Shown here: piece by piece, positions 1 through 64,000 of the stretch
Position numbering within the stretch: position 1 is the stretch's first letter
Layout: each line of letters opens with the position of its first letter
From: Herpomyces periplanetae
Lineage: Eukaryota > Ascomycota > Laboulbeniomycetes > Herpomycetales > Herpomycetaceae
DNA length: 64,000 bases
Assembly: GCA_009733715.1 (NCBI GenBank)
Contig: WMKJ01000016.1
Coordinates: forward strand, 102,715 to 166,714
Reading direction: 5' to 3'
Position numbers and translations under genes: made by a program
The notes under the pieces: generated by a model
Databases searched by the model: none
Seen by the model: only the letters and a program-made list of their open reading frames with translations
What the model was told of the DNA's origin: nothing

Positions 1-3000
1 AAACTTTAGTAATAGCTGTTTTACAACTTCATTAAACATTTCCAATCACTCTTAGTTATCGTGGGCGTCCACGATATAATTTCTGTGTACCTGGTTTAGA
101 ATAGGTTGGCAACATAAAGATGCAAAAAAAAATTTTTACCATGATCAATATTAGATTTGTCAGTTTTATATAGGCTAATTGAAGCTTCATTGTTTTTCAG
201 ACTGCTTATCTACTTAAAACAACTTATTCAGTTGTCTTCCTGAAACTATAATTGTTTTGTTTCAGTTTGAGAACCTAAATTCCATACTGATTATTGAGGT
301 CCACTTGACCAAGTGAACCTTTATATTGGGGATCGCACAATGTTTAAATATAATTTTGGCTAAAGATTAACCTACAGACTTTTGTCCTAAATTTATTACA
401 TATAAGTCGGCATAACAAATTTGTTTTACACCAATGACTTCAACCATTTCATTCCAGACCTTTCAATTCGTGCGTAGTTAAACAGCTGTGAGTCATGTTG
501 GAACTACTTTTGATTTAATATATGCGATATCACAATCTTATTGAGAACTGGTGAGATGTTTTTATAATCTCTTTAGTTATTATAGAAGTTGCAAACATTG
601 TCTCGGTTTTATGCTTTACAGGATTCTGTCTCTCAAATCTCTTAAAATTTTTACAATACTATTCATGTTGTTTTGAAAAAAAAACTCGTGAGAAATAACC
701 CACATTTTACAATAAAGACAAGCGTTTTCAGTACTCGTCTTTTTTTAAAAAAAATTGTATATGCCAATCTACATTCAACGATTTTTATTCTTATACTAAA
801 ACAAATATTTAAAAGCTAGTAATGCTCATCATGACAGGCAAGATCAAACATTGTGGTAGCATTGCTTATAATATTTCCATACAATTGTAATAATAAAACA
901 TAAGAAAAATTAAAGAATTAAATTTTGAAAAAAAAACAGTTCAACGTGTGCGATAAAATAAACAAGTAGAAAGAATATAAAATGGATAAAGCTAGAAGCT
1001 TCCTATGCTTACGATAGGATTTAAGAAATAAAAACCGAGAAAAAAACTATATGCACAAATATTCAGAAAGAGATTTAATGCAGTATAGAACATTGTAAAG
1101 GGAAGTCAACTCAGGGAGAAGTCATTGTGCTGAAATATACTATGAAAAAGCTTTTAAACTATTAGAGGAAAAATATGATAGCTAGGTTGAGCAAAACTAG
1201 AGAGATAACAGAAATATTATGCTCTTTTATAGTCATTCAGAAATAATTTAACCCGACTACAAAGTAAAATAAACACGTATTTATTATCTTATTTCGGATT
1301 ATAAAACTATTTAGGTAAAATAATTATCTTAGTTGCTAACATGTCTTGCACAATTTTGAAATTTATCGCTGCAACCTTCGGACCAGTTTTACAGGGCTTT
1401 AATAAAAACAGTTCAAAGATTGTCAAAAGAATTTTTCTACAACATTAAAGCGAAAATTTATTTGTTATTAGCCATGACTGACTTTCAAACATTCGACGAG
1501 GTATACATATGTTAGAAGTATGTAGTAATGTAAATTTTAGGCATTTGGAGAAATTAACTGCAAATTTTATATAGTTAAGAGGCTCGATCGGGAATATTAG
1601 TATGCAGGGATATCTCATTATGAGTTTCTGGCACCAATGAATTTTGCATCTGTAACGGCTCGGATACGTTAAATCATCGCCTTTTAAATCAAATTTTTGT
1701 TGAAATGAATTATCAAAGTAATTATTAAGCTTAAAATAGTTTAAAGTACCGGATGGTAAGCTTAGAGTTTCAGGTTTGGAGGCCCTAAACTTTATTATCT
1801 CAAAACCTTCCAAATAACCTAATATTTTCAAAATGCTGTTCTGGAACCATATATTAATTAAGAACAGTAAAATAAAGATAGAAATTCAAACTACCTATAT
1901 AGAATCTGTGGCCGTTAGAAATACTGTACGCTCAATGAAAAACTCAATATCGTCAAAACTAATGTAAAAATTTCCTCTTTCTGAAACTGAAAAATAGTTA
2001 TATCCAAATATATGAACTGACATGCATGTAATTTAGAAATCCAAAATGTGGATTATTTTTAGATCGAAGACAAACTAATAAATTCTCATTCCATAAACAA
2101 AATGAAATATTATCAAATAGGGTAATGTAGTAAAGGATGAAAATGGCAGTGAATAGAATTTGGTAAAGCCCGAAAAGCGGTTTAAATAACAAATTTATAT
2201 TGTTTACAAAATTTAAGCTAAATACTTAGACATATATTGAAGGAGTATAAAATATATATTCAAATACAAATTCTAAAAACTATGAGGTTCCTCAACATTG
2301 TGATACAGTAATTAAATGTATACTTTTTTACATTGAACAAAGCTTAAGCTCTATTTCGATTGTTGACTGCTACTTCTTAAATCAACCTAGATTTATCTTA
2401 GCAATCTTGTAGCATTCGACTCGCTTACACTGCCTGTATTGTTTGAAAGCATGTCATATATTTAGAGACAAGATATATTGTAGATCAGTGTAAGTTTTTA
2501 GTGAAGACTATGTTAAAATATCGGGCTGAAGCAATTCGCTAGTTAGCAAATAATTTTACCAGTAGTGTTTGTCGTTAGTGAAAGTCCGTAAATGACACTA
2601 GGACAAGCTCTTTTGGTACAGCATTAATTATGTTATGGTAGTTACTAACCAAAATAAGTGTATGTTATATTCTATATTCTTTAGATTCACATATTTTCTT
2701 TGTTTTATTACATATGCCTGCAAAGTATCATCGCTAGTTTTCTATTAGCGTTTAAACTATAATATATGTGAACAACTCCTGCGGACGGATAAAGGGAACC
2801 TGCATAATTTTGTAACCGTGCGGCAGCTCACAGTGAATTGAGATTGGGATTGCGTGTATATACACCGGATCTCAAATACACTACTCAACTAAGAATCCAA
2901 ACATTATAATATTTTATATTCTTTATCGACAACAAAAATTTAGCGATATTTTAGCATTTTATTTTACTTTACATAAAACTATTTTATATATTCAGAAATT

Positions 3001-4650
3001 ATCGTCTTACCAAAGCAACATTGTTTCGTTTCAAAGATTTTCCATTCTATCACCACAAAGTTGTAATATCTTCAATGCACTTCATATCATCTATACAAAA
3101 AACATCTTGTTTTCGCTCCATTTCATCTCAGTATAATTTTGTTTCCCAAAATTGCTTTTTAGATAAATAAACAGGTGGCTACTTATAATTTCACTTTATA
3201 TCTTAATATATATGAGACAAAAATCATCCAATTCAACTACACGAATTTATGTTTAAGTTTACCAAACACAGGACATAAATATGACTAATGATATGTTTAA
3301 TAAAATATCGGTAATATTGATCTAAATTGATTAAAAGGTTGAATCAAAATTGGATTTTATAGAGGATCATACACATATATAACTAAGACAAATTACAGAA
3401 ATTAGTAAATTATCTGATCAACTCTGTTTTCAACTCGGATTTACTGCTCAATTCATTTTGTTGTTGAAATTAAATCTTGCAACTATTTCTCGTATTTACA
3501 ACAGTAGACCATAAATTATTATAATTTTTCAGATATAGAATAAAAATGTTCAATTATTCCATTTTTAAAGCTGAATATTTCATATGGGAACATATTTAAA
3601 GTAATAAATTTCAGTTTGTAGTATTATAACCAAGTTCAAATATTAAATGTGAGAGCTATTAAATATTTTTTAAAAGTATTATCTACCATAATTAAACTGA
3701 AGCCTAAATGAAAAATAGCAAAATATGCAAAACCATCTGCACTGTGATCAAAAAAATTTATTTTAAAGAGCAAAAATTATTTGGAGATTTATCATCTTTT
3801 GCCTTTGATAAATTTAAACGACAAAAATTAAGACTACTTAGTATCCGTTAATAATATAATGACCAAATGCCACAATACATTTTGCTTAAAAACATTGAAA
3901 GTGTATCTCACTCAAAATATGAAAGCAGTTAAATTATTGCAAAGTTTACTACTCTAAAATAAAAGTTTAGGTTATGCACTCTGTATTATCATAAGATTTT
4001 TACAAGCAAAAGGCTTGCATCAATTTTATATAAAACTTCGGCTATATAACTCTGTAAGCTCTACAATATTTTGTTTAACCTATGATGTAAAGACTAAATT
4101 ATGTTTAAAGTAAAGTATTTTTTATTTTCAAAAGTTTTTAGCTTGTATGCTACCATAAACAAAAATTAACTCAAGTAGCTTTTAAAAATAATGGTTGATA
4201 TATGTAATCGAAATCTATCAACCAACAGATATATTTTAAAATTGCAGTGTCTTAATTTTCTCTAATAAACCCTATTCAGAATAGCGTAAAAGTTGAAGAG
4301 AGAGATTGCCTACATAAATGATTTCTTAAAAGTTATAACAAAAGTAAAAATTGGGATATGATAGTGTAAGTTGACAATGAAATACAATCTAAACCTACAA
4401 GATGAAAATGATAAGTTTAAGTATATCAAAAAATAGTATATACAGAAATACTTGCAAATATATGAATGCTATTATGAAAGCTAATTTTATTACATTTAGT
4501 TGCTACGATAACTATTATTAGTTAATTAGTGAATCTTTTGTTACTTGCCCACTTGCTTTTACATATATCTCTGGGTTTCAAGTCATAATTTGAAGTTAAT
4601 AACTGCATATATCAAGAGGGCATTTTTAAGTAAAAATCAATTTAATAAGC
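1..4650. other. AT-rich gene-free stretch
   Basis: I see no gene, RNA gene or clear repeat here. The sequence is strongly AT-rich with many homopolymer runs, and open frames are short and interrupted on both strands. The longest open stretch, on the minus strand near 1.4-1.8 kb, has no recognisable motif. It is the left part of the roughly 28-kb transposon-derived desert. Confidence 0.6.
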
Positions 4651-5000
4651 ATAGTAATAATCCCAATATCAGCGTTAACCAAAAAATATAATTTCAACCT
4701 AAATACACAACAGATAAATCAGCCGTCGCTTTATCAACAGCTGAATGAGAAGATAAATGCAAATAGAGAAAGATAAAATCACTCGAAGTCTCCGTTGTCA
4801 TTAAGATATTGGACATCTTAAATAAGTGAGGTGATTGTTTTGACACCATTCGAACCTGACCTATCTTGGCCATCTCCTCGTATACATTTTGTTGAGTCGA
4901 TCCATGGAATTTTCTTATCTTGATATTGTATTAAAATTGCAAATTGCAGTCAATCGAATTTAATATTCCTTTGCTTTTTTCCTAACGTATTTACAGTTTT
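4651..5000. repeat. Dispersed repeat family A, copy 1 (decayed)
   Basis: This block lines up, with many substitutions and small gaps, with 8.88-9.2 kb and 19.5-19.8 kb. Shared landmarks in the same order are a 'caatatca' start, 'gagaaagat', 'ggacatctta', 'cttggccatc' and a 'cttatcttgatattgta' stretch. The order and spacing are kept, so common descent is more likely than chance in AT-rich DNA. With the copy at 8.7-9.4 kb it flanks the gypsy remnant at 6.7-7.0 kb, so the pair could be decayed long terminal repeats of one element. That last step is inference. Confidence 0.5.
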
Positions 5001-6684
5001 GGGGGATGTTCCACACGGAATATTCTTTCCTTTTTACTAAACAGTGGATCTTTGGATACATTTTTTTCGGGCCAAGATCATTTAATTATTGTTTCAGACA
5101 ACCTTAACTAAAGACAAATGTTGATTATTTTTGCTAGCATCTCAAAAAGTCAAACTTTGATATGATCCAAATTTTTAATTGACTTTTTGCGGATAAGTTA
5201 TTTCAGGAGATATAGATCTTGTCATTTTTTTGATAATTACAGCATTTTTCTGCTAAATCATGTAATATTTGGCTATCTTGAAGGATAAAATTTTTATATA
5301 TTTGAAAAGCCGACAATGCATTAAAATGAGTTAATATATATAACATCTCCCTTTGTAATTATGCACTGTCTTGTATATATTCTTGGTGGGCTATAGTATT
5401 GAAGATGTAATTTGCAGAAATAGGTGATAGTTGGAATGTCAGGCTCAGTGTTGTTGAAAAAGAACTGCATCATTGGTAGCATCTCAACTAATTTTTTACA
5501 AATATAGCCAACGTAACAATCGTGATTTTTTTTACTATTTTTTTGGTCTGCTTATTTTGTAGATTAATCTATTAATGAAAAGCTGACGACAATTTATGCT
5601 TAATTTCGAGTTCTCTCATGAGTGTTTTCCATATTTTACACTCAAATATTTTTTCTGTCTGTTAAAATTTATTTTGAAACGTATGACTTCTCAATATAGA
5701 TTTCAGAAAGGTATAGGTGCGATTCTTCCTGGTACTCATTTCTAGAAGCGGTATGAAAAGAATTTCATAAGATTATCCGCTATTACAAGTAATTAACAGT
5801 AGACAATATTTATAACTGGGTATTTTGACTTTGGTAGTACAATATAAAGTTCATTGACATTGATTACCATGGTTGCTCGGGTCTTTGAATGCTCTGGAGA
5901 CCTCAAAATTACGCGTTTGTGTAAGATTTGTAACGAAAGAGACTATCACAAGAGAGCATGTTATTTTTTATAGTGTTATGTAGTTCAAAGAAGCTGAAAT
6001 ATATATATATCGGCCCAATTGCACCCTGAATTCTTTGGTATTTATGGGCGATTACTCCATGTTGTTTCCTTAATAGTAGCGTCCTCATTATAATTTGTAC
6101 GTAAACAAAACCACAAAATAGAATAATTTCATTTTGGCCTCTCATTACTCGAAGAACATTTTTGAACTTCAAAAGTTTTGGTTCATAATGTTATTTAAGC
6201 AGGCCTCCATTTTAATTTCTCTAATAAGTTTAACTTTTTCTCTGTACGCAGCTAGTTTTTATGAATATCATAGTTAAGTTTGTTCCAGCCATCTGTTTGG
6301 AATAATAAGAAATTCAATGTAATGTTTCCACATGGTCCAGATTATTTAACACTGTTCCAATAGCAAAGTCTAATGTGAATATTACGACGCAGATAAAATT
6401 TTCCCGATCATGAACGCTGTGAATGAGGAATTTGATGAAACTTCACACCAATTTTGTAAAGGAGTCTTGGTAATACTTGGTCTACTCAAACTTGACATTT
6501 CTTTTGGTGGTAGTCATGGGTGGTTTTATGATGATGACGTAATTTGAAATTTATTTGAGATAGAATATCTCGGAGTTATAAAACAATAGTATTTTTTTCA
6601 CATCCTTGAGTAGAAGTTAGCAAAAAGTATCGTTTAACTTATCGAGGATTCATTTTATCGATACTGGATTCAGTAATCTTTTAG
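5001..6684. other. Probable decayed transposon interior, no intact gene
   Basis: AT-rich sequence between a family A repeat and a recognisable reverse transcriptase remnant. No reading frame longer than about 90 codons and no motif that I recognise. By position it may be the remains of RNase H and integrase of the same minus-strand gypsy element, but I could not confirm any motif. Confidence 0.35.
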
Positions 6685-7038
6685 TGTTTCCGAGAAAACA
6701 TAATATCATCCGGGAATATTTTGTAAAAATAGTTGAAGCATCCTTTCAGGGTGTTGAAGGTCATTGTGTGAAAATTTTCCACTGCGTTCTCTAGAAAGAA
6801 TGCCTTCACCAGGTAATCGAAAAGATTCTAGTGTTCGAAATGCTGCTTTTCACATTTTGTCTTCTTTTTCTTTAAGAGATAGTATCCATCTCCAAGGTTC
6901 AGTTTCGATTTGAAGTATTTCAGTACTTCTAAGTTTACAGCTTAATAAAAAACAGAGTAGCCCGAAACATGGCTCTCTTCCCCTTTGAAACCGGATCTTG
7001 TAGTCCCAAGGCTTGTAACTGGACAAAACGTTTTGCAT
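6685..7038 (-). mobile_element. Ty3/gypsy reverse transcriptase remnant, copy 1
   Basis: Read on the minus strand, an uninterrupted stretch from 6821 down to about 6688 aligns with the core of a gypsy reverse transcriptase. 'FDYLVKAFFLENA' matches the usual F-x-YLVMPFGL-x-NAPATFQ block, and 'FPDDIMFS' matches the Y-x-DDI-x-x-FS catalytic box, with one of the two positions before the aspartates altered. Immediately upstream, 'SLKEKEDKM-stop-KAAFRT' matches the I-x-IKEGDEWKTAFRT block, broken by a stop and a frameshift. The element is therefore dead. The polarity implies that the 5' end of the element lies to the right. Confidence 0.7.
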
Positions 7039-8735
7039 TAATCCTTGACTAAAGGCTGAAATCTCTGAATGTTTTTGAGACTAAAAAAAGAACTTCACTA
7101 CATAGGTTTCGGTGACTGTTTTTTTAATACAGTTTGGATTGTCCCGAACGTTCACTACAATGTTGGAAGAAGTCACAAATACTTAATACTCTCACAGTGC
7201 CATTTAAAGTTAGGATTTATGCTTTTTCGTTATGGGATTTTCAATATGACTGCATGACTCGGAATGCCTCTGATATTAATGTAAATTAATTTGTGTAGGG
7301 ATTCATAATGAAACTTAACTGATCTTGTATCTAAGCCACCTAATTTTTATAAACACTCATTAATCTATCAAAGGTACAAAGAAAGGATAGTACGCTTTTA
7401 AATCTTCAAGAAACACATTATGCTTCGACAAAACGGGTTGAGAAATAATTATACACTTTCACATTGTCTATCATCGCAATCGCCTGTTTGTCATTAGTTT
7501 TGGCAAGAATTTCGAGATTCCAGAACGGATTTCGTCCATTTGTGGTTATGTGGCAACATTTATATCTGTTTAAAGACTGAGATTATATTTAAAGTCCATC
7601 ACGGAATCAATATATTGAACTGTTTTGGCGTTTATATCTCTGACAATTATAATTGCTCAAGAAACTTTTAGCTATAAAAGTCCCCTTTGATTTAAGAGTG
7701 TTTGACTGGCTGGTGTTCCGGGATTCGTCGTTAACCACCGTTTGCTTTGCTTAATCTACGTAATTATATTTGCTAGACTTTACTGATCAAAATATTTGAG
7801 TTCTCCATTTTTCATGAAAGTAACTCATTTAAAATGGCTATTAGAACTATACCTGGCAGAAAATATTATACAGTATTACCTTTTTTCTTAGCGTTTTGTT
7901 GGTAGCTGTTTTGCAGATTCATTTACGATGTTGCATGTGACCTAGTTCCATGAAATTGTCATGTTTTTGGATCTATGTAAAATACATAGTGGGATTATAG
8001 ATGTACTTACTGAAGTTTTCAGCAAAATATTTCCGTCCAATACCCATAACAATAATTAGTCACGTTGACTGCAAGCCGATTAGGTTTTCTATATAATCTG
8101 ATTGGTTGGCTTTAACCTCTTCATATTTTACTACATAATTAAGATCCCTATAATAATGACAGTAATGCCGCGTTATCATAGTGAAGGAAAGAAAAAACAA
8201 AAAATTGAGAAATTCAGAAATATATTTTATCGCAAGACCATTTTTTCTGTATGTTTGAAGCTTTTAAGATACTCTCTGTATCTCAAACATTCCCACAGAT
8301 GAATTGTAGCCTGGAAATAAAAACATCATTGTTTTTAAGCATTTCATTTGCTGTTCCTGTACTTTTGATTTATGTCACAATAGTTTTGGAAAATAAATTG
8401 AACTAGTTCATGGAGGTTCCTCTAATAATCATCAACGCGAAAACGACCATTTACGAGTTTTGTTTCGAATTTGATAGAACTGAAGCTGCTCAGCTTGAAT
8501 CTATAGAATTTAAATGTTTTAGAGAAATCTTCTGGGCGGCTAGATTCAAGATTATTAGATGTATCAAGCCTTAGGGAATGCCCATCTACAATATGAGATC
8601 CCTAGTGAGTTGAATTAACCGAACTAGTAGAGGCTTAGGATTTTGGAATATGAATCACAGGGCGGACAAATATTTATCCAAAAACGTAGCCACAAAAAAT
8701 TTACTAATACAGATTCTCAAGTAATACACGCACTT
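7039..8735. other. AT-rich, no gene seen
   Basis: No intact frame or RNA gene. By position it could hold the gag and protease end of the minus-strand gypsy relic just to the left, but I recognise no zinc knuckle or protease motif. Short open frames on both strands lack any family signature. Confidence 0.4.
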
Positions 8736-9400
8736 GTTTGACAGGTTAAGGTTTATTTGAGAAAAACGAAGTATAGTTGGAATTTTAGGTGAAGTAAATA
8801 CAAATTTTTCAAATAGCACACTGTGTAAGGTATACTCTACAAAATATACACGGCGAAAACTAAACAAAATCAATATTAATAGCAATATCAGTGTCAACAA
8901 GACAAAAAAATGGTTCCAGGTTAATTAAATAACGGACATAGAGTAAAAAATCATTGCTTTGTCAGCACCCAAACGAGAAATGAAAGTAGAGAAAGATGAT
9001 CCCTGAGATCCCAGCTATTATTTTACATTGCGGACATCTTATTTACATGAAATAGCCAAATATATACCATCCAGTTTCAACTTGTCTTGGTCATCTTCAC
9101 GTGAATATTTTATCAAATCGTTAAACCAGATTTTCATATCTTAGTATTGTAATGAAATTCGGTAATTACAGTTACAGTCTATTATAATATTCCGGTATAA
9201 TTACGAACGTGCTTGAGTGCCTCATTTGTTTCATGCGCAAGCGGTATAATTTTAATATATTCTACTTAATTAAAGCATTAAATATTACGGAATTGTTTTG
9301 TGAAATTTTGGTGTGTCCTTGATTCATGAAGACTTAAACGTTACCTGCTTTTTCTTTATGTGCATCTTGATACTTACCTACATTTTATGGGGGAACGCAA
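8736..9400. repeat. Dispersed repeat family A, copy 2 (decayed)
   Basis: Aligns over roughly 650 bp with 19.39-20.11 kb in the same orientation. Matching landmarks in order are 'gtatagttggaattttaggtg' against 'gtatagttgtgatttcgggtg', 'ctgtgtaaggt', 'caatatcagtgt', 'gagaaagat', 'atcccagct', 'ggacatctta', 'catatcttagtattgta', 'attccggtata' and 'cctgctttttctt'. Divergence is high and includes small gaps. No coding capacity is evident. It may be the right terminal repeat of the gypsy relic at 6.7-7.0 kb. Confidence 0.6.
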
Positions 9401-12400
9401 GTATCTGCACGCATAATATTATTTGTGCAATGAGTGATATCTTCGTAACATATAGCATTAGCACAACATTATCGCTTTGCTTTTTTGTTGACTATTATTA
9501 ATAAGTCAAATGTTAGTTTTCTGAGCCATGTTTACGTACTAAAACACAGCAAATGGTTGCAAAACCTGCAATTAATATCATATGTATCCCTATTCCTTCA
9601 AAAAGATTTACTGGGAATGATTGTTCCGTAAATGTTGAATCATTTGATTTTTATAGTTCATTTACAAGATGAATTTACCATTGTATTTACCAGTAATTAG
9701 AGTATGTAAATCACCCTCGGATTACCTTATTTTGAGTAAGTTGATGTAGTTGTAGTAAGTTCCTAATGAAAAATAAGGTTAATGAAAGCAAAATGTATAT
9801 TATTATTCAATTATACATATGAAGTTTTTAATTATTGGTTAATTGGCCTGTTTTATGTTTATTCATTGAAATTTCCTTGTTAAAATAATACTAAATTAAC
9901 TTTTTTTGTATTCTCCAGATTTCTTCTAATTAATTAAAATAAAACACTTTACCGAGATCTCTAATATATTTCTGGACTCAGAGATCGGTCTTCCTTTTTT
10001 CTATTTTCATTGGGAGAAGTTTGGTATTACATTCTTAATTTTATTACATTATCATCAAATCAACTTTAAATTATCTCTATTTTTAGTAAACAAACTTAAA
10101 GAACTACATTTTGGAATTTCCTCTATATATGAAACTCACTCCACGGTTCTAAATCATAAAATTATCTAAAATCTGTATATTTTTTAGTGTTTCCTCATAA
10201 ATTTATTGTTTGAGCTATTACACGCCTTGACTATACTATTTACTTTTTAGAAAATTTTGTGCTAAGTAATACAAAATTTTCATTTTTATAGAGCTTGTTT
10301 CCGCGGGTGGCATTCTGATTGAATTAGAACTTCCTTGTATAGTTTTTGACTTGGTTATGATAAAGTCCAATTTTAATAAATTACTTTTTTCTATTTCGGT
10401 CTGTATTCGGCGTTCTTCTCTTTTTTATTTAGATGATTTGGATATCTGCCTTTCACTTTTGTAGAAGCGTAGCTTATGATTATTATTGGACATTTGTTAG
10501 CAAAAAGACCGCAATATTTAATGTACGGCTAACATAAACAGATAAAGAGCACATATATTATATTGTATCTGCACATCACCACTTGTTGAATTAAAGTGGT
10601 ATTGTACGCAAGTAGTTATACCTAATAGTGACATTGTTTTACCTCGGGCTAAAGATTTTTTTATATTTTTATATATATAACAGTATCCACTAGATACTTG
10701 TGCAAGCTAACAAGGCTTATTAAACCAGCATGAAACACGCATGTTGATAATACATAATAAGTAAATCTGAGTAAGTTTTGAAAATTTTTGCAGTACATTT
10801 ATTTGAGGAATAATCATCTTATTAAAATGAGTAAACAGTAGTATCAGAGATGCACAAAATCATTGCTTCAAGTTAAAAACTACACGCGATTGCATAAATA
10901 CGACACATATATATAAAAATAAAAATTTAAATAGTAGTAGAACACTGTTATGCATGACAAGTTTTTTGGATAGTTACATATTTAACTGCTGCACAAAAGG
11001 TCAAAGTCAATTCTGTACTTACTCAAAAGATCAGAAATATTCTTTGTGTACGTGTCGGTTCTGACGTGGGACAAGGTTACCCATGTTAAATTTACACGTA
11101 ACTTTTCCCAAAATATATATGCTTATAAAAGCAGTGTGAACGAGCTGATAAAGTTAAACAAAATTACAGAAATAAAATAATTCGATGTATTCTTTTCAGT
11201 TAATTTGTTTACACTCATGATATTAGCTGCTTCTATAGCAAGTTGAGTTTGTCTCATGTTCTACCCTAAATTCTCATATAAAATCGTTCTATTAATATAA
11301 ATTTAATGTTATCACCATAGCAACAACGTGCTGTCGCAAAAGATACTGTCTTATCTTTGATTTCTATCTCGTCTTTATAAAGTTTTTATTACAACTTTGG
11401 ATTCAATTTTCTTATCTGCGTATAGCTTTATATTATTAATTTCTCCAACTTATTAACGCTTGCTGAAAAGCATATTTTGTTCGTTATTTTATAGCAGACG
11501 TAGTTCAAAAACTAAAAAAAAACAAAAGGAAGAACATATAAATATATAAATGAGGTATATTTTTTACACAATTGTATAATTGTGCAGGAAGATATATTTA
11601 CAGTTACAAACCAGTGCATGTGATATAAATTTTTTGCCTGTTGGCAGCTTAAGAACAATTACGAAAGTAAGAATGTTAAGATTTCAAATAATGAATGTAT
11701 AAAGATTTGGCCTAATATTTGAGCACTATTGATATTTATTCTTTCTTCCATGATAGGTAATAAAAGAATGCCGCGAGAACTCGTGTCTGTTTCAAAAAAA
11801 TAGAATACTCAATTTTTAACTTTCCATCACAAATAGACTAGCAAAAAATAATGAACACAAATTTTTATGAAATTCTGCTGCCAATTTACGCCCATTAGTC
11901 GTAGACTAACTGTGAAATATTGTCAAAAAAATATTAACCGCAAAGAATATCATCGAATAGATGTAAATCAACAAATTAGTGAATCGGCAAAATATTGCTG
12001 CTATGGTCATTGAATACATGCGAGAGTGTAAACAATACTTACCCACTCGGATATAATTTATGGTGGTAAATCTCTAGCACAAAAGCTACACATGAGGAAA
12101 ATCTAATGAGATAATTTTTGAGTAAACTAAAACACTAATTGCAAAATTAAAAATTCATCGTATTCATATTACATCACATTACTATTTTTTGCTATGGCAC
12201 AAATATATTATATAATAAACTGCCTTTTGCTTAATTCTGCAATTTTGCCCGTATTTTTAAAACCAATGTTTACAAGACGGACCGGATAATGCGACGAAGT
12301 TCAGTATAGTCAAAAGCGTTAATGAGTAGCTCGACTGATAGGCAATTACAATTATATCTATATGGGGTGCTCGTTAATGCGGCGAAATTATTTGAACTGG

Positions 12401-13790
12401 TACCTGTTATCGAATATACTTGTAAAATGCTTTATATAACGCAAATATTTTGATGTGGATGTATATGAAAGACAATTGATACCAAGTAGCTGACATCTGC
12501 TAAAATATCAAACTGAAATTGTGCGCCACCGAAAAGATGACTTCAGTATTGTTTTCGTCAGCAAAAGTTCACAAAAGATATTTAAACCATCTTTATTCGT
12601 AGTAAAATAAAAAATTTATAGTACTTACTAATCATATAAATACTTATTTGTCAACCCATATAATAATTATTGACTAATCAATCGTGCTTATTTTGTCTTT
12701 CATTAATGATATATTTTATCTATTATGCATAGATTCATTGTGATTTTGTTGGCTAAGTAATTTGCATTTGTGTATGAACATGACGAGATTTTACATAGCT
12801 GAAGAAAATAGAACAATTCTTCAAAATCCACATAATTATTTATTGCAGTCTGATGATGGATGTTACATTTTCCATCTTATCAATGCATCTATTTATCCAC
12901 TTTTACATAATTCACGGATTTTATTGAAATAAAACTTTTTAATTATTATTTTAAATTTCGGCTATAAAAAGGCTTTCCACTAAGCTCCGGTGTAAACAAA
13001 GCCTACCTAACCAATTTTTCCACTTAATCTTTCATAATTGTTGTTTGAGATACTATCTTATATATATTATCTCTTACAAAGCTTAGCATATAGTAGTACA
13101 ATTTATTATCCATTTGAAATTTACGTAGTCAAGTATGATATACCGATTTGCCTGTTGTATACGGTCTGTGTATAGATAATTTGCCTGTAATTTTTGTTTG
13201 CATTCAGCATAAAAGTCGATTTTGTCCGATCTTATAATTTTTGGATTCTTGAGTCTTGCCATCATGCTTTCTGTTCTGAATTTGCATAGCTATATTACCA
13301 ATTCTCAGTGTGTAATTTTTTCGTAATATTTTACATATGGCTAATGAGGATGCATAATCTTGAAGCATATTTATAGTCCTACACGATGAGCTGATATTGG
13401 TATTGCACATAATTAGCCAAATTTTGATTTTAAAGTATATTTGACATGTGAATGAATAATTTTTGGTATTTTGTATATTTTTATCAATAAGGACTCCAGC
13501 TATCCTAATTTATGATTAGGCCTTCTATATAAGGCGTTAAAATTTACGTTCTTCTTTATTTTGTACTTATTTAAAATCTGGTATAAAGGAGAAAATATAA
13601 CTAGCATATTTGGGGGAATACAAGGGTCGTGATTGATGGTTAATTAAATTAAGTTTTTTAGTATTCATTTATCAAAATATGGTTACTTATCGTATAAAAA
13701 TATTTTCTCCATTCTCTAAATGTCGTAGCTATTGGTATGAGCTTATCTTCAGTCACTTATTTTGAATAATTAACTATTGCGTGCCATATT
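9401..13790. other. AT-rich gene-free stretch
   Basis: Over 4 kb with no convincing frame, tRNA or structured repeat. Open frames are at most about 68 codons and low in complexity. I see no match to the repeat families named elsewhere, though decayed sequence could hide one. Confidence 0.55.
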
Positions 13791-14335
13791 TCAATCTGAC
13801 CAATTTGACATTACCGCTTCGATAGCAAAATCTGATGCCTCTGTTTTGATGCAGATTTGTATCTCCCAACTGTACATAACTTGGCAACGGCAGTATAGTT
13901 TTAATATAATTGTAATTAGAATTCGCACACCAAAAAAACAAGTGTACTGAACAACATTGGATGACAATAAAGATTTTATATTAACAGATATTCGTAAGCC
14001 CATGTTAACAATGCCTAGTTCAATGAGTAATTCTAGGAGCTCTGCTTTCTGCATTTGGAAAATATACCTCTTGGGGTTGACTGAGGTTTCTACCTTGAAG
14101 CTTCTTAACAATTTGTTTTAGTGAAATTAAGTGGTCTTTTAACGTCTAAAACAAACAATATGGCAACCAAATACCTCATCAGAATGTCGTTGATCATTGT
14201 TTCATACAAGTTGTTGTATTTGCCATACCAAATGCTATGATCAGGTATTTGAAAAAATCATAGAGTGTTCGAAATGCTGTATTTTACACTTCGCCTTCTT
14301 TCATCCTTACACAATATTAACCATCCAGTAAATCC
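13791..14335 (-). mobile_element. Ty3/gypsy RT-RNase H remnant, copy 2
   Basis: On the minus strand, reading from 14335 downward, frames broken by stops and shifts spell the consecutive blocks of a gypsy polyprotein. 'RMKEGEV-stop-NTAFRTL' matches IKEGDEWKTAFRT. 'FKYLIIAFGMANTTT' (about 14252-14196) matches FEYLVMPFGLTNAPATF. 'MINDILMRYL' matches the MNDILRPFL segment before the catalytic box, which is here mutated beyond recognition. 'VNPKRYIFQMQKAELL' matches VNPKKCxFxxxxVEFLG. 'TEASDFAIEAVMS' matches TDASDFAIGAVLS, the first RNase H block. Five family blocks in the right order make the identification secure despite decay. Confidence 0.8.
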
Positions 14336-15935
14336 ATCTTGAAAATTTTTTAGATATCAGCAGATCCTGTACGTCGTTGATTTATGATAATAGATACCAA
14401 TTATTAGCTATAATACTGTTAAATATTGATGTAATTAGCATATAAATGTAATTTATAGTCATGCTTAAAAGTGAGGAAGTTGTAAAGTTTCAGGTTACTT
14501 GTATAGCCTGATGTAACGCTTCCTGTATTTTGTTTCAAGATATTCCCGCAGCACTACAGGTTCACGCTCTATTGAAGAGTGGATGTATCTTAAAGGAGAG
14601 TTTTCCCATGGCCACAACCGGATGTGCGGTCGCAAGGTTTGTAACTTTGAAGGCAATTCTTGTCTCGGTTCTATAGCAAGAGTTGGAGGCTTCTATGTTT
14701 TTTAGGGATCGAAGAAAGTCATGTAGTAATAAAAGTTGCCGTGAAGGCATTTTTCACGCAACTTGAGTAAATGACCTGTCCTCTGACTCTAAAATTCTGG
14801 AGAGTTGATAGTGACTTAATATATTCTTGTTTCCAATAAATAATGGGATTCACATTCTTAACCATGAGATTCCCATTTTGGCATACTAAATAGGGATGCT
14901 TGTGATGCCCATAAAAAATTATCTCATTAATGTAGACAACTCTGGATCAACCAAAATTAGTTAAACAATATGGCACACTCTTAAATTTTCAAGGAGCACA
15001 TGATGATTGGACAAAACAGTTCGAGCTAAATTTCTACTCTACCGCAATATCTATAATTGCGACCGCACATTTTCCATTAATCTTGATGATTTTGACATGA
15101 TCTGAAGGGCTCGCCTACACTACGCAATTTGACAACATTTAGTGCTCTTCTAAGTTTGAGACTTTTTTTAATTCAAATAAATCTACGTTAAATGAACTGT
15201 TTTAATTTTTACGCAGATATGACAGTGATGTTAATTCCTAGGGATCTCCTAATCATGAACTTTAGGTTTGGTTTAAGTGATTGAGATATGACAGTACTCG
15301 GGAGTTTAGCACAATTATTCGTTTGAATTACAAAACGTACCCGGCACCTATTTGCCGAGCATAGTCAGAGAAAACGACCCAACGTTTTACATTTGAAACA
15401 AATGCCCTGTTCCAAGTTGCTTTCAGTATTTCCATTTGCTGGTGACATGAATCAGACACGTCCTTTCTATTAGCTCAACTATTGATGACTTACTTGTGAG
15501 CCCATTTGCGTTGTTGCATGCCATCCAGTTCTAAATTCTTTGGTAAGTTAATGTTGAACACTTCACTTTTTACAGCATACCTGAACATCTTATTGTATTG
15601 AGTTTGAAAAACAGAGTTGTTCTAGTAAAGACAAGAAAAGAACTGACGGAACTGAAAAAAGTAGTCCGGGGCTAAAAACTGTAGTAGTAAGGTCATAATT
15701 TCTGAGAGGCATGAACTACTTCATCTACATTATCTAAAGTAAAATTCTGAATGCGAATTTAGTACAAAATAATTTCATCCGTAGCGGCATTTCTAACTTT
15801 TGTCATATTTTCCATGAAGGTTCAAAGTTGAGATGCTTGAAAATATATCAAAAATAAAGTTGTCTTCACCACCAGCGAAAGAATTCTTCTTATGCAAAAT
15901 TGTACTTCTAAGTCAAAATAACTTTTATTGTTGAT
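14336..15935. other. Upstream part of gypsy relic, no intact gene
   Basis: This lies on the 5' side of the minus-strand relic at 13.8-14.3 kb, so it probably holds the remains of its RT N-terminus, protease and gag. A 62-codon minus-strand frame at 14562-14750 shows weak resemblance to RT sequence only. Nothing else is recognisable. Confidence 0.4.
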
Positions 15936-17010
15936 ACAAGAACATTAAATTAACAATCAAAAATATCTCTATCCGTGGGTTAACTATGTCTTTAATATTG
16001 AACATAATTGTATTCAATTCCAGTTTTGACATCCCGTGAAATAATGTGTAATTACAAGATTATGTACGTGATCTTAATCTGTCTACAATAGTAGAACATG
16101 AAATATTAAGGTCTATTTTCCAACAGAAAACCTATGGTAATTCTATACAGGCACGGGACAGGAAGCACGAAGGTAAAATATATGAATCCAAGGAGTATAC
16201 AACAAGACGGAAAAGAGAAGTATAGTATATACATAATGGAATAGACAGGCAAGTTATTAAATTAAAAACGACCTTATCCAAGTCGAATAAAATATACATA
16301 GACGTACGTGACAAGTCAATTATGATGCTACAAATAGTTACATAAGTTTTTAAAAAGTGATAGGCTAGTACCACTAGGTTCCAAGCTTTAAATTTGGAAA
16401 AATATTTTGATGGGGAACAGGTAGATGTTAGATGAAATAAAGTGTAATATCTAAAACAATAAACATATGAAATACAGAAAAGAATGTTGTTTAACACTCT
16501 TTTCTAAGCTACTAGGGAGAACCCCGTTACTACATGGAATTTCATACAAAAAATAATAAACTTTGTATATCCAGAATCGAAAAAAATGTAAAAGTGGACG
16601 AAGAGATATAATGGTAAGCCAAGAATGTAATACCCAAGCTTCTTTGGATAAAAATAGATAAATTTTGCATGGCTTTTTGTCCATATGTGAAGTATGAGTG
16701 AGATCTTATTAAATTTTTCCTTTTGGAAAACTAAAAATCTATATAGCACATATACACATAACCGAATTTAAGTTCTTAAAAAAATATCTAAGTCAGCGTA
16801 CAATGGATAAGATTAGTTATCAGTGAGAAGGTAAATAAACATGATAAATTTGTCAACTAGGTCATGTGTGCGGCAAAAGAATTTTTGTTGATTAGTAATT
16901 ATTTTAACACCTCTAACTCTCTACAAATAGAGATGAGTCGAATGTTATGAAATTTTTCTAACGCGAACATAACACTGAAATTAATTGCTTGCTAACATAC
17001 CGTTTCGGTT
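15936..17010. repeat. Dispersed repeat family B, copy 1
   Basis: Aligns in the same orientation with about 21.70-22.52 kb. Matching landmarks in order are 'cccgtgaaat' against 'gccgtgaaat', 'acaagattatg' against 'acacgattatg', 'ggtaaaat...gaatccaa', 'gaaaagagaagtat' against 'gaaaagggaagtat', 'taggttccaag' against 'taggtaccaag', 'gtcagc...caat', 'attagttat' and 'tgtgtgcg'. Both copies lie on the 5' side of minus-strand retrotransposon-like sequence, so an LTR or leader is possible. Open frames inside it on the minus strand have no conserved domain and are not called as genes. Confidence 0.55.
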
Positions 17011-19010
17011 CCATATTTCAACATATGTTTACCAATTCCCATCAAAAGTACTAGGAAAAAATTTAATCTGCATACTACTCTTTATTCTGAAGCTAGGCGC
17101 AGTTTAATTAGTAAAAACAGGCAATAGATTATTTACATGCGTAAACGGATGATGCTACAACTACAAAGCTAACCCTTTGTCGTGTTCGATCAGAGCAGGT
17201 TAGGAACTACAATACTTAAAATAAGGCACAGGATATTTTGTCAGTTGACCAGTTACATACAAAATATTTTCAACTAAAATATGCGAGCTAAGTGAAATTA
17301 TTGTTTTTAACTAAAGGTAAGGGAAAAATACACCCAACAGAATTAATCCTTGAATATTTCATTAGAGTGAGAATTGATGCTGGCTCGAATACAAAATCTA
17401 TGGGGTGAAGGGCCTGCTTAATCTATACTTTATTTCATCTTCGCCTTGTACTCCCAGCTTTTACCATCTCACCATTTTTGAAACAAGCCCATTATCTACT
17501 ATCCGTAGCTGTAATTTGATAGAAAAGATTATCACGACTTTATACATGCGAAAATTATGTGCACTTGACATAGTCTTGGAAAGCGGAATAATTAATGTTC
17601 GGTTATTACTAAATATTGATAACTGCAATAATCGTAGCATTACCTTGTGTAGTATAAGCAATTTTTCGAAGACATGATAATACAATCTGACTGAAAGTAT
17701 TATCCGGTAATGGCAATCTAAATCCCAGCCATGATGATTGACAAAAAACACGCAAAGCTGATAGTTTTGGGCACATGGTCATCAGCTTCTTCTAACAAGC
17801 ATTGACTACTACTCAAAATAACTCATCACTACACATCTCTAGCTCTAGATGGCCATAGCTACCTTGCTGTTGAAGCCAACTGCCTCTAACAGGGAAGCGC
17901 TCGAACAATCTATGTATCATCCCGGAGACGTTTCACGCACCAATGCATCCATGTCCTATATGAAACTAATACTGGTTATATAAATGCCTATCTATCTATA
18001 TACTATATACGTGAAAAAAACTAAATACAAAAAAAGTGGCTATCATTCATGGCTCCTTACAACAAGCTAAACAAATGACATCAGAATTTGCCGAACGCTG
18101 CTTTCCTTTACAGTGCCACCTTGGCTCTCCCTTTGGTGCTTAAAATGTTAGATAGTTGACTTACTGTTACAGCGTGTAAACTGACTGCAGAAGCTGTTTC
18201 ATTATAGCGTATTCAGAGCCGAGAGAATTACTGCTGTGTGGTGATCTGATTTCCACACTTTGGGGTGCCGTCTGAATCTATGTCCTAGTTTGTAGAGATA
18301 TCCTGTTCCAAAGCCTTGATCACAAAATTACTCAAGTGTCAACTAAAAATACAGACTTAACATTTGATTTAACAAGATCTAAATGTTACACATTTCTCAC
18401 ATTTACATTCACCTGGATGATTAGGTAGGTATATTGAGAATATAGATAAAGCATCTACAACTACTATATACTGAACATTGTTCAAGACCAACTCAATAAA
18501 ATAATAAAAGTGATGACCAAATTGTTACAGAATAGCGCCGCGATCGGTATTCACTGCACTTGGCAATATTTGAGAATAACTGAATTGTGACTATCACACT
18601 ATTCGAAATAACAAGAGCACTTATGCTGTCCGCATATACAAAGTAGAAGCAGCTCTGATTAAGTTGAAGCTACAGTGTGTAGTCGATAGACTAATCTCGA
18701 AAAAGGCGAAACAGCTCAGGCTGAAAATGCAAACCAGAGACTTGGTGAAGTATTGACTTGGCCGAGTTCTTTAACTCGTTGCTTATGTATTTAAAGTGGT
18801 CCAGATCCCCTTAATGTTTGGACATCCAGGAATCAATTTTGTTTTACATGACTCGCTATAAATCCACTTTGTATACACATAGTTGGTTTACTTTGGTTAA
18901 GCTACCTTTCGTATTGTATCTGATCGAAGTTGACAAGAATATCTTGTGGGTGTTCGGAAGATTGTCTTCTTTTACTTGCTCTGGTCGAGTAAGACTAATA
19001 GTCTAACTTT
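17011..19010. other. No gene seen
   Basis: Two kilobases of slightly less AT-rich sequence. Overlapping open frames of about 90 codons at 17.4-17.75 kb occur on both strands and have no recognisable features. Nothing supports a gene. Confidence 0.5.
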
Positions 19011-19389
19011 GTAGTTGTAGCTACATTTGCTTATTTACAATTTCTTGTGCCTTGCTCTACCAAGTAAACTACTTCAAGCTGCAGAGTAGAGAGTGACACC
19101 AACAAGCGCAGTGACAATATCAAGTTAAATGACTATACAAAAGATAGTTCAAAGCTAATACAACATACAAGTGACAATAGAAACATGTGACTCAACGAAG
19201 CAACATAAACAGAATCAAAAATTATAATTGATTAATTTCCAAGATCTCAGTCCTCATGAGGATATTAAAAATCTTGAATACACGAGATAGCCATGGCAAC
19301 TTTATTCGAGTTTGATTTATCTCAGTTATTCTCACGTGTACATATCGTAAGAACATGTTTCATACGCTTACTCGATGTGTCAAGGGTTA
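19011..19389. repeat. Dispersed repeat family A, copy 3 (partial)
   Basis: Aligns with the copy that follows it directly. 'ccaacaagcgcagtgacaat' matches 'ccaacaagcacagtaacaat' about 390 bp further on, and a later part ('atctcagtcctcatgaggat ... ttgatttatct ... acgtgtacat') matches 'atcccagctgttattaggat ... ttgacttatct ... atgtgtacat'. The two copies therefore sit in tandem, head to tail. Confidence 0.5.
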
Positions 19390-20110
19390 CTTGGCAAACA
19401 GGCAGTATAGTTGTGATTTCGGGTGAAGTAGTCACAACTACCTAAAATAAAGTACTGTGTAAGATCTACTCGACAAAGTAGACAAAGCGACAATCCAACA
19501 AGCACAGTAACAATATCAATATCAATGTTGACCAGACAAAAGATATGGTTTCAAGCTGATTGCACAACAGACAAAGAGTAAGCAGTTGCCGCTTTATCAA
19601 CAGCTGAACAAGAAACAAAAATTGAGAAAGATAACCTTTAAAATCCCAGCTGTTATTAGGATCTCAGACATCTTAATCATACGAAATGGTCAAGTCAACT
19701 CTATCCAGTTGACTTATCTTGGCCATCCCCATGTGTACATTTTTCCAAGTCGCTCCACCAGCTTTTCATATCATGACACTGTGATGTAATTGAAATTTGC
19801 GGTCACAATTGAAATCAATGTTCCGGTATCATTGCGAGTGTGATTGAGTTCCCCAACATTTATTGCGTGTGAGACACATCAGTTTCCGTGCATATCTATT
19901 AAATTATCGCATTAAATATCACAGCAATACTTCCTGCTATTGCCGTGAAATTTTAGTAAGCCTTTGTAACAGGCTACTTCCTGATTCTCAGAAAATACCC
20001 AACTGATATTTCCTAGCAGATGATAATTATCACCGTAATACCTTATGCTTGCTCCATGAGGACAGAAAAGCCACCTGCTTTTTCTTCATGTGCATCGTGG
20101 CATTTGATTA
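19390..20110. repeat. Dispersed repeat family A, copy 4 (best preserved)
   Basis: The least decayed looking copy, matched over its length to 8.74-9.4 kb and over its middle to 4.65-5.0 kb and 19.1-19.36 kb. It contains a perfect 9-bp inverted repeat (19692-19700 and 19707-19715, six-base spacer) that is degraded in the other copies. No coding potential. Its nature is unproven; an LTR of a gypsy element is my best guess. Confidence 0.6.
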
Positions 20111-20499
20111 CATGATAGTCAAATCATGCTATCAGTTAGATTGCAACCGGGCAGGCTAGCTAACTCTTTGTGTAACCAAAGTTACCTTCAATGCCTCCAA
20201 AATTGGTCTACGTGTTCTAGACACGAAAATCTGCATTCATCACATGATCAATGCTCCGGTATCAACACGAATATGTTTGCACCATGAAGACGTAGGCTAC
20301 TCTCACTTCATTTTGTGGATCGAGTCACGTAGCTATGTGATGTGCCACGTGGCTGACCTGCTCAGCAAATATGTGCTACGAGTGATTTCCTCGCAAAATC
20401 TGCCTCCGTCATTATCGTAGAGAATTTTACTAAATCGCTATTGCAGAACATCTAAACATTGTTTTCGATGTCCTCAATCCGTAAGAAAATTCTAAGAAT

Positions 20500-20700
20500 G
20501 GTTATTTTGCTGAATGGCGATCAACAAGATAAACCTGACTATCATGGCCAAAACGTCTGATACAGTTTCCACTGACAACCTCAGCTTGGGAAAGTCTTGA
20601 CTGAAAATTTTTGATTCTAGCTTGACCAAAATTGAGAGAGATTTCATTAATGCTGAAAATCAAGTCAATTACAAAGCCTTTCACCAAGATGTTACATCTT
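20500..20700 (-). mobile_element. Possible gypsy protease remnant
   Basis: A minus-strand frame carries 'KGFVIDLIFSINEISL' followed by 'EVVSGNCIRRFGHDSQVYL' and 'DRHSAK'. This loosely resembles the retropepsin segment of fungal gypsy elements (LIDSGAS-x-NFI, then V-x-DGR-x-I, then H-x-E), but the catalytic D-S/T-G is not intact. A shorter similar fragment, 'KCFVIDFASCI', lies on the minus strand near 24.35 kb. The position, about 1 kb below a family B repeat, fits a minus-strand element. The resemblance is weak. Confidence 0.3.
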
Positions 20701-21695
20701 GTTGGGTTAACTTCAACTGTTGTGAAAGTAAAAGCAGATCCCGATTTTATTGCCGGTCAGGCAAAATTTCTGTCGTAATTTGTAGCAATGACATTGCAAG
20801 TATTTTCAAGTTTTTCCCGACGTTGTTCATTTTGTAGCACGAATACCCAATTAGAGACTTTTGTTGGCTCATATTTCTACTTTTTTGCTTTACGAAAATG
20901 CTCAACGCCACACTTCGCTTGTTCAAAATTTCCTTTAATATAGCTGGAAGATCCTTCAGTCACTGGTGTCGTTGTACCTGAGTGCTTACTTCGTTCTGAT
21001 TTTCTTAACGACAATATCGGGTATGAAAGGAAGCGAATTAAAAAGAAGTTTGATTTTCAGATTTATCGAATGCTTGGTTGAAAGGAACAAGTAGAAGTCA
21101 GATTCTCATCCGCAAGGCTAGTGTCTTCATATCGTTGCCGCGAAGAATTCCAAATAACCTCAAAAATAGACTTTCATTGACAGAAATTTGAGCGTTAAAA
21201 GTAAAGTGGGTGGGTGACTTCAGCCGGAGGTTAAATGGGGCCGAGTTATCGCGATAGAATCTATCAATTAATGCTGTCAAAATCCGAAAAACCTTATTGT
21301 GAGATGTTGTATTTGGGACGGTGTGCGACTAAATTGTTTGTAAGGGAAAAACACACTCCTGCCGATGTCATTTCTCAAAATTCTTGATCCCTTCGCAAAA
21401 ATTAAATTAATCTGGTTTCAGTGCGTCTTCGATGACGAGGCTTCATGCTGTGATGCGGTCAAAGTATGTTCTCTTACCATCACGCTACACAACATATTTT
21501 TCCTGACAGTTAACGTAAATTCACCCAAGATTAAGCGAGAGGGCCGGTTTTAGAAGCCTTGTAATAAAAGGATCCAAATTGACAATTTATTAGGTTTTAC
21601 ATCCACAGAAAGCAGTAGCACAAAAAAAATCTCGAGAAACAAAAGCTTTTGGTTCATAACCTGTTGACAAAAGAATTAATAAAGAAAAAATTAAA
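20701..21695. other. Possible gag-side relic, no intact gene
   Basis: Base composition is a little more balanced than around it and minus-strand frames of about 60 codons are present, including one at 21098-21280. No zinc knuckle or other gag motif is visible. By position it could be gag sequence between the possible protease at 20.6 kb and the family B repeat at 21.7 kb. Confidence 0.3.
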
Positions 21696-21699
21696 AAGT

Positions 21700-22520
21700 T
21701 TCGATATGGGAATCAAATATGTCGTTAAGATCAGAAATAGTTATATGTGGGTGATTCCAGCTTTGGGTAGCCGTGAAATATAGTGCAGCTACACGATTAT
21801 GCAAGTACCACTTATCTGTTTGCGTTAGCCGCACGTCAAAAATAACGGTCTAATTGATAACATAGAACTAGTATTGATGTTGTTCAGGCATAGAAAAAAA
21901 ACACAGTGGTAAAATGCAAGAATCCAAAAAATACAGGAATGGACAGAAAAGGGAAGTATGTTGAATACAATCTGAGATGAAACAGGTAATATATCTTAAT
22001 ACAAATAAATCAAAGCCAAGTCAAAAAACAATATATAGGCATATGTATTAAATAAAATGGAATGTTATACGTGGATATAAGAGTTTTTTAAGGCTGAAAG
22101 CTAGTATTATTAGGTACCAAGTTTAGTGTAAAGTAAATACTATAGACATAGGACGAATAAGTACTGGGCAGACAAAAGATATAGTATCTCAGGGAATAAA
22201 TGTAAAGAAGAAAACAAAGGAAGTCAGTTTTATCTATTTGATCCAGAGCTGAGAATAAGGTCCCTTTTATAGACGAAATTATATTTAATTGAAACTCAAT
22301 AAGTCAGCACAATAGACAAAATTAGTTATTAGCAGGAAGCTGTGTAGGAATGATGCATTAATAATTTTTTCTTGTGTGCGCTAAGCGAGAAATGTTATTT
22401 CCTTTGCTAGTAACTGACGTAACTTTCTTCACTCTGCATCAAATGGGCCGATTCAAGGATCATTTTTGGACTTTTGCTTACGGTGAAAGTGACATTGAAG
22501 TCATCTGCCTGCTAGCGCAA
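21700..22520. repeat. Dispersed repeat family B, copy 2
   Basis: Counterpart of 15.94-17.01 kb, same orientation, diverged and somewhat shorter because of internal gaps. No coding capacity is evident. Confidence 0.55.
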
Positions 22521-25500
22521 TCTTTCAGCCGGATAATTCAATAACCAAGTGTTTTGAATTTTTTTTTATATGAATAGCACACGATCTAACAAAAAAACAA
22601 CCATATCCCTATCTGTGTATGGCAACAATTAATGATAAAAAACATAACTTCATTAAATTTTTTTATAAAAAGCGCGGAATAAGAACACCAGAATTTTTAA
22701 TAAAATAGAAAGGATGTAATTATATGATCTGAAAATCATTTTAATTGATAAAATATCCTATTGTGTATAAAGATTTTGTTGGAAATAACAAGGATTAAAA
22801 TACGATGGAACTTTCTCATAAAGCAGTTTTGTCATTAATTTACATGAGCACAACAGGAATTAAGGGAAAAATGTGAGACTTGCTCTGTTGGTAACTCTGT
22901 AAAACAACGATGTATTGAGGAGGTGAAAAAAAATTAAATTTATTACTTTTATCTATTCTTTTGCTTTATCATCTACTACGATTCTCATTTTCAGCATTTT
23001 TCTGCGCAGTTAATGCCTTGAGAAGATATTTTCTGTTAATTCCTAAAACGGATTACCAAACTAAGGGAACACTACTATTGGAAAACAATACGATTAGCCG
23101 AAATAATCTAACGAGTATAATGATAAATTCTACAATTTAGGATTTTGTTTACGTGGACTGAGTGGATTTTCCTTTGATTTAAAGAACAGAAATTGTAGAA
23201 ATATTCACAACATTCTCCTTAAATTAGTATATGATTGAGATTAAATTTTATTTAAGATAAAATAATGTCTTAGGGTTATGCCAAACTTTCTCTTTAAATC
23301 ACTAGGTCAAGAAAATTGGTTAACGTGCGATTTTTTGTCAAGCTGATTTAATTTAGCAGATAACATATAATTCATATCGTGCAACACGCACACAAATGAT
23401 TGCTTATTGGCCACCATAGAATTTTAATGATAGTATTATACATTTACCTCTAGATTATAGTTGATTTGGCGGAGCACGATGCAAAGAAATCAACCCAGAA
23501 GCCCCATGTTAAGAATTCATCCGAGTAATTGATTATAATTTTCAAGTAGTCAGTTAATTATCAAATTGTAAGTATTTCTATAATTTCTAAGTAGTTTAAC
23601 ACTTTTATACTTTTATACATACATTTTATAGTAACCCATTACATATTTTTGAGGTTTTCTGTTTCACTTTTGGATAGATTGTAATGAAATATATTATTGA
23701 TAATGTTAAAAAGTAATCGAGAGGCATTATAACAGTGAGAGACAGAGTAACTTATTGCCAACGTAGAAGCCAGCCCAACATGGTTAGGAGAACACATGAC
23801 TGTATGCTAAGGGGAATAGATTTACAAGAAAGTTTTACAACTTAAGACAAAATTTAAGCCATGTAAAACAAAGAGGAAATAGGAATTAATTTTACAGTTT
23901 GGCACAGGAAAGTTATTGACTTGATACATGGTAGGAAAGTGTAAGGAGAAAATTGTTAAAACAGTTAAACCAAACATGAGATGGTGAGCCATTAAAACAT
24001 TGACAGCTTGAAAAAATGCAGAGAAAAAGCGGAGAAGTTGTACTAAAATATATTTAAATTTCTGGTATTCTATAAGACTGCAAAGTGCTGTCAATTTCTA
24101 TTATTTCCTCCAGGCTGGGGGACAAAGGAATGCCATATGCAAAAGAGTCAGTCCCAAAGACGAAACCAACCGCCTAAGTGGACGCTAGATATCGCTAAAG
24201 GCAAAAGAATTTTTCTTTTAAGCGCTAGGGCTAATTCTGTGTCGAAATAGTGGTCAATACATATCAACCGATGAATTGTACGTTTAATCATGTGCAAATT
24301 TATCCATGCGATGCTAAACATGCTGAAGAATGCAGTATACAAGATGCAAAGTCAATTACGAAACACTTGAATTTTAAAAAAAATCCTATTTGGGTAATTT
24401 TAGGTGAAGCCTCGAAATGAGCATTACCAGATTTTTTCGGATCTTCAAGAGCCAATTTTTTCCCGGAAATGTCTTCCAGTGACACAATTGGAGATTTCTA
24501 CAAAAGTTAGAAACAAAACTACACGAACGTACAGAAAGAAGTGTTTTTATATAATTTTGTAACACTTGATGTTCCTACGGCTAACAGTAAAATAAGCATA
24601 ATCAGTCGCGTTAAAATTTCTTGTTGATTTTTTGGCTTAGTTTACTCAGAGACGAACTAGTCATAGGCCCAGAGCATTAGTTTACATTATAATATAGATG
24701 TTGGTGGTTCAATGCAAATAGACATAGTCACTGTGGATATTGGTTTATACAGAAATTAATCTTAGACATGGAAAAGCGTGATATTGAATTTGTTCCTCGG
24801 GATAAATTCTAGTGAAGAAATTTTATTTGACTGAATATCTTTTATATTAAATTTCTGCTCGGGCTTGTGAATATTTTGTTAATATTTTTTATTTTCATCC
24901 GTCATTATAATCCAGATTATTTTTACCATCAGTAATCCTGTTCCTAATTCTTTTGCATCCACCTCTCAAGTTAACTATAAAATAATACAGTATAATACCT
25001 TTTTTACCCTTATATACGTGGGTTGGACACTTATTTGTATGCTATTTTCCCGACAGTTGTCCTCTCTCTATTCTAATCATGTACCTAACGTGTTTAAGTT
25101 TGTCCTAGCTACCTTTATGGGTACTGGAAAATTTCTTCCATTGTAATTTTCAAGAATTCAAAATTTGGCGAGGTTTGAGTATTATTACATTTTACAAAGA
25201 ATTATATTTATATATTTTTTCCCTTTAGATCAAAGTCGTGGTAACTTGTATTTTTGTTAGACTGTTTCAAGATCGGATATCCCATGGCTAGACGCCACGT
25301 AGTTTAATTAAAAGATAACAAACGAGAGAAATATAAAAATTTTATCTTTTAGGAACGATTACACTTACAGGTAAATTAAGTGCAGGTAAGACGAAATAAT
25401 AGGTAAATGACTATGCAGAATATATAAAGGAATATCAGAAATTGCAACGCAATGCTCTCTTGAGGAAAAGGCTTTGAAGTTTGAGATGGTGAGTGCTTAT

Positions 25501-27899
25501 GCAGCCTAGTTTGTATCTTTTGAAGATCGTCATTTTTCCATAGCATGAAAATTCCAGGGGAATCTAGGAGGGAATATAAACTACACTTCACTTAATTTTA
25601 CAAGAGGTGGTGATATATAATATATTTTGTTAATGAAATTAACGAATAGGAAAGCCGCGGTTAAAATTGCCCATCAAACAAACTACGTGTAATAGTAATA
25701 AACAAGGTCAGAAATAAGATATTTCACATCTGCTGGGCTGAAGGAATTAAGATTATCGAGCATTAACGAACGGAAAACTGATCGTTATAGTCTTCGTGGT
25801 ACAAACGTCATAAATATTTCTGATCAGGAATTCTTGGATAAACTATACGCCTGTACATTTGCTTGTTGTTCTAGGTGTTAAGATGGATTCAGAACAGATA
25901 AATTATCGAGGATGGTTATGTTTCACTTATGAAAAAGTAGAGCCATACATTCGATTTCATATTTTCGTTTCTATAAATTGTGTAGAGATGCTATAAGACT
26001 TATATATATATTAATAAATGAAGAACCATAGAGCATGCCAACCCCCTTGTTAAGTGTTATCTGACATTATTCGTTATGGAAAGTTAACTTGATATTTAGA
26101 TTATAAAATTTGGGAATAAGTTGTAAGATAAAAAATAATTTTTTGTTAGAATGTATATCTTAGTAATTTATATGCTTATTGTTAATCGTATGTAAGACAA
26201 AGCTACTTCAAGATTATTGTAGTGACGCTTAGATGCATAAAGTTTTAACCTAAAAGACAAAAGAAGTTATAGCAAAATGGCACAACAGTAAATTCAGCGT
26301 TATTCATAAAAAGAATCAAAGAGAAAGACAACTAGTATGTCGATATAACAAGAATTATTTTCTTGAACTTAATTCCTTGAAGATTTTAAATAATCCATAA
26401 AAGTTCATGTTTAACTTGTAGTCAAACGTAGAAAAAAACTTTGGAAAAGTAATTTCAACAAAAGTCCATTCATCCACACAGAATACCTAGTGAAAATTCC
26501 AAAATAATATTTCCAAGTTCCAAACAACCAAAACTTCTTGGAAAATGATACTATACACTTCGCTATACTGTGACGTCATTTTCCACACACACAGGTAAAT
26601 GTGACACGTGATCTTGTGGTCGCTTTGTTTGAAGGTTTGGAGGTGAATTTTCGAAGGGACGTTGATAGGGATTGTAAAAAGCCAGATGGTATTTGAATAT
26701 ATTTAAGTCACATTTTATAATTATTGGATTGTATTTTGTAGTAGTGGAGAGTACAGGTAGGAATTATGAATATTCTAATATATTTATTACTATTATAAAA
26801 GTACACTAATAGCGAATGTAGTTAGCTATATTGGCATTTTCAAGTGCAGGAAGGTTAAAGTTGTGGTAAATTTCTATAGGATGGTTGAGAATATACTGTG
26901 AGTAGGTGTATATTTTAACAACGAATTTTAGGTCAATGAGTTTATTATATATACATGCTTTGAATAATTGGTTTATAATTATCTTAGACGTTTGTATAAT
27001 GACATTCTAGACTCTCAGAATTGCATAATCGGAAGTTTAGTTTAGGATCCGATATCAAAATGCTCGTGACTGTGATTTGGGTAAGCATCAGGCAAGTTTA
27101 ACGGACGATTATAGAAAATGATATACATTATACTGTATCTTACTGAAGATTTAGAAATAGTTTATGATCAGCGTAATGTATTATGCCTATTACTATATAT
27201 TATTAACAGCAAAAGTTTATGTACAAATTGATATGTCTGCAGGTCAAGCAAGATTAAGCGTAGTGTGTTCATGTTATAGGACAAGTTTGTCAAATTACAT
27301 GACCTTGTGCATGGTAATGCACTCTTCGTGACGTTAGTAATGAATTAAAAAATCAAAGTATTGCAAACTTATCATATGGAAAAATTATACAAAGATAAAG
27401 TTAACGGTAATGTAGCGTGATGTATAGTTTTACAGGAGGAGTTTTGCTCAAGTAAAATCTGTTAACCAGGCTAATTCATTGTAGGGAAAATTGATATCGG
27501 GTAGAGATCAGAACAAATATAATTGCTTAAACAGCGGCATAGCACTTTTGATGCGTCTAGCCTAGTTGCGGAGAATAAACCATTAGCAGCAAACTTACTC
27601 GCAAACGATGACTGGGAAAGGTTTGAAACTGGCTTAGACAGAAGCTAAATGCTGTTTAAAAATACCCATTTTAACGTTGAATTAAACACTGAGAAAAAGC
27701 CGTTGAAGACTAAATACGGAAAACATGATTATAGTAGGGTAATTAAAGTTTTCAGGAGTTAAAAAATCATGATGAAAATATTACTGTCAAGTTTAACACG
27801 ATAAGTTTTCAGGAGTTGGCCCCGTACGGAACGATTACGATTAGAGGATAAACGGAATGTTTGAATCAAACAGGACATATATTTACGCATTGTATCCGA
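22521..27899. other. AT-rich gene-free stretch
   Basis: Over 5 kb with no supported gene. Minus-strand frames of 60-90 codons near 23.8-24.5 kb and 25.4-25.6 kb have no family signature apart from the weak protease-like fragment near 24.35 kb. From about 26.6 kb the plus strand becomes richer in G than C, approaching the first gene. The 3' untranslated region of BNA3 probably lies in the last few hundred bases. Confidence 0.5.
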
Positions 27900-29572
27900 T
27901 CAAAAGAGTTTGGCAACTAGACGCAAGCGTTCATGAGCCATTTCTAGTACAGAATTAGGCTTGCAAACGGCAAACCGAAGCCAATTTTCCATGACGGGAG
28001 CGTGTTCTGGAGAAACAAAATCCGTAGTAGGTATACAAGCCAAACCAAATTCCATGATGAGAAACCAAGCTATTTTATAATCCCTGGACTTCGTTTTAAC
28101 ATGATCAGGAAAATTATAATCAGAAGGCAATTTCAGACGGGAAAAGTTTGCTAGAACGAAATAACCACCATCGGGAATGGAATACTAGAAACAAGTAAGA
28201 AGATCAAGTTAAACTTAGTTTAAATGCGCTACACACTTACTGGAATCGCAAGTTCATCCCAAATTTTGTTAAAGAAGAGCATTTTTTCATGCATTTCTTG
28301 TCGGGAAGTTTGCCAAAAATTATTCTTTTCCGCTTCTTCGATACTGATCGCCATTGCTTCTTGCATGGGACTTACACCACAGTAACAAACCATTCGATGG
28401 GCGATCGTAACACATTTTATCAAATTATGCGGTCCAATAACCCAGCCAACTCGCCAACCCGTAGCGTAAAAGGTTTTTCCCCCAGAACCAACGGTTAGCG
28501 TAATGTTCCAAATATCCGGAGATAGTGTAGCCATTCTATGTAATGGAGTATAATCTAGCCGGTCATAAACTTCATCAGACAGTATAATAACATTGTTCTT
28601 AACGCATGTATCACCAATGGCTTGAAGCTCCTCACGACTGAATATTTTTCCAATGGGATTATGTGGATTATTCAAAATAACCATTTTAGTTTTAGGAGTT
28701 ATACAAGCTTTAAAAGCGTTGATATCAAATTTCCATTCGGCAGCTGAACTGACAGCTGTTGATCCACTACATGGTGGAAGAATCGGAACGTAGACAGCTT
28801 TTCCTTGGGCCAGTTTAACGTTCATAGTATACCTGGGTAGAAAAGCAGGTTAATTATATCTGATATTCCCTTGGAAAAGCTACACTTACTGATCGAAGAA
28901 TGGTTCAAACAGTATAACCTCATCACCAGGTTCAACAAACGCTAAGATAGCGCAAAGTATACCTAAAATTTATTCATGGCGATTCAGTATTGAGAAAGCT
29001 AGTACATGTGATAAGCTTGTGTACAGTATGAACACATACCTTCATTTGCACCGGTTGTCACAACGATCTCGTTTGCCGGATTAAGATTTCGTTTAAAAAG
29101 CGGAGAGTAAGTTTTGGACAGTGCATTTTTCAGGCGATCTCGACCCTAAAGTGTGTGCTTGCATGTATACGGACAAACAGTATCACGATAGCGAAAGGAT
29201 TAGCCATGGTGGAAATAAAGCGAGCAAGACGGATTAACAAACGGAAATTTAGAGTAAACATAGTTTGGGGAAATAAGAAGATAAAATATACGAAATACCG
29301 AAGGGGGAGAGTATTGGTTACAATCAGTACGATCAATAACGCTCTTAGCTGCTTCAAGTACGAATGACGGAGGATTATATCCAAAAAATCCCTGACCCAA
29401 GTTCACGACAGGTTTAATGGGGCATTTAGAAGCTGCCTCATTTATGATGGACCTGAAATATTATCGTTAACGTTTAAATGTACTGTGGTGAACCTTTTAA
29501 GATAATAGAATGATTTAAAACGAACCATACATCAGAATCGTAACCTTCAACTTTTCGCGATGGAGTTATCAT
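27900..29572 (-). CDS. BNA3: Kynurenine--oxoglutarate aminotransferase (Bna3 type)
   Basis: A fold-type I PLP aminotransferase that would convert kynurenine to kynurenic acid and may also have cysteine S-conjugate lyase activity (family knowledge). I join six exons: 29572-29526, 29452-29299, 29145-29040, 28962-28890, 28832-28241 and 28184-27900, giving 418 residues in one frame. Visible motifs are NLGQGFFGYNPP near the N-terminus, GDEVILFEPFFDQY, NNPHNPIGK, SDEVYDRL and GSGGKTFYATGWRVGW, where Lys246 is the PLP lysine; the C-terminus reads WLRFAVCK. Introns run 56-153 bp and all start GT and end AG; the first has an unusual GTTCGT donor. The start is the first ATG of a short exon ending in a VEGYDSDVW block typical of Bna3. 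An upstream mitochondrial targeting exon is not excluded. Confidence 0.93.
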
Positions 29573-30606
29573 TTTGTAGTATTGGAACAACCGAAAATTC
29601 AAGATTTATGTAATGTGTATTTACCGATAATCGATGACACTCTTCTCCTAAATAACCACGAAATAACAACACAATCACTTAGCCTTGTCTTCTATACGAA
29701 ACCTTTGATTTTGATATGATCCAACACAAAATAAGCGCATTCCAAGGTATCGTCCAGTTACACAACCAAAGAGATTATTTATTCAACTTTTGACCTATGG
29801 CAAACCTATCGTCAAACTAGGCTGTAATATTATGACTTGAACGATGCATAGACGTTGTTTGAAGAATGTATATGCATGTATAGACGTGCATAAGTACATT
29901 GATCGACTAAACTTCCGTCAATGTATTAACGATAGAGCTATTAACACGATTGGAAACACCTGGCTGCCTCGAGACTAATAGGGCATTTATCAAACCACTA
30001 ACCCCTTCATCCGGGCACTATTCAATATTAACTTGATCCTCGTAAAATCTGCTAGCGAACACTAAAATAGACAGATATTAAAGAAATAATAATCTAGAAT
30101 TTCAAAACCATCTATTGAAACATACCCGTGCCGACTGCTATACATAGCTTGATATTCTGATAATAAATAGACCGAATTTATCTCGTTAAGACGCTTTCGA
30201 AGGTGTTCAAGTAGGTCGTGCCTCGTATGGTGGATTAATGGTTGCGAATTAGGTGGATGTAGACTAAGTCGAACGAATTGAATTCTGAGGTTTCCAGTAC
30301 CAAGCTATCAAGAGAATTTTGCACTTTAGGTTAAAAATTCATGTAAACACGTATCGATTATTCGTTTACAGAGATAGAGACAATGCATAATGCAAACCTA
30401 TTCAAGGAACTATCGCCGAACTATAAAATATCGATAAAGAGATATGAATATAAACCGGATTTAGAAAGCAACTGTGGCAATATAAAGCCCTCTGAAAATC
30501 AGTCTGGATTCCGAAAAATTATGCATCAACGTATACTCAGAACAAGGATTCACTCTCATGTTCACCAAACTTGTAGTTGTATTGTGGATTTTTTCAGGAT
30601 AGCGAG
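29573..30606. other. Intergenic, BNA3 5' flank and HEM15 3' flank
   Basis: About 1 kb between two minus-strand genes. A 75-codon plus-strand frame at its right end overlaps the HEM15 stop region and has no features. Nothing else is recognised; it should hold the BNA3 promoter. Confidence 0.5.
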
Positions 30607-31998
30607 TTAAAATTGCCGCGCAAAAAACGTTTTTTGGTCAAAGCACCTCTGACTGGTACAGCCCGGACATCTAAGTCGTAATTGCATTGACACGGGCTTT
30701 TGGCATTTAAGATGATCGTGAACAATATTCGCCAGTGTTTTAATGAACGTGGGCGATCCATTCAGGCTATCAATCCGCTTGATCGTACTTAGATGGGTGC
30801 TACCGATTATTTCGCGTTCAAGTTCGAATAATGTTTCAATATGATCACTTGTAAATGCAATAGGAATAAGTAACATATTGGTTAAGCCTTGCTGAATGTA
30901 ACTCGGAACGGCATCTTTTGTCTGAGGTCCAAGCCATGTGGACGGTCCAACTTGGGATTGCCATACTAAACGATAAGGATTACTGAATTTTAACTTTTGC
31001 ATAACAGCGTGTACTGAAGCTGCAACTTCCACCGGGTACGAGTCACCTCGATTAACCATACTGATGGGTAAACTATGAGCAGAAAATAAGAGAAGTACAC
31101 TATTTCGCTTTTCCGGTGGAAAGTATTTTTCAAGTGCCGAATTAATATTTTCTGTAAAAGAGTCAATTAAGCCTGGATGAGTTGGCCACCGATCGATAAC
31201 ACTCCATTTAATACCCCGTTGAGATTGTGGCCCGTTCAGTCCGGTTTCATTACGCTTTTCAAATTTTTGGCTGCATTTCCAAAGCTCATTCAATGAGCTA
31301 CCCGTAGTGGAACACGAGTATTGGGGGTACTGGGAGAAGGCAATTGCTTGACCCCTTTCGCCAAATCCGTCTTGAAGAAGTTGTTGATACGTATCCTGTG
31401 TTAATGGATTAGCGTAGCGAAATGCAATATAAGACTTGTGAGGTGCTGTCTCCGGTGAAATGGTGTCAAGTAGTTCACAACATTTTTCTGCCTGATATTT
31501 AGTCCACCGAAGAATTGGAGAGCCACCGCCAATTTCCGAATATTGTTTGATAATTTTTGGGGTACGTCTTTTGGCAATCAACCGACCAAGATAATTTTGC
31601 ATAATCCCCAACGGAATTATATCGGGATCTGACTATAAAATTCCACGCGTTAAATGTGTGACTAAATTCATATTGAAAGAGCAGTGTATAGGCAAACTTA
31701 TACTTGAGGAAAATCGTGCCGAGGAAGAAAAACATACAAATAGACGGCCGAGGAAATCACCAACTTGATCAAGCGTTGATGGACCGCCCATATTCATGAA
31801 GACAACTGCGGTCGGTCCCTGATTGTATGTGCCATCTGATATGTTGAATCGAGGTGGACGGGTAACTGGACTAGCAAAGTAACGTAACTGTCTAGCATTA
31901 TGGGGATGAAATGAACCTCCAATTAAATTCGACGCTCTAATATTATTATTTGAACGTGAAAATCCCAGGTGGAAGGACAAAATACGATTATTTATCAT
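30607..31998 (-). CDS. HEM15: Ferrochelatase, mitochondrial
   Basis: Last enzyme of haem synthesis, inserting ferrous iron into protoporphyrin IX at the matrix side of the inner mitochondrial membrane. Two exons, 31998-31738 and 31632-30607, joined across a 105-bp intron (GTATGT...TAG) to give 428 residues. The arginine-rich, acid-poor N-terminus with RYFAS near residues 39-43 looks like a mitochondrial presequence. Family blocks in order are VVFMNMGGPSTLDQVGDFL, IAKRRTPKI, YSEIGGGSPI, FSQYPQYSCSTTGSSLN, WSVIDRWPTHPGLI, LLFSAHSLP, VWQSQVGP-x-WLGP and PIAFTSDHIETL-x-ELE. The C-terminus has C-x2-C-x4-C followed by KTFFARQ, which together with the Cys in YSCSTTG gives all four ligands of the [2Fe-2S] cluster known from the human enzyme and absent in baker's yeast. 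Confidence 0.96.
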
Positions 31999-32319
31999 TT
32001 TAACATTGATAAATTAAACAGTGATCCCATTGAGCGTACATCGCGATCATTCCCATTCAGAACAATCTACTTATGTCATCCTTCCCGTAAGCCCATCAGT
32101 CACGTGGAATTGTTCTGTAGGGTATTAGATTCGTTTGTTATAAATATTTGTACCGTAGCAGGCCATTAGGAACTACTCAGCTTAACCGAACAATTTTATT
32201 CTGTGGTTAAGTTATAATGTTGATAACTGGCAACCTTCAATATGCCACTTTAACAAGTTGTTAGTGGTGAAATAATAGTTTTGCTACATATATTTAATCT
32301 TAAACCCTAAACTCCGTCG
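31999..32319. other. Intergenic between HEM15 start and tRNA-Asn
   Basis: Presumed HEM15 promoter. Just upstream of the tRNA lies 'taaaccctaaac', which resembles a telomere-type box. No other feature is seen. Confidence 0.45.
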
Positions 32320-32401
32320 TCCACCGTGGCGCAATTGGTTAGCGCGTCCGGCTGTTATTTGTGGCAACCGGGAGGTTGTAAGTTCGATCCTTACCGGTGG
32401 A
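32320..32401 (+). tRNA. tRNA-Asn (GTT) with a 9-bp intron
   Basis: The strand folds into a full cloverleaf. The acceptor TCCACCG pairs perfectly with CGGTGGA, the D stem is GCGC/GCGC, the anticodon stem TCCGG/CCGGG contains one T-G pair, the variable loop is five bases, and the T stem GTAAG/CTTAC encloses TTCGATC. The loop reads CTGTTA, then a 9-base insertion (TTTGTGGCA) at the canonical position after base 37, then A. The anticodon is GTT. The mature length would be 73 nt without CCA. A TTTT run about 10 bp downstream could end Pol III transcription. Confidence 0.95.
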
Positions 32402-32839
32402 GGGTCTACTTTTGCCCCTTGGATCTCGGGGAGAACGGTTTGCAGGCACACGATAGCATCACGTGATGTTATTGCGAAATATTTTTATTAGCGCGGGTGG
32501 TTTTGGGGCATTTTCGTGAATGGCGAAGAGAATGCCATTTGTTAGTGAACCTCCGATGATAACATTGGAATGACAAAGTTATAATGTACAGCAGTCCAAA
32601 TACATGTTTGTTTTTACTCTTGCTCTGGTAAGTTGGGTATATCCAGTTGGCGCAATGATTTCTCAGAGTGGACAGTGAAGCGAGTACTTCAAGGAAAAAG
32701 ATGACAATCATAGGTATGGAATTACATATTTAACAATTATATGGATTGCTAGGGATTTATTACTCTCATCATAACGGTGTGGGATGTATTCAGTTACCAT
32801 TAGTGGAACAGTATTAAAAAGTCGGTAAAATAAAAATCG
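32402..32839. other. Intergenic, tRNA-Asn terminator and KU70 promoter
   Basis: 438 bp between the tRNA and KU70. Apart from the likely Pol III terminator at the left edge nothing is recognised. A minus-strand 80-codon frame here has no family features. Confidence 0.45.
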
Positions 32840-34846
32840 ATGGCACCGAATGTGGATTCTAGTGAAACAAAGGTTGGCCAAAATCAAGGCGAAGAAACTG
32901 AGAATACAAGGTTTAAAAGAACTTGGGATTGCGTTATATTTGCGCTTGATTTTGAAGAAATATTAACCCCAAATGAACTGGATGGAACGAATCAAAGGAA
33001 AGACAGTGGTTTCAAAAGCCCAAGTTTAATAGCACTAGAATGTGTATACGAATTCTCTTTACAACGTGTTATTACGCATCCACAAAGTCCTACATCGGTA
33101 GTAGCAGTTTCCAAGAGCCATGATGGTACAACAAATGAATCAACTATTTTAGAACTTATACAATTTGGCATACTGGGAATCAATGAATTTAAATATTTAC
33201 ACAATCTCATAACTAAAGGGATAACACCGTATGGAAACGCGTCATGCAAGAGAGAAGCAGGATTCGTCGAAATCATACAATATGCTGCACAACTGTTTGA
33301 AAATAAGGCCGGATGGATCAATTCCAGACGGTTAATCATATTAACAGATCAAATAGTAACAAAGTGTACTGAAGATTCAACGAAACAGGCCATTTTGGAC
33401 GGGGTAAACGATCTCATAACAAAGAATATACGTACAGAAGTATTTATCATTTGTGAAACAGAAGAAAAATTGTCGGGTGAAGGCTTCCTTAGCAGCATAT
33501 GCGAGAACTATAATAAAGATGTATTTGACGTAACAAAGATTGATATTCGAGGCCATGTCCATAGCAAAAGGTATTCATCGCATACATTGCTAGGCAAATT
33601 AATGACAAGAATTTATCCCCGAAAAATTTATGCTACTCTTCCAATTCACCTGGGTAATGGTATGGTGATGGGGGTTAACTGCTTTTGCGTGTATAAACGG
33701 TCATCATTGCCACGTTCGAGTCTCGTTTACAATGGAGTAGAGGATGGGGTGTATGTAACAAATAGTAAGAGTATTGCGACCATTGAAGGTTACGGACAAA
33801 GGTTTAATGAGAAAGACGTTGAAAAGGCCATTAAGTTTGCGGGGAAATATTTTCATGTTAATCAGGATTCTATGAGAGCAATCTATGATTTTGGTGAACC
33901 GTTGATTCGAATTCTAGGATTTGCCAGTATGGAAAATTGTGGTGGTGAAGGTGGCCCTACATTCATGACAAGGATGACGGGGGTTTCCTGGTATTTGCAA
34001 GCCAGCGAGCAAGTATATAATGGATCTAAAGCCATGTATAAAGCCCTTTACGACAAGTTGTACAAGGATAAAAAGTTTGGTTTAACATGGTGTGTATTTC
34101 ATCGTGACAGTACGCCAATTTACGCAATTGTTCATGCGAATGTGCTTCCGTTCAATAACAAACCATCAGAACAACATGAAATATCAAAAGGGTTATGGTT
34201 AAGCCAAATCAGCTTTAGTGACGCCCGCAGACAGCTTCCTCATCCTTTACCACGAGTTAATTGCGGCAACGGCAAGCTCGTAGAATGTACAAAGGAAATT
34301 ATTCGAGTGTTGATGTTACCGGGAGCGCGATACGATCCACTTCGTTACCCAAACCCAAGCCTAAAATGGATGTATAAAGTGTTGCAAAGCTTAGGATGTG
34401 GTGAAAATTTGCCCGTAGTGAGAGAAGATCGAACACATCCACGGTATCAACAAATGGAGAAACGAGCGGGTGATTTAATGCAGAATTGGAACAGACTAGT
34501 GGAACGAGCAAGTAGAATAAGTACGGGAGATGGGGTTTGGAAAGGTTTGACTGGAAAAAGGCCGTTAAGTCAAGAAGAAGAAATATTAAGAAATTCCATG
34601 AAAAAACCAGGAAATATATCGATACATGACTACTTTAAAAGAGCTAACCAAGTGCATCCAAAAGAGGAGCCAGTTCCGAGTGACGGAGAAATTAGCATGA
34701 TCTGTCAATCAGATGAGATATACAAGTTAACGGTAAATCAGTTGAGGGCCTGGTTAACGAGTAAACGTGTTAACAATAAAGGAAAAAAGGCAGAACTGAT
34801 TGACAGAGTGCGGGAGATTATGTCGTTGGGGAAAGTAAAGAGCTAA
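32840..34846 (+). CDS. KU70: Ku70 subunit of the Ku DNA-end-binding heterodimer
   Basis: With Ku80 it binds DNA ends, starting non-homologous end joining and protecting telomeres. A single exon of 668 residues. The N-terminal third (about 28-250) is a vWA-like domain: 'WDCVIFALDF' as first strand, then 'RRLIILTD' and 'IRTEVFIICE'. The middle (about 270-560) is the Ku core, with 'RKIYATLPIHLGNGMVMGV', 'LGFASMENCG', 'CVFHRDSTPIYAIVHANVLPF' and 'LPHPLPRVNCGNGKLVECTKEII'. The last 40 residues form a SAP DNA-binding motif (LTVNQLRAWLTSKRVNNKGKKAELIDRV). The SAP tail identifies Ku70 rather than Ku80. The start ATG is the first in the frame. The 3' end faces VPS72, 23 bp away. Confidence 0.95.
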   Translation: MAPNVDSSETKVGQNQGEETENTRFKRTWDCVIFALDFEEILTPNELDGTNQRKDSGFKSPSLIALECVYEFSLQRVITHPQSPTSVVAVSKSHDGTTNESTILELIQFGILGINEFKYLHNLITKGITPYGNASCKREAGFVEIIQYAAQLFENKAGWINSRRLIILTDQIVTKCTEDSTKQAILDGVNDLITKNIRTEVFIICETEEKLSGEGFLSSICENYNKDVFDVTKIDIRGHVHSKRYSSHTLLGKLMTRIYPRKIYATLPIHLGNGMVMGVNCFCVYKRSSLPRSSLVYNGVEDGVYVTNSKSIATIEGYGQRFNEKDVEKAIKFAGKYFHVNQDSMRAIYDFGEPLIRILGFASMENCGGEGGPTFMTRMTGVSWYLQASEQVYNGSKAMYKALYDKLYKDKKFGLTWCVFHRDSTPIYAIVHANVLPFNNKPSEQHEISKGLWLSQISFSDARRQLPHPLPRVNCGNGKLVECTKEIIRVLMLPGARYDPLRYPNPSLKWMYKVLQSLGCGENLPVVREDRTHPRYQQMEKRAGDLMQNWNRLVERASRISTGDGVWKGLTGKRPLSQEEEILRNSMKKPGNISIHDYFKRANQVHPKEEPVPSDGEISMICQSDEIYKLTVNQLRAWLTSKRVNNKGKKAELIDRVREIMSLGKVKS

Positions 34847-34869
34847 AATCGGAAAAATGCGCGGACAGA

Positions 34870-37260
34870 TCAAACATGGGCGGGAGAAGGTGAATGTGAA
34901 TTTGATGATGAAGTGTCTTTCATATCAATAATAAAACCCACAGGGACACCTTTTGCGGGGCGGCCAAATGGACAAAAAGAGCCTTCATTTATACACGACG
35001 AATTGTGAGCATTTAATGCCAGCTGTTGCTTTCGCTGACTAGAATTTCCTAAAAAGCAACCTAACGTTTCGCTCCAAGTACAAGATCCAGAAATCAATCG
35101 CCTGATACATTTAAATGCCAACATATCATGATACGGGTATCCGGTTAAAGGATCTCGATAACGGGCTGTGTTGGATGATACCGTACAAACAAGATGTGAA
35201 GAGCGACGTGAGTTGGAACTATTAGATTTTAATAGAGAGTTATTTGTTGTGGATGCGGCCGTAAAGGGGAATTTTGAGGTTAAAGCTGAACGTGACGGCT
35301 GAATTTCTGGATAATTAACATTTCGATTATTTTGCATTTGTTCGGGATGAACAGTTGTGGTATTTTTCGAATTTTTCGATGAACCTACTTCGAGTGCCTT
35401 GGATGTATTATGACCACTTGGAAGGACAGAATAGCCCAACAAGTTATTGACCAAGACTAAACTGCGTTGTTGCTCAAGATAAGCACTTGAATCTTTCTTC
35501 TTCGTTAAATCCCGCTCTTTTTTACCGTTCGAGCATGTGCGCGAGCAATTGCTAGATGATCTTCCCGACGTTCGAACTGTTGCAGGGTCATCTGCAGCCG
35601 TGTTAAGGTTGTCGAAGTTTTCCATGATAATTAAAATCCGAGCTACACGAGAATCCTTTCCCCTTTGCTCACCACCATTCTTCACTTGATCAATTCGCGG
35701 ACATATGCTTGATTCATCCACCACACCACTGCCTCGGGAATTTACAGTGTTAATTTCAACCGAAGGAGCCGTAGTAAGTTCAGTTGAAGTATTATCCACT
35801 TTTACATTATCAAATTTGACCGAATCCGTATCGTTAAAGGGTAACGATGTTAACTGCTCACTAGGAGAATGAGAAAATACTTCTCGTTGGTAACTTTGAC
35901 CAGCGACAAGAACGGATTGAGGGGGTGGTGTTAACAGAGATTTTTCATCGTTTAGAGCACAAGGATCTGTAGTCGGTGCATTCGACATTTGAGTTAACCG
36001 GACACTGGGAGCTGTCAAAGTTGAAGTTTCAGTATTACCATTGTATTGTAATACTTTTTCATGGGCGCTTGAGATTTCAACAGAACCTTGCTCGGACAAA
36101 TGGTTTGCCGGTTTAATCTCCAAAGATAATTCATCGGTACCATTTTCACCCTGTGCACGCTGAGCTGAATCTTTTATAGTGGCTTCATTTTGGATTGAAC
36201 AATTTATTGGTTCATTTTCTCTAATACTACCGAATGGAGCAGTTAGTCCACTCCAATAACGGATAACTGGTCCGCGTAACGCTCGCTTTTTCATAGCCTG
36301 AATCCGTACTCTTTGATATTCCAAACGACGATTCTCTGCTTCTTGCCAGTGACTTAAACTTGTGCTATTCTGACTTTCTACTAACAGAGCTTCCGCGAGC
36401 CGTTCCTCTTGACTCTTTTCTTTTTGCTTTTGTGCTGCGGCGTTGCGAGCTTCACATCTTCGTTTATCATCCAACCTACAATTCCGTTGGTTTTCCTTGG
36501 TTTTAACTCGCTCGATAACTAGCGCTCGATTAATCTTGGTGAGCCTACGATTTGACGTCCGTCGGGAATTGTGAAATAATAGAGATGAAGAATCTCCAAT
36601 AATCGGGGGTTTCAACTGACGCGATTTCACGTTTATCTTATTATCATTAACTAAATCAATTGGTTGATAATTATTGTCATTGGTATGTTGAACAGAATTA
36701 CTGTTGGAAGGCTTGTTTCCCATACTGTTTAGGTCATCTTCATCGGAAAGTTTATTTGATGAAGTACGGTCGACCGCCGTTTTAAAACGTTTATTATAAA
36801 CTAGACTCTGAAATAAGGATTTTCTTTTCTTCCGAGTAGCTGCTTTTTCTTCTTCTCGAACTTCAATTTCCGCCTTGCTAACACGAGCATGCTGGGCGGA
36901 TTTTGATGTACGATATAATTTTTCCGTGGATAGATCTTTACCGGCTGATTGAACGGAATCGTGTAAATCTAGTTGGTTATCATCATCCATTTCAGCCGAT
37001 TCTGAAGCTGAGTCCTTATCGGATGATGAATCGGATAAAGAAGAATCCTCTATATCAATTTGTGATGCAACTTCATCAATGTCAAACTCTTCATCATCTT
37101 CATCCTCCCCCCATGCTTCATATACATCATCGTGTTCATTTCGCCCAGTGCGCTCTAACATTAGCAGCCGAGCCATACGATTTCCTGCGTTAACTCGACG
37201 ACTCCGTGAGACCACCATACACGGTGCATGGTCCTCGGCACGATCTTCCTCCGATGACAT
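34870..37260 (-). CDS. VPS72: Vps72/Swc2 (YL1), H2A.Z-binding subunit of SWR1
   Basis: YL1-family proteins bind histone H2A.Z-H2B and guide its exchange by the SWR1 remodeller. The protein is 796 residues, close to the 795 of yeast Vps72 and far longer than animal YL1. The N-terminal block has the family's RSRRVNAGNRMARLL, then a long acidic serine-rich region (DEDDEEFDIDE), the basic KKRKSLF, and a central helical stretch (EERLAEALLVE ... WQEAENRRLEYQRV) ending in GPVIRYWS. Near residues 699-728 is the YL1 C-terminal domain (ARYRDPLTGYPYHDMLAFKCIRRL). The rest is poorly conserved Ser/Thr-rich sequence. The frame is open for 25 codons upstream but has no ATG there, so the start at 37260 is chosen. 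No intron is seen. Confidence 0.93.
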   Translation of the reverse strand: MSSEEDRAEDHAPCMVVSRSRRVNAGNRMARLLMLERTGRNEHDDVYEAWGEDEDDEEFDIDEVASQIDIEDSSLSDSSSDKDSASESAEMDDDNQLDLHDSVQSAGKDLSTEKLYRTSKSAQHARVSKAEIEVREEEKAATRKKRKSLFQSLVYNKRFKTAVDRTSSNKLSDEDDLNSMGNKPSNSNSVQHTNDNNYQPIDLVNDNKINVKSRQLKPPIIGDSSSLLFHNSRRTSNRRLTKINRALVIERVKTKENQRNCRLDDKRRCEARNAAAQKQKEKSQEERLAEALLVESQNSTSLSHWQEAENRRLEYQRVRIQAMKKRALRGPVIRYWSGLTAPFGSIRENEPINCSIQNEATIKDSAQRAQGENGTDELSLEIKPANHLSEQGSVEISSAHEKVLQYNGNTETSTLTAPSVRLTQMSNAPTTDPCALNDEKSLLTPPPQSVLVAGQSYQREVFSHSPSEQLTSLPFNDTDSVKFDNVKVDNTSTELTTAPSVEINTVNSRGSGVVDESSICPRIDQVKNGGEQRGKDSRVARILIIMENFDNLNTAADDPATVRTSGRSSSNCSRTCSNGKKERDLTKKKDSSAYLEQQRSLVLVNNLLGYSVLPSGHNTSKALEVGSSKNSKNTTTVHPEQMQNNRNVNYPEIQPSRSALTSKFPFTAASTTNNSLLKSNSSNSRRSSHLVCTVSSNTARYRDPLTGYPYHDMLAFKCIRRLISGSCTWSETLGCFLGNSSQRKQQLALNAHNSSCINEGSFCPFGRPAKGVPVGFIIDMKDTSSSNSHSPSPAHV

Positions 37261-39840
37261 TTTGTCATGTTTACCAAGGCGATTAAAGGATCTTGGGTAT
37301 ACAGAGTGTGTTTTTCCCTTTTTGATGTCTTTCACAATATTGATTATTAACTGGTCTGCTAAAATTAAATTTGGTTCAATTTCACATTTGATAACACCTT
37401 GGTATATAAATATACGATGATTAATTCGCCGAGTTTTACTCTGACGTTTACTAAACGAATAATTTAACCGGAATTAAAAATATAAGTATGTATACGCGAA
37501 TAAACTTTGCAGGTCGAAAGAAATTTTGACCGCAGGAGCGCATCCAAAACGCGGCTTTTACCGTTTTATGTCCTTCCTTACATAAGCAATATTAGTAAAG
37601 CGCATCACGTGTTGGATGGGTTCGGAATAACATCGGAGAAAAACCGCCACACAGTGGAGGTGTGGCGAGGATCGTTTGTTTTGGGGAGTTTTGGTCACGG
37701 GAGTCGTTAGGGAAAAAGGTTGAAGGAAGATTTTAGGGTAAAGAGCCGGTAAATGGCTATGTTTTACAAGGCAATTAAATCGTGTCAGAGAGATTAATTT
37801 ATAGATAAATAGTTAGTCTAATCAACGACTCATATATTTAGAGACAAGGCAAATTACCATGAGTTGCAAAGTAATATATTGATGTGTAGGGAAGGAAAAG
37901 TAACGTAAAGGCGAAGTCTAGCACTTTATTAGAATAATGTCCAATTAATTTGAAAGGAACATAGTAAACCATACAACTGTTTCTAGTACATCTTTAGCAG
38001 ACGCATAGTTTTTGGTCGGAAACATCAACTAAGTTATCACATCACATCACAAAATTTTGTGGCATACCAAAGTCAGGTTATATGATCTGCGAGATTCTAA
38101 GATATACAGCTTTATTATGGATAAAATCAAAGATAATTGACAGCCATGTTCATGTAGTTTAAGTACAACGAATAGGTTAATAGGATATAAATGGAATGTT
38201 GATATAGTGAAATGAATCTCAATGGTAGTAGAAACTTATGGATGGTAATTTAATGGGTGCTGACTGAAAAATGAGAGAAAATGGAACACGACGGGATAAT
38301 CGGTTAAATAGAAGCAGGGATATTGGGTAGAACTAAATTTTAGGCGAAAATATAGTAGAATTAATGTATAGTCTAATTCAATTAGCCTTGCAGTATGTGT
38401 ACATCAGGAAAAAGTGTGAGCTAAGCAAAGAGAACTTAAGCTAAGAGTATATTGAACCGGGTGGTTAACTCAAGCAAATCGATAAAGAGGGCCTAATGCA
38501 ATGGCAGTGTAGAAAGGAAAAATAGTTAGAGGTAAATGAGAGTATAAGCTGGAAGGCTATGGTTATACGCTAGGGGTTGAAATAATAACAAGCAGGCGTG
38601 GTTTTTCGTACGAAAGGTGTAATGTATGCGTATTCGTATGCGTAAACTGTGGCCACAGCGTCAAGGGTATTAAGATTTTGAAAGGATGGGTGTAAAATTC
38701 TTCTAGCCGTAAGATAACGAGAAAATAGGTACAATCATGCTACCATGATAGCGGTAATTGTATTAGGTAAGTTTTAAACCATGAGAAGAGCTTGTTATAA
38801 GTAGTAAAATGAGAAATCACATATTACCGTGCAAGTCTAGAAATTATTGTTAGTAGAGAGTTGAGGATGGAAAGTGTAAAAATTAATAAGACAAATGTTA
38901 TAATTTCCATGTTAAAAATAAAGTCCGTATTATACGAATAAAATATACCATTTAAAGCAAACAGACAGGTAAATACAAAAAGGTAGTGAAACAACCATGA
39001 TGCAAAAGAATGCGAGGTGAATTAACAAAATAATCTTGACTAGTTAGACCAATGGAATGTTTACAGAAAGAGTTATGAAATGGTCCATGATAATATAATG
39101 CATAATTTACGAGTAAGTGTATAATGAATTTCAGCAATACAAGTTATTAGAGTGTTGAAGTGAGTGATAGTGTAGGTTTATTATTTTTAATAGATTTTGG
39201 AGATTCGTAATATTTAAGGTGTATAATAGGTTTGTTTTGTAGGTGTAGAATTTACTAATATTTATAAAATTAAGACTAGCATATTAAAAGTGTGTAATTG
39301 ACAAGCGAAATTTGGATAAAACACCGCCCAAAATTCTTTGCAAGGAATAGCTAGGCCTATGATTAACTGGGACATTGTGATGGGAATGTGAAGAGTTTAC
39401 TTTGGCTGTGTAGCCAGGATTAATAGAGCCTATTGAGAATATTGCGAAAGAATGGCGGAATATGGGGGGAGGACTATAGGCAGTCTACTCCCCGGCAGAA
39501 GTACATGTACCCACCACCCACTCCTCCAACAACCATGCAAAAAACCACACGTGAGTTCCCCTGGTAGAATTGATAGGGAAAGACGAGGTTGATGAATCAA
39601 GGGAAAGCGAGAAGGGGGAAATTGGGAATTTGAATACTGGGAGAAATGTAGGATATAGGAATGGCGAATTGACTGGACAATGGAACAGCGCAAAACCGAT
39701 TAGGTTTACTAGGATGAACAAACGTTGTAACCACTTTACGTGGCCTGATCAAGCTTAATCTGTTGAGGAAATAATTGAATTGGCGGGAGATTTTGTTTCT
39801 TGAACCCATCAATCTTACTCCATTATTATCGAGTGCGTCC
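37261..39840. other. Long divergent intergenic region
   Basis: VPS72 and the Pumilio gene start on opposite strands about 3.7 kb apart. In this left part the plus strand is rich in purines, G clearly exceeding C, especially from 37.7 to 39.4 kb. Several 60-85 codon frames near 37.5, 39.0 and 39.4-39.8 kb occur on both strands and show no family features. I call no gene here. Confidence 0.5.
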
Positions 39841-40995
39841 ATCCGTGCCGGGCATGGCCACTGTGGTGACTGGCCATGCCCGTCCCCGTCCCGTTCATAC
39901 GCTCTCTACTGTGCCGTACCGCTCCGCTCCCTGCCGTGCCCCTTTCCTCCCTTCCCCCGCTTACTCAAATGGAATGATTACATAATTATAACATCTCTCC
40001 GACTAGAGGAGTTTTGCTGTGAAAGATGCAGAGATCCACGATTCCAATTTCTTCGCGTTCTTTTTCTCCAAATCTGCAGTCATTTCTTCCATTCTCGTAG
40101 TCGTGGGATATGCTCAGAGCCTTTTTCGTTCTTGTTTTTCTCTCTTTATTTTTTGGGGAATTTTATCTCGTTAAATTTTATTAATTTTTTTCCATTGAAA
40201 TCCACCCTACCCACCTTCTGCACAACTTTCACGTCCGCCATATTAATCCTTCTTCTCTGCAATATTCTTCTCTATTTACACCGTCGTTCAAGGTACATGA
40301 AATTTGTCTTCTCCAACTCACTTTTTTCACCCTTCTCCTTCATTGCTTCTTCAGTCCTTCAAAACTTTTCCCTACCACACTCATCGGTCCCTCTCAAAAT
40401 TTCTTTCTGCCTTCTCCACCTTTTCGTCTACCAAATAAACTGTCAATTTCCATCAAATCTCCTACCGTTACCACCTTTTCCAACACCGCCCACTAACATC
40501 TCTTCCACTGCCCCTCTCCCCTTACCTCCTCTCCACTCTTGATTCCTCGCCGCCACAACTGTTCTTACCTTCCCCAGCCTTATTGACGCGCAATCCATCC
40601 ATTCGGTTCGGGTCCTGATTTTTCCGATAAGACTTATCACCCACGCCCCTCTTCTCTTATCTCCGATCCGATTGTTCGGGCCGATTGTCCTGTTTCGTTG
40701 TCTTCTCGTCGCGTCATTGTTGTCGTTTATCGATCCATATGTTTTCTTTCTCTACTTTTTTAAAGCCCGCAAATCCACCCCCACCACAAACTCTTTAGGT
40801 GGGAATCATAGAATTCATCAACCTCAATTCCCCACGACTTTTCTCACTCCTTCCGTTAACCTGTTCTTCATCTTCCCCTCTCATTCTCTTCTTCCACCGT
40901 TCTCCATTCAAAACTTAGTTTTCTAATGCTAACTTTATTCCTCTTTTCCTCCTTACAAGTCATCCATCCCTACCTTATCCCTCTAAACCTTTCTC
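39841..40995 (+). promoter_or_regulatory. Pyrimidine-rich leader/promoter of the Pumilio gene
   Basis: The base skew flips sharply: the plus strand becomes dominated by C and T for more than 1 kb up to the start codon of the RRM-Pumilio gene. A GC-rich perfect 12-bp inverted repeat (39849-39860 and 39871-39882, 10-base spacer) stands at the left edge. The region has long open frames rich in Ser, Pro, Leu and Phe, which follow from the CT bias and lack an ATG start, so I read it as promoter plus a long 5' untranslated leader. The transcript start is not visible. Confidence 0.5.
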
Positions 40996-43900
40996 ATGCC
41001 TCAGCTTTCTTCTTCAAATGCGTCATCGACGCCTGAAGATCAATCCGGATTGGAATCGCTAGCATTTCCCTTTGATGGCAATAATAATAAACCCTCTCTA
41101 AGTTTCCTCCTTTCAACTTCTTCGTCAACCTCTCCGTCCATGACGGAAATGTCTAACATTTTTTTTCCAAAGCGGTAGGCTTTTTCTTGCTTCTTTACTA
41201 CTAGTTTCCTTCAGACATTGACTAACTCATCCCACGTACTTTCCTTCACTTCTTCAGGGCTCGTGAAACATCCACCCGAGAGACTCTTTCTCCTCACGGA
41301 ACGCGCTGCCCCCCTGTCTGTAGGAATTATACACCTCTTCGTGAAACGATCATCGAATCCCCAACTGGTGACGTTTTTCCAGACTTTAGCAGTTCTGTTG
41401 CCAGTGAAGATGCTTTTCCCCCATTTAACGCTGCTTCTATAGCTCCTCCACGTCGTACTCGAGCTGGCACTCTTCCATCAAGGTTTACAACTCAAGGACT
41501 GACCGTACAGTCTTTATCCACGGCTAGATCACACTCTAATAGATTGTCATTGTCCCCAGGTCCCAAAGAGGGAAATGTTTCTTCCTATTACTTATCCCCA
41601 TCGACCCCAGTATCCCTAAAGTCTGCCCTGTCACGTTATCGTGCAGGCTCTTTACCTCATGCAGCTACCATGCCAACAGCAGGCTCCCTTGGGTTTTCTC
41701 TCTATTCGTCAATGTGGTCCGCTGCATCTCGTGATAATAATTCCACCATCGGTGGAAGTAATGCATTGTCTAATGGACAATCTTCAGGAAACGGTGTTGA
41801 TATTTTGTCAAGTGGGGGTGGAGGAAGTGTGAGTAATAATGACACAGGATCAGGAACCGACGATCAAAAGCTTGATTATATAGATTTGGTCAACAGTATG
41901 TCTCTACAGGGCTTTGAGTCACTTGGTCCAGCTGAGATCGAAATGCTTTTGGAAGGTCACAAGGATTCCCTGGGTTCTGTCTCAGAAATGAATAACGGAA
42001 ACAGATTTCGTTCATACTCCGTTAACGCTAAAGAGCGGTATATCGATGAAGATGACACTGATGAGCAAATTGAAGCAGAGATAAACAGATTGAACGGTGA
42101 AACTAGTGACAACCAAAGTCGGCTCGTCAGGAGCAATGTCGATGGCAAAACTCCTGGTGGTCCATCCGAAGAAAGAACTCCCAGTTCGGGTTATGGGGGG
42201 TTTCGTGATGCATTCAGACAGCACAATTTAGCTGTGCAAGCGTTTGCAAATGCAAACCGTCCCCGAGCTCGTACAGCAGGGGTTTTGGATTCCCCTAATC
42301 GTTTGAAGTTGAATTTTGATATGATGGGAAGTGGTGCAGGTACTAGCGGTGGTAATGGCGGAACTGGAGATAGCACGCATGGCTCGTCTAACATTTCAAC
42401 CGTTGAGGAGTCAGAATTTGATTGTTTAACGGATAAGTTTGGAAACGTTTGTCTAAGCGAAATTTCAGAATCCCCGACAGACGAGCAAATTCGAGACGAC
42501 ACACCATCGCGGGCCCTCTGGGTTGGAAGGGTCCCGTGTAACATGACAGTTTCGTCGTTAACTAACTTTTTCAGATCATTTGGAGCAGTTGAACATTTGC
42601 AAATATTACCAAATCGTAATTGTGTTTATGTTAGCTTTAAAAATATTGAAAGCGCTATACGGGCTCGTAACCAACTCAACGGAAACGAAGTCTTCGGTAG
42701 CGGATGTGGTGGAGGAGTCAGGATTGCATTTGCACGTTGCGGTCCAGGGTCCATAATACATCCTACAACGATAAGTGGAGTTTCAAACGATATTAACGGT
42801 GGTGTCACAAGTAGCGGAGGAAATAAACGGGATGCAACTAGTTGCACGGTTCGATTTTCTTCGACGTTGGGGCGAGGTGGTAGTCTGGGTAAGCAAAGTA
42901 CGGGAGCAACAACAGCTACACCTACATCAACGAGTTCATTATCAGCTTGTTTCCGGATTTTGGAACATCGCGGTGAAATTATTGCAATTGCTCGTGAGTT
43001 GGGTGCTGATACAGATGAGAAAATCGCGCGTGTAAATCAAATAATTGAATCAGCGGCATCCAATGGAGGTATTTACAAAATGGAAATAAGCGGTATTGGC
43101 GAGTCAAATCCAAACCGTGTTCATGACCCATCACGGTTGCGTGATATTCGAAAGAGATTGGATGGTAATTCGTGTACGCAAGCTGAAATTGAGAGTATGG
43201 CGATTGCAATGTTACCGGAGATAGCCGAGTTATCGTGGGATTATCTTGGTAATACAGTAGTTCAAAAGTTATTTGAATTAAGCTCAGATCAAGTTCGCCT
43301 TGCGATACTACGACAGGTTGGACCTCACTTAGCGGAAATTGGCATACATAAAAATGGAACCTGGGCAGCTCAAAAGATCATAGGGATCTCCCGAAGTGCT
43401 AGTCTAATGAAGGGAATAGTTGATTCCTTGATGCCGTATGCTATACCACTATTTCTAGATCAGTTTGGTAATTATGTGATCCAAGGATGCTTGCGATACG
43501 AAAATCCTTTGAACAATTTTATTTTTGAGGCCATGATCAATAGATTATGGGATATTGCTCAAGGCCGGTTTGGTGCACGGGCCATGCGAGCTTGTTTGGA
43601 AAGTCATTTTTGTTCGGAGGATCAAGCTAGAACTTTAGCAGCTGTAATTGTTATAAATAGCGTTCAGCTTGCTTGTAACGCTAATGGCGCCTTACTCCTT
43701 ACATGGTACTTTGATACTTGCAATTTACCCCGCCGACGTGCTATTCTTGCGCCTAGGTTAATTCCTCACCTTGTGCACTTGTGCACACATAAGGTAGCAT
43801 ATTTGACAATATTAAAATTGGTTAATCAAAGATGTGAACCTGAGGCTCGTGATGCAATACTTCATGCAATTTTCTTTTCGGCATCTTCCGACCCTCATCA

Positions 43901-45371
43901 AAATCATCGAACTCTGGATGCTATATTACGCGATCGTGTTTGCGGTGCAATTCTCATATTCAAAGTTCTGACAACTCCATTCTACGATGAAAAGTTTCGC
44001 CATGAAATAGTTCAGAATGTTCGTGCTGCATTGATTCGTTTGAAAGCACAACCCCATAAAGGCTACCGTCGATTGATGGATGAAGTCGGTTTACCTCATT
44101 GCCGTGTTACCACAGCTCCATCCTCCGCCTCCACCGCCACAGCTCCTGGCACCGCCACTGTTTCAGCTTCCTCAACATTACCCCCTGTTTCAGCTGCTGG
44201 CCTTCCTCCTTCCGCATCTTTACACTCGTCCCTTCCTCGTGATCCCGCCTCCCACAGTCCGAGAAATGCTTCAAAGTCAAACATGATACCCCTGGCTCAA
44301 CAATCGTCTCGTCCGCCTATTCCCCTGGCGCTTTCTCATCCGCCTCTTCCTCATCAACATCATCTTCATCCTCACTCTCATCCGCATCCGCATCCTCATC
44401 CGCATCCACATCCGCATCCTCTTCCCCATTCCCATCATTCTCTTCTACATTCACCACACCCTCAGCATTCTACACAACCTCATCCTCCTCATCCCCACTA
44501 TTTTGCGCCAATTCCCTTTCAACCTCCTATTCCACCTCATCCGGTCTTTTCCCCGCACCTTGAAATTCCTGGAACTTCGAGTGCTTATGATCCAGCCATT
44601 AGTTCCCATCATCGAACTCCAAATGTTCAAACCGATCAGATTGATCTTTACCCCTTAAATCTTAACCAGATTCCTTCTCTTATCTACCATCAATCAGCCC
44701 CGTCTACCGGCCTTATTACAGTTCAAAACCCATCTCCATCTTCTCAACCTCCTCCACCCCCCCCTCCACCACAGTCTCAACCACAACCACATCCCCTTCC
44801 TTCTTCTGTTCCTTATCAAACACCACTTTCAAATGGAGTTCCAATCCCCCATCCGGCATCTCGCCCACCTGCCCAATTTTTCGCTCCTATGGGAATCAAT
44901 CCGTTTCCGCCTGGGCCACCTCCCATGGATCCGTTTAGGAGTATGACTTCATCGCCCAAAATTCAGCCTATTGTGAACCCCGCTGTTTCAATGATATCTG
45001 CACCATCTCCAGTTCCTCAACCCATGCAACCCTCCCCTGCTTTTAACCTCCCTCCAGGCTCTAGTTTCAATTCAGTTATCCCTTCCCCGATTTACCAATA
45101 TTCCCCGGTTCCGTGCATGCCTACTCAATCTATCAAGCAAAGTCAATTAATGCGAAGAAGTCGTCTGGGGCCTCCTGATGCTCATATTCATGCTCAACTT
45201 CAAGCCTCGACTCCTGTCCCAGCACCGGCTGCGATACCCGTTTCTTCATCAATGGCTGCCTCTGCCCCAACACCGGCGCTCGTTCCAATTATTCCTATGA
45301 CACCGCAATCTGTTCAATCACAGCCGTCTCAATTTCAACAGCCACCGCCACCCCCCCCTCAGCAAATATAG
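40996..45371 (+). CDS. RRM-Pumilio RNA-binding protein (Jsn1/Puf1-Puf2 type)
   Basis: A PUF-family post-transcriptional regulator that should bind mRNA 3' untranslated regions. Two exons, 40996-41174 and 41258-45371, are joined across an 83-bp intron (GTAGGC...CAG), giving 1430 residues. The second exon is open well upstream of its first ATG, and the short first exon supplies the start. Order: a low-complexity N-terminus containing PPRRTRAGTLPSRF, like the SGTLPS blocks of Jsn1-type proteins; an RRM at about 478-560 (ALWVGRVPCNM ... CVYVSFKN); Pumilio repeats at about 690-1000 (LGNTVVQKLFE, NGTWAAQKII, FGNYVIQGCL); then a Pro/Ser/His-rich tail with a His-Pro repeat near 1098-1121 and poly-Pro/Gln runs. 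RRM plus PUF is a fungal architecture. Some Pumilio repeats look degenerate. Confidence 0.93.
44370..44445 (+). repeat. Hexanucleotide repeat encoding a His-Pro tract
   Basis: Tandem CATCCN-type units inside the Pumilio gene keep the frame and encode about nine alternating His-Pro pairs. Slippage at this tract should change length by whole His-Pro units. Confidence 0.85.
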
Positions 45372-45766
45372 ATTTTTCATTTTACCGCGTTGGCATTTAG
45401 CCTTTTTACCTTTCGTGCTGTGTCGTAGCTCTTCGTGTCGTACCGTACTGTGTCATTTTAGTTTCACTTCGTCTACTGGATTAGTATATAAATACTACCA
45501 TATCTACTGCTTCATCCTTTGATTTCTATAATGGAATTGATTTAAGAACGTCGTTGTGGCCTACGTGCTTTCACTATTTTATGCGTAAATTGATACCATT
45601 TTCTCCCATTAAATCCACCCACCATCAATTTGGCTGTAAGTGTACGTACACGTGCGCTTGGGACAGCGCATGTAAACTTGGCAAACTCTCTAAATTGTCT
45701 TGAATATGCTTAACCCGATCATGATTTCAAGGCATGGGGATGAAAGCGCGTACGTTAATAACACGA
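45372..45766. other. Convergent intergenic, 3' ends of PUF gene and RPS24
   Basis: 395 bp between two stop codons on opposite strands. It should hold both 3' untranslated regions and polyadenylation signals. No other feature is seen. Confidence 0.5.
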
Positions 45767-46355
45767 CTACTTTTTAGCGTCCTTCTTTAGTGCTTTGGAA
45801 TTTTTGGTGCCCCGGAATTCCTTGCTACGGTTCTTGCGTTGTTTGCCTATTTAATGCCAGTTAGCAAATGTCAACGTACGTAATTATGAGCGTTCCCACG
45901 CTCCAAATCTTACGCTGTTGACGGCTTGCCCGTTCGGGTTTCGTTGCCTGTCCAATTCGGATTAACCGATAAGTAGGCTCAAATCGTTTAATAGCGTCAG
46001 GTGAATCATAAATCATAGCGAAGCCCGTACTTTTTCCACCGCCGTATTGCGTACGAAATCCAAACACCGATATTTGCTCTTTATTAGCCTTGTACATATC
46101 CGAAAGTTTGCTGCGGAGATCGTCCTTGGAAATATTCGGTCGATCTGGGTGTAAGACGTCTCTGCTCACTCAGTTAAATCTTCCCTTTCCCGTACACATT
46201 TGACTTTATCGTCTGATCGCATCCTTCTGGAGAAACGGAGCATGTTTTCCAGCGTTCAACACTCCATACTTCACTTACACGATCATCTGACGTCGCATGA
46301 GTAAGGGATTTCGTACGAATTTTCGCGTACGCAGCGTAACATGAGCCTGCGACAT
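45767..46355 (-). CDS. RPS24: 40S ribosomal protein S24 (eS24)
   Basis: Structural protein of the small ribosomal subunit. Three exons, 46355-46279, 46161-45914 and 45846-45767, give 134 residues, the normal family length. The start is [19 protein letters not shown], matching the conserved VTIRTRKFMTNRLL beginning. The middle has [30 protein letters not shown] and YRLIRIG, and the C-terminus is lysine- and arginine-rich ([19 protein letters not shown]). Introns are 117 and 67 bp with GTAAGT and GTAAGA donors. The upstream in-frame ATG on the genomic strand is not needed, because S24 proteins begin a few residues before VTLRTRKF. Confidence 0.96.
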
Positions 46356-46822
46356 TCTATTAAGCGTTAAACGTGTACTGTTAACATCCATCCGGAATAA
46401 ATCTTCACGCGCTTCACTTACTTGTCCCGTTTGTCTTTCCCTGCGATTCAAGCCTACCCGCGCTTTTGCCAAAAAATTTACGTGCGTCCTTGGAGTAATG
46501 GTATGTATAACCCTCCCTGTCGCCAATTATTAACGCAATCCCTTGCCAATAAATTATTTCACCCTTCCGGCTTTGCCGCACGTAACAAATTTTTCCTTAA
46601 ACTTATCCGTCACGATATCTACTGTCGTTGTGCTAACTTCAAAAGCTTTGTTTCCGCATCCTCGCTTAACGTTTCCTCTTTGTTGCTTAATAAGCCAGAT
46701 TACTGGTTTTCCAAAAATCCGCGTGCCGCATATCGCAATCTGGTGCGAACAAAGCTTGCCACGTGGATTGTGAAGAGGGGTTAGATAAAAAGCCGCAGCA
46801 AAAGTTCGCCGCTCCTCACGCC
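46356..46822. other. RPS24 upstream region
   Basis: 467 bp between the RPS24 start and tRNA-Asp. Overlapping open frames of 75-120 codons on both strands have no family features and are not called. The region should contain the RPS24 promoter, and a 5' untranslated intron cannot be excluded. Confidence 0.4.
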
Positions 46823-46911
46823 TCTCGATCGGGGAATCGAACCCCGGCCGCCTGCGAGTTGCACACCACAGCCTTGACAAGCAGGAATCCTGACCACTAG
46901 ACCAATCGAGA
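46823..46911 (-). tRNA. tRNA-Asp (GTC) with an 18-bp intron
   Basis: On the minus strand the acceptor TCTCGAT pairs perfectly with ATCGAGA, the anticodon stem CCTGC with GCAGG, and the T stem CGGGG with CCCCG around TTCGATT. The anticodon loop begins TTGTCA and is then interrupted by 18 bases before C and the second half of the stem. The insertion follows base 37, where eukaryotic tRNA introns sit. The anticodon is GTC. The mature length would be 71 nt, with a four-base variable loop. The D stem has G-T pairs, including the 10-25 pair usual in tRNA-Asp. Confidence 0.93.
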
Positions 46912-47014
46912 TATCTGCCCTGTCCTCACTGATATACATCTTATAGAGTGTTAATTATATTCAGTCCTAAGAGTCAAGATTGGAACATCACAATCGTGTA
47001 TCGACCAAACATAA

Positions 47015-48748
47015 TTATCTACAAATTTTACGAAAACAAATACTGGCATTAGAACCACCAAAACCAAAACTATTGGACAAGGCAATATCAAGTTTTTTGA
47101 CTGTCTGGGCACATCGTGGTACATAATTGCAATCAAATTCATGAGTCGGTGGACCTGGGTTCCATAAGTTAAGTGTTGGAGGGAGAATTCTCTGTTGTAA
47201 GTGAAAAAGTTAATATAGCCATTAATGTATGAACTTGAATAGCTGTAATGTTCACTAAAACTTACATCACGAATGGCTAAAACTGTAAATATAGCTTCCA
47301 CAATTCCTGATGCACCCAGTAAGTGGCCAATAGCACCCTTAGTACTGCTAACATTAATATGAGAAGGTTTAACGTGTGGATGAGTATCGTTTAAAAGCAA
47401 CGAGCGTATGGCGCGATTCTCTGCTGCATCACCAAGAACAGTTGATGTGGCATGAGCATTAATATAGTCAACATTACACGGTTTTACACCTGCCTGTTGC
47501 AATGCTCTTCGCATTGCCATGTATGCGCCCCGGCCATCGTGACACGGTGCTGTTAAATGATAAGCGTCTGCAGCTAAACCGTATCCTACTAATTCGGCTA
47601 GTATAGGAGCATTTCGTGCACAAGCGTGATGATATTCCTGTACGCCCGCTTAAAAGTATTAAAATGTTGTCCAGTTAATGGTCAATTATACACGCGAAGT
47701 TTTGTTTAAGTTTACGTTTACAATTGAACTTGATCAAATGGATAACTTGCCTCAAGAACCATTACACCAGCACCCTCACCCATAACAAAACCTGCTCTGT
47801 CACAATCAAATGGTCGAGATGCAGCAGAAGGATTATCATTCCAAGCTGTTGCCAAACTGCGCATACGCGCAAATCCAGCCAACGCTACAGCATGTACACA
47901 CGATTCCGCCGCACCAGCCAGCATAACGTCTGCTTCACCTGTCTTGATTATACGCGCCGCATCGCCGAGGGCATGCGCTCCGGTTGTACACGCTGTTGAA
48001 ACAGCGTGGTTTGGTCCCTATTCGTGTGTGAGTATCGTTTAGGCTAGGATGTGGAATTGAATACACACTCTCCAGACATGCTTACCTTAAGACCATAGAT
48101 AATTGAAATTTCGCTGGCTGCTGTATTAATGAGTAAACGTGGAACAAAATGAGGTGATACACGGCGATAGCCCTACTATCTCAATTAGCCTACACTATTG
48201 CAAACAGTTCGGTGTAAGATAAAATGCTTGAGTAAATACACACACTATGTTGAAATTCAAGTGATGTATCGTATAGTTCACTTAAATTCCCGATTCCCGT
48301 TCCCATATATACACCCTGTACAACGAATATTATTTCATTGGTAGGTTGATTATAAAAAGACACATAAACTTAGTTTACCGCACGCTCAAGATGGTTATCA
48401 TTAAGCGGTTTCCAACCTGATGCTGTAACAGCCTCTCGAGCCGCGAGAATGGCCATATCTACGTATCTCGGAAATTTTTTTGTTGTTGACGGAAACCATG
48501 GCGCATATGCCGCGATGCGACATGGTACACCGGTAGCAATGGCTTGAATTTCCGCTGCACCACGTAATTTTGATACGCCCGATTCGCTTTTCAAAAGTCT
48601 TTGCCACGATAATTCAACGCCTAAGTAAACCGTACACATGCGTACACGACCATTAACGGAAATTCATGTTCTTATCCTCCCATTTTCACGTACCAACGGC
48701 TAAAGGTGTAACCAATCCTAATCCAGTCACCACAACTCGTCGCAGCAT
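47015..48748 (-). CDS. CEM1: Mitochondrial beta-ketoacyl-ACP synthase (KAS II type)
   Basis: Condensing enzyme of mitochondrial type II fatty acid synthesis, which supplies the octanoyl precursor of lipoate. Seven exons: 48748-48694, 48620-48379, 48315-48244, 48172-48086, 48017-47751, 47637-47266 and 47191-47015, giving 423 residues. It starts [16 protein letters not shown], the usual KAS opening. The catalytic triad is visible as Cys162 in [14 protein letters not shown], His303 in [11 protein letters not shown] and His346 in [11 protein letters not shown]; the end [11 protein letters not shown] is also diagnostic. Introns are 68-113 bp. The fifth begins GCAAGT, so it is a GC-AG intron; reading through it would stop after 14 codons. 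There is almost no presequence, so targeting may be internal or the annotated start may be internal. It diverges from CBP3. Confidence 0.95.
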
Positions 48749-49039
48749 AACTTCAGCGTGTAATAACACGCACTTCCCCTCACACAAAGATCTTCAAATA
48801 TATTGAACACGGTTTTCTAAAACAAATATTTTGCATTGCACCAGCTAAGCTTAACTTATCACATTAAGGAAGATGTACAAGCGCGCAACCGGTGAGACCC
48901 ACGGGCAAGGCACGTGACAAGATACTGACAAGGCGTTGGGCACATTTTGATTTTAACGAAAGCGTTAACTTGTAAAAATGTTCTAGATAGTTTAGCGTTT
49001 CGTGATTTGCACTGACATTGTTAAGGCTTAATATTAAGC
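48749..49039. promoter_or_regulatory. Shared divergent promoter region CEM1/CBP3
   Basis: 291 bp separate the start codons of two genes read in opposite directions, both for mitochondrial proteins. No specific factor site can be named from sequence alone. Co-regulation is inference from the layout. Confidence 0.45.
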
Positions 49040-49943
49040 ATGTTTACGGGATGTCGGATGTACTCGTCGATTGGCGATAAGTTAAGATTAACGACAGTTC
49101 ATGCACGGTGGTTAAGCTTGTCGCGTGTATCGTGCGGCGCTGTAAGCTCAACGGCAACGACAGCATCACGAATGTTACGACACGTTGATACCTCACGATG
49201 CGTTAAATCTCCCGGTATACTACAAACTTATACAATTTATGCGGCAACTCAGCGTATGCTTGAGCAATGTACCCGTGTAGCTGATTATACTATTCCCGGT
49301 ACAACGTGTACATCGCAACTTAATGAAATCCCTAAGAATGCTCTGGGGCAAGATATTGGTACAGGATACGGGTGGTGGTTTGAAGGTGGGTAATCAGCTG
49401 CAAGTTTAACTATAACTAAAGATATTCTGACAGACATTGCCAGATCTTAAACTCGAGCCAACATTTTCGGCGTGGGCCCGCGTAACCTTTTTACACATGT
49501 ACATGCTATGTCAACGTTTTCGTACATTTGCAGCACCCGCAGCTACGGCCTGGCATAAACAACTCGTGGAACATTTTACAAGCGAGGCTGATGCTCGCAT
49601 GAAACAGCGTCACCGTTTAATGCTAAGTAGTGTGCGCGCTCAGTACACGCGTGATCTTTACCTACAGTGGCGTGGCTCAATCGTAGCGTATGACGAAGGT
49701 TTTATACGCGGAGATGCTGTCCTTGCCGCGGCCGTGTGGCGCAATTTACTGGGTGGAATGCTTTGTGTAGACATGGTAAAGCTGGCACAGATTGTTGCAT
49801 ACATACGTCGAAATATGGCCACATTGGATGCCATGAGTGACGAGGAATTGATGATGGGCAGGGTTAAATTTACGCGAATCGAAGAAGAAAAAAGTTTAGT
49901 TTTGGTAAAGAGTCGATTAATGAGCGACGATCTAACAAGCTAA
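49040..49943 (+). CDS. CBP3: Cbp3-like ubiquinol-cytochrome c chaperone
   Basis: In yeast Cbp3 with Cbp6 binds mitoribosomes, promotes cytochrome b translation and hands the new chain to complex III assembly; the animal relative is UQCC1. Two exons, 49040-49385 and 49444-49943, give 281 residues. The N-terminus is rich in Arg and Ser/Thr and poor in acids, as expected for a mitochondrial presequence. The chaperone domain starts at WWFEDLKLEPTFSAWARVTFLHMYML and includes FRTFAAP-x3-AWHKQLVEHFTSEA, MKQRHRL and LQWRGSIVAYDEGFIRGD-x-VLAAAVWRNLLG. Only the intron end at 49443 keeps the frame; an earlier CAG at 49433 would shift it. The stop codon is 11 bp from that of CEG1 on the other strand. Confidence 0.9.
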
Positions 49944-49954
49944 CTAGACGATAA

Positions 49955-51214
49955 TCAACCGGAAGAGCCAGGCGGCGGTGGAGGACCCTGACGTTGCGCT
50001 GAGCGCCGTTTAGCTTCATTTTCCTCGGGATGGCGATGTTTCCACGCGCGATATATAGCATGGGAAGCTTCAAGTAAATCTTGCTGAGTGACACCATCAT
50101 CAATGCTAGCGAGAATGCGCTTCACCGTTTCAATGTGATTTGATTCAGCTTTATCATCGCGAAAACGTGGAGCACCGGACGGTTCAGACTTGTAGCGCCA
50201 TCGTCCAGCCTTATCCTTATGACATTCGATAATGCGACCATCAAGCGGCTGGTTAACTCGTTTCATACATGACCATTCGTGATCTGTTATGTATAGCGAA
50301 TCAAAGCGTTGATAGTTATTTTGCCCGTGGAAAACGTAGAGATCAAAGTCCGGTTTAGCATTGTAATCACGTTGAGCGTGGGCATCATCAGCTGTAGTGG
50401 CTGTGGGTCCAGGAGCAGATGATTCGGAATCGCTGGTTCCAGTGGAAGGAGAGAGTAGCGGAAACGTTCCAAGTTTGAGGCGAAAGTCGATTGAATTTTC
50501 TTCGGGAGGTTTCCACTTAAGGATGCGTTCATCCGTTCCCGTAACATAAGCGGTTTCCTTGCACGTAAATATTAAGCCGTCACAACCATGGGATAGACTG
50601 GGAAGTTTATCGCGAAACATCATTTCAAGGCCATACGGCTTCTCCATAATTTTAAATTTAACGTGAAAGGGCATGTCGTGCAACGCAGCGGGAAATTGCT
50701 TGAGAAAGGCATGATAAGGTTGGTAAACGAAAGCGCTAAAAGCTCCTATACGCTTGTCAAGAGGTTTATGCAATAGACTACGTGAATCGAGAACTAGACA
50801 GTCGAATACAAGATAACTTAAACGTCGGGTTCCATCACTTCGAAGGTCGTTAACAAGTTCACCATCAATTAGCGTAGCACGATGAAAGTTTCGCATAGTG
50901 GGATCGTCTTGATGAGGGAAGTGAAGGCTACGAAGGAAGTAATAATCATTTTTGCGATCGATTAAATAGTGGATTTCTTTGCCATATTCATCTTCAGTAC
51001 AGTAAAGTAGACAGCGTATACCGTCAGTTTTTTCACAGAGATAATAATCTCGACGCTGAAGTTCATCAAGATGATTGCGCGTAAAGCTGACCGGTTGAGA
51101 ACCTGGAAACGAAGTATTCGCTCGATTCAGCAATTGAGCCACTTCCCGTCGAAATAACTTGGCCAGCGCAGGTTGACATTTAACACCGGGAATTTGAGGC
51201 ACTGAGCTCTCCAT
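49955..51214 (-). CDS. CEG1: mRNA guanylyltransferase (capping enzyme alpha subunit)
   Basis: Transfers GMP from GTP to the diphosphate end of nascent Pol II transcripts through a lysine-GMP intermediate. A single exon of 419 residues, close to the yeast size of 459. The nucleotidyltransferase motifs are in order: motif I EKTDGIR with nucleophile Lys62, motif III LIDGELV at about 116-121, motif IV CDGLIFT at about 211-217, and motif V ILKWKPP at about 231-237, followed by the OB-fold with DGRIIEC and WRYK. There is no N-terminal triphosphatase domain, as in fungi and unlike animals, so a separate triphosphatase is expected elsewhere. The C-terminus ends in a short poly-Pro/Gly tail. Confidence 0.96.
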   Translation of the reverse strand: MESSVPQIPGVKCQPALAKLFRREVAQLLNRANTSFPGSQPVSFTRNHLDELQRRDYYLCEKTDGIRCLLYCTEDEYGKEIHYLIDRKNDYYFLRSLHFPHQDDPTMRNFHRATLIDGELVNDLRSDGTRRLSYLVFDCLVLDSRSLLHKPLDKRIGAFSAFVYQPYHAFLKQFPAALHDMPFHVKFKIMEKPYGLEMMFRDKLPSLSHGCDGLIFTCKETAYVTGTDERILKWKPPEENSIDFRLKLGTFPLLSPSTGTSDSESSAPGPTATTADDAHAQRDYNAKPDFDLYVFHGQNNYQRFDSLYITDHEWSCMKRVNQPLDGRIIECHKDKAGRWRYKSEPSGAPRFRDDKAESNHIETVKRILASIDDGVTQQDLLEASHAIYRAWKHRHPEENEAKRRSAQRQGPPPPPGSSG

Positions 51215-51497
51215 GTAGAGATGAGCACGCGTAAAATCATTTAAACGGTAAAGGACGTTTTACGCAAGCAAGCATGTAAGTACGCACGCACACACGTACG
51301 CATATACACCCCGATTAGAACATGAAATTTGGTGAAAATATGGAAAAGTGATAAAACCCTTGTGAAACTAAATCAGTAACCACTTTTCTCGAGAAACTGT
51401 GCGGATGCGCGTGTGCAAATGGATGTGCAGCGCGATAGAAAATATTTTTCGCGACGCACAGCTGCAAGAGCGTCACAAATGAATTAGGTAAGCCAAT
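51215..51497. promoter_or_regulatory. CEG1 promoter / PDS5 3' flank
   Basis: 283 bp upstream of CEG1 and downstream of PDS5, both on the minus strand. It contains runs of alternating 'cgca/cacgtacg' type sequence. No specific site is recognised. Confidence 0.4.
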
Positions 51498-54400
51498 TTA
51501 GGGGGAAACGGCGACGACGGAGACGGTTTCGGTGGCAGCTATGGCGTCTGTCTCACTTTCACTTTCCCCCTCACTTTCACTTTCACTATCACTCTGTATT
51601 GTGGATGATAATGATTCGGCATTGGAATCGGACAGTTCAGTATAACACTTTTGATTGTGTGACAATCGTGAACTTTTGCGAAGAGGTGTCGCGGGTGTAG
51701 ATGCATTTGCAGATTTCGAATGATTCGTTGAAATTTTAGTTGTACGTGATGACCTCGGTTTCTTATGACCTGCCACTTTTGTTGATAATGGTGAAGTAGG
51801 ATTCAACCTACGCTTCCGTGACACAGTATCAGCCTGTACACCAACATCAGCTTGGTGATGTAAATAATGAGACCCAGTAGTATGATGATGGTGATGAACT
51901 TGATGATGATCCGTTTCGTGCAAAAACTTTCGTATTAAACGATCAATTGCACTATCGTCGTTCATCTCATTATTCAAATGTTTTTTCATAATGACCTCCC
52001 GACATCGCTCAGTCGAGCTAATTGATTGAAACACTCGAGATGATAACCTTAACTTTCCCGGCCAACTCTGCAAATTCCAATTCATCATGGAAACCCATCG
52101 GCGAATAATCAACTGAGATAACTCAGAAAGAATATACAAATTAACATTAACATCGTCCACGCAAGAATCTCGAAAAGTTAAAGGAAGATCCCGTGACAAG
52201 GGGGAATTTGAAACAGTCGTCCTTTCCTGACTCGGAATGGGGAAGGCGCATGTGGGCCTTGACACCTCCTGCCCCTGTTTCAGCCCTACGGAACTCTGAA
52301 ACGGTCCCGCCCCACTTCCCGTTTCGGTAATCTGTTTTTTTTCGTTTGTTTGGACGTCAACTTGGGTGGTTAAGTTGTCAGATATGGTGCTTGCTGTGTG
52401 TTTTGTAGGTCGGGATTTAGAACGGTAACCAGGTTTATCTTGATTGTCGCTTGTGACTAATTCTACCGTTTTCATTCTTTGTGCAATATAGAATATTAAC
52501 GATACGTTTTCCTCGGTGGAAACCGTCCTCATAAAAAATAAAATGTATTGTGAGAAGTCCATTAAAACTTCCCGCTCATTTTCAAAATCTGGATGATGCG
52601 CTAGTAAACCCAAAAATCGTGAAAACGTTTCTTCCATGCGTCCACTACCCTCCACTATGTTACCACCACGTTTAATCATCACCACCATCTTAGCTTTGAT
52701 CCATTTGCCCACCTTTTCGCGGACCAATTCCACCGGTTCAAACGCCATCAAAAAGAGTATCGTCAAAAATCGTCCTGACAATCGTTCACTACTTAAGTAT
52801 TTCATTAACTTTTCGACAAATCCCCGCCGCACCCATCGTACTTCATCTTGGCTCATTAATGCCAGCCCGTTAAAATTGTCTTCCGTTAATAACCTGTCTA
52901 CACCACCACCATCTTTTCCTCGTGAACTCATTTTGATTAGCATAAGCCCTGATTTCATTCGCATATACGCCTTTTCCAATTTTTTTTCACACTTGCTCAT
53001 CGTAACCGTTCCTTCATCTAATCCCATTCCCCCATTCTCCCGTAATAATTTAATCAATACTTTCATTACTCTGTTACCAATTTCGTCAACCCGTTTTCCC
53101 TCCACTTGACATCGACATACCCAATTAACCAGTATTTTCATTGCCAATGCCTTTGCAACGCATGTTCGACCAATCTTTTCCTTCCATCCATCATCATCAT
53201 CATCATCATTACTATCATCATACCCATCCCCATTTTCCTCCTCACTATCCGCTGTGTCGCCGGTTCTAACCTCACTACTTTGCTCATTCATTTCATCTCG
53301 CATTAACACTTTGTTTACCGCCAGTTCCATAATTTCGTCCAAACTGTTTTCTACTGCATCCCACGCCCCGTATAGTATAGTTTGACTGATCGTTGCTAAC
53401 TTGGCCACGCCAAACTCTTCATCCATCGAGAAATCGTTTATACACTTCGCAAGTAATTCATGTGTAATAGTCCGCTGCTTGTCCATAGCATTCTCGATTT
53501 CATTGCTTTTGCCTCCCACTAGAAGAATTCGAGTAGCATACTTAGCGCTACGTCCATCCTGCCCTTCGAATGCGTATCGCTTTAAGCTGTCGGAAAATTC
53601 TTGTGATATTGGTACATCCAAAGGAAAATGTCGTGCAAAGTTCGCACATGCTTTTAACTCATCTACGCCTCCTTCTTGACCCACGGTTTCCGATAACTCT
53701 CGAATATGTGCCTTGAATACTTCAGGCCGACCTTGAGATATTTCTTTCAGCATCTCTTGGCCCGCTTCTCCAAGCATCTTTTCATTAGTTCGCGAATATT
53801 CTATTATCCAACCTACATGGCTCCGATTATACACCAGAATTCCAACCCGGTAAAGCAGAACCTCCAATACTTCCCAAATTCCACTCGCTCCAGCCCATAG
53901 TAATCGTTTGTTCAGCTCACGCATCGATCGTGTTACTTTGCTGTAATTACTCTCAACATCCATGCAAAATCGTATCAAAGTGTAGCATCGACGGTCATTC
54001 ATTTCAACAAATTTCCACAGCTCTGTCATCGCCCGTGCACCGTCTGGTAAGGTCCCTGCAAAGTAGTCAATTAACATCTTCAGTTGACTGCGTACATTTG
54101 TTTCCCCCGTTCCTACACCACCATTATACTGCTCTGATCGTCCTAAAAATGCTTCCATGTATCGCGCCAATCCTCCCTGATTGTTTAAACGAGAAAAAAA
54201 TACACGCTTTGCCTTAACTTCTAGCCCTTTCGCAAGCACAAGTATACGCTCTGTGCGAATTTTTTCCACTTCTCCCGTTGCTTTCTTTCCACTCATTACT
54301 GGATAACGAATTGGAATAATATACTCATAAATAGCTCGGTCCACCAAACCAGTTATCTCCACATCATTAATATAGTACGTTTCAATGATTCGTGACGCTA

Positions 54401-56357
54401 TACTGCTTAACATTTCCGAAATTCCCTCTTTCGCTTCAGCAATTGCACCCGATGCTACTCCCCAGATCTTGCTTAACAGCACAATCGCAGCCGTACGTAC
54501 GGTAGCTCGCCTATCTTTAACCCGTTCCACCAGGTGATTCAACACTGTGCCCTTTTTGTCCACACCACCGTGACGACCCAACTTTTCTACAATACTACGA
54601 AAGTCGTACGCTTCAATTCCTCGCACACTTGCCAGACGTACGCGCTCATCAACGTCAACGAGCATACTAGCTAGATATTCTAGTAAACGACGTTCTTCCG
54701 CTTCTTCGAGACCCACACCCCCAGCGGAAGTTAGAATTATGCGTGTGATTGTTCCCGCGAAACCAGCTCGAACCAAGGCTGATCTATCGTTTCTGCGTCC
54801 TAGAAACATTTCATACGTTCCATTATGTTGTAGAATAAACGAATGAAATGATGTTGGTGTGGTAAAAAAGTTATACTCTTCGTTTATACACATGGTGCCC
54901 ACCTTTTTGTTACCTGGTGCTGCACCATCACGTTTCCACTTGCTAGTTTCATTAATTTGGTCGCATAAACTCTGAGAAGGATATGCTTCTGGATCTAAAG
55001 GCCTCATGGTACGACCACCACTTGCACCAATTCCTCCGATCATATCACCGACGGTTTCCGTAGCCAACAAGCGAATTTGAACATTCTCCGTAACTAACTC
55101 TGCTTCCAATTGACCCATAACGCCAGTTAACACTTCAGGTGTTGCACGCCACAGTTCTCTAGCCAGTCGATGAGCTCTAACTAGTTCATCGGATAATTCT
55201 TTATTCTGAGTCCCACGATCACTGCTCGTAGCGCCACCCGATCCGGAAGCCTTACCCGATTCATTTATGGTATTTGCAACACTCCTCGTCAAGCCGGCAA
55301 CTTCCATAACAAGTGAGCTAAAGTAATGGCTGACGGCACGTCCCATGGCATCTACACAAGAATTACAGATATTTTTTGCCATATTATAGGCTAGAGGAGC
55401 TTCTTTAACGCATAAGCGAGTTTGGTTAAGCTTAATGTCATTAATTGAAGCGGCGCCTAAGGCATTTCCACCTTTCTTACTTCCTTTGGTCTGACCCGCA
55501 ATAATTGTTGCAGGGTCAGCGCGTAAGAATTGGGCAAGTAGAATTTCCGTTATCTCGGTGGGTAGACCACCTTCAATTTCGGTGACGAGGGTTGCTAACA
55601 ATGCGGTCATATAATGCTCAATATTCTTACTCAATTCGTCACCACTAGTTTCACTTCCCGTGGTGGCAGCAGTAGATAGAACGTCGAAGCACGTAGTGAA
55701 TAAATAAGTCATAAGATCACGAGCCGAATCGATATCCGTTAAGAGCACGATTGACTGAACCTCAGCGAGCGATTTTAACACGAAAACATGTTGCTCATTA
55801 TACGGATGATTGGCATTGCCTAGCTCGGGAAATACAGTATTCAATATCATGGTAAAAATGGCCCGAAGTTGGCCTGCATTATATGGGGCATTTGGTGCGC
55901 ATAAACGAAACATTTCAACGATACAGCATGCTGTCCAAGCGCGAACTCCACGATCTTTGTGCGTTAACAAGCTTGAGTGTGACAATTCTTGCGCTACCTT
56001 GAGTAATGAATCGCGTTGTACGTTATCTTGGCCCAAGCTTTTCATTTCCTCAGCTAGCTTTCCAAGCCGAATTAGCAATTCACGTACACTGGGCGTAACA
56101 CCACCAGATTTTGCGATTAATCGTTCATTGAAGCTAAGCGCGGTTAGTTTATCTTTAGTTCGCGCATCGTCAATTTTGAGAGAAAGCTGTGATTGTTGTA
56201 GTTCCTGTTTTGGCTCTTGCAGCTGCCGCTGCTTCTGCTGTTGTTGCTTTGATTTAACATTATCCTTTTCTACCTTTCGTGTTTTATCAACTTTCTTCCC
56301 TTTCTCCAATTTATCCGTTCGCTCTCCTAAACTGCCTTTACTGCGCGTTCGACCCAT
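51498..56357 (-). CDS. PDS5: Sister chromatid cohesion protein Pds5
   Basis: HEAT-repeat protein that binds the kleisin-SA face of cohesin and regulates its release, acetylation and loop size. A single exon of 1619 residues, longer than yeast (1277) and human PDS5B (1447). Diagnostic N-terminal block: LTHKDRGVRAWTACCIVEMFRLCAPNAPY followed by QLRAIFTMI and VLKSLAEVQSIVLLTDI. HEAT repeats continue through YEMFLGRRNDRSALVR, VDVDERVRLASVRGIEAYDF and VKDRRATVRTAAIVLLSKIW. An acidic run (SNDDDDDD) lies near residue 1045. The last 300 residues are a variable basic and Ser-rich tail with a His-rich patch and KKPRSSRTTK-type stretches. The frame is open two codons further up, but with GTG and ATA before the first ATG. 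The start region is exactly repeated, inverted, at the right end of the window. Confidence 0.94.
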   Translation of the reverse strand: MGRTRSKGSLGERTDKLEKGKKVDKTRKVEKDNVKSKQQQQKQRQLQEPKQELQQSQLSLKIDDARTKDKLTALSFNERLIAKSGGVTPSVRELLIRLGKLAEEMKSLGQDNVQRDSLLKVAQELSHSSLLTHKDRGVRAWTACCIVEMFRLCAPNAPYNAGQLRAIFTMILNTVFPELGNANHPYNEQHVFVLKSLAEVQSIVLLTDIDSARDLMTYLFTTCFDVLSTAATTGSETSGDELSKNIEHYMTALLATLVTEIEGGLPTEITEILLAQFLRADPATIIAGQTKGSKKGGNALGAASINDIKLNQTRLCVKEAPLAYNMAKNICNSCVDAMGRAVSHYFSSLVMEVAGLTRSVANTINESGKASGSGGATSSDRGTQNKELSDELVRAHRLARELWRATPEVLTGVMGQLEAELVTENVQIRLLATETVGDMIGGIGASGGRTMRPLDPEAYPSQSLCDQINETSKWKRDGAAPGNKKVGTMCINEEYNFFTTPTSFHSFILQHNGTYEMFLGRRNDRSALVRAGFAGTITRIILTSAGGVGLEEAEERRLLEYLASMLVDVDERVRLASVRGIEAYDFRSIVEKLGRHGGVDKKGTVLNHLVERVKDRRATVRTAAIVLLSKIWGVASGAIAEAKEGISEMLSSIASRIIETYYINDVEITGLVDRAIYEYIIPIRYPVMSGKKATGEVEKIRTERILVLAKGLEVKAKRVFFSRLNNQGGLARYMEAFLGRSEQYNGGVGTGETNVRSQLKMLIDYFAGTLPDGARAMTELWKFVEMNDRRCYTLIRFCMDVESNYSKVTRSMRELNKRLLWAGASGIWEVLEVLLYRVGILVYNRSHVGWIIEYSRTNEKMLGEAGQEMLKEISQGRPEVFKAHIRELSETVGQEGGVDELKACANFARHFPLDVPISQEFSDSLKRYAFEGQDGRSAKYATRILLVGGKSNEIENAMDKQRTITHELLAKCINDFSMDEEFGVAKLATISQTILYGAWDAVENSLDEIMELAVNKVLMRDEMNEQSSEVRTGDTADSEEENGDGYDDSNDDDDDDGWKEKIGRTCVAKALAMKILVNWVCRCQVEGKRVDEIGNRVMKVLIKLLRENGGMGLDEGTVTMSKCEKKLEKAYMRMKSGLMLIKMSSRGKDGGGVDRLLTEDNFNGLALMSQDEVRWVRRGFVEKLMKYLSSERLSGRFLTILFLMAFEPVELVREKVGKWIKAKMVVMIKRGGNIVEGSGRMEETFSRFLGLLAHHPDFENEREVLMDFSQYILFFMRTVSTEENVSLIFYIAQRMKTVELVTSDNQDKPGYRSKSRPTKHTASTISDNLTTQVDVQTNEKKQITETGSGAGPFQSSVGLKQGQEVSRPTCAFPIPSQERTTVSNSPLSRDLPLTFRDSCVDDVNVNLYILSELSQLIIRRWVSMMNWNLQSWPGKLRLSSRVFQSISSTERCREVIMKKHLNNEMNDDSAIDRLIRKFLHETDHHQVHHHHHTTGSHYLHHQADVGVQADTVSRKRRLNPTSPLSTKVAGHKKPRSSRTTKISTNHSKSANASTPATPLRKSSRLSHNQKCYTELSDSNAESLSSTIQSDSESESEGESESETDAIAATETVSVVAVSP
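53180..53226. repeat. Trinucleotide ATC/GAT microsatellite in PDS5
   Basis: Tandem 'catcatcat' units with one interruption encode the poly-Asp/Asn acidic run on the minus strand. It keeps the PDS5 frame. Confidence 0.8.
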
Positions 56358-56399
56358 TATCACCCGAACCTTACGTTAAAATCCCTTTAATCGCCGTTA
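56341..56399. repeat. Inverted repeat arm 1 (PDS5 start region)
   Basis: These 59 bases are identical, in reverse complement, to 63942-64000. They cover the first 17 bases of the PDS5 coding sequence and 42 bases upstream. Identity stops at 56400, where the two flanks differ. See arm 2 at the window end. Confidence 0.97.
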
Positions 56400-56853
56400 T
56401 CGTAACCTGTTTATGCGAACATTCACACCCCCAAACATTGATTTTAAAGCCCATACTGTTCCATTTAGTTAACAGACATTCATATTAAATCCACTTTCCA
56501 TCGACACTATAATTCTCATCCACACTGACACCATATCTTTTTAAACTTTTAACGCGCAAAAAATTTTTCGTCGCCTCCCCGAAACGTTTCGCCGATCCGT
56601 ACATATATTAGTCATCTCGTACCCACTCTTGCCTTCTTGTCCATCGCCCCTTCCCTTTAGATCATCCTCTAGTCTATAAATTCTGCGCATGCCCCGCGAC
56701 GCTGCCAAATTTTCCTGAATGGATTTGTTCTTCTTTTACGCTTTTTACGGGAATTTTACCTACTGATTCCATCCAATTACTTTTAGTGTAAATTTTCGCC
56801 GCTTACATCTCTAACGGATTTCTCGTTTTTTACAAACTGCCTTCACTTTTCCT
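56358..56853. other. PDS5 promoter and CBF5 3' flank
   Basis: 496 bp between two minus-strand genes. The plus strand is pyrimidine-rich. The first 42 bp next to PDS5 (56358-56399) belong to the 59-bp block that recurs inverted at 63942-64000. No other feature is recognised. Confidence 0.45.
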
Positions 56854-58513
56854 TCAATTTACACTTGTTTCCCCGGCTTTTTTGGCCTTTTTTTTCTCCT
56901 TACTCTTCTTCGACTTCTCTTCTTTTCTCTTCCGCTTAGATTCACCCGACTTTTCCTTTTGCTTTTCCTGAATTTCACCCCTATCTTCACACTCTCCTTT
57001 TGGTGTATCCCCTGGTTGTTTTATTAAATCTTCATTTTGTTTTTGCCGCGTCATTCCCGTTACCAATTCTATCGTGCTACCGGACGCGTCTGTATACTTT
57101 TCTTTCCATTCTGCGGGCGTACTCTCATTTACTTTTCCATATTTCTGTTCTCTTCGTCAGCTATCTTCTCGACTGTATCATCCGTGTTTGTATGAACTTA
57201 CATCTAACTTTCCTGCTTTCTTCAATTTTTTCTTCTCTTGGGCTACCGGACCTAATCCCCATCGGCGTGGATACACGTCCCGTTCCATAACAACTCTTTT
57301 AATTTTGGCAACAACTCCATGGTCACAACTTGCCAAGTCTGCTGTGGACATCATTGCTATTGCCAGAGCAATTGCCTCTCCTTTGGTTGATATTATTACT
57401 ACCTCATCGAACTGTTGAATGTTCGCTTCTGTTGATTCGTTAGTTAAATCGTTCGTATTTCACATCGCCTTTATCTTACCATATCGCAATAGTCCTGGCA
57501 TCATAACCTTCGCTCCGTAAGTTATCGCATTGATTGCACTATCTTTAACTACCAGCCTTTTATATGTAACGAGTAAACTCTCCAGAGGCTGTATAACCGA
57601 TCTTATGTAGGTTTCATCGCGTCGCGAATTTAATGCCCATTGAGCGTCCATAACATCGTGCAATGTCACCATATTTTGCTTTTCGCTCATAATACCACTT
57701 CGGACTCTTCGCAACTCTTGCATATGAGCTCCGACACCCAGTAGGACACCCAGGTGAACGCAAAGTGTACGAATATATGTTCCGGCCTCACAACTAACCC
57801 AGAATACACCCAGATTACGTGCCTCGTCGTACTCGTAAAGCTTTGATTGGTAAATTGTTCGGATACGTAACTGTCGTTTAACGGCTGAAATGAGAGGAGG
57901 TCGCTGAAATAATGCACCGCTTAACGTTTCTAGGCCACGTGCAACGGCTTTTTCACCGCCTGGTACACTAGCGTGGAAACGCACAACACAAACGTACTCC
58001 TTGCCAGCACTTTGCTGAGCTTTTACTAGTCGAGTTGCACGATCAATACACACGATCAAGCATCCGGTAACTTTTGGATCTAGAGTACCGCTGTGACCGG
58101 TTTTGTCGACCCTACAGGTTGATTAATGGTGAATTTGTGAATTAAAAGTACATAGGGCGCCCTTGAACTTACTTTAGTATACGTTTAATCCACGCCACAA
58201 CTTCATGACTCGATGGGTTCGACGGTTTATCTAGGTTAATCACACCCGAACTAATATAGGCTTTCAAATCACGCTTTAACGGTTCACTACCCGCTGGGAT
58301 AGGTGTGTAGTGAGACGTCCGTACAAGAACTAAATGTGACAAGTTAACATGAAGTGTATTCATAGAGTATACACCCGAGCGGAGGAAAGGATGGCCCGTT
58401 TTTAAAATCTTACGTTTATTCCAATCTTTGAGTAGCAAAGGAAAGTCTGCACCGGGCACATCCATTGCTATTTTCTTATCCGGTTTAATAATATATTCCA
58501 CTTGATTTTCCAT
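56854..58513 (-). CDS. CBF5: Cbf5/dyskerin, H/ACA snoRNP pseudouridine synthase
   Basis: Catalytic protein of box H/ACA particles that modifies rRNA and supports ribosome biogenesis. I join five exons: 58513-58414, 58329-58173, 58111-57480, 57428-57202 and 57144-56854, giving 468 residues. The first intron (84 bp) is open in frame; splicing it restores [18 protein letters not shown], as in all relatives. TruB blocks: [39 protein letters not shown] with catalytic Asp97, and [16 protein letters not shown]. The PUA domain follows ([14 protein letters not shown] ... [16 protein letters not shown] ... [18 protein letters not shown]), and the tail is the usual Lys/Glu-rich repeat. Start chosen at [11 protein letters not shown], matching the family's short N-terminus. 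Introns are 51-84 bp. Confidence 0.96.
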
Positions 58514-59596
58514 TTTACGCAGAAGTAGGCTTAGTTGACACCTTAATTGTGCAGCCGCGCACACTGACACACTCACTCATACACAATTATTCACACCGCG
58601 TGGATTTCATGCCCGTTCGCCAATTAACCCAAGCATCAAGACAAATCACTGATCCCCCTTACGCCACCCAAAATTAAGTGTTGACAAAAGCGTACGTTAA
58701 ACGTAGAACTAATTTCAATCAATACGCTTTACAAGCCATATAAGTATATATATATTAACATAAGAAAAACTAATCCTCTTTCCCCTTGCAATTTTCAACA
58801 TCACCAACTTATCGGTCCACTCGCGCCCGTGGGCTGGACCTGCTTACCTAATGCTTCACGTGATGGCACCGGGGAATTGTTTTGACGGTTCCGGCGCATT
58901 GAGGAGCAGCGAAACAGTTTGTCGAGATGGAAATTTACATCGCGAGAAGTTTGTTCTGTCTTGCTATATTGTGCTTTGTTACTCACGCCTTGTTGTGTGA
59001 AATTACACTGTGCTAGACTAATTAATCCTCCCGTCATTGTTTTGTTAGAGTACAAGTGTATATGTGTATATAAGTCATTCATTTGCTCTTTTATTTGAGA
59101 GTTTTCACGTCCAATATTTTACTCCATATTAGTTCTGTCAGACGTGAACATGTGAAGGAACTAAATAGACAATATCTCTTAGGTATACATAATCTGAAAG
59201 TTAATACTACATCCTAATATTTTAATTAACTTATATCCTCATATTTGACTATTGCATAACAGACAACCATTTAGTGCATAGTCAACTTAGATGACAAGGT
59301 CACTCATACTTACTAGTTCACACGTACACCCTAGGCTCACATGTTTTCTCATTTCTTTTCCACTTGGCTTGGTGTTGAGTTATTGCGAGCACCACAACCC
59401 CGCCTCGTATCCGTCTTCTATTCGAGTACCGTACAGCACTAGAATAACCTACATTATAAAAATCACTAAACAAAGCAACACTACAAAATGCGATGGGGTA
59501 CGAAATGACATGATACCGTGTGGCACCATGAGACAGTAGCTCACCGGGGAATGCGTGCCCATTATGCAAGCTTAATTTTAATTCTACTATTTCAAT
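58514..59596. other. Intergenic between CBF5 and derlin
   Basis: About 1.1 kb holding the CBF5 promoter and the derlin 3' flank. A 93-codon minus-strand frame at 58801-59082 (ending SREALGKQVQPTGASGPISW) has protein-like composition in its second half but matches no family I know; I do not call it as a gene with confidence. Other frames at 59.3-59.57 kb occur on both strands and look like chance. Confidence 0.45.
58801..59082 (-). CDS. Possible small protein of unknown function
   Basis: A complete ATG-to-stop frame of 93 codons in the gap between CBF5 and the derlin gene. A second ATG 15 codons in (MTGGLISLAQ) could be the start. The C-terminal half is polar and basic (SSMRRNRQNN, then VPSREALGKQVQP) with no membrane segment or known motif. 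It has room for its own promoter and does not overlap another gene. It may equally be chance; only homologues or transcripts would settle it. Confidence 0.2.
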   Translation of the reverse strand: MNDLYTHIHLYSNKTMTGGLISLAQCNFTQQGVSNKAQYSKTEQTSRDVNFHLDKLFRCSSMRRNRQNNSPVPSREALGKQVQPTGASGPISW

Positions 59597-60874
59597 TTAA
59601 CTGTCACCACCTAGCCGTCTTCCTGGTCCGCGGACGCTCCAAGTTGAACTATTAGGTTTTACAAATCCTGACATCCAGTTACCAGTAGTAGATGAAGCTG
59701 ATTGCCTTTGTGATTGTGATTGTCGTAAAATATTACTCGGACTAGCATACGCTGTTCCGTACGTTCGGTTGATTGAAGGGCGCACGTTACCATTGTTAAA
59801 TAGTGCGGAAATGAATTCAGGTGTACGTATAAAGTTCCGTCCGCCCCCATATATTGGCCATATCTTTGTGAGAAATTCGTATAAATGAGCAGCAATGAAT
59901 CCAGTTAATTGAAATAACATTGCTTCATGTCCTGCCATTACCAACGTAAGAAATAGCATGGCTAAAGGAAGATATCGTACGCGCACTGGCAATAAAAACA
60001 ACGATATTTGTCGATCGGCGAAATCCTGGGAATACGTGTACGCAAATGCTAATAATAAAGCTAAGAGGTCCCATTATGTTGAGTCAACAGACTTTCAATT
60101 TCGGTTATTGTATTACTTTTTCACTTGAATGACAAACCGTGTACATACGCTGTATAAATACTGCACCATTCATGAAGATTCCTCCGATAAGCTGTGCGTA
60201 CGAATTGAATTAGATGTGAATCCATATGAAAATGTGAGCATTATGAAAAGCTAAGCCTTAAAGCTTTTCGCATACCAAGATAACTGTGCCGACGAATAAC
60301 ACATATGTTACAAAGTCCGCCGTAGATGCAAATCTTGATGACTCAACTTCGAGGGCCGAAGCACATGTAAACACTACAGGTAATTTGAGTTAAACTTGCC
60401 GGTTTATATGAACCAATGGATAAATATAAGCGGGTCAGCGAGCGTGCATGCATACATGCACGTAAGCTTAGGCTAGCATAAAGGTGCGCGGAACGTACAA
60501 AAATAGGGATCTAACACAATGGAAAATCCGCTACCCGTTACCAGAAACGATGTTGCTAAACGCCACAACTGTGGAGGAAATCGGAAAACACGGGATTTAA
60601 TAAAGGGTAGAAGGAACATTGGAATAACCCGTGAATGTGCAAGTGTTGATACAAGTACAGCCGATGCCGCAATCGTTCTGTAAGTTCATCATAGTATGTA
60701 CATTTATATGTGCACGCCTACGTGAGTATATATACTCACGCGTTAAAGTTCCCCATTTGCACGTACCACTGAATGTTAGCCATGTATTCTCATATTAATC
60801 ACACTTGCCTGACATTGCAAGTTCATGAATTCATCCTACCTTGATACGGGGGGGGCATCCCAAAATACATTCAT
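59597..60874 (-). CDS. DFM1: Derlin, Dfm1-like ERAD rhomboid pseudoprotease
   Basis: Multi-span ER membrane protein that retrotranslocates misfolded proteins and recruits Cdc48. Five exons: 60874-60840, 60677-60499, 60373-60276, 60191-60149 and 60060-59597, giving 272 residues, with introns of 162, 125, 84 and 88 bp. It begins MNVFWDAPPVSRTIAAS, matching the family's W-x3-PPVTR opening. The derlin WR motif is present in PPQLWRLATSFLVTGSG, followed by DPYFLFTCASALE, TADFVTYVLFVG, LIGGIFMNGAVF, FAYTYSQDFADRQ and QLTGFIAAHLYEFLTKIWPIYGGGRNFI. The end VRGPGRRLGGDS is a SHP box (G-x-G-x-x-L-G), the Cdc48/p97-binding motif of Dfm1 and Derlin-1/2. No catalytic Ser-His pair is apparent, as expected. 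Confidence 0.93.
60721..60740. repeat. Perfect 20-bp palindrome in derlin intron 1
   Basis: The ten bases CGTGAGTATA are followed directly by their exact reverse complement. It lies in the 162-bp first intron of the derlin gene, upstream of the acceptor, and reads the same on both strands. Confidence 0.95.
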
Positions 60875-61369
60875 TATTAGTATAAACGTAACTAAACCGC
60901 CGCGTAAATAAGTACCACACTAAAGTATCCTTCCTTATACACATATAAATTCGAAATTGTTCCCTCAAATTACCCTTTCAGCTTTCAACTGTCCGTCCAA
61001 ACCCTTCCAAATCCTTATCACCATCCAACGCGCGTCGTCAACCCCACTCTTGCTCACGTGAGCATTACTTAGTCATACATTTCCTTTTCCCGGATAAAAG
61101 ATAGTCCATTATGCCGTTGTGGGCGGATGTCGGGTATGGAAGGAACCAAGAGAGCTGGTAAGCGCAGGCGTGGATGTGGCTTGATGGGCGTGCAGGTTTG
61201 TTCCATTACGCCTATACAATTTGTTAGGAACACTAACGACTGATAATCGTTTCTTTCTGTCTTAAAATATACAAACATATATATATACACATACAGGTAC
61301 GGGTACGCGATCATCAGTTAACTGCCCAATTCACAGCTGCGGAATATCGAAGGGAAATTTTAGCTTTGC
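60875..61369. other. Derlin promoter and Rcf3-like 3' flank
   Basis: 495 bp between two minus-strand genes. A minus-strand 81-codon frame here is not supported by any motif. No other feature is recognised. Confidence 0.45.
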
Positions 61370-61993
61370 CTATTTTCGCATAGGAGGATTTTCGGCGTAA
61401 AGGTTTTTCAATGTTTCATTATGATTACGCCTACGATCGGCGCGTACACATTGCTCAAATTCTCGTAAGCAGCGATCAGCATTGATCATGCCACCTAACA
61501 TCATGGCTGATATGTGCAAAAATCTGTCGGGGGGTATCATACACATATACATATACACCGTTAGGATGAACGTTAACCAACCGTTTGTCTCATCACATTA
61601 ATCCAATGTACAAGCGTATATAAGCTTTGTAAATTCACACTCACCGTTTTACGCTACTCATAACCGTTCAACTTACACTTTAAACTGTATCGTTAATCCA
61701 CGATACGCCGGATACCGGTAGTAGGCTAATCCACCAAGTAAAAGCGTTGCTAAACCCCACTATGCGTTGGAGAACGAGCGTTCATTTCAAAATGTATCGC
61801 CAGCGGATAGTTAGCATGTGAAACTTCTTTCTTAGCGTGACGCGTACACGTACGCTGACAATTCATGCGAAACACTCAAGGAGTCGCAAACCGCGTGTTT
61901 ACTCGCCTTTATCGCACCAGCTGTGCCTCCGTACAAGGCTGTTCTGGCTGCTAGATTAACCTCTTCATCACCCTTAAACCGCCCGAAGCGCAT
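61370..61993 (-). CDS. Rcf3/Rcf2-N-terminal-like mitochondrial membrane protein
   Basis: Three exons, 61993-61907, 61759-61677 and 61523-61370, give a 107-residue protein. It begins MRFGRFKGDEEVNLAARTALYGG, then a first likely membrane span (IKWGLATLLLGGLAYY), a short RYPAYRGL loop, a second span (VFLHISAMMLGGMIN) and the basic tail ADRCLREFEQCVRADRRRN. The layout of TLKGG-like start, two spans, R-x-P-x-F/Y-R loop and A-x-x-A-D/E after the second span matches the N-terminal half of fungal Rcf2 and the short yeast paralogue Rcf3, which modulate respiratory supercomplexes and cytochrome c oxidase. The first intron would start GCGAGT (GC-AG), the only choice I found that keeps the frame. The function is inferred from this weak similarity. 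Confidence 0.6.
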
Positions 61994-63020
61994 TGTTATT
62001 TGTCTGGATTCGTGACGCTGTTGCTTTTATTGCTACACGCTACCACTTGTCAAGGCTCTTTAAGTTTCGAATTTCTCCTCTTCCGTATTAACCCACTTAA
62101 CCTAATCGATAAATTCTTTTCTTTCCTTCTCCCAGTGTATTAATTCATTGTGCTTTCAACTGCCCCCGAAAATCTCTGTTCTTACCCACCCCTCCTTTAC
62201 CATGCTCTTCCCCAAATACCTCTTCTGGGCTTGCTTCATTAGCTAATCACTAGCATTGTGATGCCTCGTAACAGGTAGATTACTATGCGAACGGTGAGTA
62301 AGGATTCAATCTAGCCCGGAATAGATTATCCCAACCTTTCCTTACACGTCTATTTTATCTAACTTTTAAAATTATTACTTTCCCCAAACCCCTAATCAAT
62401 TCTGTCAGTTAAACCTGCCCACCCCTCCCAAGCCCTTATTTCTCTCCCCGCTCTAAGCCGTATCACCATCGTTCTTGTCTACTAACTTCACTTGCACTAA
62501 GATTGGGCAAAGCTCCACGCTAGTTCCCGTACATTCGCATACCGACCCCGACAATTCATAGAACTTCCTTATCAAACCCTCGTGATTCCACTCCCCACAA
62601 GACATCTGCGAATTACTCGTTCGCGTACGCGCGCATACTTGTATACCAACTTAATTCAGTATATATTCAATATCAATCATGTACTATATATTTTATCACG
62701 AGATAAATCTTCATCTGTATCAGCACACAAATACGTATACCAACAATTCATACAGAACCCAACCCATTGTCTATACACTTATAGTAATAAAATGATCCAC
62801 AAGAATATGCCGTACACGGCTCATATCGTCCGCGAACATAACCACCCCCCCGCTTACTAGTTGACTATGATGGGAGCGAAAAAGCATCAATCCACGCTGA
62901 TTGCCACAAACCACACTATTTCATTAAGCAAAGTTATCGGAGAAACCGTGTCCTTACTGTATTTGTGCAGGTTACTCACGATAAACTAATCAGGAAAATG
63001 ACCCCCAATCCTTCAACAAT
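61994..63020. other. Intergenic, Rcf3-like promoter
   Basis: About 1 kb; the plus strand is C/T-rich over much of 62.0-62.5 kb. A 92-codon plus-strand frame at 62582-62860 has no family features. No RNA gene is seen. Confidence 0.45.
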
Positions 63021-63917
63021 TCACGATATACTAGGCCTGATCAGTGGTCCGATCCAATCACAACGTCTCTGTAACTCATCGGCCACAGAAGAAAGTTCTC
63101 CAGAAAATTGAGAAACGCTCAAGATAAGGTCTAAATTAGCTCCCGCTTTAGTTGGAAGACTTCTATGAGTAGCTGCTTCTAACACGTCACGCAGGGAAAA
63201 TGACGACGAAACTTCACCGTTAACAGATCCCGTGGACGAGCTAATAATGGAAGAGTCAGCTGATGATGAGCTAACGGATGACGAGCCTGTCCCTAAAAAC
63301 GAAGTATCCATGAATCCATCGTCCGAATTAACCAAATTTCCCATTATCAAATCGGGTGACGAGGCTTTACTAGGAGACGAGTCACCGCCTTCAAGCGGAA
63401 AAAGTTGAGAAGAATCATCCGCATGAACTCCATACTCTTCACCATCGGCTGGTGTATCATCAATCATGTCCAACGGAAGAATATCATCATCGTGTACTTG
63501 TGGGTTTGGAAGTATACAATAAACATCAGATGTAGTATCTAAGCCCCCATTTATGCACGCGGGTAAACCGACAAACAGTGCATAATTGCGCTGCAAATAA
63601 AAGCGTAGCCGGTGAATCTGACGGTCCCATGCTTCCTGCACAATATCAAGCGCTGCGAGTACATCTTGTCGTACAGCCGTAGACCACTGAGGTTTGGCTT
63701 GATGATTCTTTATCATGCGACCAACAATCCTATTTCGCATCGATAAAGACTTTTGTAAGCCTGGTTGAGGATGTGCAGAATCTGCCAATATACGAGCCTG
63801 TGTCCCAGCTATACGCATGGCTTCCATTCGACTATCTAGCATTTCCGGAATATATAAAATTGACATATTACACTCCAATGCGTTAACCATACCCGTAAAT
63901 CCTGAAAGATCGATCAT
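63021..63917 (-). CDS. Unrecognised Ser/acidic-rich protein, possibly partial
   Basis: A continuous frame of 298 residues that I cannot assign. Residues 1-120 look folded and helical: VNALECNMSILYIPEML, MEAMRIAGTQARILADSA, SMRNRIVGRMIKNHQ and AALDIVQEAWDRQIHRLRFYLQRN. Residues about 140-240 are acidic and then poly-Ser (SSSVSSSSADSSIISSS), a likely disordered linker. The C-terminus returns to a helical pattern (LDLILSVSQFSGELSSVADELQRR). The ATG at 63917 is only 24 bp from the edge of the inverted PDS5 block, so the true 5' end may be missing; an acceptor-like 'ctttcag' occurs five codons into the frame. Coding is supported by length and amino-acid character, not by homology. Confidence 0.6.
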   Translation of the reverse strand: MIDLSGFTGMVNALECNMSILYIPEMLDSRMEAMRIAGTQARILADSAHPQPGLQKSLSMRNRIVGRMIKNHQAKPQWSTAVRQDVLAALDIVQEAWDRQIHRLRFYLQRNYALFVGLPACINGGLDTTSDVYCILPNPQVHDDDILPLDMIDDTPADGEEYGVHADDSSQLFPLEGGDSSPSKASSPDLIMGNLVNSDDGFMDTSFLGTGSSSVSSSSADSSIISSSTGSVNGEVSSSFSLRDVLEAATHRSLPTKAGANLDLILSVSQFSGELSSVADELQRRCDWIGPLIRPSIS

Positions 63918-63941
63918 ATTACGATCACAATGTACCTCTTG

Positions 63942-64000
63942 TAACGGCGATTAAAGGGATTTTAACGTAAGGTTCGGGTGATAATGGGTCGAACGCGCAG
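63942..64000. repeat. Inverted repeat arm 2 (second copy of PDS5 start)
   Basis: Reverse complement of 56341-56399 with 59 of 59 bases identical, running to the window edge and perhaps beyond it. It would place a second PDS5 start codon at 63984, reading rightward with coding sequence MGRTR and on. The left edge of identity is sharp at 63941/63942. Confidence 0.97.
63984..64000 (+). CDS. PDS5: Start of a second PDS5 copy, cut by the window edge
   Basis: The first 17 bases of the PDS5 coding sequence recur here on the plus strand with the same 42-bp upstream flank. Whether a full second gene, a fragment or an assembly join follows cannot be seen. I call it only because the identity is perfect and includes the start codon. 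Confidence 0.4.

Follow-up and report, generated by a model that had tools for sequence, protein, structure and literature searches.

Among the chimeras formed during multiple displacement amplification (MDA) and mapped by Lasken and Stockwell (2007, PMC1855051; n = 475), 85% joined their segments in inverted and 15% in direct orientation. In that account, the 3' end of a displaced strand primes anew on another displaced strand close by, the predominant product is an inverted join between segments that tend to lie less than 10 kb apart, and the junctions are typified by short complementarity of 2–21 nt. A comparable signal is described for nematode Illumina libraries, in which wrongly oriented read pairs were commoner after amplification (PMC4060946). 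The Lasken mechanism is there said to account for only part of the wrongly oriented reads in those data, most of which were attributed to fragments whose two ends carry one sequence in opposite orientations. Fungal single-cell genomes provide an example of MDA-amplified fungal assemblies.

The window analyzed here is the whole stretch of 64,000 nucleotides and corresponds to positions 102715–166714 of contig C70. This contig has 166,714 bases, and window base 64000 is thus its final base. A repeat search, with the identity rechecked, found window positions 63942–64000 to be the exact reverse complement of positions 56341–56399 (59 nt, 100%), with 7,542 nt separating the two arms. The arms and the genes around them are, in window positions:

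51498–56375, minus strand: PDS5, an intact frame of 1625 aa from stop to stop (Pfam PF20168, E = 4.3e-273)
56341–56399, minus strand: native copy with the start codon of PDS5 and its 5' flank, the presumed source of the chimeric piece
57460–58576, minus strand: exons of CBF5 (dyskerin-type pseudouridine synthase), between the arms (Pfam DKCLD and TruB)
59597–60685, minus strand: exons of a derlin (Der1-like), between the arms (Pfam DER1)
63021–63950, minus strand: orphan gene, 309 aa from stop to stop, crossing the junction, without a Pfam family
63941–63942, no strand: junction, where identity with the PDS5 flank sets in abruptly
63942–64000, minus strand: terminal 59 nt of the contig, exact reverse complement of 56341–56399, interpreted as lying beyond a chimeric junction

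The original prediction had described the last 59 bases as an inverted copy of the PDS5 start codon and upstream flank about 7.5 kb away, and this was borne out in identity (59 of 59 bases), in spacing and in the position of the inner arm at the start of the PDS5 frame. By chance, about 2e-25 exact inverted matches of 59 nt would be expected in 64 kb (independent bases, this composition). The two other inverted pairs of at least 25 nt in the window are both just 80% complementary. The boundary of the terminal copy is sharp: the 40 positions preceding 63941/63942 agree at 9/40, the chance level, and no similarity above that level was found upstream of the junction. In a genome-wide DNA search with window positions 63300–64000, the 59-mer occurred at two places only, itself and the PDS5 start, and the true continuation of the orphan-gene locus could be located at no other place in the assembly. 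A part of the 59-mer was also not found in bacterial and archaeal contigs, which is unsurprising for a fungus. Since C70 ends with window base 64000, the inverted copy forms the tail of the contig, and its extent beyond that point is unreadable in the assembly.

Several other sequences in the window were characterized. Three named genes had been proposed to lie between the arms beside an unknown one, and Pfam domains confirmed two of the three. CBF5 matched DKCLD and TruB above the cut-off and PUA just under it, and the derlin matched DER1 in two exons, one of them only barely over the cut-off. The Rcf3-like gene was not confirmed, as two short minus-strand frames among those at 61.3–62.0 kb gave no Pfam family above the cut-off. 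Downstream of PDS5, a minus-strand frame at 49955–51259 is, by a motif, a candidate mRNA capping guanylyltransferase. Direct repeats that are 65–80% alike and lie about 4–11 kb apart occur at window positions 4712–4751, 8940–8979 and 19575–19614, and at 9318–9383 and 20048–20113; they are possibly a small gene family that spread locally.

The terminal structure of C70 shares its main features with the inverted MDA chimeras (PMC1855051): the second segment is inverted, comes from the same molecule at a distance of less than 10 kb, and follows an abrupt junction with the intervening sequence skipped. It differs in the form of the evidence, as those chimeras were single 454 reads compared with a reference, whereas the present case is a contig tail known from the assembly alone. 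Like the read pairs of the nematode study (PMC4060946), which were commoner after amplification in this small eukaryote, it is an inverted join within one chromosome; there the observations are read-pair statistics, and here they are contig ends.

The same arrangement was found at other contig ends. Bases 1–77 of C60 are an exact inverted copy of its positions 5113–5189 (77 nt, gap of 5,035 nt), bases 1–60 of C150 copy its positions 2212–2271 (60 nt, gap of 2,151 nt), and the last 69 bases of C170 copy its positions 86570–86638 (gap of 1,888 nt). Together with C70, all four join two segments of one locus in inverted orientation, with a terminal arm that reaches the very first or last base of the contig and a partner on the same contig less than 10 kb away; the genome-wide searches list no other partner. 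The match at C60 extends imperfectly to 89 nt at 98% identity and that at C150 to 72 nt at 97%, some 12 nt beyond the exact portion, and the junctions there consequently lie in sequence that is partly alike on both sides.

Overall, terminal inverted self-copies were present at 4/32 ends examined, or 3/31 without the end of the window. The sample included 20 contig starts with 10 kb each, of which two were positive (C60 and C150). Low-complexity first bases in C2, C70 and C71 were scored as negative, and the start of C60 is A-rich. The ends of C10, C150, C110, C219 and C180 (8 kb each) contained no exact inverted repeat of at least 25 nt (0/5). Six further termini were drawn at random from 76, a pool obtained from 80 short termini by removing two poly-G ends and two termini already sampled with 8 kb, and were searched genome-wide; one was positive (C170). 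The start of C18, also among these six, belongs to a dispersed family and was counted as negative. This repeat family is 72–79% alike at five other places, including C70:80115–80214. Genome-wide screening thus covered the six random ends and that of the window, and the other 25 of the 32 were compared only with 8–10 kb of their own contig or with other sampled stretches, a design that favors near partners. A total of 264 kb served as background, namely the 64-kb window and 20 stretches of 10 kb, each of the 21 compared with itself and words of low dinucleotide variety excluded. No non-terminal exact repeat of at least 40 nt, inverted or direct, was found, and the sole exact repeats of this length were the terminal ones of C60, C150 and C70. 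When 120 termini were compared among themselves and against the sampled stretches (at least 25 nt), these copies were recovered and one direct case outside the 32 ends was added: C80 ends in 55 bases that exactly repeat C80:8942–8996, 10,086 nt away.

Contig ends also carried sequencing debris. In a scan of 150 bases at each of 119 termini (60 starts and 59 ends), the end of C215 had the 13-nt start of an adapter plus one base, a 13-mer that we take to be the Illumina adapter start. The end of C190 had 10 nt of the same adapter start, and the start of C75 had 12 nt of its reverse complement. A 9-nt match at base 73 of the C190 start diverges directly afterwards and may be due to chance; adapter 9-mers were absent from 251,400 bases of internal sequence (0 matches). 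Poly-G/C tails were present at no fewer than four termini, namely the starts of C2, C70 (bases 1–75) and C151 and the end of C130, so that the contig holding the window has such a tail at its opposite end. Such tails look more like failed sequencing cycles than genome. Raw-read artefacts therefore survive at some ends of this assembly.

Taken together, the exact terminal inverted copy, its position at the contig end, the single PDS5, the other ends of the same kind and the adapter and homopolymer debris argue that the terminal 59 bases of C70 are a technical artefact, to which we assign a probability of about 0.93 with all technical origins combined. The original prediction had also offered a chimeric read or inverted misjoin as one of two readings, and this one is well supported by a copy that is flush with the contig end and by the 3/31 other ends alike. 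It is best read as an inverted chimera that the assembler left as a dead end. The join would have formed while the DNA was being prepared, most likely during whole-genome amplification by MDA. A 3' end synthesized on the orphan-gene locus at about 63.9 kb would have come off that strand, primed anew near the PDS5 start on the opposite strand, 7.5 kb distant, and been extended into an inverted chimera. Where true coverage ended, with reads over the true continuation presumably missing or few, the assembler would have met reads of this chimera, retained a short tail and halted. We infer both the amplification step and the chimeric reads from the assembly itself. Tails of 55–77 nt would be explained as the dead ends of reads that resisted merging by the assembler, and tails shorter than its final k would likewise be expected to remain as dead ends. 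A plain de Bruijn k-mer overlap was considered for the 59-nt tail and rejected, since the tails vary (55, 59, 60, 69 and 77 nt) and no single k explains all of them. Against a technical chimera, 28/32 examined ends are without such a copy, and the direct copy of C80 is the minority form for the multiple displacement mechanism. Real repeats are, moreover, naturally enriched at contig ends.

Within the technical origins, a join that arose without amplification is a rather unlikely though serious candidate, whether as a ligation chimera of the library, as a long-read fold-back, or as a misjoin by the assembler or in gap filling. The adapter remnants and poly-G/C at contig ends do show that raw read artefacts entered the assembly, and the one case in direct orientation (C80) is compatible with such a join. 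However, the cases comprise four inverted and one direct, all within the same contig, as MDA chimeras tend to give. Random ligation should link unrelated contigs, but the six random ends searched genome-wide had no near-identical partner on another contig.

Much less probable is that the PDS5 5' flank, perhaps with more of PDS5, was really duplicated in inverted orientation beside the orphan gene, and only very recently, with the contig breaking inside a repeat that the assembler failed to resolve. The perfect identity over 59 nt, noncoding flank included, would agree with a recent event, and short-read assemblies do break at genuine repeats. Yet a repeat of sufficient length to halt the assembler ought likewise to interrupt the contig at its interior copy, as we would expect of de Bruijn assemblers, and this copy was assembled straight through. 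The PDS5 protein is encoded at a single place in the 13.8-Mb genome, although an assembler may collapse identical copies. Among the best 120 of 224 relatives of this protein, 119 are 42–50% identical and one is 39% identical, and the two top-scoring relatives come from Dothideomycetes. The ends of C60, C150 and C170 would, in addition, require several independent recent duplications, all terminating exactly at contig ends. The biological alternative in the original prediction, an inverted segmental duplication providing a second PDS5 5' end, would call for a sizeable second block and found no support: the assembly has one PDS5 and a piece of only 59 nt that is cut by the contig end. Sequence past that end could hold more, and this result concerns the assembly without disproving a duplication block in the organism. 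All in all, we consider a biological duplication very unlikely. Least probable of all is a combined reading, in which the promoter and start of PDS5 have only just been duplicated, inverted, beside the orphan gene, and in which the other terminal inverted copies of this assembly point to a fungus whose living genome frequently acquires short inverted template-switch duplications.

On the preferred reading as an inverted chimera, the sequence of the orphan-gene locus is genuine only as far as 63941. The prediction that the edge of this locus is affected proved correct, as the frame at 63021–63950 crosses the junction. Its most upstream 9 nt (63942–63950), which follow the upstream stop, lie within the foreign piece, and its true upstream sequence is therefore absent from the contig. 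An ATG is present within the native part, so that the coding sequence may be either complete or truncated. The orphan frame of 306 residues in the native part (63021–63941, minus strand) has a serine-rich stretch. No Pfam family was found for the 309-aa frame. Among 1,878 candidates, none was a homologue of the native 306-aa protein at E = 0.001 or better, in a search that required shared 5-residue words and similar length and from which a truncated or spliced gene could escape. In a comparison with solved structures it had no match below E = 0.1 and one at E = 0.12. A missing 5' part on another contig was considered, and the DNA, homologue, structure and Pfam searches did not place it.

The inverted PDS5 copy is thus very probably not a real genomic feature of this fungus. 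Contig ends of this assembly are untrustworthy, as some contain inverted self-copies, adapter pieces or poly-G/C tails, and genes located there, such as that at 63.0–63.94 kb, may include foreign bases. Any inverted duplication or new promoter claimed at an end of this kind requires read support, and a quick test of general use is to ask whether the repeat is flush with the contig end and whether other ends are alike.
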